From positions 1 through 38,445 of the forward strand of contig JAFGJS010000082.1 in assembly GCA_016928995.1 (NCBI GenBank): a DNA stretch of 38,445 nt, read 5' to 3'. This document shows, piece by piece, positions 1 through 38,445 of this stretch. Origin of the DNA: Candidatus Sumerlaeota bacterium. Its GTDB lineage: Bacteria > Sumerlaeota > Sumerlaeia > JAFGJS01. Under the pieces are notes generated by a model, which was not told the origin of the DNA, did not search any database, and worked only from the letters and a program-made list of their open reading frames with translations. Within the stretch, counting starts at the first letter, position 1; each line of letters begins with the position of its first letter. The position numbers were made by a program, and so were the translations under genes.

Positions 1-3
1 CTA

Positions 4-50
4 CCCAGGCCGGCGCTCACGGCCGCAAGCGGCCTACGCTCTGGCCTGGG
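4..50. repeat. Nested palindromes at left edge
   Basis: CCCAGGCC (4-11) pairs with GGCCTGGG (43-50). Inside lies a second perfect hairpin, GGCCGC-AA-GCGGCC (21-34). A separate AGCGCT-TTC-AGCGCT follows at 62-76. No gene is seen in 1-161. The nested architecture resembles REP-type intergenic repeats and recurs at 15932-16004. The element may extend beyond the left edge. Confidence 0.5.
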
Positions 51-161
51 CTTTGATACGCAGCGCTTTCAGCGCTGATAAGGAGCCATGACTTAAAGAG
101 ATTTTGAAAATTCGCGGCGAAATCGAGATATGTGCAATCAGCAAAACAAGGAGAGACACAA

Positions 162-368
162 ATGAAAATGGAACAATACATTCGTGCGATAGCAGGTACG
201 GTTATTTTGCTTACGGTCGGCTTGAGCTACATTCACAGCCCGTACTGGCTTTGGTTCACGGCATTCGTGGGCGCGAACCTGGTGCAATCGGCCTTCACCA
301 AGTGGTGCCTGATGGAGGACATCCTGGCCAAGTTCGGCGTGCCGAAATCATGCTCGCAGCCGCGCTGA
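162..368 (+). CDS. Small YgaP-like (DUF2892) inner-membrane protein
   Basis: A 68-residue protein beginning MKMEQYIRAIAG. The order is that of the DUF2892/YgaP transmembrane family: short amphipathic start, a first hydrophobic segment (about residues 8-22), a second near 24-38, and a conserved-looking tail with Lys-Trp-Cys-Leu-Met and Ile-Leu-x-Lys-Phe-Gly. In other bacteria this domain occurs alone or fused to rhodanese domains in sulfur handling; no rhodanese is present here and the role is unknown. The ATG at 162 is chosen because AAGGAGAG (148-155) sits 6 nt upstream; an in-frame codon at 132 lacks such a site. It converges with murA across a large inverted repeat. Confidence 0.75.
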   Translation: MKMEQYIRAIAGTVILLTVGLSYIHSPYWLWFTAFVGANLVQSAFTKWCLMEDILAKFGVPKSCSQPR

Positions 369-379
369 GTTTCGCTGCC

Positions 380-449
380 GTAGGGTGGGCCTTGGCCCAC
401 CATCTTGTTTGATCCTTCGTGCGAAATGGCGGGCCAAGGCCCACCCTAC
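380..449. repeat. 24-bp near-perfect inverted repeat between convergent genes
   Basis: The left arm 380-403 and right arm 426-449 match at 23 of 24 bases as reverse complements, with a 22-bp spacer. Each arm is itself palindromic around GGTGGGCC-TT-GGCCCACC or its complement. It lies between the convergent DUF2892 gene and murA, so the transcript could fold into a long hairpin and terminate or stabilise either message. There is no strong T-run, so a REP-like or MITE-like mobile repeat is at least as likely as a classical terminator. Confidence 0.7.
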
Positions 450-473
450 AATTCCATCACATGTGAGATGAAA

Positions 474-1760
474 CTATTGATCCTGCGGACCACGACGGAT
501 CCGTGCGCCAAGAGAACGCAGCTTGTTGTCGATCCGTTCGTAGCCGCGGTCGATGTGATACACACGCAGCACGTCGGTCGTGCCCTGGGCGGCGAGTCCG
601 GCCAACACCAGCGCGGCGCTGGCCCGCAAGTCGGAGGCCATTACCGGCGCACCGCTCAGCGACTCAACGCCGTTTATCGTGATCTCACCGCGCCCCAAGG
701 TGATATCCGCGCCGAGGCGCAACAATTCCGCGATGTGGATGAAACGATCCACGTAAATCGTCTCCTTCACCGTGCTCACACCGGGCACGAGAGTGAGCAG
801 CGCGGTGAGCTGCGCCTGCACATCCGTGGGGAAATCCGGATATGGCATAGTGACTATATTCACCGGCTTCAATGGGCCGCCGCTGCAATTCAACCGTACG
901 CGATCCTTGCTCACTTCGAGTTCAAAGCCGATCTCGGAAAGCGCGTCCAGCACGGCCTGCATCATATCCGCGCGGCAGCCCTCAGCGGTCACGTCGCCTT
1001 GAGTGATCGCGCCGGCGACAAGGAACGTGGCCGCCTCGATGCGGTCCGGAATCACGCTGTACTTGCCGCCGCCCAGTTTGCGTCCGCCTTCGATGGCCAG
1101 CGTATCCGTGCCGGCGCCCTCCACGGCGCCGCCCATGGCGTTGATGAAATTGCACAGGTCGGCGACCTCGGGTTCGCGCGCGGCGCCCCTGATCACCGTG
1201 GTTCCCTGGGCACCCAGCGCGGCCATCATCACATTGCACGTCGCGCCCACGCTGGCGCCGTTCGGTCCGATAAGATCCAACTCACGTCCCTGCAATTTTC
1301 CCGGTCCGGCCGAGGCCTCAATGTAGCCGTGCTCCAGGGCGATCTCCGTACCGATAGCCTCCAAGCCGCGCAAATGCAGATCGATCGGGCGCGGTCCAAT
1401 CGCGCAACCGCCCGGCGCGGACACGCGCGCGCGGCCTAAACGAGCCAGCAGCGGCCCCAGCACGTAAATCGACGCGCGCATCTTGCGCACCGTGTCGTAC
1501 GGCGCTTCGAAGCCGCTCAGGCCGCTGCCGTCGATCACCAGCGAGTCATCAGTGACCCATTCGCACAGCGCGCCAAGGTTGCGCAGCAAATCCGCCATCG
1601 TGCGGATATCGGAGAGCTGCGGCACGTTGCTCAGCCGCACAGGTCCGTCCACCAGCACCGACGCGGCCATCAGCGGCAACGCGGCGTTCTTCGAGCCGGA
1701 AATCTTCACCGAGCCCTTCAGCGGCAAGCCGCCTTCGATCATGATTTTTTCCAGAGGCAT
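474..1760 (-). CDS. murA: UDP-N-acetylglucosamine 1-carboxyvinyltransferase MurA
   Basis: MurA transfers enolpyruvate from PEP to UDP-GlcNAc in the cytoplasm, the first committed step of peptidoglycan synthesis. The 428-residue length is normal for the family. Visible signatures: SGSKNAALP with Lys24-Asn25 that bind substrate; GGCAIGPRPIDLH carrying the catalytic cysteine (Cys119), which is also the fosfomycin target, so the enzyme should be fosfomycin-sensitive; and PYPDFPTDVQAQ with the conserved Asp of the second domain. Two repeated inside-out alpha/beta halves are expected. The start ATG at 1760 is preceded by GAGGAGGAAT, a very strong ribosome site. It is the last gene of the leftmost minus-strand run, separated by 118 bp from the membrane-protein gene upstream. 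Confidence 0.97.
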   Translation of the reverse strand: MPLEKIMIEGGLPLKGSVKISGSKNAALPLMAASVLVDGPVRLSNVPQLSDIRTMADLLRNLGALCEWVTDDSLVIDGSGLSGFEAPYDTVRKMRASIYVLGPLLARLGRARVSAPGGCAIGPRPIDLHLRGLEAIGTEIALEHGYIEASAGPGKLQGRELDLIGPNGASVGATCNVMMAALGAQGTTVIRGAAREPEVADLCNFINAMGGAVEGAGTDTLAIEGGRKLGGGKYSVIPDRIEAATFLVAGAITQGDVTAEGCRADMMQAVLDALSEIGFELEVSKDRVRLNCSGGPLKPVNIVTMPYPDFPTDVQAQLTALLTLVPGVSTVKETIYVDRFIHIAELLRLGADITLGRGEITINGVESLSGAPVMASDLRASAALVLAGLAAQGTTDVLRVYHIDRGYERIDNKLRSLGARIRRGPQDQ

Positions 1761-1878
1761 GGATTCCTCCTCGTCATTGTTGAATTCTTACTCGCCTCTT
1801 GGGCCGTTGTCCACATCAGTAATACAAATGTTGCTTATCATTATTCATGTACTTTCGCCCATTCGCATCCAGCCGCTG

Positions 1879-2694
1879 CTAGCCGCGGTCGCCCTCGCAG
1901 CAGGCAAATTTAAGTCGCCGCATGAATTGGTCGCTCAGTTCCGCCAGCCGTTTCTGGTTCGCTTTGTCGATGCGACGTGTGACATAGCTTATTGCAATAA
2001 TTACAATGATGCAGCAGGTATATGCCCCGATCAAACAAAGCAATTGTCCGCCCAAAACGCGAAAGGCATTAGCAATCCCGGACTTCAAGGCGTTTCCGTC
2101 GATGAAATTTTGCAGCGCCAACAATCCGCCCCACAGGCCGACTTTGTAAAAGATCAAGATAACAATAAGGGCAAAGATAAATCCAAACGCATATAAAAAA
2201 AGCGTCCAGCTTAAAGTAGGTGAAAGAGCCGGGAGTAAAAAGGAAGCCTCGTTTGACAACGATGAAATGACAACGCCAAACAGCAGACAAATTGGTTCGA
2301 TCGTCTGAAATCGAACCCATTCGCAGAATCCACTTAAAAACTCATCGCCATCCATTTTGGACAACAGCAATTGCTGAAAAACTTCATGCCGGCTGAAATA
2401 CTGCATGCGGCGATACATCTGGATATAAGTGAAAAGATAAATCATGGGGGCTCCGAAGAGCAGAATTAGAGAAAATCCGAATGGAATTGCCCATCTCAGA
2501 TTCAGGAGGATACAGAATGCGCCAGTCGCTGCAATCCAAAGCGCACGTTTCAGCAGGAACAACGCGTAATTACGCCGCGCCTTTAATCGAAAGAGCAACT
2601 TGAGCAGCGGATCGTCGCTTAGTCTTGCATAATGAAAATTCCCGCCGCATAGCAGGCTCATAACGCGCAAATACGCGCGCAGCAGGAGCGTCAC
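1879..2694 (-). CDS. Unknown multi-pass membrane protein coupled to a sigma-54 regulator
   Basis: A 271-residue protein not recognised as a known family. Hydrophobic segments appear near residues 48-66, 70-90, 135-160, 163-188 and 210-240, separated by basic loops; the C-terminus is a basic tail. There are cysteines in the last membrane segment (TCC) and near the C-terminus (CC), with no clear metal motif. It starts with GTG at 2694-2692, overlapping the TGA of the response regulator as GTGA, so translation is very likely coupled and the two probably act together. It may be the target or an accessory of that regulator; no histidine kinase domain can be seen in it. Base composition is somewhat more AT-rich than neighbouring genes. 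Confidence 0.7.
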   Translation of the reverse strand: MTLLLRAYLRVMSLLCGGNFHYARLSDDPLLKLLFRLKARRNYALFLLKRALWIAATGAFCILLNLRWAIPFGFSLILLFGAPMIYLFTYIQMYRRMQYFSRHEVFQQLLLSKMDGDEFLSGFCEWVRFQTIEPICLLFGVVISSLSNEASFLLPALSPTLSWTLFLYAFGFIFALIVILIFYKVGLWGGLLALQNFIDGNALKSGIANAFRVLGGQLLCLIGAYTCCIIVIIAISYVTRRIDKANQKRLAELSDQFMRRLKFACCEGDRG

Positions 2695-4094
2695 TTGTGC
2701 ACCTTCCAGCTGGGGTGCTTGAGGCCGAATTTACGCACGCGGGAGTTCATGCGGTCCACGGAAATATCGAGCAGGGCGGCAGCGTTCTTCTGATTCCAGT
2801 CGCACTTCTCCAGCGCGGCCACAACGAGCTGCCGTTCCACGTCCTCGAGCGAGATGCCGTCGTCAGGGATGCGCAGCGCGATGTCCTGCAGTACGGCGGG
2901 CTTGCCGATGCCGCACTCCTGCACGTCCGAAGCGGCGATCGTGTCGCCGCGTGCGCGAATCGTTAACCGTTCCATGATGTTGCGCAGCTCGCGGATGTTC
3001 CCCGGCCAGTCGTAGCCGTTGAGCAGCGCCATCGCGTCGTCCGTGATGCGCGTGGGGCCGCGTTTGTATTTGTCGCCGAAAAGCCACAGGTAATACTCGA
3101 CCAGCGGCTTGATGTCGTCCGGCCGTTCGCGCAAGGGCGGAATGGTGATCGGCAGCACGTTGATCCGGTAATAGAGGTCTTCGCGGAATTCGCGCCGCCC
3201 GGCCATCTCCTTCAGATCGCGATTCGTGGCGCAGATGATGCGGCAGTTCACTTCGATCTCGCGCATGCCGCCCAGCCGCATGATACGGCGGTTCTCAATG
3301 GCCTTGAGCAGCGCGCTCTGGCAATTCAGCGAGAGTTCCGAAATCTCATCGAGGAACAACGTTCCGCCCGAGGCAAGCTCGAACTTTCCCTTGCGCATCG
3401 TTCGCGCGTCGGTGAAGGCGCCGCGCTCATGGCCGAACAGCTCGCTCTGCAACAGGTTGTCGTCGGGCAGCGCCGCGCAGTTCACGTCGATGAACGGCCC
3501 GCCGGAATGCAGGCTGGCGCCGTGGATCGCGCGCGTCACGAGCTCCTTGCCCACGCCGGTTTCGCCGCGCACCAGGATGATCCCGTCGCTTTGCGCCAGC
3601 ACGCCGATCTCGCGTTTGATCTCGCGCATTGCATCGCTCTCGCCGATCAGGTCGAGAAACTCCGTGCTGCGGCGGAGCTCATCCTTCAACATCCGGTTTT
3701 CCGCGGCCAGACGCTGCTGTTCCAGCACCTTCTTCAGCCGCACGACGATCTCGCTCTTTTCGCTCTCTTTCGTGATGTAGTCCGCCGCGCCGCCGCGCAT
3801 CGACTCCACCGCCGTCTCCACGTCATTGATCGAGGTCAGCACGACGATCGGCGTCGAGGGATCGACGCCCTCGCGTTCGCCGGACTTGATGATGCGAATC
3901 AACTCCACTCCGCTGATTCCAGGCATGCGGATGTCGGTCACGATCAGGTCGAAATCATGGCTCAAGAGCTTGCTGAGCGCCTTGTCGCCCGAAGCGGCGA
4001 GTTCCACCTCGAACTGCTCCATTGCCAGGTTGCGCTGCAAGCGCTTGGCGAACTGCGCGTCGTCTTCAACTAATAGGATTTGCGGTTTCAGCAT
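2691..4094 (-). CDS. NtrC-type sigma-54-dependent response regulator
   Basis: A 467-residue activator with the three NtrC domains. The receiver (1-120) has the acidic pair Asp11-Asp12, phospho-acceptor Asp54 in VTDIRMPG, and a conserved Thr/Lys switch (VLTS, TKE). The AAA+ sigma-54 interaction domain (about 145-380) has Walker A GETGVGKE (177-184), Walker B GGTLFLDE (243-250) and the sigma-54 contact loop read as GAFTDA (225-230) instead of GAFTGA. The C-terminal Fis-type helix-turn-helix lies near 433-460 (NQKNAAALLDIS). It should receive a phosphate from a sensor kinase, oligomerise, and open sigma-54 promoters, but no kinase is encoded in the window. It is the first gene of a two-gene unit with the membrane protein downstream. 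Confidence 0.93.
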   Translation of the reverse strand: MLKPQILLVEDDAQFAKRLQRNLAMEQFEVELAASGDKALSKLLSHDFDLIVTDIRMPGISGVELIRIIKSGEREGVDPSTPIVVLTSINDVETAVESMRGGAADYITKESEKSEIVVRLKKVLEQQRLAAENRMLKDELRRSTEFLDLIGESDAMREIKREIGVLAQSDGIILVRGETGVGKELVTRAIHGASLHSGGPFIDVNCAALPDDNLLQSELFGHERGAFTDARTMRKGKFELASGGTLFLDEISELSLNCQSALLKAIENRRIMRLGGMREIEVNCRIICATNRDLKEMAGRREFREDLYYRINVLPITIPPLRERPDDIKPLVEYYLWLFGDKYKRGPTRITDDAMALLNGYDWPGNIRELRNIMERLTIRARGDTIAASDVQECGIGKPAVLQDIALRIPDDGISLEDVERQLVVAALEKCDWNQKNAAALLDISVDRMNSRVRKFGLKHPSWKVHK

Positions 4095-4121
4095 ACCCCG
4101 CCCACTCCGTCAATTTCCCTT

Positions 4122-4150
4122 ATTCAATCCTGCGCGCCACGCCGTGTCAA
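4122..4150 (-). promoter_or_regulatory. Candidate sigma-70 promoter for the response-regulator operon
   Basis: Read on the minus strand, TTGACA (4150-4145, perfect -35) is followed after 17 bases by TTGAAT (4127-4122, 4 of 6 to the -10 consensus), about 27 bases before the ATG at 4094. Position, spacing and orientation suit the two-gene regulator unit. A primary sigma factor promoter would mean the sigma-54 activator is itself made constitutively. Confidence 0.45.
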
Positions 4151-4204
4151 TTCGCATTGCGAAGAACAGCTCAATCAAGGCATCAATTAAAGAGAGAATG
4201 GCGC

Positions 4205-4233
4205 CTGGCGATACGCGTTACGTAATTCGCCAG
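4205..4233. repeat. Short inverted repeat downstream of pepF
   Basis: CTGGCGA (4205-4211) pairs with TCGCCAG (4227-4233) around a 15-bp loop that contains the self-complementary TTACGTAA. It lies 22 bp past the pepF stop on the minus strand. It may act as a weak terminator, or be one of the small palindromic repeats scattered in the window. Confidence 0.35.
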
Positions 4234-4255
4234 CGATCCGTGCAGTTGATGCAAA

Positions 4256-6043
4256 TTAACCTAGCAACTCAGTCAACTCGCTGATCGCGATGTCGAACGC
4301 CGTGAAGGCCTGCTTGATTGTGCTTGGATCGGCCAGATCGACTCCGGCGTCGCGCACGGCATCGAGCGGATCTTTGCTGCCGCCGGATTTCAGCAGACTA
4401 AGATAACGATCGCGCGTCTCTTCGCTTTCCCGCGCGCGCTGGGCGAAAACCTGCGCGGCGACGAAGCCTGTGGCGTATTTGAACACGTAAAAGTTATAGA
4501 AGAAATGCGGAATGCGCGACCACTCCAGCGCGATGTGCTCGTCCACCTCCACCGCCGGACCCATATAGAGTTTGTTCAGCTCGCCGTATTTTTCGCAGAG
4601 CCAATCGGCGGTGAGCGCCTCGCCGTTCTCAGCGGCCTGATGAATCATCAATTCGAATTCGGCGAACATGGTCTGGCGGAACACCGTGCCCTTGAAAGAG
4701 TCGCAAAGGTGATTCAGCAAAAACGCCTTGAACGCCGGGTCGCCGGTTTTTTGCGTCAGGAAATGCTGCAGCAGCGCCTCGTTGGTGATGCTGGCGATCT
4801 CGGCGAGAAAGATTGGATAGCCTGCGTAGCGGTACGGCTGCGCTTCCTGGCTCAGGTGAGTGTGCATCGAGTGGCCCAATTCGTGCGCCGTGGTGAACAC
4901 GTCGTCCAACTGGCCGTGATAATTCAACAGCATCAGCGGCTTTTGCCCGTATGCGCCGGAGGAATACGCGCCGCTGCGTTTGCCTTTGTTTTCGTAAATG
5001 TCGAACCAGCGCTCGTCGAACGCCTTCTTCGCGCCCTCGACGTATTCGGCGCCGAGCGGCTTAAGCGCTTCGAGCGCCCATTCACGGCATTGCGGCCAGT
5101 CCGCCTCCAGTTTGAAATTCGGCGTGATCGGCACGTACAGGTCGTACATCTTCAGCGCATCGACACCGAGCATTTTCTTGCGCAGTTCCACGTACTTGTA
5201 ATAAACCGGCAGCGCTTCATGCACGGCTTCGATCAGCGAAGTGTATACCGTCGTCGGTATGTCGTCGTAAAACAGCGCGGCTTCGAGGCAGGAACCGTGC
5301 TTGCGCAGTTCCGTATTGAGCGCATGCTCCTTCACTCCGCCGGAAAGCAACGTGGCCAGCGTGTTGCGATGGCAGCCGTAAGTATGATACATGGATTCAT
5401 ACGCGCTCTGGCGCAGCGTACGGTCCGTGCTGCGCAGCAGCACGCTGTAGCTGCCGTTGGTTACGGGATGCCGCTCGCCCGTTTCATCGACGGCGTCGTC
5501 AAAAGTCAAATCGGCGTTGCACAGTTTGCCAAACGCCTCGCCAGCCAGGTGCATCACCTCGCCTGCCTTGCCTAGCAGCGTCTCCTCGGGAATCGAGAGC
5601 GTGTGCGGTTTGCGGCGCACGAGTTTCTCCATCGTGCGGCGATAGAATTTCAAGACGGGCGCGTCAAGCCACTGCTTGAGCGTCTCCTCGGATTGCTGCA
5701 GGATTTCCGGCGTGATCCACGCGGCGCGTCCGCTGATTTGCGCGTAGCGCGTGCGCAGTTTGCTCATGCGCGCCTGATTTTCGCCCACGGCGGTGTCCTG
5801 ATCCTCAAGCAGGTGCGCGTAGAGATAGAGCCGGTCGAGCAGCAGACCGAGCGCGTCCTCCAGTTCGAACACCTTCGCCACGTTCTCCGGCGTGTTCAGC
5901 TGACCCTGTAGTTCGAGGATCGGCTTGAGCAAAATGTCGATCTGCTCAAAATCCTCATCATATTTCTCCGGCGCATCGTAGATCGACTCGACATCCCACT
6001 TGTCCTGGGGATCGATTTGATCGCGTGTTTTAATGGCGCTCAT
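4256..6043 (-). CDS. pepF: Oligoendopeptidase F (M3 family metallopeptidase)
   Basis: A zinc endopeptidase of the M3B/PepF family that cleaves short peptides in the cytoplasm. The 595-residue length matches the family. The zinc site HELGH is at 387-391 (His387, catalytic Glu388, His391), with the third ligand Glu415 in FLAEIAS. An oligopeptidase F N-terminal domain occupies about 110-185, followed by the alpha-helical catalytic fold; the tail has the typical YNFYVFKYATGF segment. No signal peptide is seen. The ATG at 6043 has GGAAGGAG 6-7 nt upstream. It lies between the sigma-54 regulator and the GH43 gene, with a 220-bp gap upstream. Confidence 0.95.
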   Translation of the reverse strand: MSAIKTRDQIDPQDKWDVESIYDAPEKYDEDFEQIDILLKPILELQGQLNTPENVAKVFELEDALGLLLDRLYLYAHLLEDQDTAVGENQARMSKLRTRYAQISGRAAWITPEILQQSEETLKQWLDAPVLKFYRRTMEKLVRRKPHTLSIPEETLLGKAGEVMHLAGEAFGKLCNADLTFDDAVDETGERHPVTNGSYSVLLRSTDRTLRQSAYESMYHTYGCHRNTLATLLSGGVKEHALNTELRKHGSCLEAALFYDDIPTTVYTSLIEAVHEALPVYYKYVELRKKMLGVDALKMYDLYVPITPNFKLEADWPQCREWALEALKPLGAEYVEGAKKAFDERWFDIYENKGKRSGAYSSGAYGQKPLMLLNYHGQLDDVFTTAHELGHSMHTHLSQEAQPYRYAGYPIFLAEIASITNEALLQHFLTQKTGDPAFKAFLLNHLCDSFKGTVFRQTMFAEFELMIHQAAENGEALTADWLCEKYGELNKLYMGPAVEVDEHIALEWSRIPHFFYNFYVFKYATGFVAAQVFAQRARESEETRDRYLSLLKSGGSKDPLDAVRDAGVDLADPSTIKQAFTAFDIAISELTELLG

Positions 6044-6263
6044 CTCGCGCTCCTTCCGCTGGAAATCGCTGCTACGCTATACAGTTTGTAATCACCAGAC
6101 GCATGCGGATCAACAAGAAAAACCGGAGCACGGCCATCGCGCCCCGTTACACAGCTCAATTGCCACTGAAGAATCACGCGCCTCTGGCTTCTGTGCCGCC
6201 GAAAATCTCGACCGTCGACGATCTTGCGCAAAGCGATGAATTCCTGCTCATTGATTAGCCTGA

Positions 6264-7682
6264 TTAGTACACCCTGAAATCCCAAATGCCGGGGATGCCT
6301 TTGAGGATCGATACTTTCAGGTAACGGGCGCGCGCTGATTTTTCATCGACATGCGGCGATTGCAGAATGACATCTTCATGCCCGCCATAAGGCTCCCAGG
6401 CCTCGCCGTCCAGCGAATGCTCCAGGCGATAGGCGTGTCCGGCGGTGGGCCGCACGAAATACAATTCCGTGTGGCTGATGTCGCGGGCTTCGCCCAGATC
6501 AAGCATGTACCAGGCGGCGTCATCGCCTTCATCCGCCACCCAGCGCGTTCCATTGGAGCCGTCCAGCGCGTTATCGGGGTTGAACTGCTCGGTGCGGTCC
6601 ACTCTGCGATCAGCGATGGGGTGAACTTTCGCCGGCGGCCAAAGGGACGACGCCGTGGCGGTTTTGCCATGCGCAAGATTCGGCCGGGTTTCTTCCACGG
6701 GACGCAGCGCGCCGACGCCTTCCAGCGTCAGCTCGACGAACTGAATCGTGCCGTCTTCGTTGAAATTCAGCTTATCCACCCAGACCTGACGGGTCGTGCC
6801 GCCGCGTCCGAATTCCAGATAGGCATGGTACCACTGATCGGAGCCTTGTGGGCAAAAAAAGCAGCCATGCCCTGGTCCGTAGATTTTCTTTTCGTGATCC
6901 GTGCCGGAGATGATGTCGTTTTCCGGCGCTTCCCACGGCCCCATCGGCGAAACGCGGCTCATCATGTACGCGTACTTGTAATTCTCATGCCCCTCCAGGG
7001 TGTACATGTAATAGTAAATGCCATTGCGTTTGAATAAGTACTGCCCCTCGGAATATCCTCCGCGCTTGGGATGGACGCGCGAGATTTCGCCGTCCGGCGC
7101 GGTCCAATCGGGCGTGAGTTTGCAAATGCCGTGCTTCGCCCAAACCATGTACGCCTGCCCGTCGTCATCGACGAAGACTTCGGCGTCGATGAATTGCTCG
7201 CTTTCGATGGGGAAATGCCGCCAGCCGGATTCCTTGTTGATGTCCTTGCCGTCGATCGTGCGGAACGGCCCTTCGGGGGAATCGGCCACGACAAGCGTGA
7301 TTTGATGATCGAGCGTCGGGTAGAGATAATAGCGGCCGTCTTTCTTGAGCAGGCTGCTGGGCGCCCAGAACTTGGCGTCGAAATTATCGGCGAAAATGGA
7401 GCCTTGGAAACTCCAATTGAGAAAGTCTTTCGATTTCCAGACCACGGGCGTCCCGGCCGTCGCCAATCCGTGCCCATAGCCGTCCGTCGTAGCGTAACAG
7501 TAAAAGACGCCGTCGAATTCCACGATGCTCGGATCGGCGATCATATCCGGCACAAGGGGATGTCCAAAGGTCATATCCATAGCGTTTAACTCCGTAGCAA
7601 TCATAGTCAATGTGATTGAGATAATCCGTATAAAAGCAGAAACATGCCTGTTCCGCATCGAACTCATTTTGATTATTTGCAT
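6264..7682 (-). CDS. Secreted GH43-like glycosidase with C-terminal F5/8C (discoidin) domain
   Basis: About 472 residues from the ATG at 7682, chosen because AGGA lies 6 nt upstream; codons further out (7808) have no support. An N-terminal basic plus hydrophobic stretch ending near ELNA looks like a signal peptide. The five-bladed GH43 propeller shows the expected acids: base Asp50 in ADPSI, pKa modulator Asp166 in FIDAEVFVDDDG, and acid Glu212 in GYSEGQYLFKRNG. From about residue 335 a discoidin/F5-8C carbohydrate-binding domain follows (NLAHGKTATASS, then ALDG, TRW, WYMLDLG). GH43 enzymes attack arabinan, xylan or galactan side chains; the exact substrate cannot be told. It probably acts outside the inner membrane in plant or algal glycan breakdown. 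Confidence 0.85.
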   Translation of the reverse strand: MQIIKMSSMRNRHVSAFIRIISITLTMIATELNAMDMTFGHPLVPDMIADPSIVEFDGVFYCYATTDGYGHGLATAGTPVVWKSKDFLNWSFQGSIFADNFDAKFWAPSSLLKKDGRYYLYPTLDHQITLVVADSPEGPFRTIDGKDINKESGWRHFPIESEQFIDAEVFVDDDGQAYMVWAKHGICKLTPDWTAPDGEISRVHPKRGGYSEGQYLFKRNGIYYYMYTLEGHENYKYAYMMSRVSPMGPWEAPENDIISGTDHEKKIYGPGHGCFFCPQGSDQWYHAYLEFGRGGTTRQVWVDKLNFNEDGTIQFVELTLEGVGALRPVEETRPNLAHGKTATASSLWPPAKVHPIADRRVDRTEQFNPDNALDGSNGTRWVADEGDDAAWYMLDLGEARDISHTELYFVRPTAGHAYRLEHSLDGEAWEPYGGHEDVILQSPHVDEKSARARYLKVSILKGIPGIWDFRVY

Positions 7683-7784
7683 ATCCAATCCTGTGGGTTT
7701 GCTGTTTGCGGCCATCCGCTTACAGCAATAGACACAACGCAGCGATAGAAGGATTGCAGCATAATCAATTTGATGACAATTAGC

Positions 7785-7819
7785 GCACGATGGCATCGTG
7801 CGATGCATGGCGAAGCATC
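7785..7819. repeat. Two adjacent hairpins downstream of hom
   Basis: GCACGAT-GGC-ATCGTGC (7785-7801) is immediately followed by GATGC-ATGGCGAA-GCATC (7802-7819). They lie just past the end of hom on the minus strand and upstream of the GH43 gene. They could end the hom transcript, but with no T-run a REP-like pair is also plausible. Confidence 0.5.
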
Positions 7820-7840
7820 AATTAATATCCGGGAAACCGC

Positions 7841-9151
7841 TTAATTCATGCCAAGCAGGTCTTGTTCGATGCGCACGGCGACCGGGGCGTCGATGAACTT
7901 CGTATTGGCGCGCAGGCCGTTCAGCGCGGCCTGCATCGAGCCCTCGCGCGTTTTCTCAGTAGTCAGCAGCACGTCGTAGAGTTTGCTGTCTTCGCGCGCG
8001 GCTTGCGTGTAACTCTGAATGTGCACACCGTGCTTGGCCATTTCGGTGGCCACGGCGGAGCCGGAGGCGATCGGATCGTTGGTGCCGATACGTACGAAGT
8101 ACGCCGTCTGCACCTGATCCATCGGCAGCATGTTCTTTTTCGCGCCGAGTTGCAGGCAATCGTCACGCGAGGAAGGCTTGCCACATTCCTGAGCCACGGC
8201 GATGATATCGCCGAGAATCGCGCTGGCCGTGGGGAGCGGTCCAGCGCCGCGTCCGTAAAGCATCGTGGAGCCGGCCAGGTCGCTGTCGATCAGCGCGGCG
8301 TTGAATGAACTGCGCACCGAGGCGAGCATCGAGTTGACCGGCACAAACGCCGGATGCACGCGCGCCTCCACGGCGCCGTTGTCATGGCGCTGGGCGATGC
8401 CGAGTAGTTTCACCGCGAAACCGCTCGCAGCGGCGAAGGCGATGTCCAGCGGCTCCAGTTTCGTGATCCCCTCGCAGTATACGTCGTCGGCTTGGATGGT
8501 CTGGCCAAAGGCGAGCGAGGCCAGCACGGCCAGTTTATGCGCGGTGTCTATGCCCTCGATGTCGAGCGTGGGATCGGGTTCGGCGTATCCGAGTTCCTGC
8601 GCCTGTTTCAGCGCCTCGTCGAACTCCAGCCCCTCGGTGATCATTTGCGTGAGGATAAAGTTGCATGTGCCGTTGAGGATGCCCGCGATGCGCTGCACCT
8701 GGCATGCGGCCAGGCCCTGTTGCAGCGAACGAATGAGCGGAATGGCGCCGCCGACGCTGGCTTCATACAGCAGACAGACGTTATTTTCCTTAGCCGTGGC
8801 GCGCAACTCGCACAGATGCGCGGCGAGCAGCGCCTTGTTTGCGGTGACCACGTGCTTGCCGCTTTTCAGGGCCTTTTCGCAGAACGTGCGGGCGGGTTCG
8901 ACGCCGCCGACCAGCTCGATGACCGCGCCAATCTCGGGATCGTTGAAGATGCCGTCCACGTCGTCCGTGAGCAGACCCGGCGCCAGTTCGATGCCGCGGT
9001 CGGTCTTGGTGTCCTTGTCGGCGATGCGCGTGATCTCCAACGGGCGGCCGATGCGCGCGGCGATCGTCTCGCCGTTTTGCCGCAGGGCGTTAATCACGCC
9101 CGTGCCGATGTTGCCCAGCCCTATCAGCCCGATTTTGAAAGGTTCGCCCAT
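7841..9151 (-). CDS. hom: Homoserine dehydrogenase with C-terminal ACT domain
   Basis: It reduces aspartate semialdehyde to homoserine with NAD(P)H, the branch point to threonine and methionine. The 436 residues have the standard three parts. A Rossmann nucleotide-binding domain carries GLGNIG (11-16). The catalytic domain has TANKALL (Lys106), GILNGTCNFIL (about 157-167) and GYAEPDPTLDIEGIDTAHKLAVLA with catalytic Lys206. A C-terminal ACT domain (about 350-430) usually confers threonine feedback. The ATG at 9151 has GGAAGGAG upstream. A PfkB-family kinase gene ends 41 bp upstream on the same strand, suggesting an operon. Aspartokinase, threonine synthase and a standard GHMP homoserine kinase are absent from the window. 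Confidence 0.96.
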   Translation of the reverse strand: MGEPFKIGLIGLGNIGTGVINALRQNGETIAARIGRPLEITRIADKDTKTDRGIELAPGLLTDDVDGIFNDPEIGAVIELVGGVEPARTFCEKALKSGKHVVTANKALLAAHLCELRATAKENNVCLLYEASVGGAIPLIRSLQQGLAACQVQRIAGILNGTCNFILTQMITEGLEFDEALKQAQELGYAEPDPTLDIEGIDTAHKLAVLASLAFGQTIQADDVYCEGITKLEPLDIAFAAASGFAVKLLGIAQRHDNGAVEARVHPAFVPVNSMLASVRSSFNAALIDSDLAGSTMLYGRGAGPLPTASAILGDIIAVAQECGKPSSRDDCLQLGAKKNMLPMDQVQTAYFVRIGTNDPIASGSAVATEMAKHGVHIQSYTQAAREDSKLYDVLLTTEKTREGSMQAALNGLRANTKFIDAPVAVRIEQDLLGMN

Positions 9152-9192
9152 CTTGTTCGCTCCTTCCGCACGACGTTTGTCGCGTGTAGACC

Positions 9193-10122
9193 TCAGCGGA
9201 TGCGAGGCCGTATCTTTTTATAATCCGCCAGCGCGCGCAACTCGTCAAGGCGCTGTTGAATCTCCTGCGCTTTTAATTTCGCGGTTTTGTCGATGCCGAA
9301 TCCCTGGCAGCAGTACGACGCCATGGTCGTGCCGGCCAGCACGGCCTGTTTCAGCGTGTCTTCAGTCAGCGTTTTCTTTTGATCCAGATAGCCCAGAAAG
9401 CCTCCGGCAAACGTGTCGCCGGCGCCGGTCGGATCGACGACCTTGTCCAGCGGATAGGCGGGCGCGAGAAACAGCATCTTTTTGCTCATCAGCATCGCGC
9501 CATGCTCGCCCTTCTTGATCACTACGTATTTCGGCCCCATGCGCAGAATCTGCCGGCCGCATTGGATTAAATTGGACTCATCGCAGAGCATGCGAGCCTC
9601 GCCGTCGTTGATGCAGACCAGATCGACGCGCTTGAAGACCTTGAGCAGTTCGTCGCGCATGCCTGTGATCCAGAAGTTCATCGTGTCGAGCAGCACGAGC
9701 TTGGGCTTGCGCACTTGATCCAGCACCTTAAGTTGCAATTGCGGCAGGATATTGCCCAGCAGGATGTAGTCCGCATCGCGGTATTGTTCCGGCAGTTTTG
9801 GATCGAAATTTTCGAACACGTTGAGCTGCGTGTCGCGCGAGACTGCGCTGTTCAGGTCGTTGGCCTCGTAGTAGCCCGACCAATGGAAGGTCTTGCCGCC
9901 CTTGACGATCTCCAGCCCGGTCAGGTCGATGTTGCGCTTTTTGAAATAATTCAAATAACGTTTGGGATAGTCGTCGCCGACGATGCCGACAATGCCGACC
10001 GGCGCGAAATAGGAGGCGGATGTTCCGGCGTAGCTCGCCGATCCTCCCTGAATGCCGGCCTTCACCCCATGCGGCGTTTCAATGTCGTCCAGCGCCACCG
10101 ATCCCACGATCAATACGGACAT
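9193..10122 (-). CDS. PfkB-family sugar or nucleoside kinase
   Basis: A 309-residue ribokinase-fold kinase. The N-terminal GG motif (GIQGGSASYAGTSA, about 23-36) and the C-terminal signature DPTGAGDTFAGGF (230-242), with catalytic base Asp236 and the anion hole, are intact. The small lid region has FHWSGYYE, typical of a widespread subgroup annotated only as sugar kinase. The substrate cannot be assigned; adenosine-like or sugar substrates are possible. The start MSVLIVGSVALDD at 10122 is supported by GGGAGC 6 nt upstream; a 10-residue extension is unlikely. Its position directly before hom is notable because no homoserine kinase is present here. Confidence 0.88.
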   Translation of the reverse strand: MSVLIVGSVALDDIETPHGVKAGIQGGSASYAGTSASYFAPVGIVGIVGDDYPKRYLNYFKKRNIDLTGLEIVKGGKTFHWSGYYEANDLNSAVSRDTQLNVFENFDPKLPEQYRDADYILLGNILPQLQLKVLDQVRKPKLVLLDTMNFWITGMRDELLKVFKRVDLVCINDGEARMLCDESNLIQCGRQILRMGPKYVVIKKGEHGAMLMSKKMLFLAPAYPLDKVVDPTGAGDTFAGGFLGYLDQKKTLTEDTLKQAVLAGTTMASYCCQGFGIDKTAKLKAQEIQQRLDELRALADYKKIRPRIR

Positions 10123-10252
10123 GCAGTGCTCCCAAAGATAAAATAAACACACACGGCCTGATTGCTGCGGTTACGCTCTCGAAACCGTGCTAAATATCAC
10201 AAGCATGACCCGGCAAACCCTTGCTCGTCAAGGCTTAACCGATCACTCTGGA

Positions 10253-11083
10253 TTAAGAATCGTCTCCCGGTTCATCGGGCGATTCGCGTGGAGTCTCTGC
10301 CAGCAGCAATTCGCAATATTCCCGCGTGGCCGCTACGGCAGACAGCGGCGGCACGACGAAAAAGGCGCAGGGAATCAGAAAAAAGGGCAATCCGAAGCCC
10401 AGGGCGTAGCGATAATTGCGCAAAACCCACTTCACCCGTCGCCGCACGGGCGTGTCACGACGCTCCAGCGGGTACGTAAAGGAATCCAGCGCAAGGAACA
10501 GCACGACACAAGTTATATTGAATGCAGCGGCAATCACAGGACCGACCACAGGGATGAAGCCCAACGCGAAACCGAGGATCACCGCGGGAATCGCCAGAAT
10601 CAGGCGTTTCACCGATCCGGTCACGGAAATCCAGGCGTCTTCCCATAGCGTGCGGTTCGGGATGCAGATCAACTCCGGACGCGCGGCCAGCAGATCCTTT
10701 TCAATCCGCTCGCTGAGCCAGCTGTGAAACGGCGCCCCAAGCGCCAGGGCCAGCGCGAGAAAGATCAATGCACTCACCGCGACCGTCACGAGCGCCAGGA
10801 GCGTCTTACCGAGGAAAATCAGAATGTCGAGCCACCAGGCGTAATCCTTGGCGGCGTCCAAGCCCCCGAAAGCCCAGCCCGAGGCGTAATGCCAGATGAG
10901 CCAGAAAACCAGCGGCATCAGCGCCAGGTTGATCAGCAGCGGCAGCAGAATATATTTCATCAGGCGAGGATTGCGCAGGAGATAATGCACTGCGCGCGCC
11001 GGCGCCAGCAGCCCCTCCAGCAAGCTGAGCGGCTCCTGTTCGCGCGGCAGGCTGGCATGCGGCGTTTTCGCGGCGTCATCCAT
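10253..11083 (-). CDS. EI24/CysZ-like integral membrane protein
   Basis: A 276-residue protein with the EI24 domain layout: N-terminal LLAPARAVHYLLRNPRLMKYILLPLLIN, several hydrophobic helices, the central GAPFHSWLSERIE segment, a second membrane block with IPVVGPVIAAAFN, and a basic RRRVKWVLRNY loop. CysZ of this family is a sulfate importer; other members have no proven transport role, so sulfate uptake is only a possibility and no sulfate-assimilation genes lie nearby. It begins 3 nt after the stop of the upstream hypothetical gene, with GGAG about 9 nt before the ATG, so the two are almost certainly co-transcribed. The C-terminus is acidic. Confidence 0.8.
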   Translation of the reverse strand: MDDAAKTPHASLPREQEPLSLLEGLLAPARAVHYLLRNPRLMKYILLPLLINLALMPLVFWLIWHYASGWAFGGLDAAKDYAWWLDILIFLGKTLLALVTVAVSALIFLALALALGAPFHSWLSERIEKDLLAARPELICIPNRTLWEDAWISVTGSVKRLILAIPAVILGFALGFIPVVGPVIAAAFNITCVVLFLALDSFTYPLERRDTPVRRRVKWVLRNYRYALGFGLPFFLIPCAFFVVPPLSAVAATREYCELLLAETPRESPDEPGDDS

Positions 11084-11086
11084 GCA

Positions 11087-11749
11087 TCATTTCTCCGGTT
11101 GGTCCATGAGCTGCAAGCCTTGCTCCGTTAATCGACCCAACAGCAAAAAATCGCCGTCGTCGAATCCCGTGGCGATCCCGCGCCAGGCTCGTCCGCCTAG
11201 CATCAGTCGCCGGTCGGCGGAACGGCAAACCTCCCGCACCGCCAGTCCGGCAAACGACAGGCAGAGCACGTAATCCAGCAGCACCGCGCAGTCCGGCGCG
11301 TCGTCATCTCCATCCTTCCGGGAATATGCAAGTTCGTAAAACCGCTGGAACACAGCGGACGGCGCGAGGCGAATCCCTACGTCGCTCACCGGAACGTATT
11401 CCGACTCAGTCACCCATTGCGCCGTATTGTCCTCCGGATCAAACATGGACGAACCAGCCAGATACATCGCGCAGGAGACTTGCTCCTGTTGAAAGGAATT
11501 GGTCAGTCCGAACCAGAAGCCGTTAATCCAGTCCGGCGGCGGCTGTTCACGCAAGACGTCTTCAACCCATTGTACGATTAGCTGCGCTTCGGCCAGGTAG
11601 TCAAATTCGCGCGCATACCGGCAGATACAATCCGGTTGGATCTGCTCGCAATAGGCGAGCACTGCCTTCATCCCGGAGGCCATGTCCGGAGATTCCCGGA
11701 TCAGGTGCGAGACTTGCGCATAGGCCTCATGCATATCGTACTGACTCAT
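11087..11749 (-). CDS. Hypothetical protein, co-transcribed with EI24-like gene
   Basis: A 220-residue soluble-looking protein; no family recognised. It is acidic and rich in aromatic residues, with cysteines at ICRYAR, SCAMYL, DCAVLL and EVCRS but no regular metal motif. No signal peptide or membrane helix is evident. The ATG at 11749 has AAGGA about 10 nt upstream. Its stop is only 3 nt before the EI24-like start, arguing for a two-gene unit. Composition matches its neighbours, so it looks like a native gene. Confidence 0.7.
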   Translation of the reverse strand: MSQYDMHEAYAQVSHLIRESPDMASGMKAVLAYCEQIQPDCICRYAREFDYLAEAQLIVQWVEDVLREQPPPDWINGFWFGLTNSFQQEQVSCAMYLAGSSMFDPEDNTAQWVTESEYVPVSDVGIRLAPSAVFQRFYELAYSRKDGDDDAPDCAVLLDYVLCLSFAGLAVREVCRSADRRLMLGGRAWRGIATGFDDGDFLLLGRLTEQGLQLMDQPEK

Positions 11750-12045
11750 GATCGCTGCATCCTTTCAAAACTCAACATGACAAACTCCAATGCAATCTTC
11801 AACCTCAGATCGTATAAATATGCCGGTCATGATCGGATAATTATAGAGCATCTCTCGATGCTGGCTTTTCACAGTTACTCTACAATTGACCATCGAGTCT
11901 CGAGTTTCCAGTATCCAGCATCGGATTCATCGGAGCATGATCGCAAAAAAAAACAGTAATAATACCAGAACCACAACAAAGCGTGAAAATCCTGAAATTT
12001 GAATCTCTGTGCCTTTGTGGTGAAATTTTAAAGGTTGCCTATAAC
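11750..12045. other. Intergenic region with degenerate recurring-type motifs
   Basis: There is no supported gene in these 296 bases. At 11891-11922 a segment reads CATCGAGTCTCGAG then TTTCCAGTATCCAGCATCG; it contains self-complementary pieces (CTCGAG). At 12004-12026 TCTCTGTGCCTTTGTGGTG is followed by AAAT. From memory, similar phrases recur in intergenic DNA of many environmental bacterial genomes; this cannot be verified here. The rest is AT-rich, with a poly-A run near 11945. Confidence 0.4.
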
Positions 12046-13227
12046 CTATTTCACGGCCCTGGAGATGACGTAGCCGTTTTTTTCCTGGGTTTGGATTTGG
12101 CGGAACGTTTTCTGCAGGCGTTCATGCAGTTTGGGATTGGATTTCGTGACGAACCAGGCCTGTCCGCCGGGGCGCAGGGCGCGATGCGCGGCGTTGACAA
12201 AGAGTTCCATCACGGCGAACTCGGTGGAGTATGGCGGATTGCTCAGCACGACATCGTACGCGCCGGTTTCGGCTTCGCCGTTCAGGATGCTCTCGCAGCG
12301 GTCCTCGTGCCGCAGGCTGACCGGCGCGCCGTTGAGCAGCAGCGCGCTATTGCGGCCGGCCATGTTCATCGCGCGCGCGTTCGAGTCGATCAGGGTCAGC
12401 CGCTTCGCGCCATGCTTGAGCGCGTAGAAAATCCCCAACGCCCCCCAGCCGCAGCCGAGATCGAGCACGGCGGCGTCCTGCTCCGCTCCGTCCAACGCAT
12501 TCAGCAGCGCGCGGCTGCCCGCATCCAGCGCGCCGTTGCAAAACACCCCGTAGCAGGTGTTGAATTCCGCGACGAGTTCCATCGCCTTCGCGCGCGTCAG
12601 TTTCACCATGAATTGGTTCGCATCCGTCATGGGCGCGGCCGTGGAAGGATCGTCTTTTTTCTTGGCGGAATAGAGCGTTCCTTTGCGCGAGGATTGCAGC
12701 ACAGATACATTGCCAAACGTTCGCTCGATCTGCCGCCGCAGCCATTGATCGCGCGGATTGTTGATCGCCGTCAGCAGCTTGCCGCCTTTCTTCATCCGCG
12801 CATGGGCCTGCCGCAACATCTCCAGCAACAGCCCCTGCTCCGGTCCCGGTCCGGCCCACAACAACGCCAGGTCCGGTTCCGCGTTCATCGGCAGATTCGG
12901 CGCGCACACGCAGTCGAGCTTCGGCGCGGCATTGCGCTGGGCCGCCTCCTCCGCGCGCCGGGTGTGATACAGGTCGATGTGGAAGTACAATCCTTTCGAT
13001 TCCGGACGCAGCCGCGCCATCGCCGCCGCGGGCAGGGCGTCCGGCGTCAGGATCGAAACGATCCGTTCAGCGGGCGTTTGCTGCGCGCCTTCGATCAACA
13101 TGCGGTTCAGCGGATCGAGGCCATGCGACGTTTTCACGCACAGCGCGCCGTCCAGCAGCAAGTCTGACTTGCGCGCCGTTTCGGCGGAACCGAGTATAAT
13201 TTCAATCGCGCTTTGCTGATTGCCCAT
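12046..13227 (-). CDS. RsmC/RlmG-like rRNA guanine-N2 methyltransferase
   Basis: A 393-residue SAM-dependent enzyme with a duplicated methyltransferase layout like E. coli RsmC (16S G1207) and RlmG (23S G1835). A degenerate N-terminal Rossmann half (about 20-190) is followed by an active C-terminal half with DLGCGWG (256-262, SAM site) and the catalytic NPPY (330-333). Between them, YGVFCNGALDAGSRALL is typical of the MTS domain. Which rRNA base is modified cannot be told. The start MGNQQSAIE at 13227 is chosen because it lies 16 nt after the preceding stop; an upstream extension would run through that gene. It follows the large secreted orphan, probably in one transcript, although no functional link is obvious. 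Confidence 0.85.
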   Translation of the reverse strand: MGNQQSAIEIILGSAETARKSDLLLDGALCVKTSHGLDPLNRMLIEGAQQTPAERIVSILTPDALPAAAMARLRPESKGLYFHIDLYHTRRAEEAAQRNAAPKLDCVCAPNLPMNAEPDLALLWAGPGPEQGLLLEMLRQAHARMKKGGKLLTAINNPRDQWLRRQIERTFGNVSVLQSSRKGTLYSAKKKDDPSTAAPMTDANQFMVKLTRAKAMELVAEFNTCYGVFCNGALDAGSRALLNALDGAEQDAAVLDLGCGWGALGIFYALKHGAKRLTLIDSNARAMNMAGRNSALLLNGAPVSLRHEDRCESILNGEAETGAYDVVLSNPPYSTEFAVMELFVNAAHRALRPGGQAWFVTKSNPKLHERLQKTFRQIQTQEKNGYVISRAVK

Positions 13228-13243
13228 AGATGTATTCCATCGC

Positions 13244-15886
13244 TTATTGGTTAAACTGCGCCACGACGCGTCCGTATGCGCCGGCGGTCTGAATCGATAG
13301 CAAGCCGGTTTCCACGTTATAGTTATGCGGCAGATCCACACCGTCGAGATTACGCACGGCTATCGGCGCGGATGGGCTGTAAATCCATGCTTCCCTGGCG
13401 CAATCGAACGCCAGCGTGCGCGCCTGGGCGTCATATTCGCCGTCGCCATAATCCGCGGCGCGCGAAAGGTTGCCGTCGGTCATCAGCAGCACGGGCCGTT
13501 GCGCGGACTTGATGAAATACAACCGCGAGGCGTACGGTTCCGGCAGATCGTCCGTGAAACGTGCTGCTTTGCCCTGGATCTCGCTGGGCACGATCCGATG
13601 AGCGAACACATCGAACACGACGCATTTTTTATCCGGTGCAGGCGCCTGAAACTCAACGCCCATCAAAGGCTCTGCGCCCAGCGCCTTTGCCGCCGCCAGA
13701 TAATTTCGTCCAATGTGCGTCGTCAAACGGCGATCCGGCGCGGCGTACTTCTTTAGCGTTCGAGCCAGCACACCATCCAGCAATTCGCACCGCTCCAGGT
13801 CCGCAGGCTTGAGCAGTTCCGGCGCGTTGACGACAATCCATACGCCGCCGCGCCATCCCTGCCGCAGCTTCAGCGCCAACGGATACTCCATTCCGCCTTG
13901 CGAACGAATCATTCCGATTGCTTCAACCTTCTCCGACACCGCGGTCCAATAAGGTTCGGCGCCGTCCAGCGTCCACGTGCGGCTGTCCAACCGCGCCTGG
14001 CGGCGTTGATACAACGGATCCTGAATCGCCCGCACCTGAAAATCCTCCAGCGCCGCTCCCGTGAAATCGCCCTCCGGCCGCGTCCGCTCACGGTTCATGA
14101 TCAGAAAGTGCAAGTAAAGCTTTTCATACGGCAGATCCTCGCCGTTGCGAAACACGCCGCGCCAATGGTTCGACTTGCCGCGCTCCCGCGGGACGTCCAG
14201 CCAACGGAAGACCTTGCCGTCCTTGGCCCAGCCGATCCAGGCGATGTCGTATTGGGCCCATGCGCGATAATCCACGTCCACCTCCAGCGCATGGCTGTCC
14301 TGGGGGACCATGAATTCGTAAAACAGGTCGGCCTTGGAGCCATACGGCGCCACGCCAAGCATGCCGTTCTGCACGGCGAGCTTCTTGCCCACCGTGACCG
14401 AGTATTGCGTTGTATTGTTTATCCACTTCTCGGGATCGTTGTATTCCTCATGCAGCAGCAGACGTTTGGGCGACTCGGGGATCTCCGCATTCCATTGCAG
14501 TTTGCCGTTTAATGCATCCGGCAATGCCGCCGTCTCGCCGTTCTGCAACGCGAACACCGCCCGTCCGCCATGCCGGACGAAATCCTCCAAACGCGCGAGC
14601 ATCGCTTCGTTGACTTCGCCAGCGACGACAATCGCGCCGAACGGCTTTAGGGATTCCGGCCTCCCGGCGGCGAAATCCTGGGCGCTGATCGTCGCGGCGT
14701 TCGGGAGCCATGGCCCGTGATCGCCGTCCAGCACGGTCAGGATGCCTGGTCCTTTCGCGTCCAGCCATGGCGGCGACTCAATCACGGCGCCGAGTTCGGA
14801 CCATGCGCGCAGCTCGCGTTTCAGGCGCACCAGACGCCCCTGCGCATTCTGCGGAGCGCGCGCCGCCACATAACCCGGATGCGCATACCGGAATTGTCCC
14901 GCCTTCATCGGCTGATAATCCGCGTAGCCGCCCAGCGAAAAACCCAGCGGCCCGTCCAGTTGCCAGAGCATCAGCCAGCGCAGCATCTCCAACCGTTCCG
15001 GCGTGGCCGCATCGGCGAAAGGAGCGTATGCCACAAGCGCCCCCGGCTCCTCGCCGCGCAGCATTTGCGCCATCAGGGCGAATTGCTCCACGTCCTCCGT
15101 CTGAAGTAATTGATCACCGGACGCAAACGGCTGCACAGCGCTTAATGATTCGATGACTTGAGTGTCGTCCTTGGGCTGAAGGTTCCGCAATCCCAAATTG
15201 CGGAGCAAACACAGTTCCCCGTCCCAGCCTTTGGGAGTGTGATCGTCGTCATAAACAAATCCGCCCCAATATCGCCAAATGATACGCGAGCCTTCATCTA
15301 ACCTGCGGATTTCAACATCCTCATCCGGCAACGCCAGCGGCGTGTCCACGTCGTAAAAGCCGATAAACGAGCACAGATCGAGCCAGTATTCCGGCGTTCC
15401 TCGCACGACGGCATGCCCCTCGGTATAGCTGGATTGCTTGCGGGCATAGCACCCCAAGATGCCCCGGCTCTCCGGATTCGTCAGTTCCCAGTAATATGTT
15501 CCGGCCTCTTGCGGCTTGAAATACAACACCAGCCATTTGCCGTCATCGAGTTGTCCGTCATCCTGGAATTGAAAGGTTTGTTCCGCGATCTTCTTCTGCT
15601 TCATCGCATTAATGTCTTCGGAATCATCCAATGGTCCATACAGCGCCAGCTGCGCCTTGGCGAATCGCCCCACGACATGGTGATACTGCACAAACACCGT
15701 ATTGAACCGGGCGGAGGCATGAAAAATCTGCCCGGCGGACTCGCGGACGTTGAGTTCCACAGCCTCCTGACTGCCGCGAAAGAAGGTCGGCTGATCCTCG
15801 CGCATCGCCTCGCTGGCGGCGAAGGCGCCGCTCCCTATGCTGGATAAGGTCATCACCGCTATTAAAATGCAAAAAATATGTCGCAT
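13244..15886 (-). CDS. Large secreted protein of unknown function with a GATase-like segment
   Basis: About 880 residues from the ATG at 15886, which has AGGA 7 nt upstream. It opens with a clean signal peptide (MRHIFCILIAVMTLSS, cleavage near GAFA/ASEA) and has no later membrane helix, so it should be periplasmic or exported. The first third is beta-rich. Residues about 378-450 resemble the glutamine-amidotransferase-like fold found in ThuA and GH42-type proteins (GAIVVAGEVNEAMLARLEDF then VRHGGRAVFA), but a catalytic cysteine is not evident. A jelly-roll-like region follows near 500-610. No enzyme family is recognised. The ATG could instead be 10 codons upstream. The RsmC-like gene starts 16 nt after its stop. 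Confidence 0.75.
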   Translation of the reverse strand: MRHIFCILIAVMTLSSIGSGAFAASEAMREDQPTFFRGSQEAVELNVRESAGQIFHASARFNTVFVQYHHVVGRFAKAQLALYGPLDDSEDINAMKQKKIAEQTFQFQDDGQLDDGKWLVLYFKPQEAGTYYWELTNPESRGILGCYARKQSSYTEGHAVVRGTPEYWLDLCSFIGFYDVDTPLALPDEDVEIRRLDEGSRIIWRYWGGFVYDDDHTPKGWDGELCLLRNLGLRNLQPKDDTQVIESLSAVQPFASGDQLLQTEDVEQFALMAQMLRGEEPGALVAYAPFADAATPERLEMLRWLMLWQLDGPLGFSLGGYADYQPMKAGQFRYAHPGYVAARAPQNAQGRLVRLKRELRAWSELGAVIESPPWLDAKGPGILTVLDGDHGPWLPNAATISAQDFAAGRPESLKPFGAIVVAGEVNEAMLARLEDFVRHGGRAVFALQNGETAALPDALNGKLQWNAEIPESPKRLLLHEEYNDPEKWINNTTQYSVTVGKKLAVQNGMLGVAPYGSKADLFYEFMVPQDSHALEVDVDYRAWAQYDIAWIGWAKDGKVFRWLDVPRERGKSNHWRGVFRNGEDLPYEKLYLHFLIMNRERTRPEGDFTGAALEDFQVRAIQDPLYQRRQARLDSRTWTLDGAEPYWTAVSEKVEAIGMIRSQGGMEYPLALKLRQGWRGGVWIVVNAPELLKPADLERCELLDGVLARTLKKYAAPDRRLTTHIGRNYLAAAKALGAEPLMGVEFQAPAPDKKCVVFDVFAHRIVPSEIQGKAARFTDDLPEPYASRLYFIKSAQRPVLLMTDGNLSRAADYGDGEYDAQARTLAFDCAREAWIYSPSAPIAVRNLDGVDLPHNYNVETGLLSIQTAGAYGRVVAQFNQ

Positions 15887-16276
15887 CTTCCAATCCTCGC
15901 TGCTCGATTCATTCATCTAGCGATCTTCTAAAAGTGATGTCCGGATGGGAAGAACATACAGCCGAGGGCGGCTGTGCCACATTCAAGGGATGCGGACATC
16001 ACTTCTGCAAGATGCGCTCGACGCGCCGCGCGGCTGCGTCATCTTGGACATTCATCTTGCCGTGCGGTTCCAATAATCAGCACCTTGCCACGCCGCGCCG
16101 CAAAATCAAGCGCCATTTCGCTCCTGGTTTTCATGTGGGAGCGTCTTCGTCTCTTGATCATGGAGATAATGGTGATGCCTTGCCTGCTTAACCGTCAAAA
16201 TGCGTTCAATATCGTCGGAAACTTTTTACTGAATCGATTGTCTGATCATGCATACCCACGAGAGGAGACAAGCAGC
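15887..16276. other. Divergent intergenic region with nested hairpin and shared segment
   Basis: This 390-bp region separates the secreted orphan (minus) from the DUF4153-type gene (plus). It holds a nested inverted repeat at 15932-16004 and, at 16102-16132, a 31-bp stretch matching 19766-19796 at 25 positions. Open frames crossing it have no ribosome site and read through the repeats, so none is called. A run of AGAGGAG at 16260-16266 is the ribosome site of the next gene. Confidence 0.5.
15932..16004. repeat. Nested inverted repeat, perfect 12-bp outer arms
   Basis: AAGTGATGTCCG (15932-15943) is the exact reverse complement of CGGACATCACTT (15993-16004). Inside is a 7-bp hairpin, ACAGCCG-AGGG-CGGCTGT (15958-15975). 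The hairpin-within-hairpin design resembles the element at 4-50. It may be a REP-like or miniature mobile repeat. Confidence 0.65.
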
Positions 16277-17965
16277 ATGGACATGAATCCTCCAACCACG
16301 CCGCCCGGATGGCCGCCGCTTAATTCGGGCTTCGAACCAGTCGTTCCCGATCAACAACCTGAATCACAACCCAGACCATCCTTTTGGCGCCTGAACCTGT
16401 TCCCTTTTTCATTCAACGTCTCTGACCTGATGCATCGGCCTTTTTCACTGAACTGGCGGGATGCGCTGTTATTTCCGCTGGCGGTTGCGCTGCTTGATGT
16501 CTGCCTGTATTCCGGCGGAGGATTGAGCGGGTATGGGGTTGTCTTTCTGCTCTTTCCCCTGCTGATCGTTTTTGGATGCCGCAAAAGCAAAATCAAATTC
16601 CGAGCGGTTTTTATCCTATCCTGCCTTGCGCTGCTGGGACTCGACCTGATCTGGTCCGGCGATCTGGGCGATATCCTGGCGGGGTGTTTTCTGATTGTCG
16701 CTCTTTCCATGACGCTGAATTGGCTCAAGCCGTTCATGCTGGAGTCCAGCTTATATCTTGCGAACTGCGTGCCTGCGGGATTGTTGAGCATGATTCATCT
16801 TATCCGCAAATCCAAACTGGCCCGGTTGCGCATCACCCGCAACGCTTTGGGCGTTTTCGTGCCGCTGCTCGTGTTTCTCATTTTCGGCTACATTTTCACC
16901 ATGGCCAATCCATCATTGCAGGAACTGGCCGTTTCGTATATCGATAGCATTGCCAGGTTCTTCTTCAACTCGCCGATCACCATTGGCCGGATTTTGTTCT
17001 GGGCTTGCGTGCTCTGGCTGACCGCCGGTTTGATCCGCCCCTGGATCCACAAGGACTATGAAAAACGGATCTTCGGTCTGCCGGAAAAACAATCCATCGA
17101 TGATCTGCCGCTCTCGGAGAAATATGTCTTCCTGATCGCGCGCAATACGCTGATCGCCGTGGTGTCTTTTTTCGCCCTTTACCTCTGTTATGAAATCTAT
17201 TCGCTCATGTTCATTGGGCTGCCCCAGGGATACAGTCATTCCAGGTATTGCCATCAAGGCGCCGCCTGGCTGACCCTGGCGTTGTTCACAGCCACCATGA
17301 TTCTGGGCATGATCTTTCGCGGCAGTTTGCTGAAGCATGCCAATGTTCATGCTCTGCAATGCCTGACCTGGTGCTGGTCGGCGGAAAACTTCATCCTGGC
17401 GTTTTGCATCATTGGCCGTTTGATGATGTACATCAACTACAACGGCATGTCGCGCATGCGTGTCGTGGCAATCTGCGGCATCATCGCCGTCTTGCTCGGA
17501 TTCCTGCTCGTTGCCTGGAAGGTGTTGCGCGGCAAAACGCTGCTCTGGTTGATCCGCCGCGACCTGTGGGCGCTGGCCATGGTAGTATTTATCTACATCA
17601 TCTTGCCGGTTGACTGGATCATCACCCGCTACAACGTCGCGCAAATCATGTCCGGCAATGCATTGCCCGCCGTACAGTTGGTCGCTCATCCCATTCGTGA
17701 GGAAGGCCTTCCCTGTCTGCTGCCCTTGATCAAATGTGAGAACACTGACATTCGCAACGGCGCCGCGGCCATGTTGTGTCAGAAGCAGATTGAACTGGAA
17801 GCAACAATAGCCGGCAAAAAACATTGGACGGAATTCCAATGGTCGGAAAACAGAGCCTTAAGCATACTCCGCAAGCATCAACAAAACTGGGGAAGATATT
17901 TCAATGCAGAACTACGCATAAACGACCTCAACAGATTCGAACGATATGGAATGCAGTGGTATTAA
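16277..17965 (+). CDS. DUF4153/DUF4173-type polytopic membrane protein
   Basis: A 562-residue protein from the ATG at 16277, preceded by AGGAG at 16262-16266; a longer frame upstream crosses repeat DNA and is rejected. A Pro-rich cytoplasmic lead (PPTTPPGWPP) is followed by about 11-12 membrane helices. Family features are the paired loops SKLARLRITRNALGVFVPLL and YNGMSRMRVVAICGI, the latter matching the Tyr-Gly-x-Ser/Thr-Arg-x-Arg loop of DUF4173 proteins, and a soluble C-terminal region of about 90 residues. The function of this family is unknown. It converges on the ankyrin gene across 84 bp. Confidence 0.8.
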   Translation: MDMNPPTTPPGWPPLNSGFEPVVPDQQPESQPRPSFWRLNLFPFSFNVSDLMHRPFSLNWRDALLFPLAVALLDVCLYSGGGLSGYGVVFLLFPLLIVFGCRKSKIKFRAVFILSCLALLGLDLIWSGDLGDILAGCFLIVALSMTLNWLKPFMLESSLYLANCVPAGLLSMIHLIRKSKLARLRITRNALGVFVPLLVFLIFGYIFTMANPSLQELAVSYIDSIARFFFNSPITIGRILFWACVLWLTAGLIRPWIHKDYEKRIFGLPEKQSIDDLPLSEKYVFLIARNTLIAVVSFFALYLCYEIYSLMFIGLPQGYSHSRYCHQGAAWLTLALFTATMILGMIFRGSLLKHANVHALQCLTWCWSAENFILAFCIIGRLMMYINYNGMSRMRVVAICGIIAVLLGFLLVAWKVLRGKTLLWLIRRDLWALAMVVFIYIILPVDWIITRYNVAQIMSGNALPAVQLVAHPIREEGLPCLLPLIKCENTDIRNGAAAMLCQKQIELEATIAGKKHWTEFQWSENRALSILRKHQQNWGRYFNAELRINDLNRFERYGMQWY

Positions 17966-18049
17966 AAGCGGACTCTTGAGTGTTCTCGTAATCATCCCAA
18001 TAATCCGTCCGCACTACAGTATAGACATCATATCACAAATGAAGAGAAT

Positions 18050-18808
18050 TTAAATAATGTGATCCCGAATCCCATTTTCAGGATTTGGACTAATCTCAAC
18101 CATCCTTAATAATTTTGGCCATTCAAGCACAAGGTATTCGTATTCAGCAATAATGTTAATCTTAAATTCATCATAGCATATCACATTTTTTATATTATAC
18201 TTCTTAAGCTGCTCATCGAACTTTCTTTTTCCGGATTCATTAATGGTATCTTGAATCGTTCTTAAAAACTCCGGATTATTCAGAGTGTCCTTCATCTCGA
18301 ATAAGTGTAACATCGCATGATCATATGCTGTCAGCCCTTCCGAATCTTTTTTATGTATAGAAGCTCCATATTTTTTCAAAAGCGCCACTTTTTTTATAGG
18401 TTCAATTGTGCCATTGACTGCAATCATTAAAGCAGTTATGCCTCGCGAAGTTTGCTTATCAACATTCGCCCCAAACTCCAATAACGCTTTCATTTGTGCC
18501 GCATAACCACTATAAGCACATTCCAACAATGGCGTCCAGCCGATGCCAGCTCGTATTGGAAATATTTCTGGATCATCAATCTCAATGGTTGTTCCCGCTT
18601 CAGGATCAGCGCTGTGTTCAAGAAGTAGCTTTATAATAGCCGCGCCATCTTCCTTCCACATCGGTGACATAAAACAATAATGCAATGCCGTGCGGCCATA
18701 TAAATCTTTATCATTGATTCCGCCATATTTCGTTGTAGCTCTACGAACGTCCTCAACTGTCGAGTCAAAGCTCATACATAATTCCATAAGCTTTGTATAT
18801 TTAGCCAT
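18050..18808 (-). CDS. Ankyrin-repeat protein in AT-rich patch
   Basis: About 252 residues from MAKYTKLMELC. At least three ankyrin repeats are visible: DLYGRTALHYCF with the following helix pair ending LLLEHSADPEAG; GWTPLLECAYSGYAAQMKALLEFGANVD; and RGITALMIAVNG to LLKKYGASIHKKD, then EGLTAYDHAM. Ankyrin stacks bind partner proteins; the partner is unknown. The C-terminal 70 residues are not repeat-like. The sequence is strongly AT-rich compared with flanking genes, suggesting acquisition. The start is uncertain: AGGA lies 11 nt before the ATG at 18808, and another ATG lies at 18832. Single ankyrin genes like this are sometimes immunity or effector partners, which cannot be shown here. Confidence 0.8.
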   Translation of the reverse strand: MAKYTKLMELCMSFDSTVEDVRRATTKYGGINDKDLYGRTALHYCFMSPMWKEDGAAIIKLLLEHSADPEAGTTIEIDDPEIFPIRAGIGWTPLLECAYSGYAAQMKALLEFGANVDKQTSRGITALMIAVNGTIEPIKKVALLKKYGASIHKKDSEGLTAYDHAMLHLFEMKDTLNNPEFLRTIQDTINESGKRKFDEQLKKYNIKNVICYDEFKINIIAEYEYLVLEWPKLLRMVEISPNPENGIRDHII

Positions 18809-18979
18809 AATTATAAATATCCTGACTAGCATTCACCAGATATAGAATTTCGGAAATTACGTGTACATCCAACTTTATTCTCCTTTCCTCGATTGGATGC
18901 CAATTTCAGCGCCATTCTTATGTGTCCCTGGCACTATACGGAATTATTTCGGAAATGCCCACAATACTTCGTCAATATA

Positions 18980-19519
18980 TCATTGAGACAACCTGATTAT
19001 GTCGCCTTTGCTATAACTTCCATTTGTTGAATCATACATAAAAGACGATAAATGGATATATCTTTCCATATCACTCATTTCATTCGTTTCTTTAGCAATC
19101 TTCAAGTCGATATCATAATCACCGTCTGGACCAGGACTCCATAGCATCCATTTTTTTCCAAAATTATAATAACAAAAGGTGCAGCCCTTTGCTGCAAATG
19201 GATCGCGAAAAAGTCGATTCTCTAACAATCCATTAGTTCGGCCATCAATATTACCTATATATTGTAATGAATTTAAATCAATCAATAAAAAGGAAGGTAG
19301 ATCGCCTTGTTTATTGACTGAGTCTGGGCCAAATCCAAAACCGGGCATCTTTTTATTAACGGAGAAATATCTTTCTATAATAATTGCAGTCTCTCGCATA
19401 TCTAGTTTAACATTTACATGCTTTTTACCAACTCCATAATCACTTGCTGGACCAATGCAACCGATGATTATAGCTAATAAAAATACAATGAGTGATATAT
19501 ACACTTTATCTGAGCGCAT
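18980..19519 (-). CDS. Putative lipoprotein with pseudopilin-like C-terminus
   Basis: A 179-residue protein. The start at 19519 has GGAGGAG 5 nt upstream. The N-terminus MRSDKVYISLIVFLLAIIIGC gives a lipobox (IIGC, Cys21), so it should be lipid-anchored. The body has an alpha segment with a KKMPGFG region, then RDPFAAKGCTFCYYNFG and SPGPDGDYDID. That DPF...SPGPDG ending resembles GspG-type pseudopilin C-termini, where such acids bind calcium, but the pilin N-terminal methylation helix is replaced by a lipobox. The function is unknown. It is AT-rich, like the ankyrin gene 171 bp downstream, and may have been acquired with it. Confidence 0.75.
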   Translation of the reverse strand: MRSDKVYISLIVFLLAIIIGCIGPASDYGVGKKHVNVKLDMRETAIIIERYFSVNKKMPGFGFGPDSVNKQGDLPSFLLIDLNSLQYIGNIDGRTNGLLENRLFRDPFAAKGCTFCYYNFGKKWMLWSPGPDGDYDIDLKIAKETNEMSDMERYIHLSSFMYDSTNGSYSKGDIIRLSQ

Positions 19520-19865
19520 ATTACTCCTCCATAGAATGGCTATTCCGTATTCTGGAAACACACAACACACGGCATGCCTAAAACATTCTCCTTGTTGTTG
19601 ATCATCTTGGCATGTAATGGCTGGCTTTGGGCTTGTTTTCTGCTTTTTTTAAAACCAAGTGCTGCAACATGACTTTCAGAATATCATTCTCGCCAGCCAG
19701 TTGCACGCAGCAAATGCTTCAAGTCCAGCCTCGGGATTACTTGTACATCCTATAAAATTACGTAAAAAATCAAGCGTCATTTCACTCTCGACTTTCCGGC
19801 TTCTTCGACGCATACTCCCGGTGGATTTATACATTTAATCTATTGAATCGGATTCTGTCGTAACG
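19520..19865. other. Divergent intergenic region upstream of sigma-54 activator
   Basis: This 346-bp region lies between the lipoprotein (minus) and the sigma-54 activator (plus). It carries the second copy of the shared 31-bp segment (19766-19796), which translated on the minus strand gives SEMTLDF and a short open stretch ending near 19678. No ribosome site supports it as a gene. A sigma-54 promoter (GG-N10-GC) was not found for either flank. Confidence 0.4.
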
Positions 19866-21410
19866 ATGTCTAATGATTTTCTGGCCATTTCACCTCAACC
19901 GGAATGCGTCTGCCTGGCTGCGCGGATCTATCCGGATTTCCCGAACCTGCGCCTGACGGGACGCAAGGCGATCCTGGATGCGTTGCGCGATTGGTCCGAG
20001 CGTGGCAAGCCCGGCCGCGCTGCGATCCTGCTGGATTCCGTGGCGGAGTCAGCTGAAGCCCGGAGCCTGCTGCGGCGCTTGGCCAAGCAGGACTTTCAAA
20101 TCATCTGGGTGGCCGGACCGGAATGCGCTTCGGTGCAGGAGGCCTGCCGGGACGCATCCAACGTGCAGCTGCACACCGGCGATACGCTGTTCGCCGCCTT
20201 CAACGCGGCCTTTCGCGCATCAGCCAAAATGAAGCCGTTGATGCGGCAAGCGGCCAACCGCGAGACCGACCTGCTGGATTTCATCAATTATAAAATCTCC
20301 CTCGCCATGATGCGGAGCATGGACGCCGAACCGGTCGCTGAAGCCGTGCGCGAATTGCGCCGCTGCAAAAGCAGAAGGTTTCTGCTCGAAAACCTCAGCG
20401 AGGAAGACCGCAAGTCGCTGGAGCATTTCCGCCGCGAGGATTTCCCGTACATCGCCGGCCACACACCGCCGTTGAATAAAATGAAACGCGACATCCTTCG
20501 CGTCGCGCCGTCCGAGCTGAGCGTGCTGATCCTCGGCGAAACCGGCACGGGCAAGGAAAACGCGGCGTTCTATCTGCACGAATTCAGCGCGCGGCGCGGC
20601 GGACCGTTCATCGCGCTCAACTGCGCCGGGCTGGATGAGCATTTCCTGCGCTCGGAGCTCTTCGGTCATAAAAAGGGGGCGTTCACCGGCGCGTTGCAGG
20701 ACCAGCGCGGACTCGTGACCGAGGCCGAAGGGGGCACGCTGTTCCTGGATGAAATCGGCGACATGCCGCCGTCGGTGCAGGCCGACCTGCTCCGCTTTCT
20801 GCAAACCCGGCGCTATCGTCCGCTGGGCGATACGCGCGAAATCTCCGCCGATATCCGCATCATCGCCGCCACGCAGCCCAATCTGCACATCAAAAAACGC
20901 AACGGGGAATTCCGCGAAGACCTGTATTACCGCATCGCTGAATTCGAGCTGACAACGCCGCCGTTGCGCGAAATCCCCGTGGATATTCATCGCGTGGCGC
21001 GGCACATCATCTACCATCAATGGGAGCGCGCTGACGCGGAAGACTCGCCGCGCTTTCAGGATGCGCTGGATTACTTCAGCGCGAATCGGGAACTCATGGA
21101 GCGCTACGCCTGGCCGGGCAATGTGCGCGAGCTAGCCGCCGTGGTGCGGCGCAAAATCGAATTGAATGACGAATGTCTGGCCACGCTCGGTGCTCAGCCC
21201 GAAGCGCCGCCGCTGCCGTTGCAGCTGATCCCGGCCATCGAACGCGCGTCCGACATTCGCACGTTGCGTGAAGTCCAACGTTCCTACGCCGAACACGCCG
21301 CGGCGCAACAGGAGCGGCTGGGATTGACGCAGCAGGAGCTCGCGCGGCGGCTGAAGATTCACGTCGCCACGCTGAACAAACTGCTGCGCGGCAAGGACAA
21401 GCCGCGATGA
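19866..21410 (+). CDS. Atypical sigma-54 activator with novel N-domain and XRE-like C-terminus
   Basis: A 514-residue bacterial enhancer-binding protein. The AAA+ core (about 195-430) is complete: Walker A GETGTGKE (224-231), canonical GAFTGA (271-276), Walker B TLFLDE (291-296), and the FREDLYYRIAEF and WPGNVREL motifs. Residues 1-190 are not a recognisable receiver, GAF, PAS or V4R domain; strands such as RAAILLDSV and QIIWVAG alternate with helices, suggesting an alpha/beta sensor. Instead of a Fis helix-turn-helix the C-terminus reads GLTQQELARRLKIHVATLNKLL, which looks XRE/Cro-like. The terminal ATGA overlap with the next gene implies the two are co-translated. The ATG at 19866 has only a weak ribosome site. 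Confidence 0.85.
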   Translation: MSNDFLAISPQPECVCLAARIYPDFPNLRLTGRKAILDALRDWSERGKPGRAAILLDSVAESAEARSLLRRLAKQDFQIIWVAGPECASVQEACRDASNVQLHTGDTLFAAFNAAFRASAKMKPLMRQAANRETDLLDFINYKISLAMMRSMDAEPVAEAVRELRRCKSRRFLLENLSEEDRKSLEHFRREDFPYIAGHTPPLNKMKRDILRVAPSELSVLILGETGTGKENAAFYLHEFSARRGGPFIALNCAGLDEHFLRSELFGHKKGAFTGALQDQRGLVTEAEGGTLFLDEIGDMPPSVQADLLRFLQTRRYRPLGDTREISADIRIIAATQPNLHIKKRNGEFREDLYYRIAEFELTTPPLREIPVDIHRVARHIIYHQWERADAEDSPRFQDALDYFSANRELMERYAWPGNVRELAAVVRRKIELNDECLATLGAQPEAPPLPLQLIPAIERASDIRTLREVQRSYAEHAAAQQERLGLTQQELARRLKIHVATLNKLLRGKDKPR

Positions 21411-23191
21411 CTTCGCCGCCCGTGACACCATCGCCCGACACGCAAAGCGGCTTCAACTGGCGCATGGCCGCGTTGTTCGCCGTTGCGGGCGCCCTGTGGC
21501 GCATCGCCTTCATCTACACCGGCTGCTCGATCATGAATGGAGACCAGGCCATCTTCGGCATTCAGGCGCAGCACATCTGGCTCGGAAAATTTCCGTTGTA
21601 CTTCACCGGCCAGCATTACCTCTTCCCGGTCGAGTCTTATTTTGTCGCCTTGATGCGGCTGGTCACGGTGCAGATCACTCCACTGACGTTGAAGCTCGTG
21701 GCAATACTTGAAATGCTGGTTTACGTACTGACGCTCTACGGTCTGCTGAACACATTGCTCGGTTCGAAGCGTCTGGCCACAACCGCCGCGCTGCTGGCGC
21801 TGCTGGCCCCGGCGTATTTCACACAGATGAGCGTGGCGCTGAATTTCCTGCCGACCTTGATCCTGGGCCAATTGATGCTCTGGCTGGCGGCGCTCACAGT
21901 GAAAGAGGAAGATGAGCAAAAACTCCGCCGGAAACTGGCGGCGCTGGCGGCGCTGGCGGGTTTCGCCTGGTTTCAGTATCCCTTTGTCGCGCCATACATC
22001 GCGTCCACTTTCGCCATCCTGCTGTTGTTCGACGCCGACGGACAACGACGCCTGATCCGACACATCGCTGGCGAGCGTCCGCTACTGCAAGGCGCCGCCG
22101 CCCTGCCCTATCTCGTTATTTTCTTTTTCATGCTGCCGTTCACCTGGAATGACAAATTTATGGCATGGCGCAATCTCTTTCAAATCGCCCTGCTCTGCTG
22201 GATTCCACTCGGCGCCCTTGCGCTACTTTGGGATGAATGGCTCGCGCTAAAAAAACCGGGGCGCCTGCCGCTTCCAGCGGCGCGATTACTTGTCTATTGC
22301 AGCATCGGCATCATGCCGCAGCTGATTTATATCTTTCTCCGAGACGACGTCTGGTACGCAGGAAAACTCGCGCTGGGACCGAATGTCGAATCGAGTTTTT
22401 ATGGCCTTTTGTTATCCGATATCCCCATCATCGCCGGCCCGTTGCGCATCGGCCTGTTTCTGCAGAATCCATTGCCGCCGCCGGTCAATCTGCTTCTGCT
22501 GATCGCGTTGTTCGCTCTGATCGGCATGAGTTTGATAGCCACATTGCGGCGCAAGCCGGACGAATCCGGCGCGCTCAACCGGCGCGGCGTTTTGCTGATC
22601 TTAATCCATGCCGCGGTCTGCATCGGCTTGAAATTGGTATCTGAAAACTCAAACGCGATCTATCCGCGCCACCTGTTGACGCTTTATACGGCGCTGTTCG
22701 CGCTGCTGGCCATCATGATCCAGGAATTCCGGTTGCTTTCGCGTCATGCGGGCGCAACGGCGCTGGCGATCATGATCACCGTCCATGCTTTTTTCACCTT
22801 CATCCCTCGCGACGAGAAAATCCTGCCCATCAGCATGTGGCCGGTCCAGGTTCACATCGCCGCGCAAGCCATGCGCGCAGAAAATCTGCACGCCGCCTTT
22901 TGCCCCTATTACGATTTCGCATATCCCTTGCTGTTCGCCCTGGGACCGGGCTACGACATCGCGCCGAGAAGGCATCATGACCGTTTCCCTGAACTCACAC
23001 AGAAGCTGCAATCGCACAAGGATTTCGCGATTTTCCTGCGACCCTATGCCACGCAAAGTTATCCACGCGACGCAATGCTCACTTACGACGAAAAAAAATT
23101 GGGCGAATGGAACATGCTCTATAACTTCCGGTATGACGGCCGTCCGATCACTTTCGCACAGTTGCATGAGTTCATGCCGGGTCTGCCATAA
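21407..23191 (+). CDS. GT-C-like polytopic membrane glycosyltransferase or related protein
   Basis: A 594-residue protein with about 11-12 membrane helices. The first external loop reads MNGDQAIFGIQAQHIWLG, matching the early acidic loop of GT-C fold glycosyltransferases (Asp46), which use polyprenyl-phosphate sugars at the outer face of the inner membrane. A soluble C-terminal part of about 110 residues (IPRDEKILP onward) follows the last helices. Acceptor and donor are unknown. Its ATG is inside the activator stop (ATGA), so expression is tied to that regulator. It converges with the amidohydrolase gene, 27 bp apart, with no clear terminator between. Confidence 0.72.
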   Translation: MTSPPVTPSPDTQSGFNWRMAALFAVAGALWRIAFIYTGCSIMNGDQAIFGIQAQHIWLGKFPLYFTGQHYLFPVESYFVALMRLVTVQITPLTLKLVAILEMLVYVLTLYGLLNTLLGSKRLATTAALLALLAPAYFTQMSVALNFLPTLILGQLMLWLAALTVKEEDEQKLRRKLAALAALAGFAWFQYPFVAPYIASTFAILLLFDADGQRRLIRHIAGERPLLQGAAALPYLVIFFFMLPFTWNDKFMAWRNLFQIALLCWIPLGALALLWDEWLALKKPGRLPLPAARLLVYCSIGIMPQLIYIFLRDDVWYAGKLALGPNVESSFYGLLLSDIPIIAGPLRIGLFLQNPLPPPVNLLLLIALFALIGMSLIATLRRKPDESGALNRRGVLLILIHAAVCIGLKLVSENSNAIYPRHLLTLYTALFALLAIMIQEFRLLSRHAGATALAIMITVHAFFTFIPRDEKILPISMWPVQVHIAAQAMRAENLHAAFCPYYDFAYPLLFALGPGYDIAPRRHHDRFPELTQKLQSHKDFAIFLRPYATQSYPRDAMLTYDEKKLGEWNMLYNFRYDGRPITFAQLHEFMPGLP

Positions 23192-23218
23192 TTCGAGCAA
23201 AACGCAGCCAGCCAAATA

Positions 23219-24442
23219 CTAAAATAAAGCATTGCATGCTATAGAGCGACCGGCAGCAAAGACGGCTAGGCACTGACGTTGCGCGTCCTCGATCCATTCC
23301 ATCAGGTTCGCATACGGCCAGCGCCAGATGGAAAAATCGGCCCGGCAGCCGGAATGGATGCGGCCCTTATCCGGAAAATTCAGCGCCGCCGCAGGACTTT
23401 CCGTGATCATCGCCAGCAATTCTTCCGAGCTCAGATCAGGATGCAGCTCATGCGTCAGTTGCAGCTCGCGCGTCAGATCGAGCGATTCATTGCTGGCCAG
23501 GCTGTCCGTGCCGATGCAGACATTGACGCCGGCCTGACGATAGGCCGTCATCGGCCAGGGCGCGCGATTGAAGTAACGATGCGTGCCCGGACAAAACACG
23601 ACGGAAAGGCCGTTGCGCCCCAGCAGTACCGCATCACCGGGCTCCGGGCAATTGGCGTGAACAATCAGCGGTTTGAAATCGAGCAATCCGTGCGCGTCCA
23701 GATGCTGCAACGGACTACAGCCTGGAACGGACCAATCCGAAGGCAATGAGGCGAAACGCCGCTTCAGTTCATAAAACGGTCCGCCGCCCTTGAGGAAGAA
23801 TTCATTCTCTTCCAGCGTTTCTGAAACATGGATCGAAAGCGGCCAGCGATACTCGAGCGCTCGCTCAGCCGCAGAACGAAAAAGATCGACGTGGATGCTG
23901 TATGGCGCATGCGGCGCGAAACCGGCCTTATTAAGCGGATAGCCGCGCATCCGCCGCGCCAGAGCCTCTTCCGCCATCTGCGCCGGCCAATCCTCCGGAC
24001 GCGATTCGATCAATTCGAACAGATAATACGCATCCAAACCGGATTGCAGCAACGCCTCCTGCGTAATGTCGAGCGACAGGTTGTCCACCAGCGTCGTCGT
24101 GCCGCTACGTATGATCTGCTCAATCGCGCCGGGCAGGGCAGCTCTCAGCGTTTCCTCGCTCAATTCGCTTTTCAGCCGGACAATCTGAAACAGCCAATCG
24201 GTGAATGCGGCAGGTTGCAGCAGGCCGTGCATGGCGGAATATTCCAGATGACAATGCGCGTTAATGAAGCCCGGCAGGATGGCGCAATCCGGCCACTCCT
24301 GCAGGTTCTCGCACCCTTCGAACACGCCGCGCGGACGCACGTCCGTGATCACGCCATCCCGCGCTTCCACGACGCCGTTCTCCAGCCATTCGCCGCCGGG
24401 CAACAGCACACGGCGCGCCGTGAATCGAGCCGTCGCACTCAT
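23219..24442 (-). CDS. Amidohydrolase-superfamily deaminase, possibly aminodeoxyfutalosine deaminase
   Basis: A 407-residue metal-dependent hydrolase of the ATZ/TRZ-SsnA-MqnX group. Metal and catalytic residues are visible: His63 and His65 in GFINAHCHLEYS, His205 and Glu208 in SIHVSE, His262 in IVHAN, and Asp313 in GTDSLASNESLDL. CPGTHRYFNR (284-293) resembles the CPRSN/H segment of aminodeoxyfutalosine deaminases (MqnX) of futalosine-type menaquinone synthesis. The exact substrate cannot be set from sequence alone; guanine- or adenosine-type deamination is also possible. The start at 24442 overlaps the phosphatase stop as ATGA, so the two are translationally coupled. No other menaquinone gene is in the window. 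Confidence 0.85.
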   Translation of the reverse strand: MSATARFTARRVLLPGGEWLENGVVEARDGVITDVRPRGVFEGCENLQEWPDCAILPGFINAHCHLEYSAMHGLLQPAAFTDWLFQIVRLKSELSEETLRAALPGAIEQIIRSGTTTLVDNLSLDITQEALLQSGLDAYYLFELIESRPEDWPAQMAEEALARRMRGYPLNKAGFAPHAPYSIHVDLFRSAAERALEYRWPLSIHVSETLEENEFFLKGGGPFYELKRRFASLPSDWSVPGCSPLQHLDAHGLLDFKPLIVHANCPEPGDAVLLGRNGLSVVFCPGTHRYFNRAPWPMTAYRQAGVNVCIGTDSLASNESLDLTRELQLTHELHPDLSSEELLAMITESPAAALNFPDKGRIHSGCRADFSIWRWPYANLMEWIEDAQRQCLAVFAAGRSIACNALF

Positions 24443-25098
24443 CCGCCCAGCGTCCTCAGCGCAGCGCGGCCATTGTCGTAGTAGTCGATCACTGTCATCG
24501 TGCAGTTGTCATTAAAGATGCTGAAAGTGTTGCGGAGATCAAGCCCCAATGCGTTGGCGGCGATCACGCGGATCGTGCCCATATGCGCGGCGAGAACGAC
24601 GGTTTGTCCGCGATGAGCGATGAGGAATTCGTCAAGACCGCGCAGCGTGCGCGACGAGACCTGATCGTAAGTCTCGCCGCCTGGAATGATGGGCGCCAGC
24701 GGATTCTTTTGATATTCCGTTAATTCATGCGGCCAGCGCTCCTCAATCTGCTCCCAGGTCAGCCCCTGCCACTCGCCGAAATTCCGCTCGCGGAAACAGG
24801 CGCGCTCATGCACAGTCAGGCCGCGTTCCTGCGCAATCAAATCCGCCAGATACCGCGCGCGCTGCAAATCGCTGGAGGCGACCGCGGCAAGCTCCATGCC
24901 GCGCAGTTTCTCCGCCGCCGCGTGCGACTGCTCCACCCCGCGTTCGGAAAGCGGCGCGTCAAACTGGCCATACAGGCCCGGCGCGCGCTCGACATTCACC
25001 TCGCCATGACGCAGCACGATCAGCCGCGTGCGCTGTCCCGCCCCGCGCAAATTAGCGCCGAAAATACGGCCATGTATCAAGCTGCCGTTGGATTCCAT
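24439..25098 (-). CDS. Histidine phosphatase family protein (phosphoglycerate mutase-like)
   Basis: A 219-residue branch-1 histidine phosphatase. Catalytic features: LRHGEVN with phospho-accepting His31 (Arg30), SSDLQRAR (Arg80), FRERNFGEW with Glu104, and AAHMGT with His172. The sequence is nearest to CobC-type alpha-ribazole and related small-molecule phosphatases; the true substrate is open. The first 22 residues precede the core and the start codon lies inside one copy of a direct repeat shared with 26203-26221. The downstream amidohydrolase overlaps by 4 nt, implying a shared pathway. Confidence 0.88.
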   Translation of the reverse strand: MESNGSLIHGRIFGANLRGAGQRTRLIVLRHGEVNVERAPGLYGQFDAPLSERGVEQSHAAAEKLRGMELAAVASSDLQRARYLADLIAQERGLTVHERACFRERNFGEWQGLTWEQIEERWPHELTEYQKNPLAPIIPGGETYDQVSSRTLRGLDEFLIAHRGQTVVLAAHMGTIRVIAANALGLDLRNTFSIFNDNCTMTVIDYYDNGRAALRTLGG

Positions 25099-25101
25099 GT
25101 C
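25083..25101. repeat. Direct repeat copy 1, over the phosphatase start
   Basis: TGCCGTTGGATTCCATGTC matches TGCCGTTGGATCGCATGTC at 26203-26221 in 17 of 19 positions, same orientation. The pair brackets the methyltransferase gene 25209-26120. This copy encodes the first residues (MESNG) of the histidine phosphatase. Confidence 0.6.
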
Positions 25102-25208
25102 TACATATCATCCCTACAAATGCATTCTTTTGTCTGTAATAAAATCGAATATCCTTAACGCAAAATCTACAGTGATCCAAATATGATAAAACATTGGATG
25201 AAATAGAT

Positions 25209-26120
25209 CTACATTGAATGAGCACTATAATCGAACAGAGAAGGCTGCAAAACGGCATCCTCTTGCTTGATTGATTCAGAGTCAGGCGGGAAGTTCATTA
25301 TTAGGGCCTCCAGCATAGAATTCCGATTATCCTCTTTGGCCCCCACGTGATAAAAATGTTCTTTAGTAACAATATTGAATTGCGACCAGAGTGAAACCAA
25401 GTATTCGTTTTTCCTATATCTGTTACTGTGCCATGTTGACATGATAAACCGCGCCTTAGTTTCTGAAAGACAACGATATAAACGCCCTTCATCAACAACG
25501 TCCCAAGAATTAAAATAGTCAACATGCCTTCCAAGATATGGTGGATCACAGTATATGAAATCAGTCTCGGAAGCGCAGGCTATCGTTTCTTCAAAATCTT
25601 GGTTCTTGAATGTCCAATTGTGAAATTGCAATAGTTCTGAAAAATGAGCGATTTGATTGACAATTTTTGTTATATAGGCGCCGGCAAATCTATTTGGTTT
25701 TCTGCAAAATGGAACATTGAATCCGCCCTTTTTGTTGAAACGAATCATACCATTGAAACAGCTCCGGGAGAGGAATAAAAAATCAAGTGGATTGCCCTTA
25801 TGATTGAAACGGTCTCGCACAGCATAATAATGCGCTTCGCCTTTTTCCCGAAGAAGCCGGCCTTCATGTTCCAGAAAGGCTCTTGCGGATTCAGCCGTGA
25901 TGGTTTGAGTCTTTAATGCGTCATAAAACGCGATGATATGGGGATTAAGGTCGGCAAAAAGTGCTTCTGAAGGACGGGCATTCATCCCAACAACGCCAGA
26001 GCCCATAAAGGGTTCAATCCAAAGTCCACTTTGTGGAATGGATACATTTGCCAGAATCAAAGGTACAATTTTAGTCTTGATGCCTTGGCACTTAATCGGG
26101 GGAACAAGAATTCTAGCCAT
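25209..26120 (-). CDS. D12-class N6-adenine DNA methyltransferase (second in R-M cassette)
   Basis: A 303-residue Dam-like enzyme that methylates adenine N6 with SAM. Motif I is EPFMGSG (36-42) and the catalytic motif IV is DPPY (192-195), with the recognition domain between, the alpha-class order. The usual N-terminal WxGGK is altered to KCQGIKTK. QPSLF near the C-terminus (292-296) resembles a beta sliding-clamp-binding peptide. AAAGGGAG sits 7 nt before the ATG. It is the third gene of the cassette, 105 bp after the endonuclease gene. It is visibly more AT-rich than host genes. Recognition sequence unknown. Confidence 0.9.
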   Translation of the reverse strand: MARILVPPIKCQGIKTKIVPLILANVSIPQSGLWIEPFMGSGVVGMNARPSEALFADLNPHIIAFYDALKTQTITAESARAFLEHEGRLLREKGEAHYYAVRDRFNHKGNPLDFLFLSRSCFNGMIRFNKKGGFNVPFCRKPNRFAGAYITKIVNQIAHFSELLQFHNWTFKNQDFEETIACASETDFIYCDPPYLGRHVDYFNSWDVVDEGRLYRCLSETKARFIMSTWHSNRYRKNEYLVSLWSQFNIVTKEHFYHVGAKEDNRNSMLEALIMNFPPDSESIKQEDAVLQPSLFDYSAHSM

Positions 26121-26202
26121 CTTGATTCTCCCTTTCGTTTCTATTTGTGCGGACGCATGGATTTGTACGGCTAACGCCTGGAAAACGCCTTTGACTCAGA
26201 GT

Positions 26203-26221
26203 GCCGTTGGATCGCATGTCA
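26203..26221. repeat. Direct repeat copy 2, between endonuclease and methyltransferase
   Basis: This is the second copy of the 19-bp repeat at 25083-25101. On the minus strand it opens a short frame beginning MRSNGTLSQ that echoes the phosphatase start MESNGSLIH and runs to about 26117, suggesting a displaced or decayed gene start. Confidence 0.6.
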
Positions 26222-26225
26222 GTGC

Positions 26226-27356
26226 CTATTCATCGCTTTCGGCGGCTTGACGAAGAGCCAAAAACGCTTCTTTGAGAGTTTGACTCACGGCTGAATCAGA
26301 CTCATTCAGGACAAGAGCCTGGTAAGCGTCCAAATAGTCAGTCCGGATGCGGTGAAACAGGTGCAGGAAATGCCTTAAAAACCCGATGCAATCAAGAATG
26401 GCGATTTCGGTTCCGCCGGTTTCGTCGTAAAACTTGTTCGCGTGTTCCACAACGTCAGGATCAATGGTATCGGTAGTCACGAAAAGATAATTGTTGATGC
26501 GCTTCGGTGCTCGGGCGATTTTCGTTACAGCGCAATCGATGTCATCAATGGTGACTCGCTTCATCTTCATTTCATACGCGGTAATGACAGCATCGTCTCC
26601 GACCAGACAGATTTCAACATCCCCAATGGAACCTGTTTGTAGATCAGCTGCGTTATGGGAGTTCAAGGGGAGAAGACTTTCGGCCAAGCGGTCTCCTGCT
26701 GCTTGATAAGCGGCAGCCACTATAAGTACGGGAAGCCGACTTGCATTCTTACATGCAAGATGCTGCTTGATGAGTTCTACGATTGCCTCTGACGACAGAG
26801 GCAAAGCGCCTTCGGCGTGTTTGAGAGATTCCAGCAAGGAAGCCATGCGTTTAAGCTTTTCGTCCCGCATCTGAAGAAGAACGCGAACGGACTCCACAAA
26901 TACAGTTTCAGCCATAATCCGTTTTTCAGCAACGTCCTCCAACAAGAGCAAGGTCTTCTTGTAGAGATCACGCGGCCGTCCGACCAAATCGCGAGCCGAC
27001 GTAAGGGCTTGATCGATATTCCGAAGCGTGGGCGTCAAGAAGGCCGTTGTTGGATTGCAGGGCAACCGATGTCTATTGATAAAATGCGTGATATATTGCT
27101 CGTCGTAGGTTCTACCCGAAAAACTTTCCTCACCACCGATTTCGGTGTATGGCTTTCGTGGGTCGACTTCCGGTCTGTGAATCTTTCCGAGCAGGCAGGA
27201 CATCAGCAATCGCACCCCGGCACGATTGCTCAAACAGCGGCAAACATAATCGACACGCTCTCGAATATCGTCGTCTTCAATCACAGTCTGTTCCAGCGTC
27301 GCCGCTGCGCACTGATAAATGTTTTCCAGAATCTGGTCAGGCGTTGGCTGCGTCAT
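26226..27356 (-). CDS. SacI-family-like type II restriction endonuclease
   Basis: A 376-residue protein flanked by two methyltransferase genes. A PD-(D/E)XK-like nuclease core is suggested by GDVEI (Asp246) followed by TAYEMK (Glu262-x-Lys264). The N-terminal VDPRKPY...SFSGRTYDE block and the C-terminal EIAILDCIGFLRHFL block resemble the SacI endonuclease family as I remember it; this needs a profile search. It should cut unmethylated target DNA in the cytoplasm. The ATG at 27356 overlaps the upstream methyltransferase stop (ATGA), which fixes the start and couples nuclease to protective enzyme; an 18-codon extension is unlikely. No separate controller (C) gene is seen. Composition is more AT-rich than host genes. 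Confidence 0.75.
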   Translation of the reverse strand: MTQPTPDQILENIYQCAAATLEQTVIEDDDIRERVDYVCRCLSNRAGVRLLMSCLLGKIHRPEVDPRKPYTEIGGEESFSGRTYDEQYITHFINRHRLPCNPTTAFLTPTLRNIDQALTSARDLVGRPRDLYKKTLLLLEDVAEKRIMAETVFVESVRVLLQMRDEKLKRMASLLESLKHAEGALPLSSEAIVELIKQHLACKNASRLPVLIVAAAYQAAGDRLAESLLPLNSHNAADLQTGSIGDVEICLVGDDAVITAYEMKMKRVTIDDIDCAVTKIARAPKRINNYLFVTTDTIDPDVVEHANKFYDETGGTEIAILDCIGFLRHFLHLFHRIRTDYLDAYQALVLNESDSAVSQTLKEAFLALRQAAESDE

Positions 27357-28285
27357 AGATCGAAAAGACTCCCTTGATCCTTCACATTGCATGGGTCGTA
27401 ATTCGTCCAAAGCACTTCCTGCCGTGTGCCCTTCGTTGAATGAATCGTTCTATCGGCGCCCGTTGTCTTGAACCATCGCTTCTTGGGAAATAGTTTTTCC
27501 ATCAAAGGATGATCGTATCCAGACACCGCCACCTTGCCTTTGCATTCATTCAACGTTTGAGCCAGTTTCTTGTGTTCCGGCTCGTCCATTTCAAATCCAT
27601 ACGCGCTGGAATCACCTCTGGTCGCGTGGAGATATGGCGGGTCGCAATAGAACAATGTTTCAGGGCTGTCATAGAGGCGGATAACTTCAATCGCAGGTCG
27701 ATTTTCGATCTGTACACGGATCAGTCGTTGAGCAATCTCATCGAGGGCATCCACCCCGCCAAGCCATCTTGATACAACGCCCGACATCCCAGCCCGGCTT
27801 GTGTTCTTGCAATTGGCCCACCGCCCAAGTGATGCGGTTTGCGCAAGCCCCGTGCGTGTCTGGCGGGCTTTTATGTAGAAGCGCCTCGCCCTCTCGATCT
27901 CTGTGATTCCTTCTGTCTCGCCGTATATCGCCGTATAATATTCCTCGCGAGAGAACGGCGTCAGCGAGATTGAACGGATCAATTCCTCATGGTGCTCCCG
28001 AAGGACGCGAAAGAAATTGACTGCCTCCCCATCAATATCGTTGTAAGTCTCAACTGGGGATGGATCGCGATTTAGTAACACAGCCGCCGACCCTGCGAAA
28101 GGCTCGCAGTAGTGATGACAGGCAGGAAGTAATGGAAGCAGCCATTCCAGATGCGAAAATTTCCCGCCGTACCAGCCGAATACGATAAGCCGGTTGCGCC
28201 GACGGGGAATGTACGCTCCGTTTGCCCGTTCTGATCCTGCACCGTCATCAAGGTAAATCGGCGAAACGCCTTTACCGTTCTTCAT
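27353..28285 (-). CDS. D12-class N6-adenine DNA methyltransferase (first in R-M cassette)
   Basis: About 310 residues, with WYGGK (38-42), motif I EPFAGS (61-66) and catalytic DPPY (215-218) in alpha-class order. It ends in VKDQGSLFDL; QGSLF (304-308) again resembles a sliding-clamp-binding peptide. The start at 28285 is preferred because AAAGGA lies 7 nt upstream; an ATG 11 codons earlier (28318) has its GAAGG too close. It is the first gene of the cassette, so the protective enzyme is made before the nuclease. It differs greatly from the other methyltransferase of the cassette, so the two probably modify different strands or sites. Confidence 0.9.
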   Translation of the reverse strand: MKNGKGVSPIYLDDGAGSERANGAYIPRRRNRLIVFGWYGGKFSHLEWLLPLLPACHHYCEPFAGSAAVLLNRDPSPVETYNDIDGEAVNFFRVLREHHEELIRSISLTPFSREEYYTAIYGETEGITEIERARRFYIKARQTRTGLAQTASLGRWANCKNTSRAGMSGVVSRWLGGVDALDEIAQRLIRVQIENRPAIEVIRLYDSPETLFYCDPPYLHATRGDSSAYGFEMDEPEHKKLAQTLNECKGKVAVSGYDHPLMEKLFPKKRWFKTTGADRTIHSTKGTRQEVLWTNYDPCNVKDQGSLFDL

Positions 28286-28380
28286 CAATCCATCCTTTTC
28301 TTTTTGTCCATCCTTCACGATTGCCGTCTTTCAAGTGCCATCCGCGTCTAAATGAATGCGTAGAGAGATGTGTGCCAGCC

Positions 28381-29319
28381 TCATGTCACGGCGCAATTCT
28401 TAAAATGCTCAATCGTCCGGCGCAGGCCTTCCTTGATCGGGACTTGCGGCTCCCAACCGAGCACCCGGCGCGCCTTGGCCGTGTCCGGACGCCGCGTCTT
28501 CGGATCGTCCTGCGGCAATTCCTTGTAGATGATCTCCGACTGCGAGCCCGTGAGTTCGATGATCAGTTTGGCGAAATCCAGAATCGTGTATTCGAATTCC
28601 GTGCCGATGTTCGTCGGCATCACCTCGTCGCTCATCAGCAAGCGATAGATGCCGTCGATCAGGTCGCTGCAATAGCAAAAACTGCGCGTCTGCGAGCCGT
28701 CGCCGAACACGGTGAGCGGCCGGCCTTTGAGCGCCTGATCCACGAACGCCGGCACCACGCGGCCGTCGTCCAGCCGCATGCGCGGACCGTAGGTGTTGAA
28801 AATCCGCACGATGCGCGTTTCCACGCCATGATGGCGATGATACGCCATCGTGATCGCCTCGGCGAAGCGCTTCGCCTCGTCATAACAGCCGCGCGGTCCG
28901 ACTGGATTCACGTTCCCCCAGTACTCCTCCGGCTGCGGATGCACCTGTGGATCGCCATACACTTCCGACGTGGACGCCAGCAGCAGCCGCGCGCCCTTGG
29001 ACATCGCCAGCCCCAGCGCATTGTGCGTGCCAAGCGAGCCGACCTTGAGCGTCGGGATTGGGATTTTCAAATAATCGATCGGGCTGGCGGGCGACGCGAA
29101 ATGCATGATGTAATCCAGCGGCCCTTCCAATTCGATGTGCTTCGAAACGTCATGCAGCACGAATTCAAAGTCATCACGCTCGAGCAAGTGCTCGATGTTT
29201 TTCTTGTTGCCGGTGATCAGATTGTCCATGCAGACCACTTCATGGCCTTCGGCCAGGAAGCGCTCGCAAAGGTGCGATCCGAGAAATCCGGCGCCGCCGG
29301 TGATCAGTGTCCTGGGCAT
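28381..29319 (-). CDS. UDP-glucuronate decarboxylase-like (UDP-xylose synthase) SDR enzyme
   Basis: An extended short-chain dehydrogenase of 312 residues. It has the NAD site [10 protein letters not shown] (7-16), STSEVYGDP (116-124) with Glu119, and the catalytic YDEAK (Tyr146, Lys150). The block [17 protein letters not shown] is typical of UXS, which converts UDP-glucuronate to UDP-xylose. A related epimerase/dehydratase role is possible. It would supply nucleotide sugar for surface polysaccharide and lies divergent from the O-antigen ligase gene, a sensible pairing. AAGG stands 11 nt before the ATG. Confidence 0.92.
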
Positions 29320-29514
29320 GAGCCGCCGCCTTCTATATTATAATGTGATACTGTTCATGCGGAGCGTAGCCGCGCGAAGACGCGCCTTCAACAATTAATT
29401 GCTCCGATGGATTCAATAAAAAGGAATTCAGAGCAGCTCAGCAACGCCCGCATGCAAGGTCAACTGTTTTTTCCGCTCCCCTTTGCCTGACGCACATCGC
29501 ACTTTTATTCTTGG

Positions 29515-29554
29515 CAAGCGCTGATGCGCGTACTACTACTCGTATGCGCGCTTG
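29515..29554. other. Stem-loop in the leader of the O-antigen ligase gene
   Basis: CAAGCGC (29515-29521) pairs with GCGCTTG (29548-29554), with a further TACTACTACT-containing loop between, 35 bp before the ATG at 29589. It sits in the 269-bp divergent region, where no other gene is seen. A role in leader folding is possible but unproven. Confidence 0.35.
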
Positions 29555-29588
29555 AAAATCTCAACATCCGGCGGATAAGGATGTCTTA

Positions 29589-31799
29589 ATGCCATCGAAT
29601 TCAGTTTTCATGCCCGATTCCCGGCGGCGCTTTCTGGCCTCGTTTCACTGGCTGTTTCTCGCCGCGTGCGTCTTGTTTGCCGCCGAAACATGCCTCTGGC
29701 CGCCGGAAACGCATCCCCGGTTGGATTGGATCACGACGCTGGGCATGCGCACGGCGCTGCTGGCCTGTGTGCTGCTGCTGGCGGAATTCCCCGTGCGCTC
29801 GCGCGGAGCGCTCATCGTCATGGGCGCATACGCCCTGCTGACGGCATGGCTGGCATGGTCGGCCCGGCGTTCGCCCATGGCGTTCGACGGCATGCGGCAA
29901 CTGGGCATGTGGCTGGAAGGCGGCGTCTATCTCTGCGTGGGATTGGCGCTGCCTCGTCCGATAACACGATGGATCGAAGACTATCAGAGAACGCACAAAA
30001 AAAAGAAGCATCATGCGCGAGAGGACGCCGGGACCAATCTCTTCGGGCTGCCGGATGTGTCGCTGCAGGGCATGGCGTTGGGGATCGTCGCGCTGCTCAG
30101 TCTGCTCGGACTTGCGCTGGCGCTGGACGGCTGGTGGCAGGCGTTCGTCAAATTCAACCGGATGTACCAGGACGCCATGCAGATGGTCCGGGAACAGGGC
30201 CGCAGCTATGAGTTGGACGCGATCATTTTCGCGTTATCCGAAAAGCGCGCCACCGGACCGTTCGGCAACCCCAACGTGTATTGCGCCCAGCTGGCCGCGT
30301 TGCTCCCCTGCGCCTTCGCCTTGCTGGCGTTGAGCCGCACGGCGGCATGGCGATTGATCGCCGCCCTGACGATTACGGCGACTTTTTACGCCGGGGCGCT
30401 GAGCGGATCGCGCGGCGGCATGCTCTGCCTGCTGCTGGCTCTGGCGCTGGGGCTGCTGATCATGGGCCGCAAGGCGATTCTGATATATAAATGGCATTGG
30501 CTGGGCGCCATCGGCGCGGCATTGCTGCTGGCGATCTTCGCGCGGCCGCAGAAACTGGAGCCGATGCCGGAATACGGCATGGAGGCGCCCGAGACGGCGC
30601 TTGATGTCGCGGCTGAAACGGAGACGGCCATGGCCGTTGATCAACCGCCGCAAAAAACAGGCGGACTGCTCAGCCGTTTGAAGGACGTGGCGACAGTGCG
30701 CGAACGGCTGCTATATTGGCAATCGACGCTGGGCATGATCCGCGAGGCGCCGCTGGACGGACACGGCCTCGGCTCCTTCGTGCTGCTCTATCAGCGTTTC
30801 AAGGAGCCTGAAGCCCGCGAGGTGCGCGACGCGCATAACATCCTGCTGCAATACTGGGCTGAAGCCGGTTTGATCGGCGTGTTGTTGCTGGTCGGTTGGA
30901 TCGCGGCCATGGCGATCACTGGCCTGCGCGCGTTGTATACGGCAAGTCTCGAGGCAAAAATCGCCGGGGGCGCCTGCCTGGCCGCCGGAGCCATTTTCCT
31001 TTTCGATGCGATGTTCGACATCTCGTACCTGGTGATTTTCCGGCAATTCTTCTATCTCGTCTGCCTGCTCTCCGGCGCCGCGATCGCGCTCGGTGAAAGC
31101 GGAAAATCAACGCCGCTGGCAACGCCGGAGGCCGCCCCAACGCCCTGGCCCAAGCGCCCCATCGTGCTGGCAAACATCGCGGCGTTGGCCGTCTTGACGC
31201 TGCTGTGGTGGCCAATCACAGCGAAACCGGCGCGCGCCGCCGACCACATCGAGTGGGCTGGATACCTGCGCGACGCGGGAAAATACGACGAAGCCGTTCG
31301 TGAATACCGGCGGGCGATGATGCTGACTCCCGGAGACGTTGAGATCTACCGCGACCTGGCGACGCTGCAAGCAGCGATCGGCGCGCCGAAATACGCCCTG
31401 GAACACATCGAACAGGCGCTGGGACTGGCGCCGGAACTGGCGCCGCTCTGGCGCGACAAGGCGAGATATGAACAACGCCTGAGCCTCTGGAATGACGCTG
31501 AAACCTCCATCCAGCGCGCCATCGAACTCTACCCTCTGCGCGCGGAATACCTGCAACAACTGGCCGAAATCTATGCGGCGCAGAAAAAATGGCCGTTGGC
31601 GCTTGCGGCGCAGCGCGAGGCCGTGGAAAAAGCCTGGCCCGAAGTCAAACCGCGCTTCCTGGAGCAGTTGCACACGCTCCTGCTCGAATCGGGCGACAAG
31701 CCAGGCGCCATCGAAGCTCTTCAACAAGCCTATGCCCTGGCCCAGGATCAATACAAGCCGCGCTACGCCCGGCTGCTGAACCAACTGCAAATGGAATAA
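29589..31799 (+). CDS. O-antigen ligase/polymerase-family membrane protein with C-terminal TPRs
   Basis: A 736-residue Wzy/WaaL-type protein. About 10-12 membrane helices include the motif FGNPNVYCAQLAALLP and the large periplasmic loop with GHGLGSFVLLYQRF and AHNILLQYWAEAGLIGV, the conserved ligase/polymerase histidine region. From about residue 552 a periplasmic tail of four or so TPRs (KYDEAVREYRRAMMLTP onward) should bind partners. It would polymerise or transfer O-antigen or exopolysaccharide at the outer face of the inner membrane. The start at 29589 has AAGG about 9 nt upstream; MPDSRRR at 29610 is an alternative. It is followed by the ArsR promoter region. Confidence 0.85.
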   Translation: MPSNSVFMPDSRRRFLASFHWLFLAACVLFAAETCLWPPETHPRLDWITTLGMRTALLACVLLLAEFPVRSRGALIVMGAYALLTAWLAWSARRSPMAFDGMRQLGMWLEGGVYLCVGLALPRPITRWIEDYQRTHKKKKHHAREDAGTNLFGLPDVSLQGMALGIVALLSLLGLALALDGWWQAFVKFNRMYQDAMQMVREQGRSYELDAIIFALSEKRATGPFGNPNVYCAQLAALLPCAFALLALSRTAAWRLIAALTITATFYAGALSGSRGGMLCLLLALALGLLIMGRKAILIYKWHWLGAIGAALLLAIFARPQKLEPMPEYGMEAPETALDVAAETETAMAVDQPPQKTGGLLSRLKDVATVRERLLYWQSTLGMIREAPLDGHGLGSFVLLYQRFKEPEAREVRDAHNILLQYWAEAGLIGVLLLVGWIAAMAITGLRALYTASLEAKIAGGACLAAGAIFLFDAMFDISYLVIFRQFFYLVCLLSGAAIALGESGKSTPLATPEAAPTPWPKRPIVLANIAALAVLTLLWWPITAKPARAADHIEWAGYLRDAGKYDEAVREYRRAMMLTPGDVEIYRDLATLQAAIGAPKYALEHIEQALGLAPELAPLWRDKARYEQRLSLWNDAETSIQRAIELYPLRAEYLQQLAEIYAAQKKWPLALAAQREAVEKAWPEVKPRFLEQLHTLLLESGDKPGAIEALQQAYALAQDQYKPRYARLLNQLQME

Positions 31800-31843
31800 A
31801 CCGCCCAATGCGAAAAAAATGCCGAAAAAAACATCTTTTCATC

Positions 31844-31871
31844 TTGACATATCATAATATTATGATATTTA
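31844..31871 (+). promoter_or_regulatory. Promoter with perfect 20-bp palindromic operator for ArsR-type repressor
   Basis: TTGACA (31844-31849) is a perfect -35. It overlaps ATATCATAATATTATGATAT (31849-31868), an exact 20-bp palindrome covering the spacer and the -10 region, where the box itself is poor (TATTTA at 31866-31871). ArsR/SmtB repressors bind such AT-rich dyads, and the repressor gene lies directly downstream, so autoregulation and control of the efflux genes by blocking RNA polymerase is the simple reading. Confidence 0.72.
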
Positions 31872-31918
31872 GATGCTTCATGATGAGCAAAAAACAGAAA
31901 AACAACGCCGGGATACCG

Positions 31919-32200
31919 ATGGACGTTTACGAGCGCGCGGCGCCGGTGCTGCGGATGATCAGCCATCCGCACCGCCTGAAAATCGTCGAGCTGCTCGAAC
32001 AGGAAAAACTCACCGTCGGCGAGTTGGCCGAGCGCATCGGACTGGCGCCGCATGCGTGCAGCCAACATCTGCGCATGATGCAGGCGCATAAGATCCTGTC
32101 CAGCCGCCGCGAAGGCAAGACGGTGTATTACGAGGTGATCAGCCCGCACGCGCTCGACCTGATCTGTTGCATCCGCACCCACGGAGCATGCTCGGACTGA
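31919..32200 (+). CDS. ArsR/SmtB-family transcriptional repressor
   Basis: About 93 residues from MDVYERAAPVLRM. The winged helix is clear: ISHPHRLKIVELL, LTVGELAERIGLAPHACSQHLRMM (helix-turn-helix) and SSRREGKTVYYEV (wing). Cysteines in HACSQ, LICCIR and HGAC could sense metal or sulfur species, but the exact ligand set is not a known one. The start at 31919 is preferred: GGGA lies 5 nt upstream and the promoter predicts transcription near 31879, giving a short leader. ATGs at 31880 and 31883 would need a leaderless message and add 12-13 Lys/Asn-rich residues. The RND permease follows 115 bp downstream, so it probably controls the pump. Confidence 0.88.
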   Translation: MDVYERAAPVLRMISHPHRLKIVELLEQEKLTVGELAERIGLAPHACSQHLRMMQAHKILSSRREGKTVYYEVISPHALDLICCIRTHGACSD

Positions 32201-32315
32201 TCAACGCTGAAGGGAAAACAAGCGCCGGGCGCCGGTTTAGCTTGAACTTTTATGGCGTTCATCCACCATAGAGCGTAACCATAGCGATTTCGAATAAGGC
32301 GAAAAAGAGGCCGAT

Positions 32316-35300
32316 ATGGATTCCAACATGACGTCAAACGCAAATCCGGAGCCTGAAGCGGCGCCGCATAAAACACATTTGTTGCAGCGCATCGTGGAGG
32401 TGTTCCTGCAGGGAAATCTATCCGTGATGCTGATCGCGATCTCCCTCTTGCTGGGCGCGGCTGCGCTGTACATCACGCCGCGCGAGGAGGAGCCGCAGAT
32501 CGTCGTTCCGCTGGCCGACGTGTATATCCATGCGCCGGGCCTGTCCGCGGAGCAGGTGGAGCGGCAAATCTCCACGCGGCTGGAGAAACTGCTCTATCAG
32601 ATCGACGGCGTCGAATATGTCTATTCGATGTCGCGCGCGGGATCGGCCATCGTCACGGTTCGTTTTTACGTCGGCGAGAACCGCGAGGATTCACTCGTCA
32701 AAATCTACAACAAGCTGCAAGCCAACATCGACGACGTGCCGGCCGATGTGACGGGCTGGGTGGTCAAGCCGATCGAGATCGACGACGTGCCCATCGTCAA
32801 CATCACGCTGTGGAGCGAGGACGAAAAGAAGTACGACGACTATGCGCTGCGGCGGCTGGCCGAAGAACTCGAAATCGAGCTTCAGGCGGTGAAGAACACC
32901 AATCGCACGGAGGTGATCGGCGGACGGCCGCGGGAGGTGCGCGTGCTGTTGAATCCCGAACAGCTGGCCGCGCGGCAGACCACGCCGCTCGAAGTGGCCT
33001 GGGCCTTGGGCGTCTCCAACGTGCGCATGCCCGCCGGGCAGTTCGACCAGCACAATCAATCCTTCCTGGTGGATGCCGGAACGTATATCGGCGGAGTGAA
33101 CGCGCTGGAGGATTTGGTGATCGCCGTAGTGGACGGCGCGCCGGTTTATCTGAAGGACATGGCGGAGATCATCGACGGACCGGCCGAACAAACAAGTTAC
33201 ACCTGGCTCGGATTCGGTCCAGGCGTGGAGACCAAGCAGTATCGCAAGCACGCGGGCGAGGAGATGCTGCCGCCGCCGGAAATCATCGCGCAGCCGGGAT
33301 TCTTTCCCGCAGTCAACATCGCCGTGGCCAAGAAGAAAGGCTGCAACGCCGTATGGGTGGCCGAAGCGGTGAAAGAAAAAATGGATGATCTCGCGGCCAC
33401 GCATTTGCCCGACGGCGTGCATGCGCGCATCACGCGCAACTACGGCGAGACGGCCAACGACAAGGTCAACGAACTCGTCGAAGGGCTTGCCGTCGCGATC
33501 CTGATCGTCATCGGGCTGATCGCGCTGTCGCTCGGTTGGCGCGAAGGCTTGATCGTCGCCGTCGCCGTGCCGATCACCTTCTCGCTGACGTTGATGATCA
33601 ACTATCTGCTTGGATACACGATTAACCGCGTCACGCTCTTCGCGTTGATTCTTGCGCTGGGGCTGGTTGTGGACGATCCGATCGTCGATGTGGAGAACAT
33701 CTTCCGCCATTTCAAAATGCGCAAGGAGCCGCCGCATAAAGCAGTAATCACGGCAGTGAATGAAGTGCGGCCGCCAATCATCCTCGCCACGCTCGCGGTG
33801 ATTGTCTCGTTCATCCCGCTGTTCTTTATCACCGGCATGATGGGGCCGTACATGGCGCCGATGGCGCTCAATGTGCCGCTCTCGATGCTGATGAGCCTGG
33901 TCGTCGCGTTCACCATCACGCCCTGGATGAGCTATCACGTGCTGAAAGGCGAATACAACAAAGCGCAGGAAGCGGAATACGCGCTGGAGGAAACTTTGAC
34001 CTGGCGCATCTATTGCAAAGTCGTGGGGCCATTCCTCCAGTCGCGCAAACTGGCGTTCGGGCTGCTGGCGGCGATGGCCGGCCTGATGGGATTCGCGATG
34101 TTCCTTGGCGCGAATCGCTCCGTACCGCTGAAGATGCTGCCGTTCGACAACAAGAACGAATTCCAGATCGTGATCGACATGCCAGAGGGAACCACGCTGG
34201 AGAGCACGGACGCCGCGGCGCGAGAGCTGGCTAATTACTTGCGCACCGTGCCGGAGGTCGCCGATTTCACGCTGTACTCCGGACTGGCCTCGCCGATGGA
34301 TTTCAACGGCATGGTGCGGCATTACTACATGCGCCAGGGCGAGAACGTGGCCGACATCCGCGTGAACCTGATCAACAAGGACGACCGCGCGCAGCAATCG
34401 CATGCGATGTTGCTGCGCATTCGCAACGATCTCGAAGCCATCGCCACGAAGCACGACGCGAACATTAAACTGGTCGAATCGCCGCCCGGACCACCGGTGA
34501 TCTCCACGATCACCGCGGAAGTTTACGGCGCGCCGAACCAGCCTTACGAGCAGTTGCAGGACGCGGCGTACATCGTGGCCGAACGCCTGCGCCGCGAAGG
34601 CATGGTGGTTGATGTGGACACTACGGTCGAAGCGGATCAGACGCGCTGGATTTTCGACGTGGACAAGGAAAAGGCCGCGCTCAGCGGCGTCTCGACGGAA
34701 GACGTCGCGCAGACCTTGCGCCTGGCGCTCGATGGCATGCCCGCCGCGCGCATGCAGATCGCCAGCGAAGTGAATCCATTGCAAATCCGCCTGCGCATTT
34801 CGCGCGACCAGCGCTCATCGATCGAGCAGTTGCGCACGCTTTACATCAAAGGCCGCCAAGGCATCGCGCAAATCCGCGAATCCAGCGGACTGCGCGCCGC
34901 GCCCGTGCCGCTGGTGCAACTCGGCGAACTCGGCTCGTTCCGCGAAGAGACGCAGGACAAGACGATCTATCACAAAAATCTTGAGCGCGTGGCGTACGTC
35001 TTCGCCGATACAGCCGGACGCGCTCCGGCCGAGGCGATTATCGACATGATCGCCGACTTTGAAGGAACGCAAGCGAAAAGCGGCGCGCCGTACATTGCGG
35101 ACGCCCAAGCGTCGCCGGTCGAAGGCCGCACGTACTTCAGCAACGGCGCGGGAATCAAATGGCAGGCGCCCCAAGGCACACGCGTCGTGTGGAATGGCGA
35201 GGGCGAATGGAAGATCACGCTCGACGTGTTCCGCGATCTTGGACTGGCCTTTGCCGCAGCCTGCCTCGGCATCTACATCCTGCTGGTCTATCAAACCGGC

Positions 35301-35780
35301 TCGTACCTGATGCCGCTGATCCTGATGATCTCGATCCCGCTCACGATCATCGGCATTATGCCCGGCTTCTGGCTGCTCAATCACTTCGGCGACCGGCTCG
35401 TGGGCGGCTTTCCGAATCCGACGTTTTTCACCGCCACCGGCATGATCGGCATGATCGCGCTCGCCGGCATCGCCGTGCGCAACGCCATCCTACTGATCGA
35501 GTTCGTGCATGAAGCGCTGCGCAAGGGCGTGCCGTTCCGTGACGCCCTGCTGCAATCCGGTGCGATCCGCTTCCGGCCGATCTTCCTCACGGCCGGCACG
35601 GCCATGCTGGCCGCGATCCCGATCACGCTCGATCCGATTTTCAGCGGATTGGCCTGGGCCTTGATTTTTGGCCTTACCGTCTCGACGGTGTTCACGCTGG
35701 CAGTGATACCCGTCACGTACGACCTGGTCTATCGCAACAAACCCGGCCACGGCCTACCGCCAGAGCCGATAGAGGAGTAA
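32316..35780 (+). CDS. RND-family efflux permease (AcrB/HAE1-like)
   Basis: A 1154-residue proton-driven inner-membrane exporter. The N-terminal helix (LSVMLIAISLLLGAAALYIT), two large periplasmic loops (porter and docking domains) and a total of about 12 helices fit the family. The proton-relay pair appears as Asp453-Asp454 in GLVVDDPIVDVEN. The expected second-half motifs FTATGMIGMIALAGIAVRNAILLIEF and the tail helices are present. It is about 100 residues longer than AcrB, with an extra loop near residues 290-340 (PEQTSYTW to PPPEIIAQP). AGAGG stands before the ATG at 32316. Cargo is unknown; the ArsR repressor hints at metal, sulfur or redox stress. Followed by its adaptor gene. Confidence 0.93.
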   Translation: MDSNMTSNANPEPEAAPHKTHLLQRIVEVFLQGNLSVMLIAISLLLGAAALYITPREEEPQIVVPLADVYIHAPGLSAEQVERQISTRLEKLLYQIDGVEYVYSMSRAGSAIVTVRFYVGENREDSLVKIYNKLQANIDDVPADVTGWVVKPIEIDDVPIVNITLWSEDEKKYDDYALRRLAEELEIELQAVKNTNRTEVIGGRPREVRVLLNPEQLAARQTTPLEVAWALGVSNVRMPAGQFDQHNQSFLVDAGTYIGGVNALEDLVIAVVDGAPVYLKDMAEIIDGPAEQTSYTWLGFGPGVETKQYRKHAGEEMLPPPEIIAQPGFFPAVNIAVAKKKGCNAVWVAEAVKEKMDDLAATHLPDGVHARITRNYGETANDKVNELVEGLAVAILIVIGLIALSLGWREGLIVAVAVPITFSLTLMINYLLGYTINRVTLFALILALGLVVDDPIVDVENIFRHFKMRKEPPHKAVITAVNEVRPPIILATLAVIVSFIPLFFITGMMGPYMAPMALNVPLSMLMSLVVAFTITPWMSYHVLKGEYNKAQEAEYALEETLTWRIYCKVVGPFLQSRKLAFGLLAAMAGLMGFAMFLGANRSVPLKMLPFDNKNEFQIVIDMPEGTTLESTDAAARELANYLRTVPEVADFTLYSGLASPMDFNGMVRHYYMRQGENVADIRVNLINKDDRAQQSHAMLLRIRNDLEAIATKHDANIKLVESPPGPPVISTITAEVYGAPNQPYEQLQDAAYIVAERLRREGMVVDVDTTVEADQTRWIFDVDKEKAALSGVSTEDVAQTLRLALDGMPAARMQIASEVNPLQIRLRISRDQRSSIEQLRTLYIKGRQGIAQIRESSGLRAAPVPLVQLGELGSFREETQDKTIYHKNLERVAYVFADTAGRAPAEAIIDMIADFEGTQAKSGAPYIADAQASPVEGRTYFSNGAGIKWQAPQGTRVVWNGEGEWKITLDVFRDLGLAFAAACLGIYILLVYQTGSYLMPLILMISIPLTIIGIMPGFWLLNHFGDRLVGGFPNPTFFTATGMIGMIALAGIAVRNAILLIEFVHEALRKGVPFRDALLQSGAIRFRPIFLTAGTAMLAAIPITLDPIFSGLAWALIFGLTVSTVFTLAVIPVTYDLVYRNKPGHGLPPEPIEE

Positions 35781-35825
35781 GGCTGTCGTATTCCGGCTAT
35801 GCAGGAGGAATTTGGTAAAATCATA

Positions 35826-35880
35826 AATTCGAATTTCTAAATCCGAAACAAATTCGAAATACAACATTCGAATGATAGAA
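35826..35880. repeat. TTCGAA-rich AT segment
   Basis: The motif TTCGAA or close variants (AATTCGAATTTC, ATCCGAAAC, AATTCGAAAT, ATTCGAATG) recurs within 55 bp. It lies between the RND permease and the adaptor, just before the tandem repeats. From memory, similar CGAA/TTCG-rich runs occur between genes of many environmental bacteria; this is not verifiable here. Confidence 0.4.
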
Positions 35881-35885
35881 ACAAT

Positions 35886-35963
35886 ACGGCGGCATGGCCG
35901 CCTGAATCGCAAGGCGACGGCGGCATGGCCGCCTGAATCGCAAGGCGCAGGCATGGCCTGCGC
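35886..35963. repeat. Perfect 31-bp tandem repeat with ATG-loop hairpins
   Basis: Positions 35886-35916 and 35917-35947 are identical over 31 bp. Each contains GGCGGC-ATG-GCCGCC (35888-35902 and 35919-35933). A third related hairpin, GCAGGC-ATG-GCCTGC, follows at 35947-35961. The array sits 29 bp before the adaptor start inside the efflux operon, so it will be in the transcript. It has the look of REP elements and could set the relative level of the two pump parts. Confidence 0.8.
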
Positions 35964-35991
35964 ACTCCATATACCAACGGAGCATCACATC

Positions 35992-37053
35992 ATGAAGAAA
36001 ATCAAAAAGAGCGCAATTATCGTTATCGGCGTCGTCGTCCTGACGCTTATCGTGATGCAAATGTCCGGCTTCTTCCGCGACAAGGTTCAGCCGGATGTCG
36101 CCGATCATCAGCCGCGCCTCGCGCCCAAGGACGCCCAATTCGCCGTGGCGCAAAGCCTGACGCAACCCGTGTTCGAAGAAGCCTCCGGCACAGTGCAAGC
36201 CGCGTCGCGCACCATGATCAGCGCGCGTATCATGGCCGCGATCCGCGAAGTGCACGTGCGCGCCGGAGACTATGTCTCCGAAGGCGACGTGCTCGTCACG
36301 CTCGACGACCGCCAGTTGCAATCCCAGGCCGCCCAGGCAGGCGAAGGCCTCAACAGCGCCCAGGCGCAACTGGACAACGCCAAACAGAATTTCGACCGGC
36401 AGCAGAATCTGTTTAAGGAAGGCGTCACCACCAAACGCGACTTCGACGCCGCCGAGGCCGCATTCCGCGTGGCCGAAGCCAACGTCCAGCGCGCGAAACA
36501 GACCGTTGAGGAGATGCAAGTCGCCCTGACCTACACCCAGATCAAAGCGCCGGTCTCCGGACGCGTGGTCGAGCGGCTCGCGGAACCCGGCGACACTGCC
36601 TCGCCCGGCTCGCCGCTCTTGCAGCTTTACGATCCCAACGCGCTGCAACTCGAAGCGCCGGTGCGCGAAAGCCTTGCCATGAGTTTGTCCGTCGGCGACG
36701 AACTAAAGGTCCGCATCGACGCGCTACAACTCGAACTCGCCGGCAAAGTCAGCGAGATCGTGCCGCAAGCCGAAGTCGGCTCGCGCGTATTCCGCGTCAA
36801 GGTCGCTCTGCCCGCGCAGAAGAAACTCTACACCGGCATGTACGGCCGCCTGGCGATCCCCGTGGGCGAGCGTGATATGATCATCCTTGCTCCCGAAGCC
36901 GTGCATACCATCGGCCAGAACAGTTTCGTGGAAGTGGCGAATGATAAAAACGAACTCGAACGCCGCCTGATCACCCTTGGCGCCGTCGCGCCCAACGGCC
37001 AGATCGAAATCCTCAGCGGTCTGAATCCCGATGAACGGATTATGGTGGAATAA
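35992..37053 (+). CDS. RND efflux periplasmic adaptor (membrane fusion protein)
   Basis: A 353-residue HlyD/AcrA-type adaptor. An N-terminal basic/hydrophobic segment (MKKIKKSAIIVIGVVVLTLI) anchors it. A lipoyl-like half (VRAGDYVSEGDVLVTLDD) leads into a long alpha-helical hairpin (about 105-175), then the second lipoyl half (IKAPVSGRVVERLAEPGDTASPGSPLLQL) and a beta-barrel domain. It links the RND permease to an outer-membrane channel. No lipobox is seen, unlike AcrA. CGGAG lies 11 nt before the ATG at 35992; an earlier in-frame start would translate the tandem repeats. The permease gene ends 211 bp upstream, so the order is permease then adaptor. No TolC-like gene follows. Confidence 0.92.
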   Translation: MKKIKKSAIIVIGVVVLTLIVMQMSGFFRDKVQPDVADHQPRLAPKDAQFAVAQSLTQPVFEEASGTVQAASRTMISARIMAAIREVHVRAGDYVSEGDVLVTLDDRQLQSQAAQAGEGLNSAQAQLDNAKQNFDRQQNLFKEGVTTKRDFDAAEAAFRVAEANVQRAKQTVEEMQVALTYTQIKAPVSGRVVERLAEPGDTASPGSPLLQLYDPNALQLEAPVRESLAMSLSVGDELKVRIDALQLELAGKVSEIVPQAEVGSRVFRVKVALPAQKKLYTGMYGRLAIPVGERDMIILAPEAVHTIGQNSFVEVANDKNELERRLITLGAVAPNGQIEILSGLNPDERIMVE

Positions 37054-37078
37054 TTTTTTACAGACACAATAAAATGAA

Positions 37079-37106
37079 ATGCGCCCCGAGAAAACTCAGG
37101 GCGCAT
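37079..37106. terminator. Bidirectional hairpin terminator between convergent genes
   Basis: ATGCGCCC (37079-37086) and GGGCGCAT (37099-37106) form the stem, continued after one mismatch by GAG-AAAA-CTC. It is 25 bp past the adaptor stop and 62 bp past the LamG gene stop on the other strand. On the minus strand the sequence after the stem is T-rich (TTCATTTTATTG); on the plus strand it is not. Confidence 0.75.
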
Positions 37107-37168
37107 CTCAATCAACCGACCGTACTGTTTCAAATCAATCAGGAACTTCAGGCAATGCCAATTGCCGT

Positions 37169-38445
37169 TTACCGGGCGTAATCGACATGGATTTCATGAT
37201 TGCCATACGCCCCATAAAATCCATCAACCACAATGTAATATACGCCTGGATTCAGATAAACATCATTGAATGATGAACAGTAAGTGGGATTGCTTTCGAA
37301 AAAATGACCGTAGCCCGTTGTCGCGCCCGATTCATCGAAGATCTCAACATAGACATTGTAGTTGAGCACAGAATTGCAGAGGTTGATGTCGATGATCGCG
37401 AAATCAGTCAGGACGAGTTTATAAGCAACGTCCGCGCCGTCCGGCATGTCGCCGTTGACATCCCAATCGTTGCCATAGCCATAACTGTTGCACGAATGCT
37501 GGTAGGGCAAAGCATCGATGACAAATTCCGTGAAATCGTCATCACTGCTGCGGGCGCGTGACATATATTCGTCCAGGATCTGCTCTTCGCGGAGAGCGTC
37601 GGCAAAGATTTTCACTTCGTCAATCATGCCGGCGAACGTGTCGATCCCGCCCAGTGTGCCGATGCCCATCTGCGTGCCTGTCCACGGCGGACTAATAACA
37701 TGGTTATCATTATCCAGAAATCTATTGCTGGTTTTGATTAGCTTGCCGTTGTAGAATAATTTCCAGTAGCCGAGATACGACCATTCAGCGGCTACATACG
37801 ACCATTGATTCAGAGGAATCACTTCGTTGCTGGTGACTCCGCAGACAACCGAATCAGCGGTATGATACACGTTGAGCCTCCCATCAGCCATCAATTGCAA
37901 ATTAAAATCGCAATCGGGATTGCTTTTGGAAATGATCGTGTCGCCGTTCTTATAACTCGTTGGATATATCCAGGCCGAGATGTAAAAGCGACGAAAATTT
38001 TTGAAATGGTCCGTATTGCTGATGCGAATTTGGTCGTCGACGCCATCCAGCAAGATGGCCTGGCCGAAACCGGATTGAACCGGCGTGTAACTGGCGCCAT
38101 TGTGAAGCGTGCCATGATTATCATAAATACTCTGATCCTCCGTTGTGCCGTTCATCGACCACATGCCCATTAATTGAGCCGGAGGAAAACCGCGCCATGA
38201 ATTGATGATTTCTCCAACGTAAATGCAGGCCATCTGCTCCGGAGTCATCAGCGAACCGAAGAATTGCACTTCGTCGATCTTGCCGTGGAAACCGTAGCTC
38301 CAGTTCATCGTGCCGATCCCCATGCGCGAGCCGCCCCATACAGGATGATGCCCCGCATGGCTGGTTTCCTTGACGAGCACCCCATTAATGTACAATTGCC
38401 AGGCCGTGCCGGTCCACACGGCGCCCACATGCGTCCATTTGTTCA
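37169..38445 (-). CDS. Secreted LamG-domain protein, 5' end outside the window
   Basis: A partial gene: the frame stays open to the right edge, where it reads NKWTHVGAVWTGTAWQLYING, the middle of a LamG (concanavalin-A-like) domain. A second, complete LamG domain follows (about 90 residues in, from GMWSMNGT to IDEVKIFADALREEQI), with the usual GDTIISK, LNQWSYVAAEW and NGKLIKTS pattern. The C-terminal ~120 residues (SCNSYGYGND, GADVAYKLVL, YVEIFDESG, GVYYIVVDG) resemble the PPC (pre-peptidase C-terminal) beta-sandwich. Such proteins are exported and bind glycans or other surfaces. The catalytic or signal part, if any, lies outside. Confidence 0.85.
   Translation of the reverse strand, partial: NKWTHVGAVWTGTAWQLYINGVLVKETSHAGHHPVWGGSRMGIGTMNWSYGFHGKIDEVQFFGSLMTPEQMACIYVGEIINSWRGFPPAQLMGMWSMNGTTEDQSIYDNHGTLHNGASYTPVQSGFGQAILLDGVDDQIRISNTDHFKNFRRFYISAWIYPTSYKNGDTIISKSNPDCDFNLQLMADGRLNVYHTADSVVCGVTSNEVIPLNQWSYVAAEWSYLGYWKLFYNGKLIKTSNRFLDNDNHVISPPWTGTQMGIGTLGGIDTFAGMIDEVKIFADALREEQILDEYMSRARSSDDDFTEFVIDALPYQHSCNSYGYGNDWDVNGDMPDGADVAYKLVLTDFAIIDINLCNSVLNYNVYVEIFDESGATTGYGHFFESNPTYCSSFNDVYLNPGVYYIVVDGFYGAYGNHEIHVDYAR

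Follow-up and report, generated by a model that had tools for sequence, protein, structure and literature searches.

What does a sigma-54 activator sense, and which gene does it switch on, when its N-domain belongs to no recognized family and its C-terminal end departs from the common pattern? The protein that raises these questions has 514 aa, comprises an N-domain, an AAA+ domain and a helix-turn-helix (HTH), and is encoded by the ORF at 19866-21410 (+) of the window, i.e., the whole stretch of 38,445 nucleotides that was analyzed. The first-pass annotation had called it a sigma-54 activator with an unrecognized N-domain, and both halves of that description were borne out: Sigma54_activat (PF00158) matched residues 197-362 (20454-20951 (+)) with an E-value of 6e-62 and about 208.7-211.4 bits, and neither Pfam nor NCBIfam gave a row covering residues 1-190 as a separate domain. 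The sequence of the AAA+ sigma-54 interaction domain includes the Walker A motif GETGTGKE (20535-20558 (+)) and an intact GAFTGA loop (20676-20693 (+)), the loop through which activators of this kind contact sigma-54 (PMC7175178). The equivalents of the loop in three relatives of the activator are GSFTGA, GSFTGA and GAYTGA. PF00158 matches occur at 23 places in the window's genome, this activator among them, and the sigma-54 DNA-binding domain has one match there. The window itself holds a second sigma-54 activator at 2691-4094 (-), with a receiver, an AAA+ domain and a Fis end, in which GAFTDA stands in place of the expected GAFTGA, so that its contact with sigma-54 may be altered.

The C-terminal helix-turn-helix

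A Fis-type (HTH_8) end is usual, if not universal, in sigma-54 enhancer-binding proteins. The window activator ends in GLTQQELARRLKIHVATLNKLL, and HTH_8 gave no row on its last 75 residues, as compared with 44.5, 46.8 and 57.8 bits on three activators of this genome that served as controls. HTH_3 did match these 75 residues, with 32.1 bits (cut-off 23) over positions 6-36 of 55 only (21312-21404 (+)), and only a few residues follow the matched part. A survey of the activator ends in the window's genome covered 20 loci of the 23 PF00158 places, the three weakest matches having been left out, and yielded 17 readable ends, of which 16 were Fis-like by eye (four of the 16 were also scored with HTH_8) and one, that of the window activator, was the exception. 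Motifs of the TQxELA kind recur in the relatives, as GNQTQQEIARRLGLS in L010, GALSQQDLARRLGIS in L011 and GDLTQAELASRLGIS in L152; over the three, HTH_3 gave 18.0 bits, 16.4 bits and no row, and HTH_8 gave 12.2, 13.8 and 14.0 bits (cut-off 22). The helix preceding the TQxELA motif is by eye still of the Fis pattern, and we therefore take the HTH to be a modified one and not an XRE domain that was transplanted. With the HTH_3 match confined to positions 6-36 of 55, the end of the window activator is best described as a TQxELA-type HTH motif, short of a complete XRE domain; of the earlier description of an XRE-like, non-Fis end, the departure from Fis stands.

The N-domain: a predicted DHH-like fold and its rivals

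Two AlphaFold2 models of the N-domain, from alignments of four sequences, had a pLDDT of 85.7 and a pTM of 0.82 (model 1), and of 81.9 and 0.78 (model 2, with the L152 protein leading). Both consist of five strand/helix units, which in the window activator form the core (residues 1-117, 19866-20216 (+)), and a helical tail (residues 120-190, 20223-20435 (+)) that leads to the AAA+ domain. The VIA-align top three were the same for both models, 6mtz, 8a8k (a PAP phosphatase) and 7bhi (RecJ-Cdc45), with 163-177 residues aligned: for model 1, Z was 12.0 over 177 residues with 6mtz, 10.9 over 177 with 8a8k and 9.9 over 173 with 7bhi, and for model 2 it was 9.6 over 167 with 8a8k, 9.3 over 164 with 6mtz and 8.5 over 163 with 7bhi, to which Cdc45 (6cc2) added 8.2 over 183. 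The best structural matches of both models are to the DHH superfamily (NrnA/PAP phosphatase, RecJ and Cdc45), of which Cdc45 is a non-catalytic member, at moderate Z (12.0 to 8.2) and about 10% identity; an NrnA-like query matched 30 PDB sequences, and 6mtz, an uncharacterized protein, is not one of them. Rival folds covered the core only, with VWA at Z 9.3 over 117-118 residues for model 1 and 4ycs at Z 8.2 over 101 for model 2. A viral structure library gave four matches at E 0.001, the three named ones being a phosphohydrolase, RecJ and NrnB, all of the DHH kind. Foldseek alone found nothing in the PDB at E 0.001 with the N-domain model, and its best 50 rows held 6mtz and one CMG-helicase chain, the rest being other folds, e.g., FtsZ, sugar isomerases and receivers.

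At the sequence level, a search of the PDB with the N-domain profile returned chance matches only (best E 0.33), hhalign of the N-domain against 20 NrnA-like (DHH) sequences gave a probability of 0.5% (P 0.13), PF01368 (DHH) had no row for the activator at E 1, and the DHH triplet was absent from the four aligned N-domains. Five residues, S9, P10, P12, A18 and A19, do not vary among the four members. After strand 1 the window N-domain reads S-P-Q-P-E-C-V-C-L-A-A, and by eye this stretch can be aligned with the NrnA-like protein of the same genome at its first DHH motif, H-E-R-P-D-G-D-S-L-G-S, other residues then standing in place of the metal ligands. The position of the DHH triplet, placed by eye after strand 4, is occupied by AGP, ARR, APR and SGN in the four members. 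With the motif absent and the profile comparison giving no support, the DHH assignment is one of predicted structure: the N-domain is predicted to fold like the DHH domain at the N-terminus of PAP phosphatase, RecJ and Cdc45, its catalytic residues having been lost. It differs from the superfamily in its fusion to an AAA+ activator, and in having neither detected sequence similarity nor the catalytic motif, the latter being the reason why the activator was not filed under the DHH phosphoesterases. Among the open-licence articles of PMC, no DHH domain in a sigma-54 activator was found. The activator regulatory domains tabulated in one review are the response-regulator, PRD, PAS, V4R, ACT and GAF domains (PMC7175178), to which a survey of Clostridiales activators adds further ones, the word DHH being absent from its main text (PMC6615313). 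A DHH-derived sensor, if true, would add the fold of a nucleotide enzyme to this repertoire.

A rather improbable alternative takes the N-domain for a pseudo-receiver that has diverged strongly, or for some other Rossmann-type domain with no relation to DHH, which would bind either a partner protein or a small ligand. Its five strand/helix units would also suit a receiver, receivers were among Foldseek's best 50 rows (RssB at rank 9 and HupR at rank 26) and are present, by eye, in most of the other activators looked at in this genome, and hhalign against the receivers of 10 of 17 activators gave 1.1% with a P of 0.048, the lowest of the three sets compared. Nevertheless, the helical tail is not covered by receivers, none was among the best 50 VIA-align rows for model 1 (absence from which, by the tool's own warning, is no proof against a fold), and PF00072 had no row for the activator at E 1, whereas the activator at 2694-4094 scored 89.6 bits on it. 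The lack of rows for PF00072 and HTH_8 also upheld the early impression of an unfamiliar sensor in residues 1-190 and of an end other than Fis.

It is far less probable still that the activator belongs to RtcR (CARF-AAA+-HTH) and has a diverged CARF domain. RtcR was indeed its best NCBIfam model (263 bits) and RtcR_PspF2 its best PADLOC model (282 bits), but both matches begin after residue 184, PADLOC gave no row for the four N-domains alone, and the same PADLOC model exceeded 400 bits on other activators, two of them from this genome, so that the match is unspecific. With ordinary activators scoring higher, the RtcR_PspF2 match was dropped as specific evidence. Moreover, hhalign against six CARF-type N-domains (seven loci were chosen, and six gave an ORF) returned 0.2% (P 0.29), when a control of the CARF set, half against half, returned 100%. 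A GTP stretch common to all six of the CARF-type N-domains is missing from the N-domain, PF06956 was not found in the window's genome, and there was no CARF chain among the best 50 VIA-align rows for model 1, with the same proviso as for receivers. As no CARF domain was recognized, the activator was not filed under RtcR.

ARPP-1 beside the activator in relatives, and a possible circuit

Three of the 40 phylum genomes carry the N-domain, and over 386 genomes its profile gave one further match only, a weak one in G338, which by our reading is a ThyX-like ORF and was dropped as a chance match. Two short conserved patterns, a scan that can miss distant members, led to four loci in 84,980 species genomes, three of them already known and the fourth, L152, from a MAG labelled Acidobacteria. 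Among the viral contigs scanned, the N-domain alignment confirmed no member; the ordinary activators that the full-length protein or its alignment retrieved there were matched mainly via the AAA+ domain and were rejected. The activator is a genuine, rare form within a known class of regulators. One carrier, G022, has in addition to its intact activator a second, degenerate copy of the N-domain (L012 / L153, G022:C279), which contains an internal TGA.

In both of the complete phylum relatives besides the window, L081 (in G022) and L082 (in G017), the gene upstream of and divergent to the activator is ARPP-1 (PF20208; 259.7 and 220.0 bits), in L082 with a HIRAN domain, and each is the only ARPP-1 found in its genome. 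Across the 40 phylum genomes, ARPP-1 occurred in three, the third carrier (G027) having no N-domain match, and the window's genome was among those in which the search did not find it. Divergent to the window activator, on its upstream side, lies a 196-aa ORF (18980-19570) with no family match, beside an ankyrin-repeat protein at 18050-18832 (-). Downstream of the L152 activator, and on its strand, are genes for a PAD_porph protein (of the arginine/agmatine deiminase type) and, before it, a protein with a metallo-beta-lactamase fold (L152:2378-4644), a pair that is a candidate for a different target set. Only 739 bases of contig lie upstream of that activator, and ARPP-1 was not found in the L152 genome, in a search in which the control genomes likewise gave none.

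Putative -24/-12 sites were scored with a matrix of our own, made after the general consensus. The intergenic region of L081 contains, at L081:9076-9091, a near-consensus site with a score of 29 of 30.5. It faces the ARPP-1 side, on which a 95-codon ORF comes ahead of ARPP-1; that score was reached in 4 of 5000 shuffles of the region, and by one other site in 610,632 strand-bases of sequence. The longest frame of the L081 activator would begin within the site, and a later start was assumed, since similarity to the other members begins about 120 bases further in. The best site of L082 scored 24, which 546 of 5000 shuffles reached, and the region upstream of the window activator (19571-19865) had no site above chance (best 23.5 of 30.5; 976 of 5000 shuffles). 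With these two at chance level, the promoter evidence stands on the L081 locus. When the four upstream regions were compared for shared binding sites, the yield was some scattered words and a single 9-mer, which resembles a ribosome-binding site and is present in both L081 and L082.

From these observations, a one-component activator may be envisaged that uses a dead DHH-like domain to sense a ligand of nucleotide type and, in the relatives, switches on ARPP-1 in the manner of RtcR; the case for it seems to us evenly balanced. The N-domain would be a DHH-derived domain turned ligand sensor. For such a domain, devoid of catalytic residues, the most plausible ligand would be a nucleotide-type molecule, be it pAp, a cyclic dinucleotide, a short RNA or some derivative of ADP-ribose. 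Until it binds, the N-domain would keep the AAA+ domain off; once released, the AAA+ ring would remodel the sigma-54 polymerase at -24/-12 promoters, the likely target in two relatives being the divergently transcribed ARPP-1 gene. A further proposal is more speculative, and we offer it tentatively: across the activator family, the dead DHH sensor would respond to an alarm signal of nucleotide type (the same candidates, with nanoRNA as the short RNA), and the gene switched on would be ARPP-1, in a conflict or repair role. If true, this would be an RtcR-like alarm circuit built on a different nucleotide-binding fold.

The parallel with RtcR, the activator of rtcBA, is that of another one-component sigma-54 activator with a Rossmann-like N-domain, one that represses the AAA+ domain, and of a gene oppositely oriented to its sigma-54 operon (PMC9650030), an arrangement resembling that of the activator and ARPP-1 in the two relatives. 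Here, however, no CARF domain was recognized, the HTH is of a different type and the neighboring gene is a different one. The proposed substrates of ARPP are ribose moieties that derive from ADP-ribose (PMC9503650), and an action on these would fit nucleotide-type sensing. The same paper describes ARPP neighborhoods with HIRAN and with WYL regulators, and the present loci likewise place ARPP-1 beside a regulator, with HIRAN in one of them; the regulator here, however, is a sigma-54 activator, and the terms sigma-54 and sigma54 are absent from the main text of that paper. A DHH-derived sensor, if true, would provide the poorly understood ARPP-1 with a dedicated regulator, and its inducing signal could be searched for by reporter.

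The overlapping membrane-protein gene

Directly downstream of the activator, a gene at 21407-23191 (+) encodes a polytopic membrane protein of 594 aa with 15 hydrophobic segments and no Pfam or NCBIfam match. GT-C glycosyltransferases have an acidic residue in the first outer loop, and Asp46, which follows the first hydrophobic segment, is invariant in the three aligned relatives of the membrane protein (3/3); a distant relative (E 2.1e-5) matches PMT with 25.3 bits (cut-off 22.7). A GT-C-like nature is plausible. The coupling of the two genes by a shared ATGA was seen again at 21407-21410, and from it a dedicated envelope-control unit had been proposed, in which the activator controls the co-transcribed glycosyltransferase-like gene. 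The overlap on the same strand speaks for such a unit, which we nonetheless regard as unlikely: four-base ORF overlaps occur at two more places in the window (2691-2694, with a GTG start, and 24439-24442), the region upstream of the pair has no -24/-12 site above chance, and the pair is not conserved, an outcome that the first-pass annotation had itself named as refuting its proposal. Matches to the membrane protein were found in 5 of the 40 phylum genomes, the window's own included, and among the other four carriers only G022 has the activator too, there on a different contig; G017 has no match. G022 and G017 are draft genomes, in each of which the activator's immediate neighbors are seen on its own contig, and in neither is the gene downstream of it the membrane-protein gene. 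For the membrane protein, the best reading is that of an operon neighbor of the activator that is specific to the lineage.

Two genes from the activator pair, D12-class adenine methyltransferase genes at 25212-26120 and 27356-28318 (-) flank a 394-aa ORF with no Pfam match; we take the layout of this cluster (25209-28318 (-)) to be that of a DpnII-like restriction-modification system.
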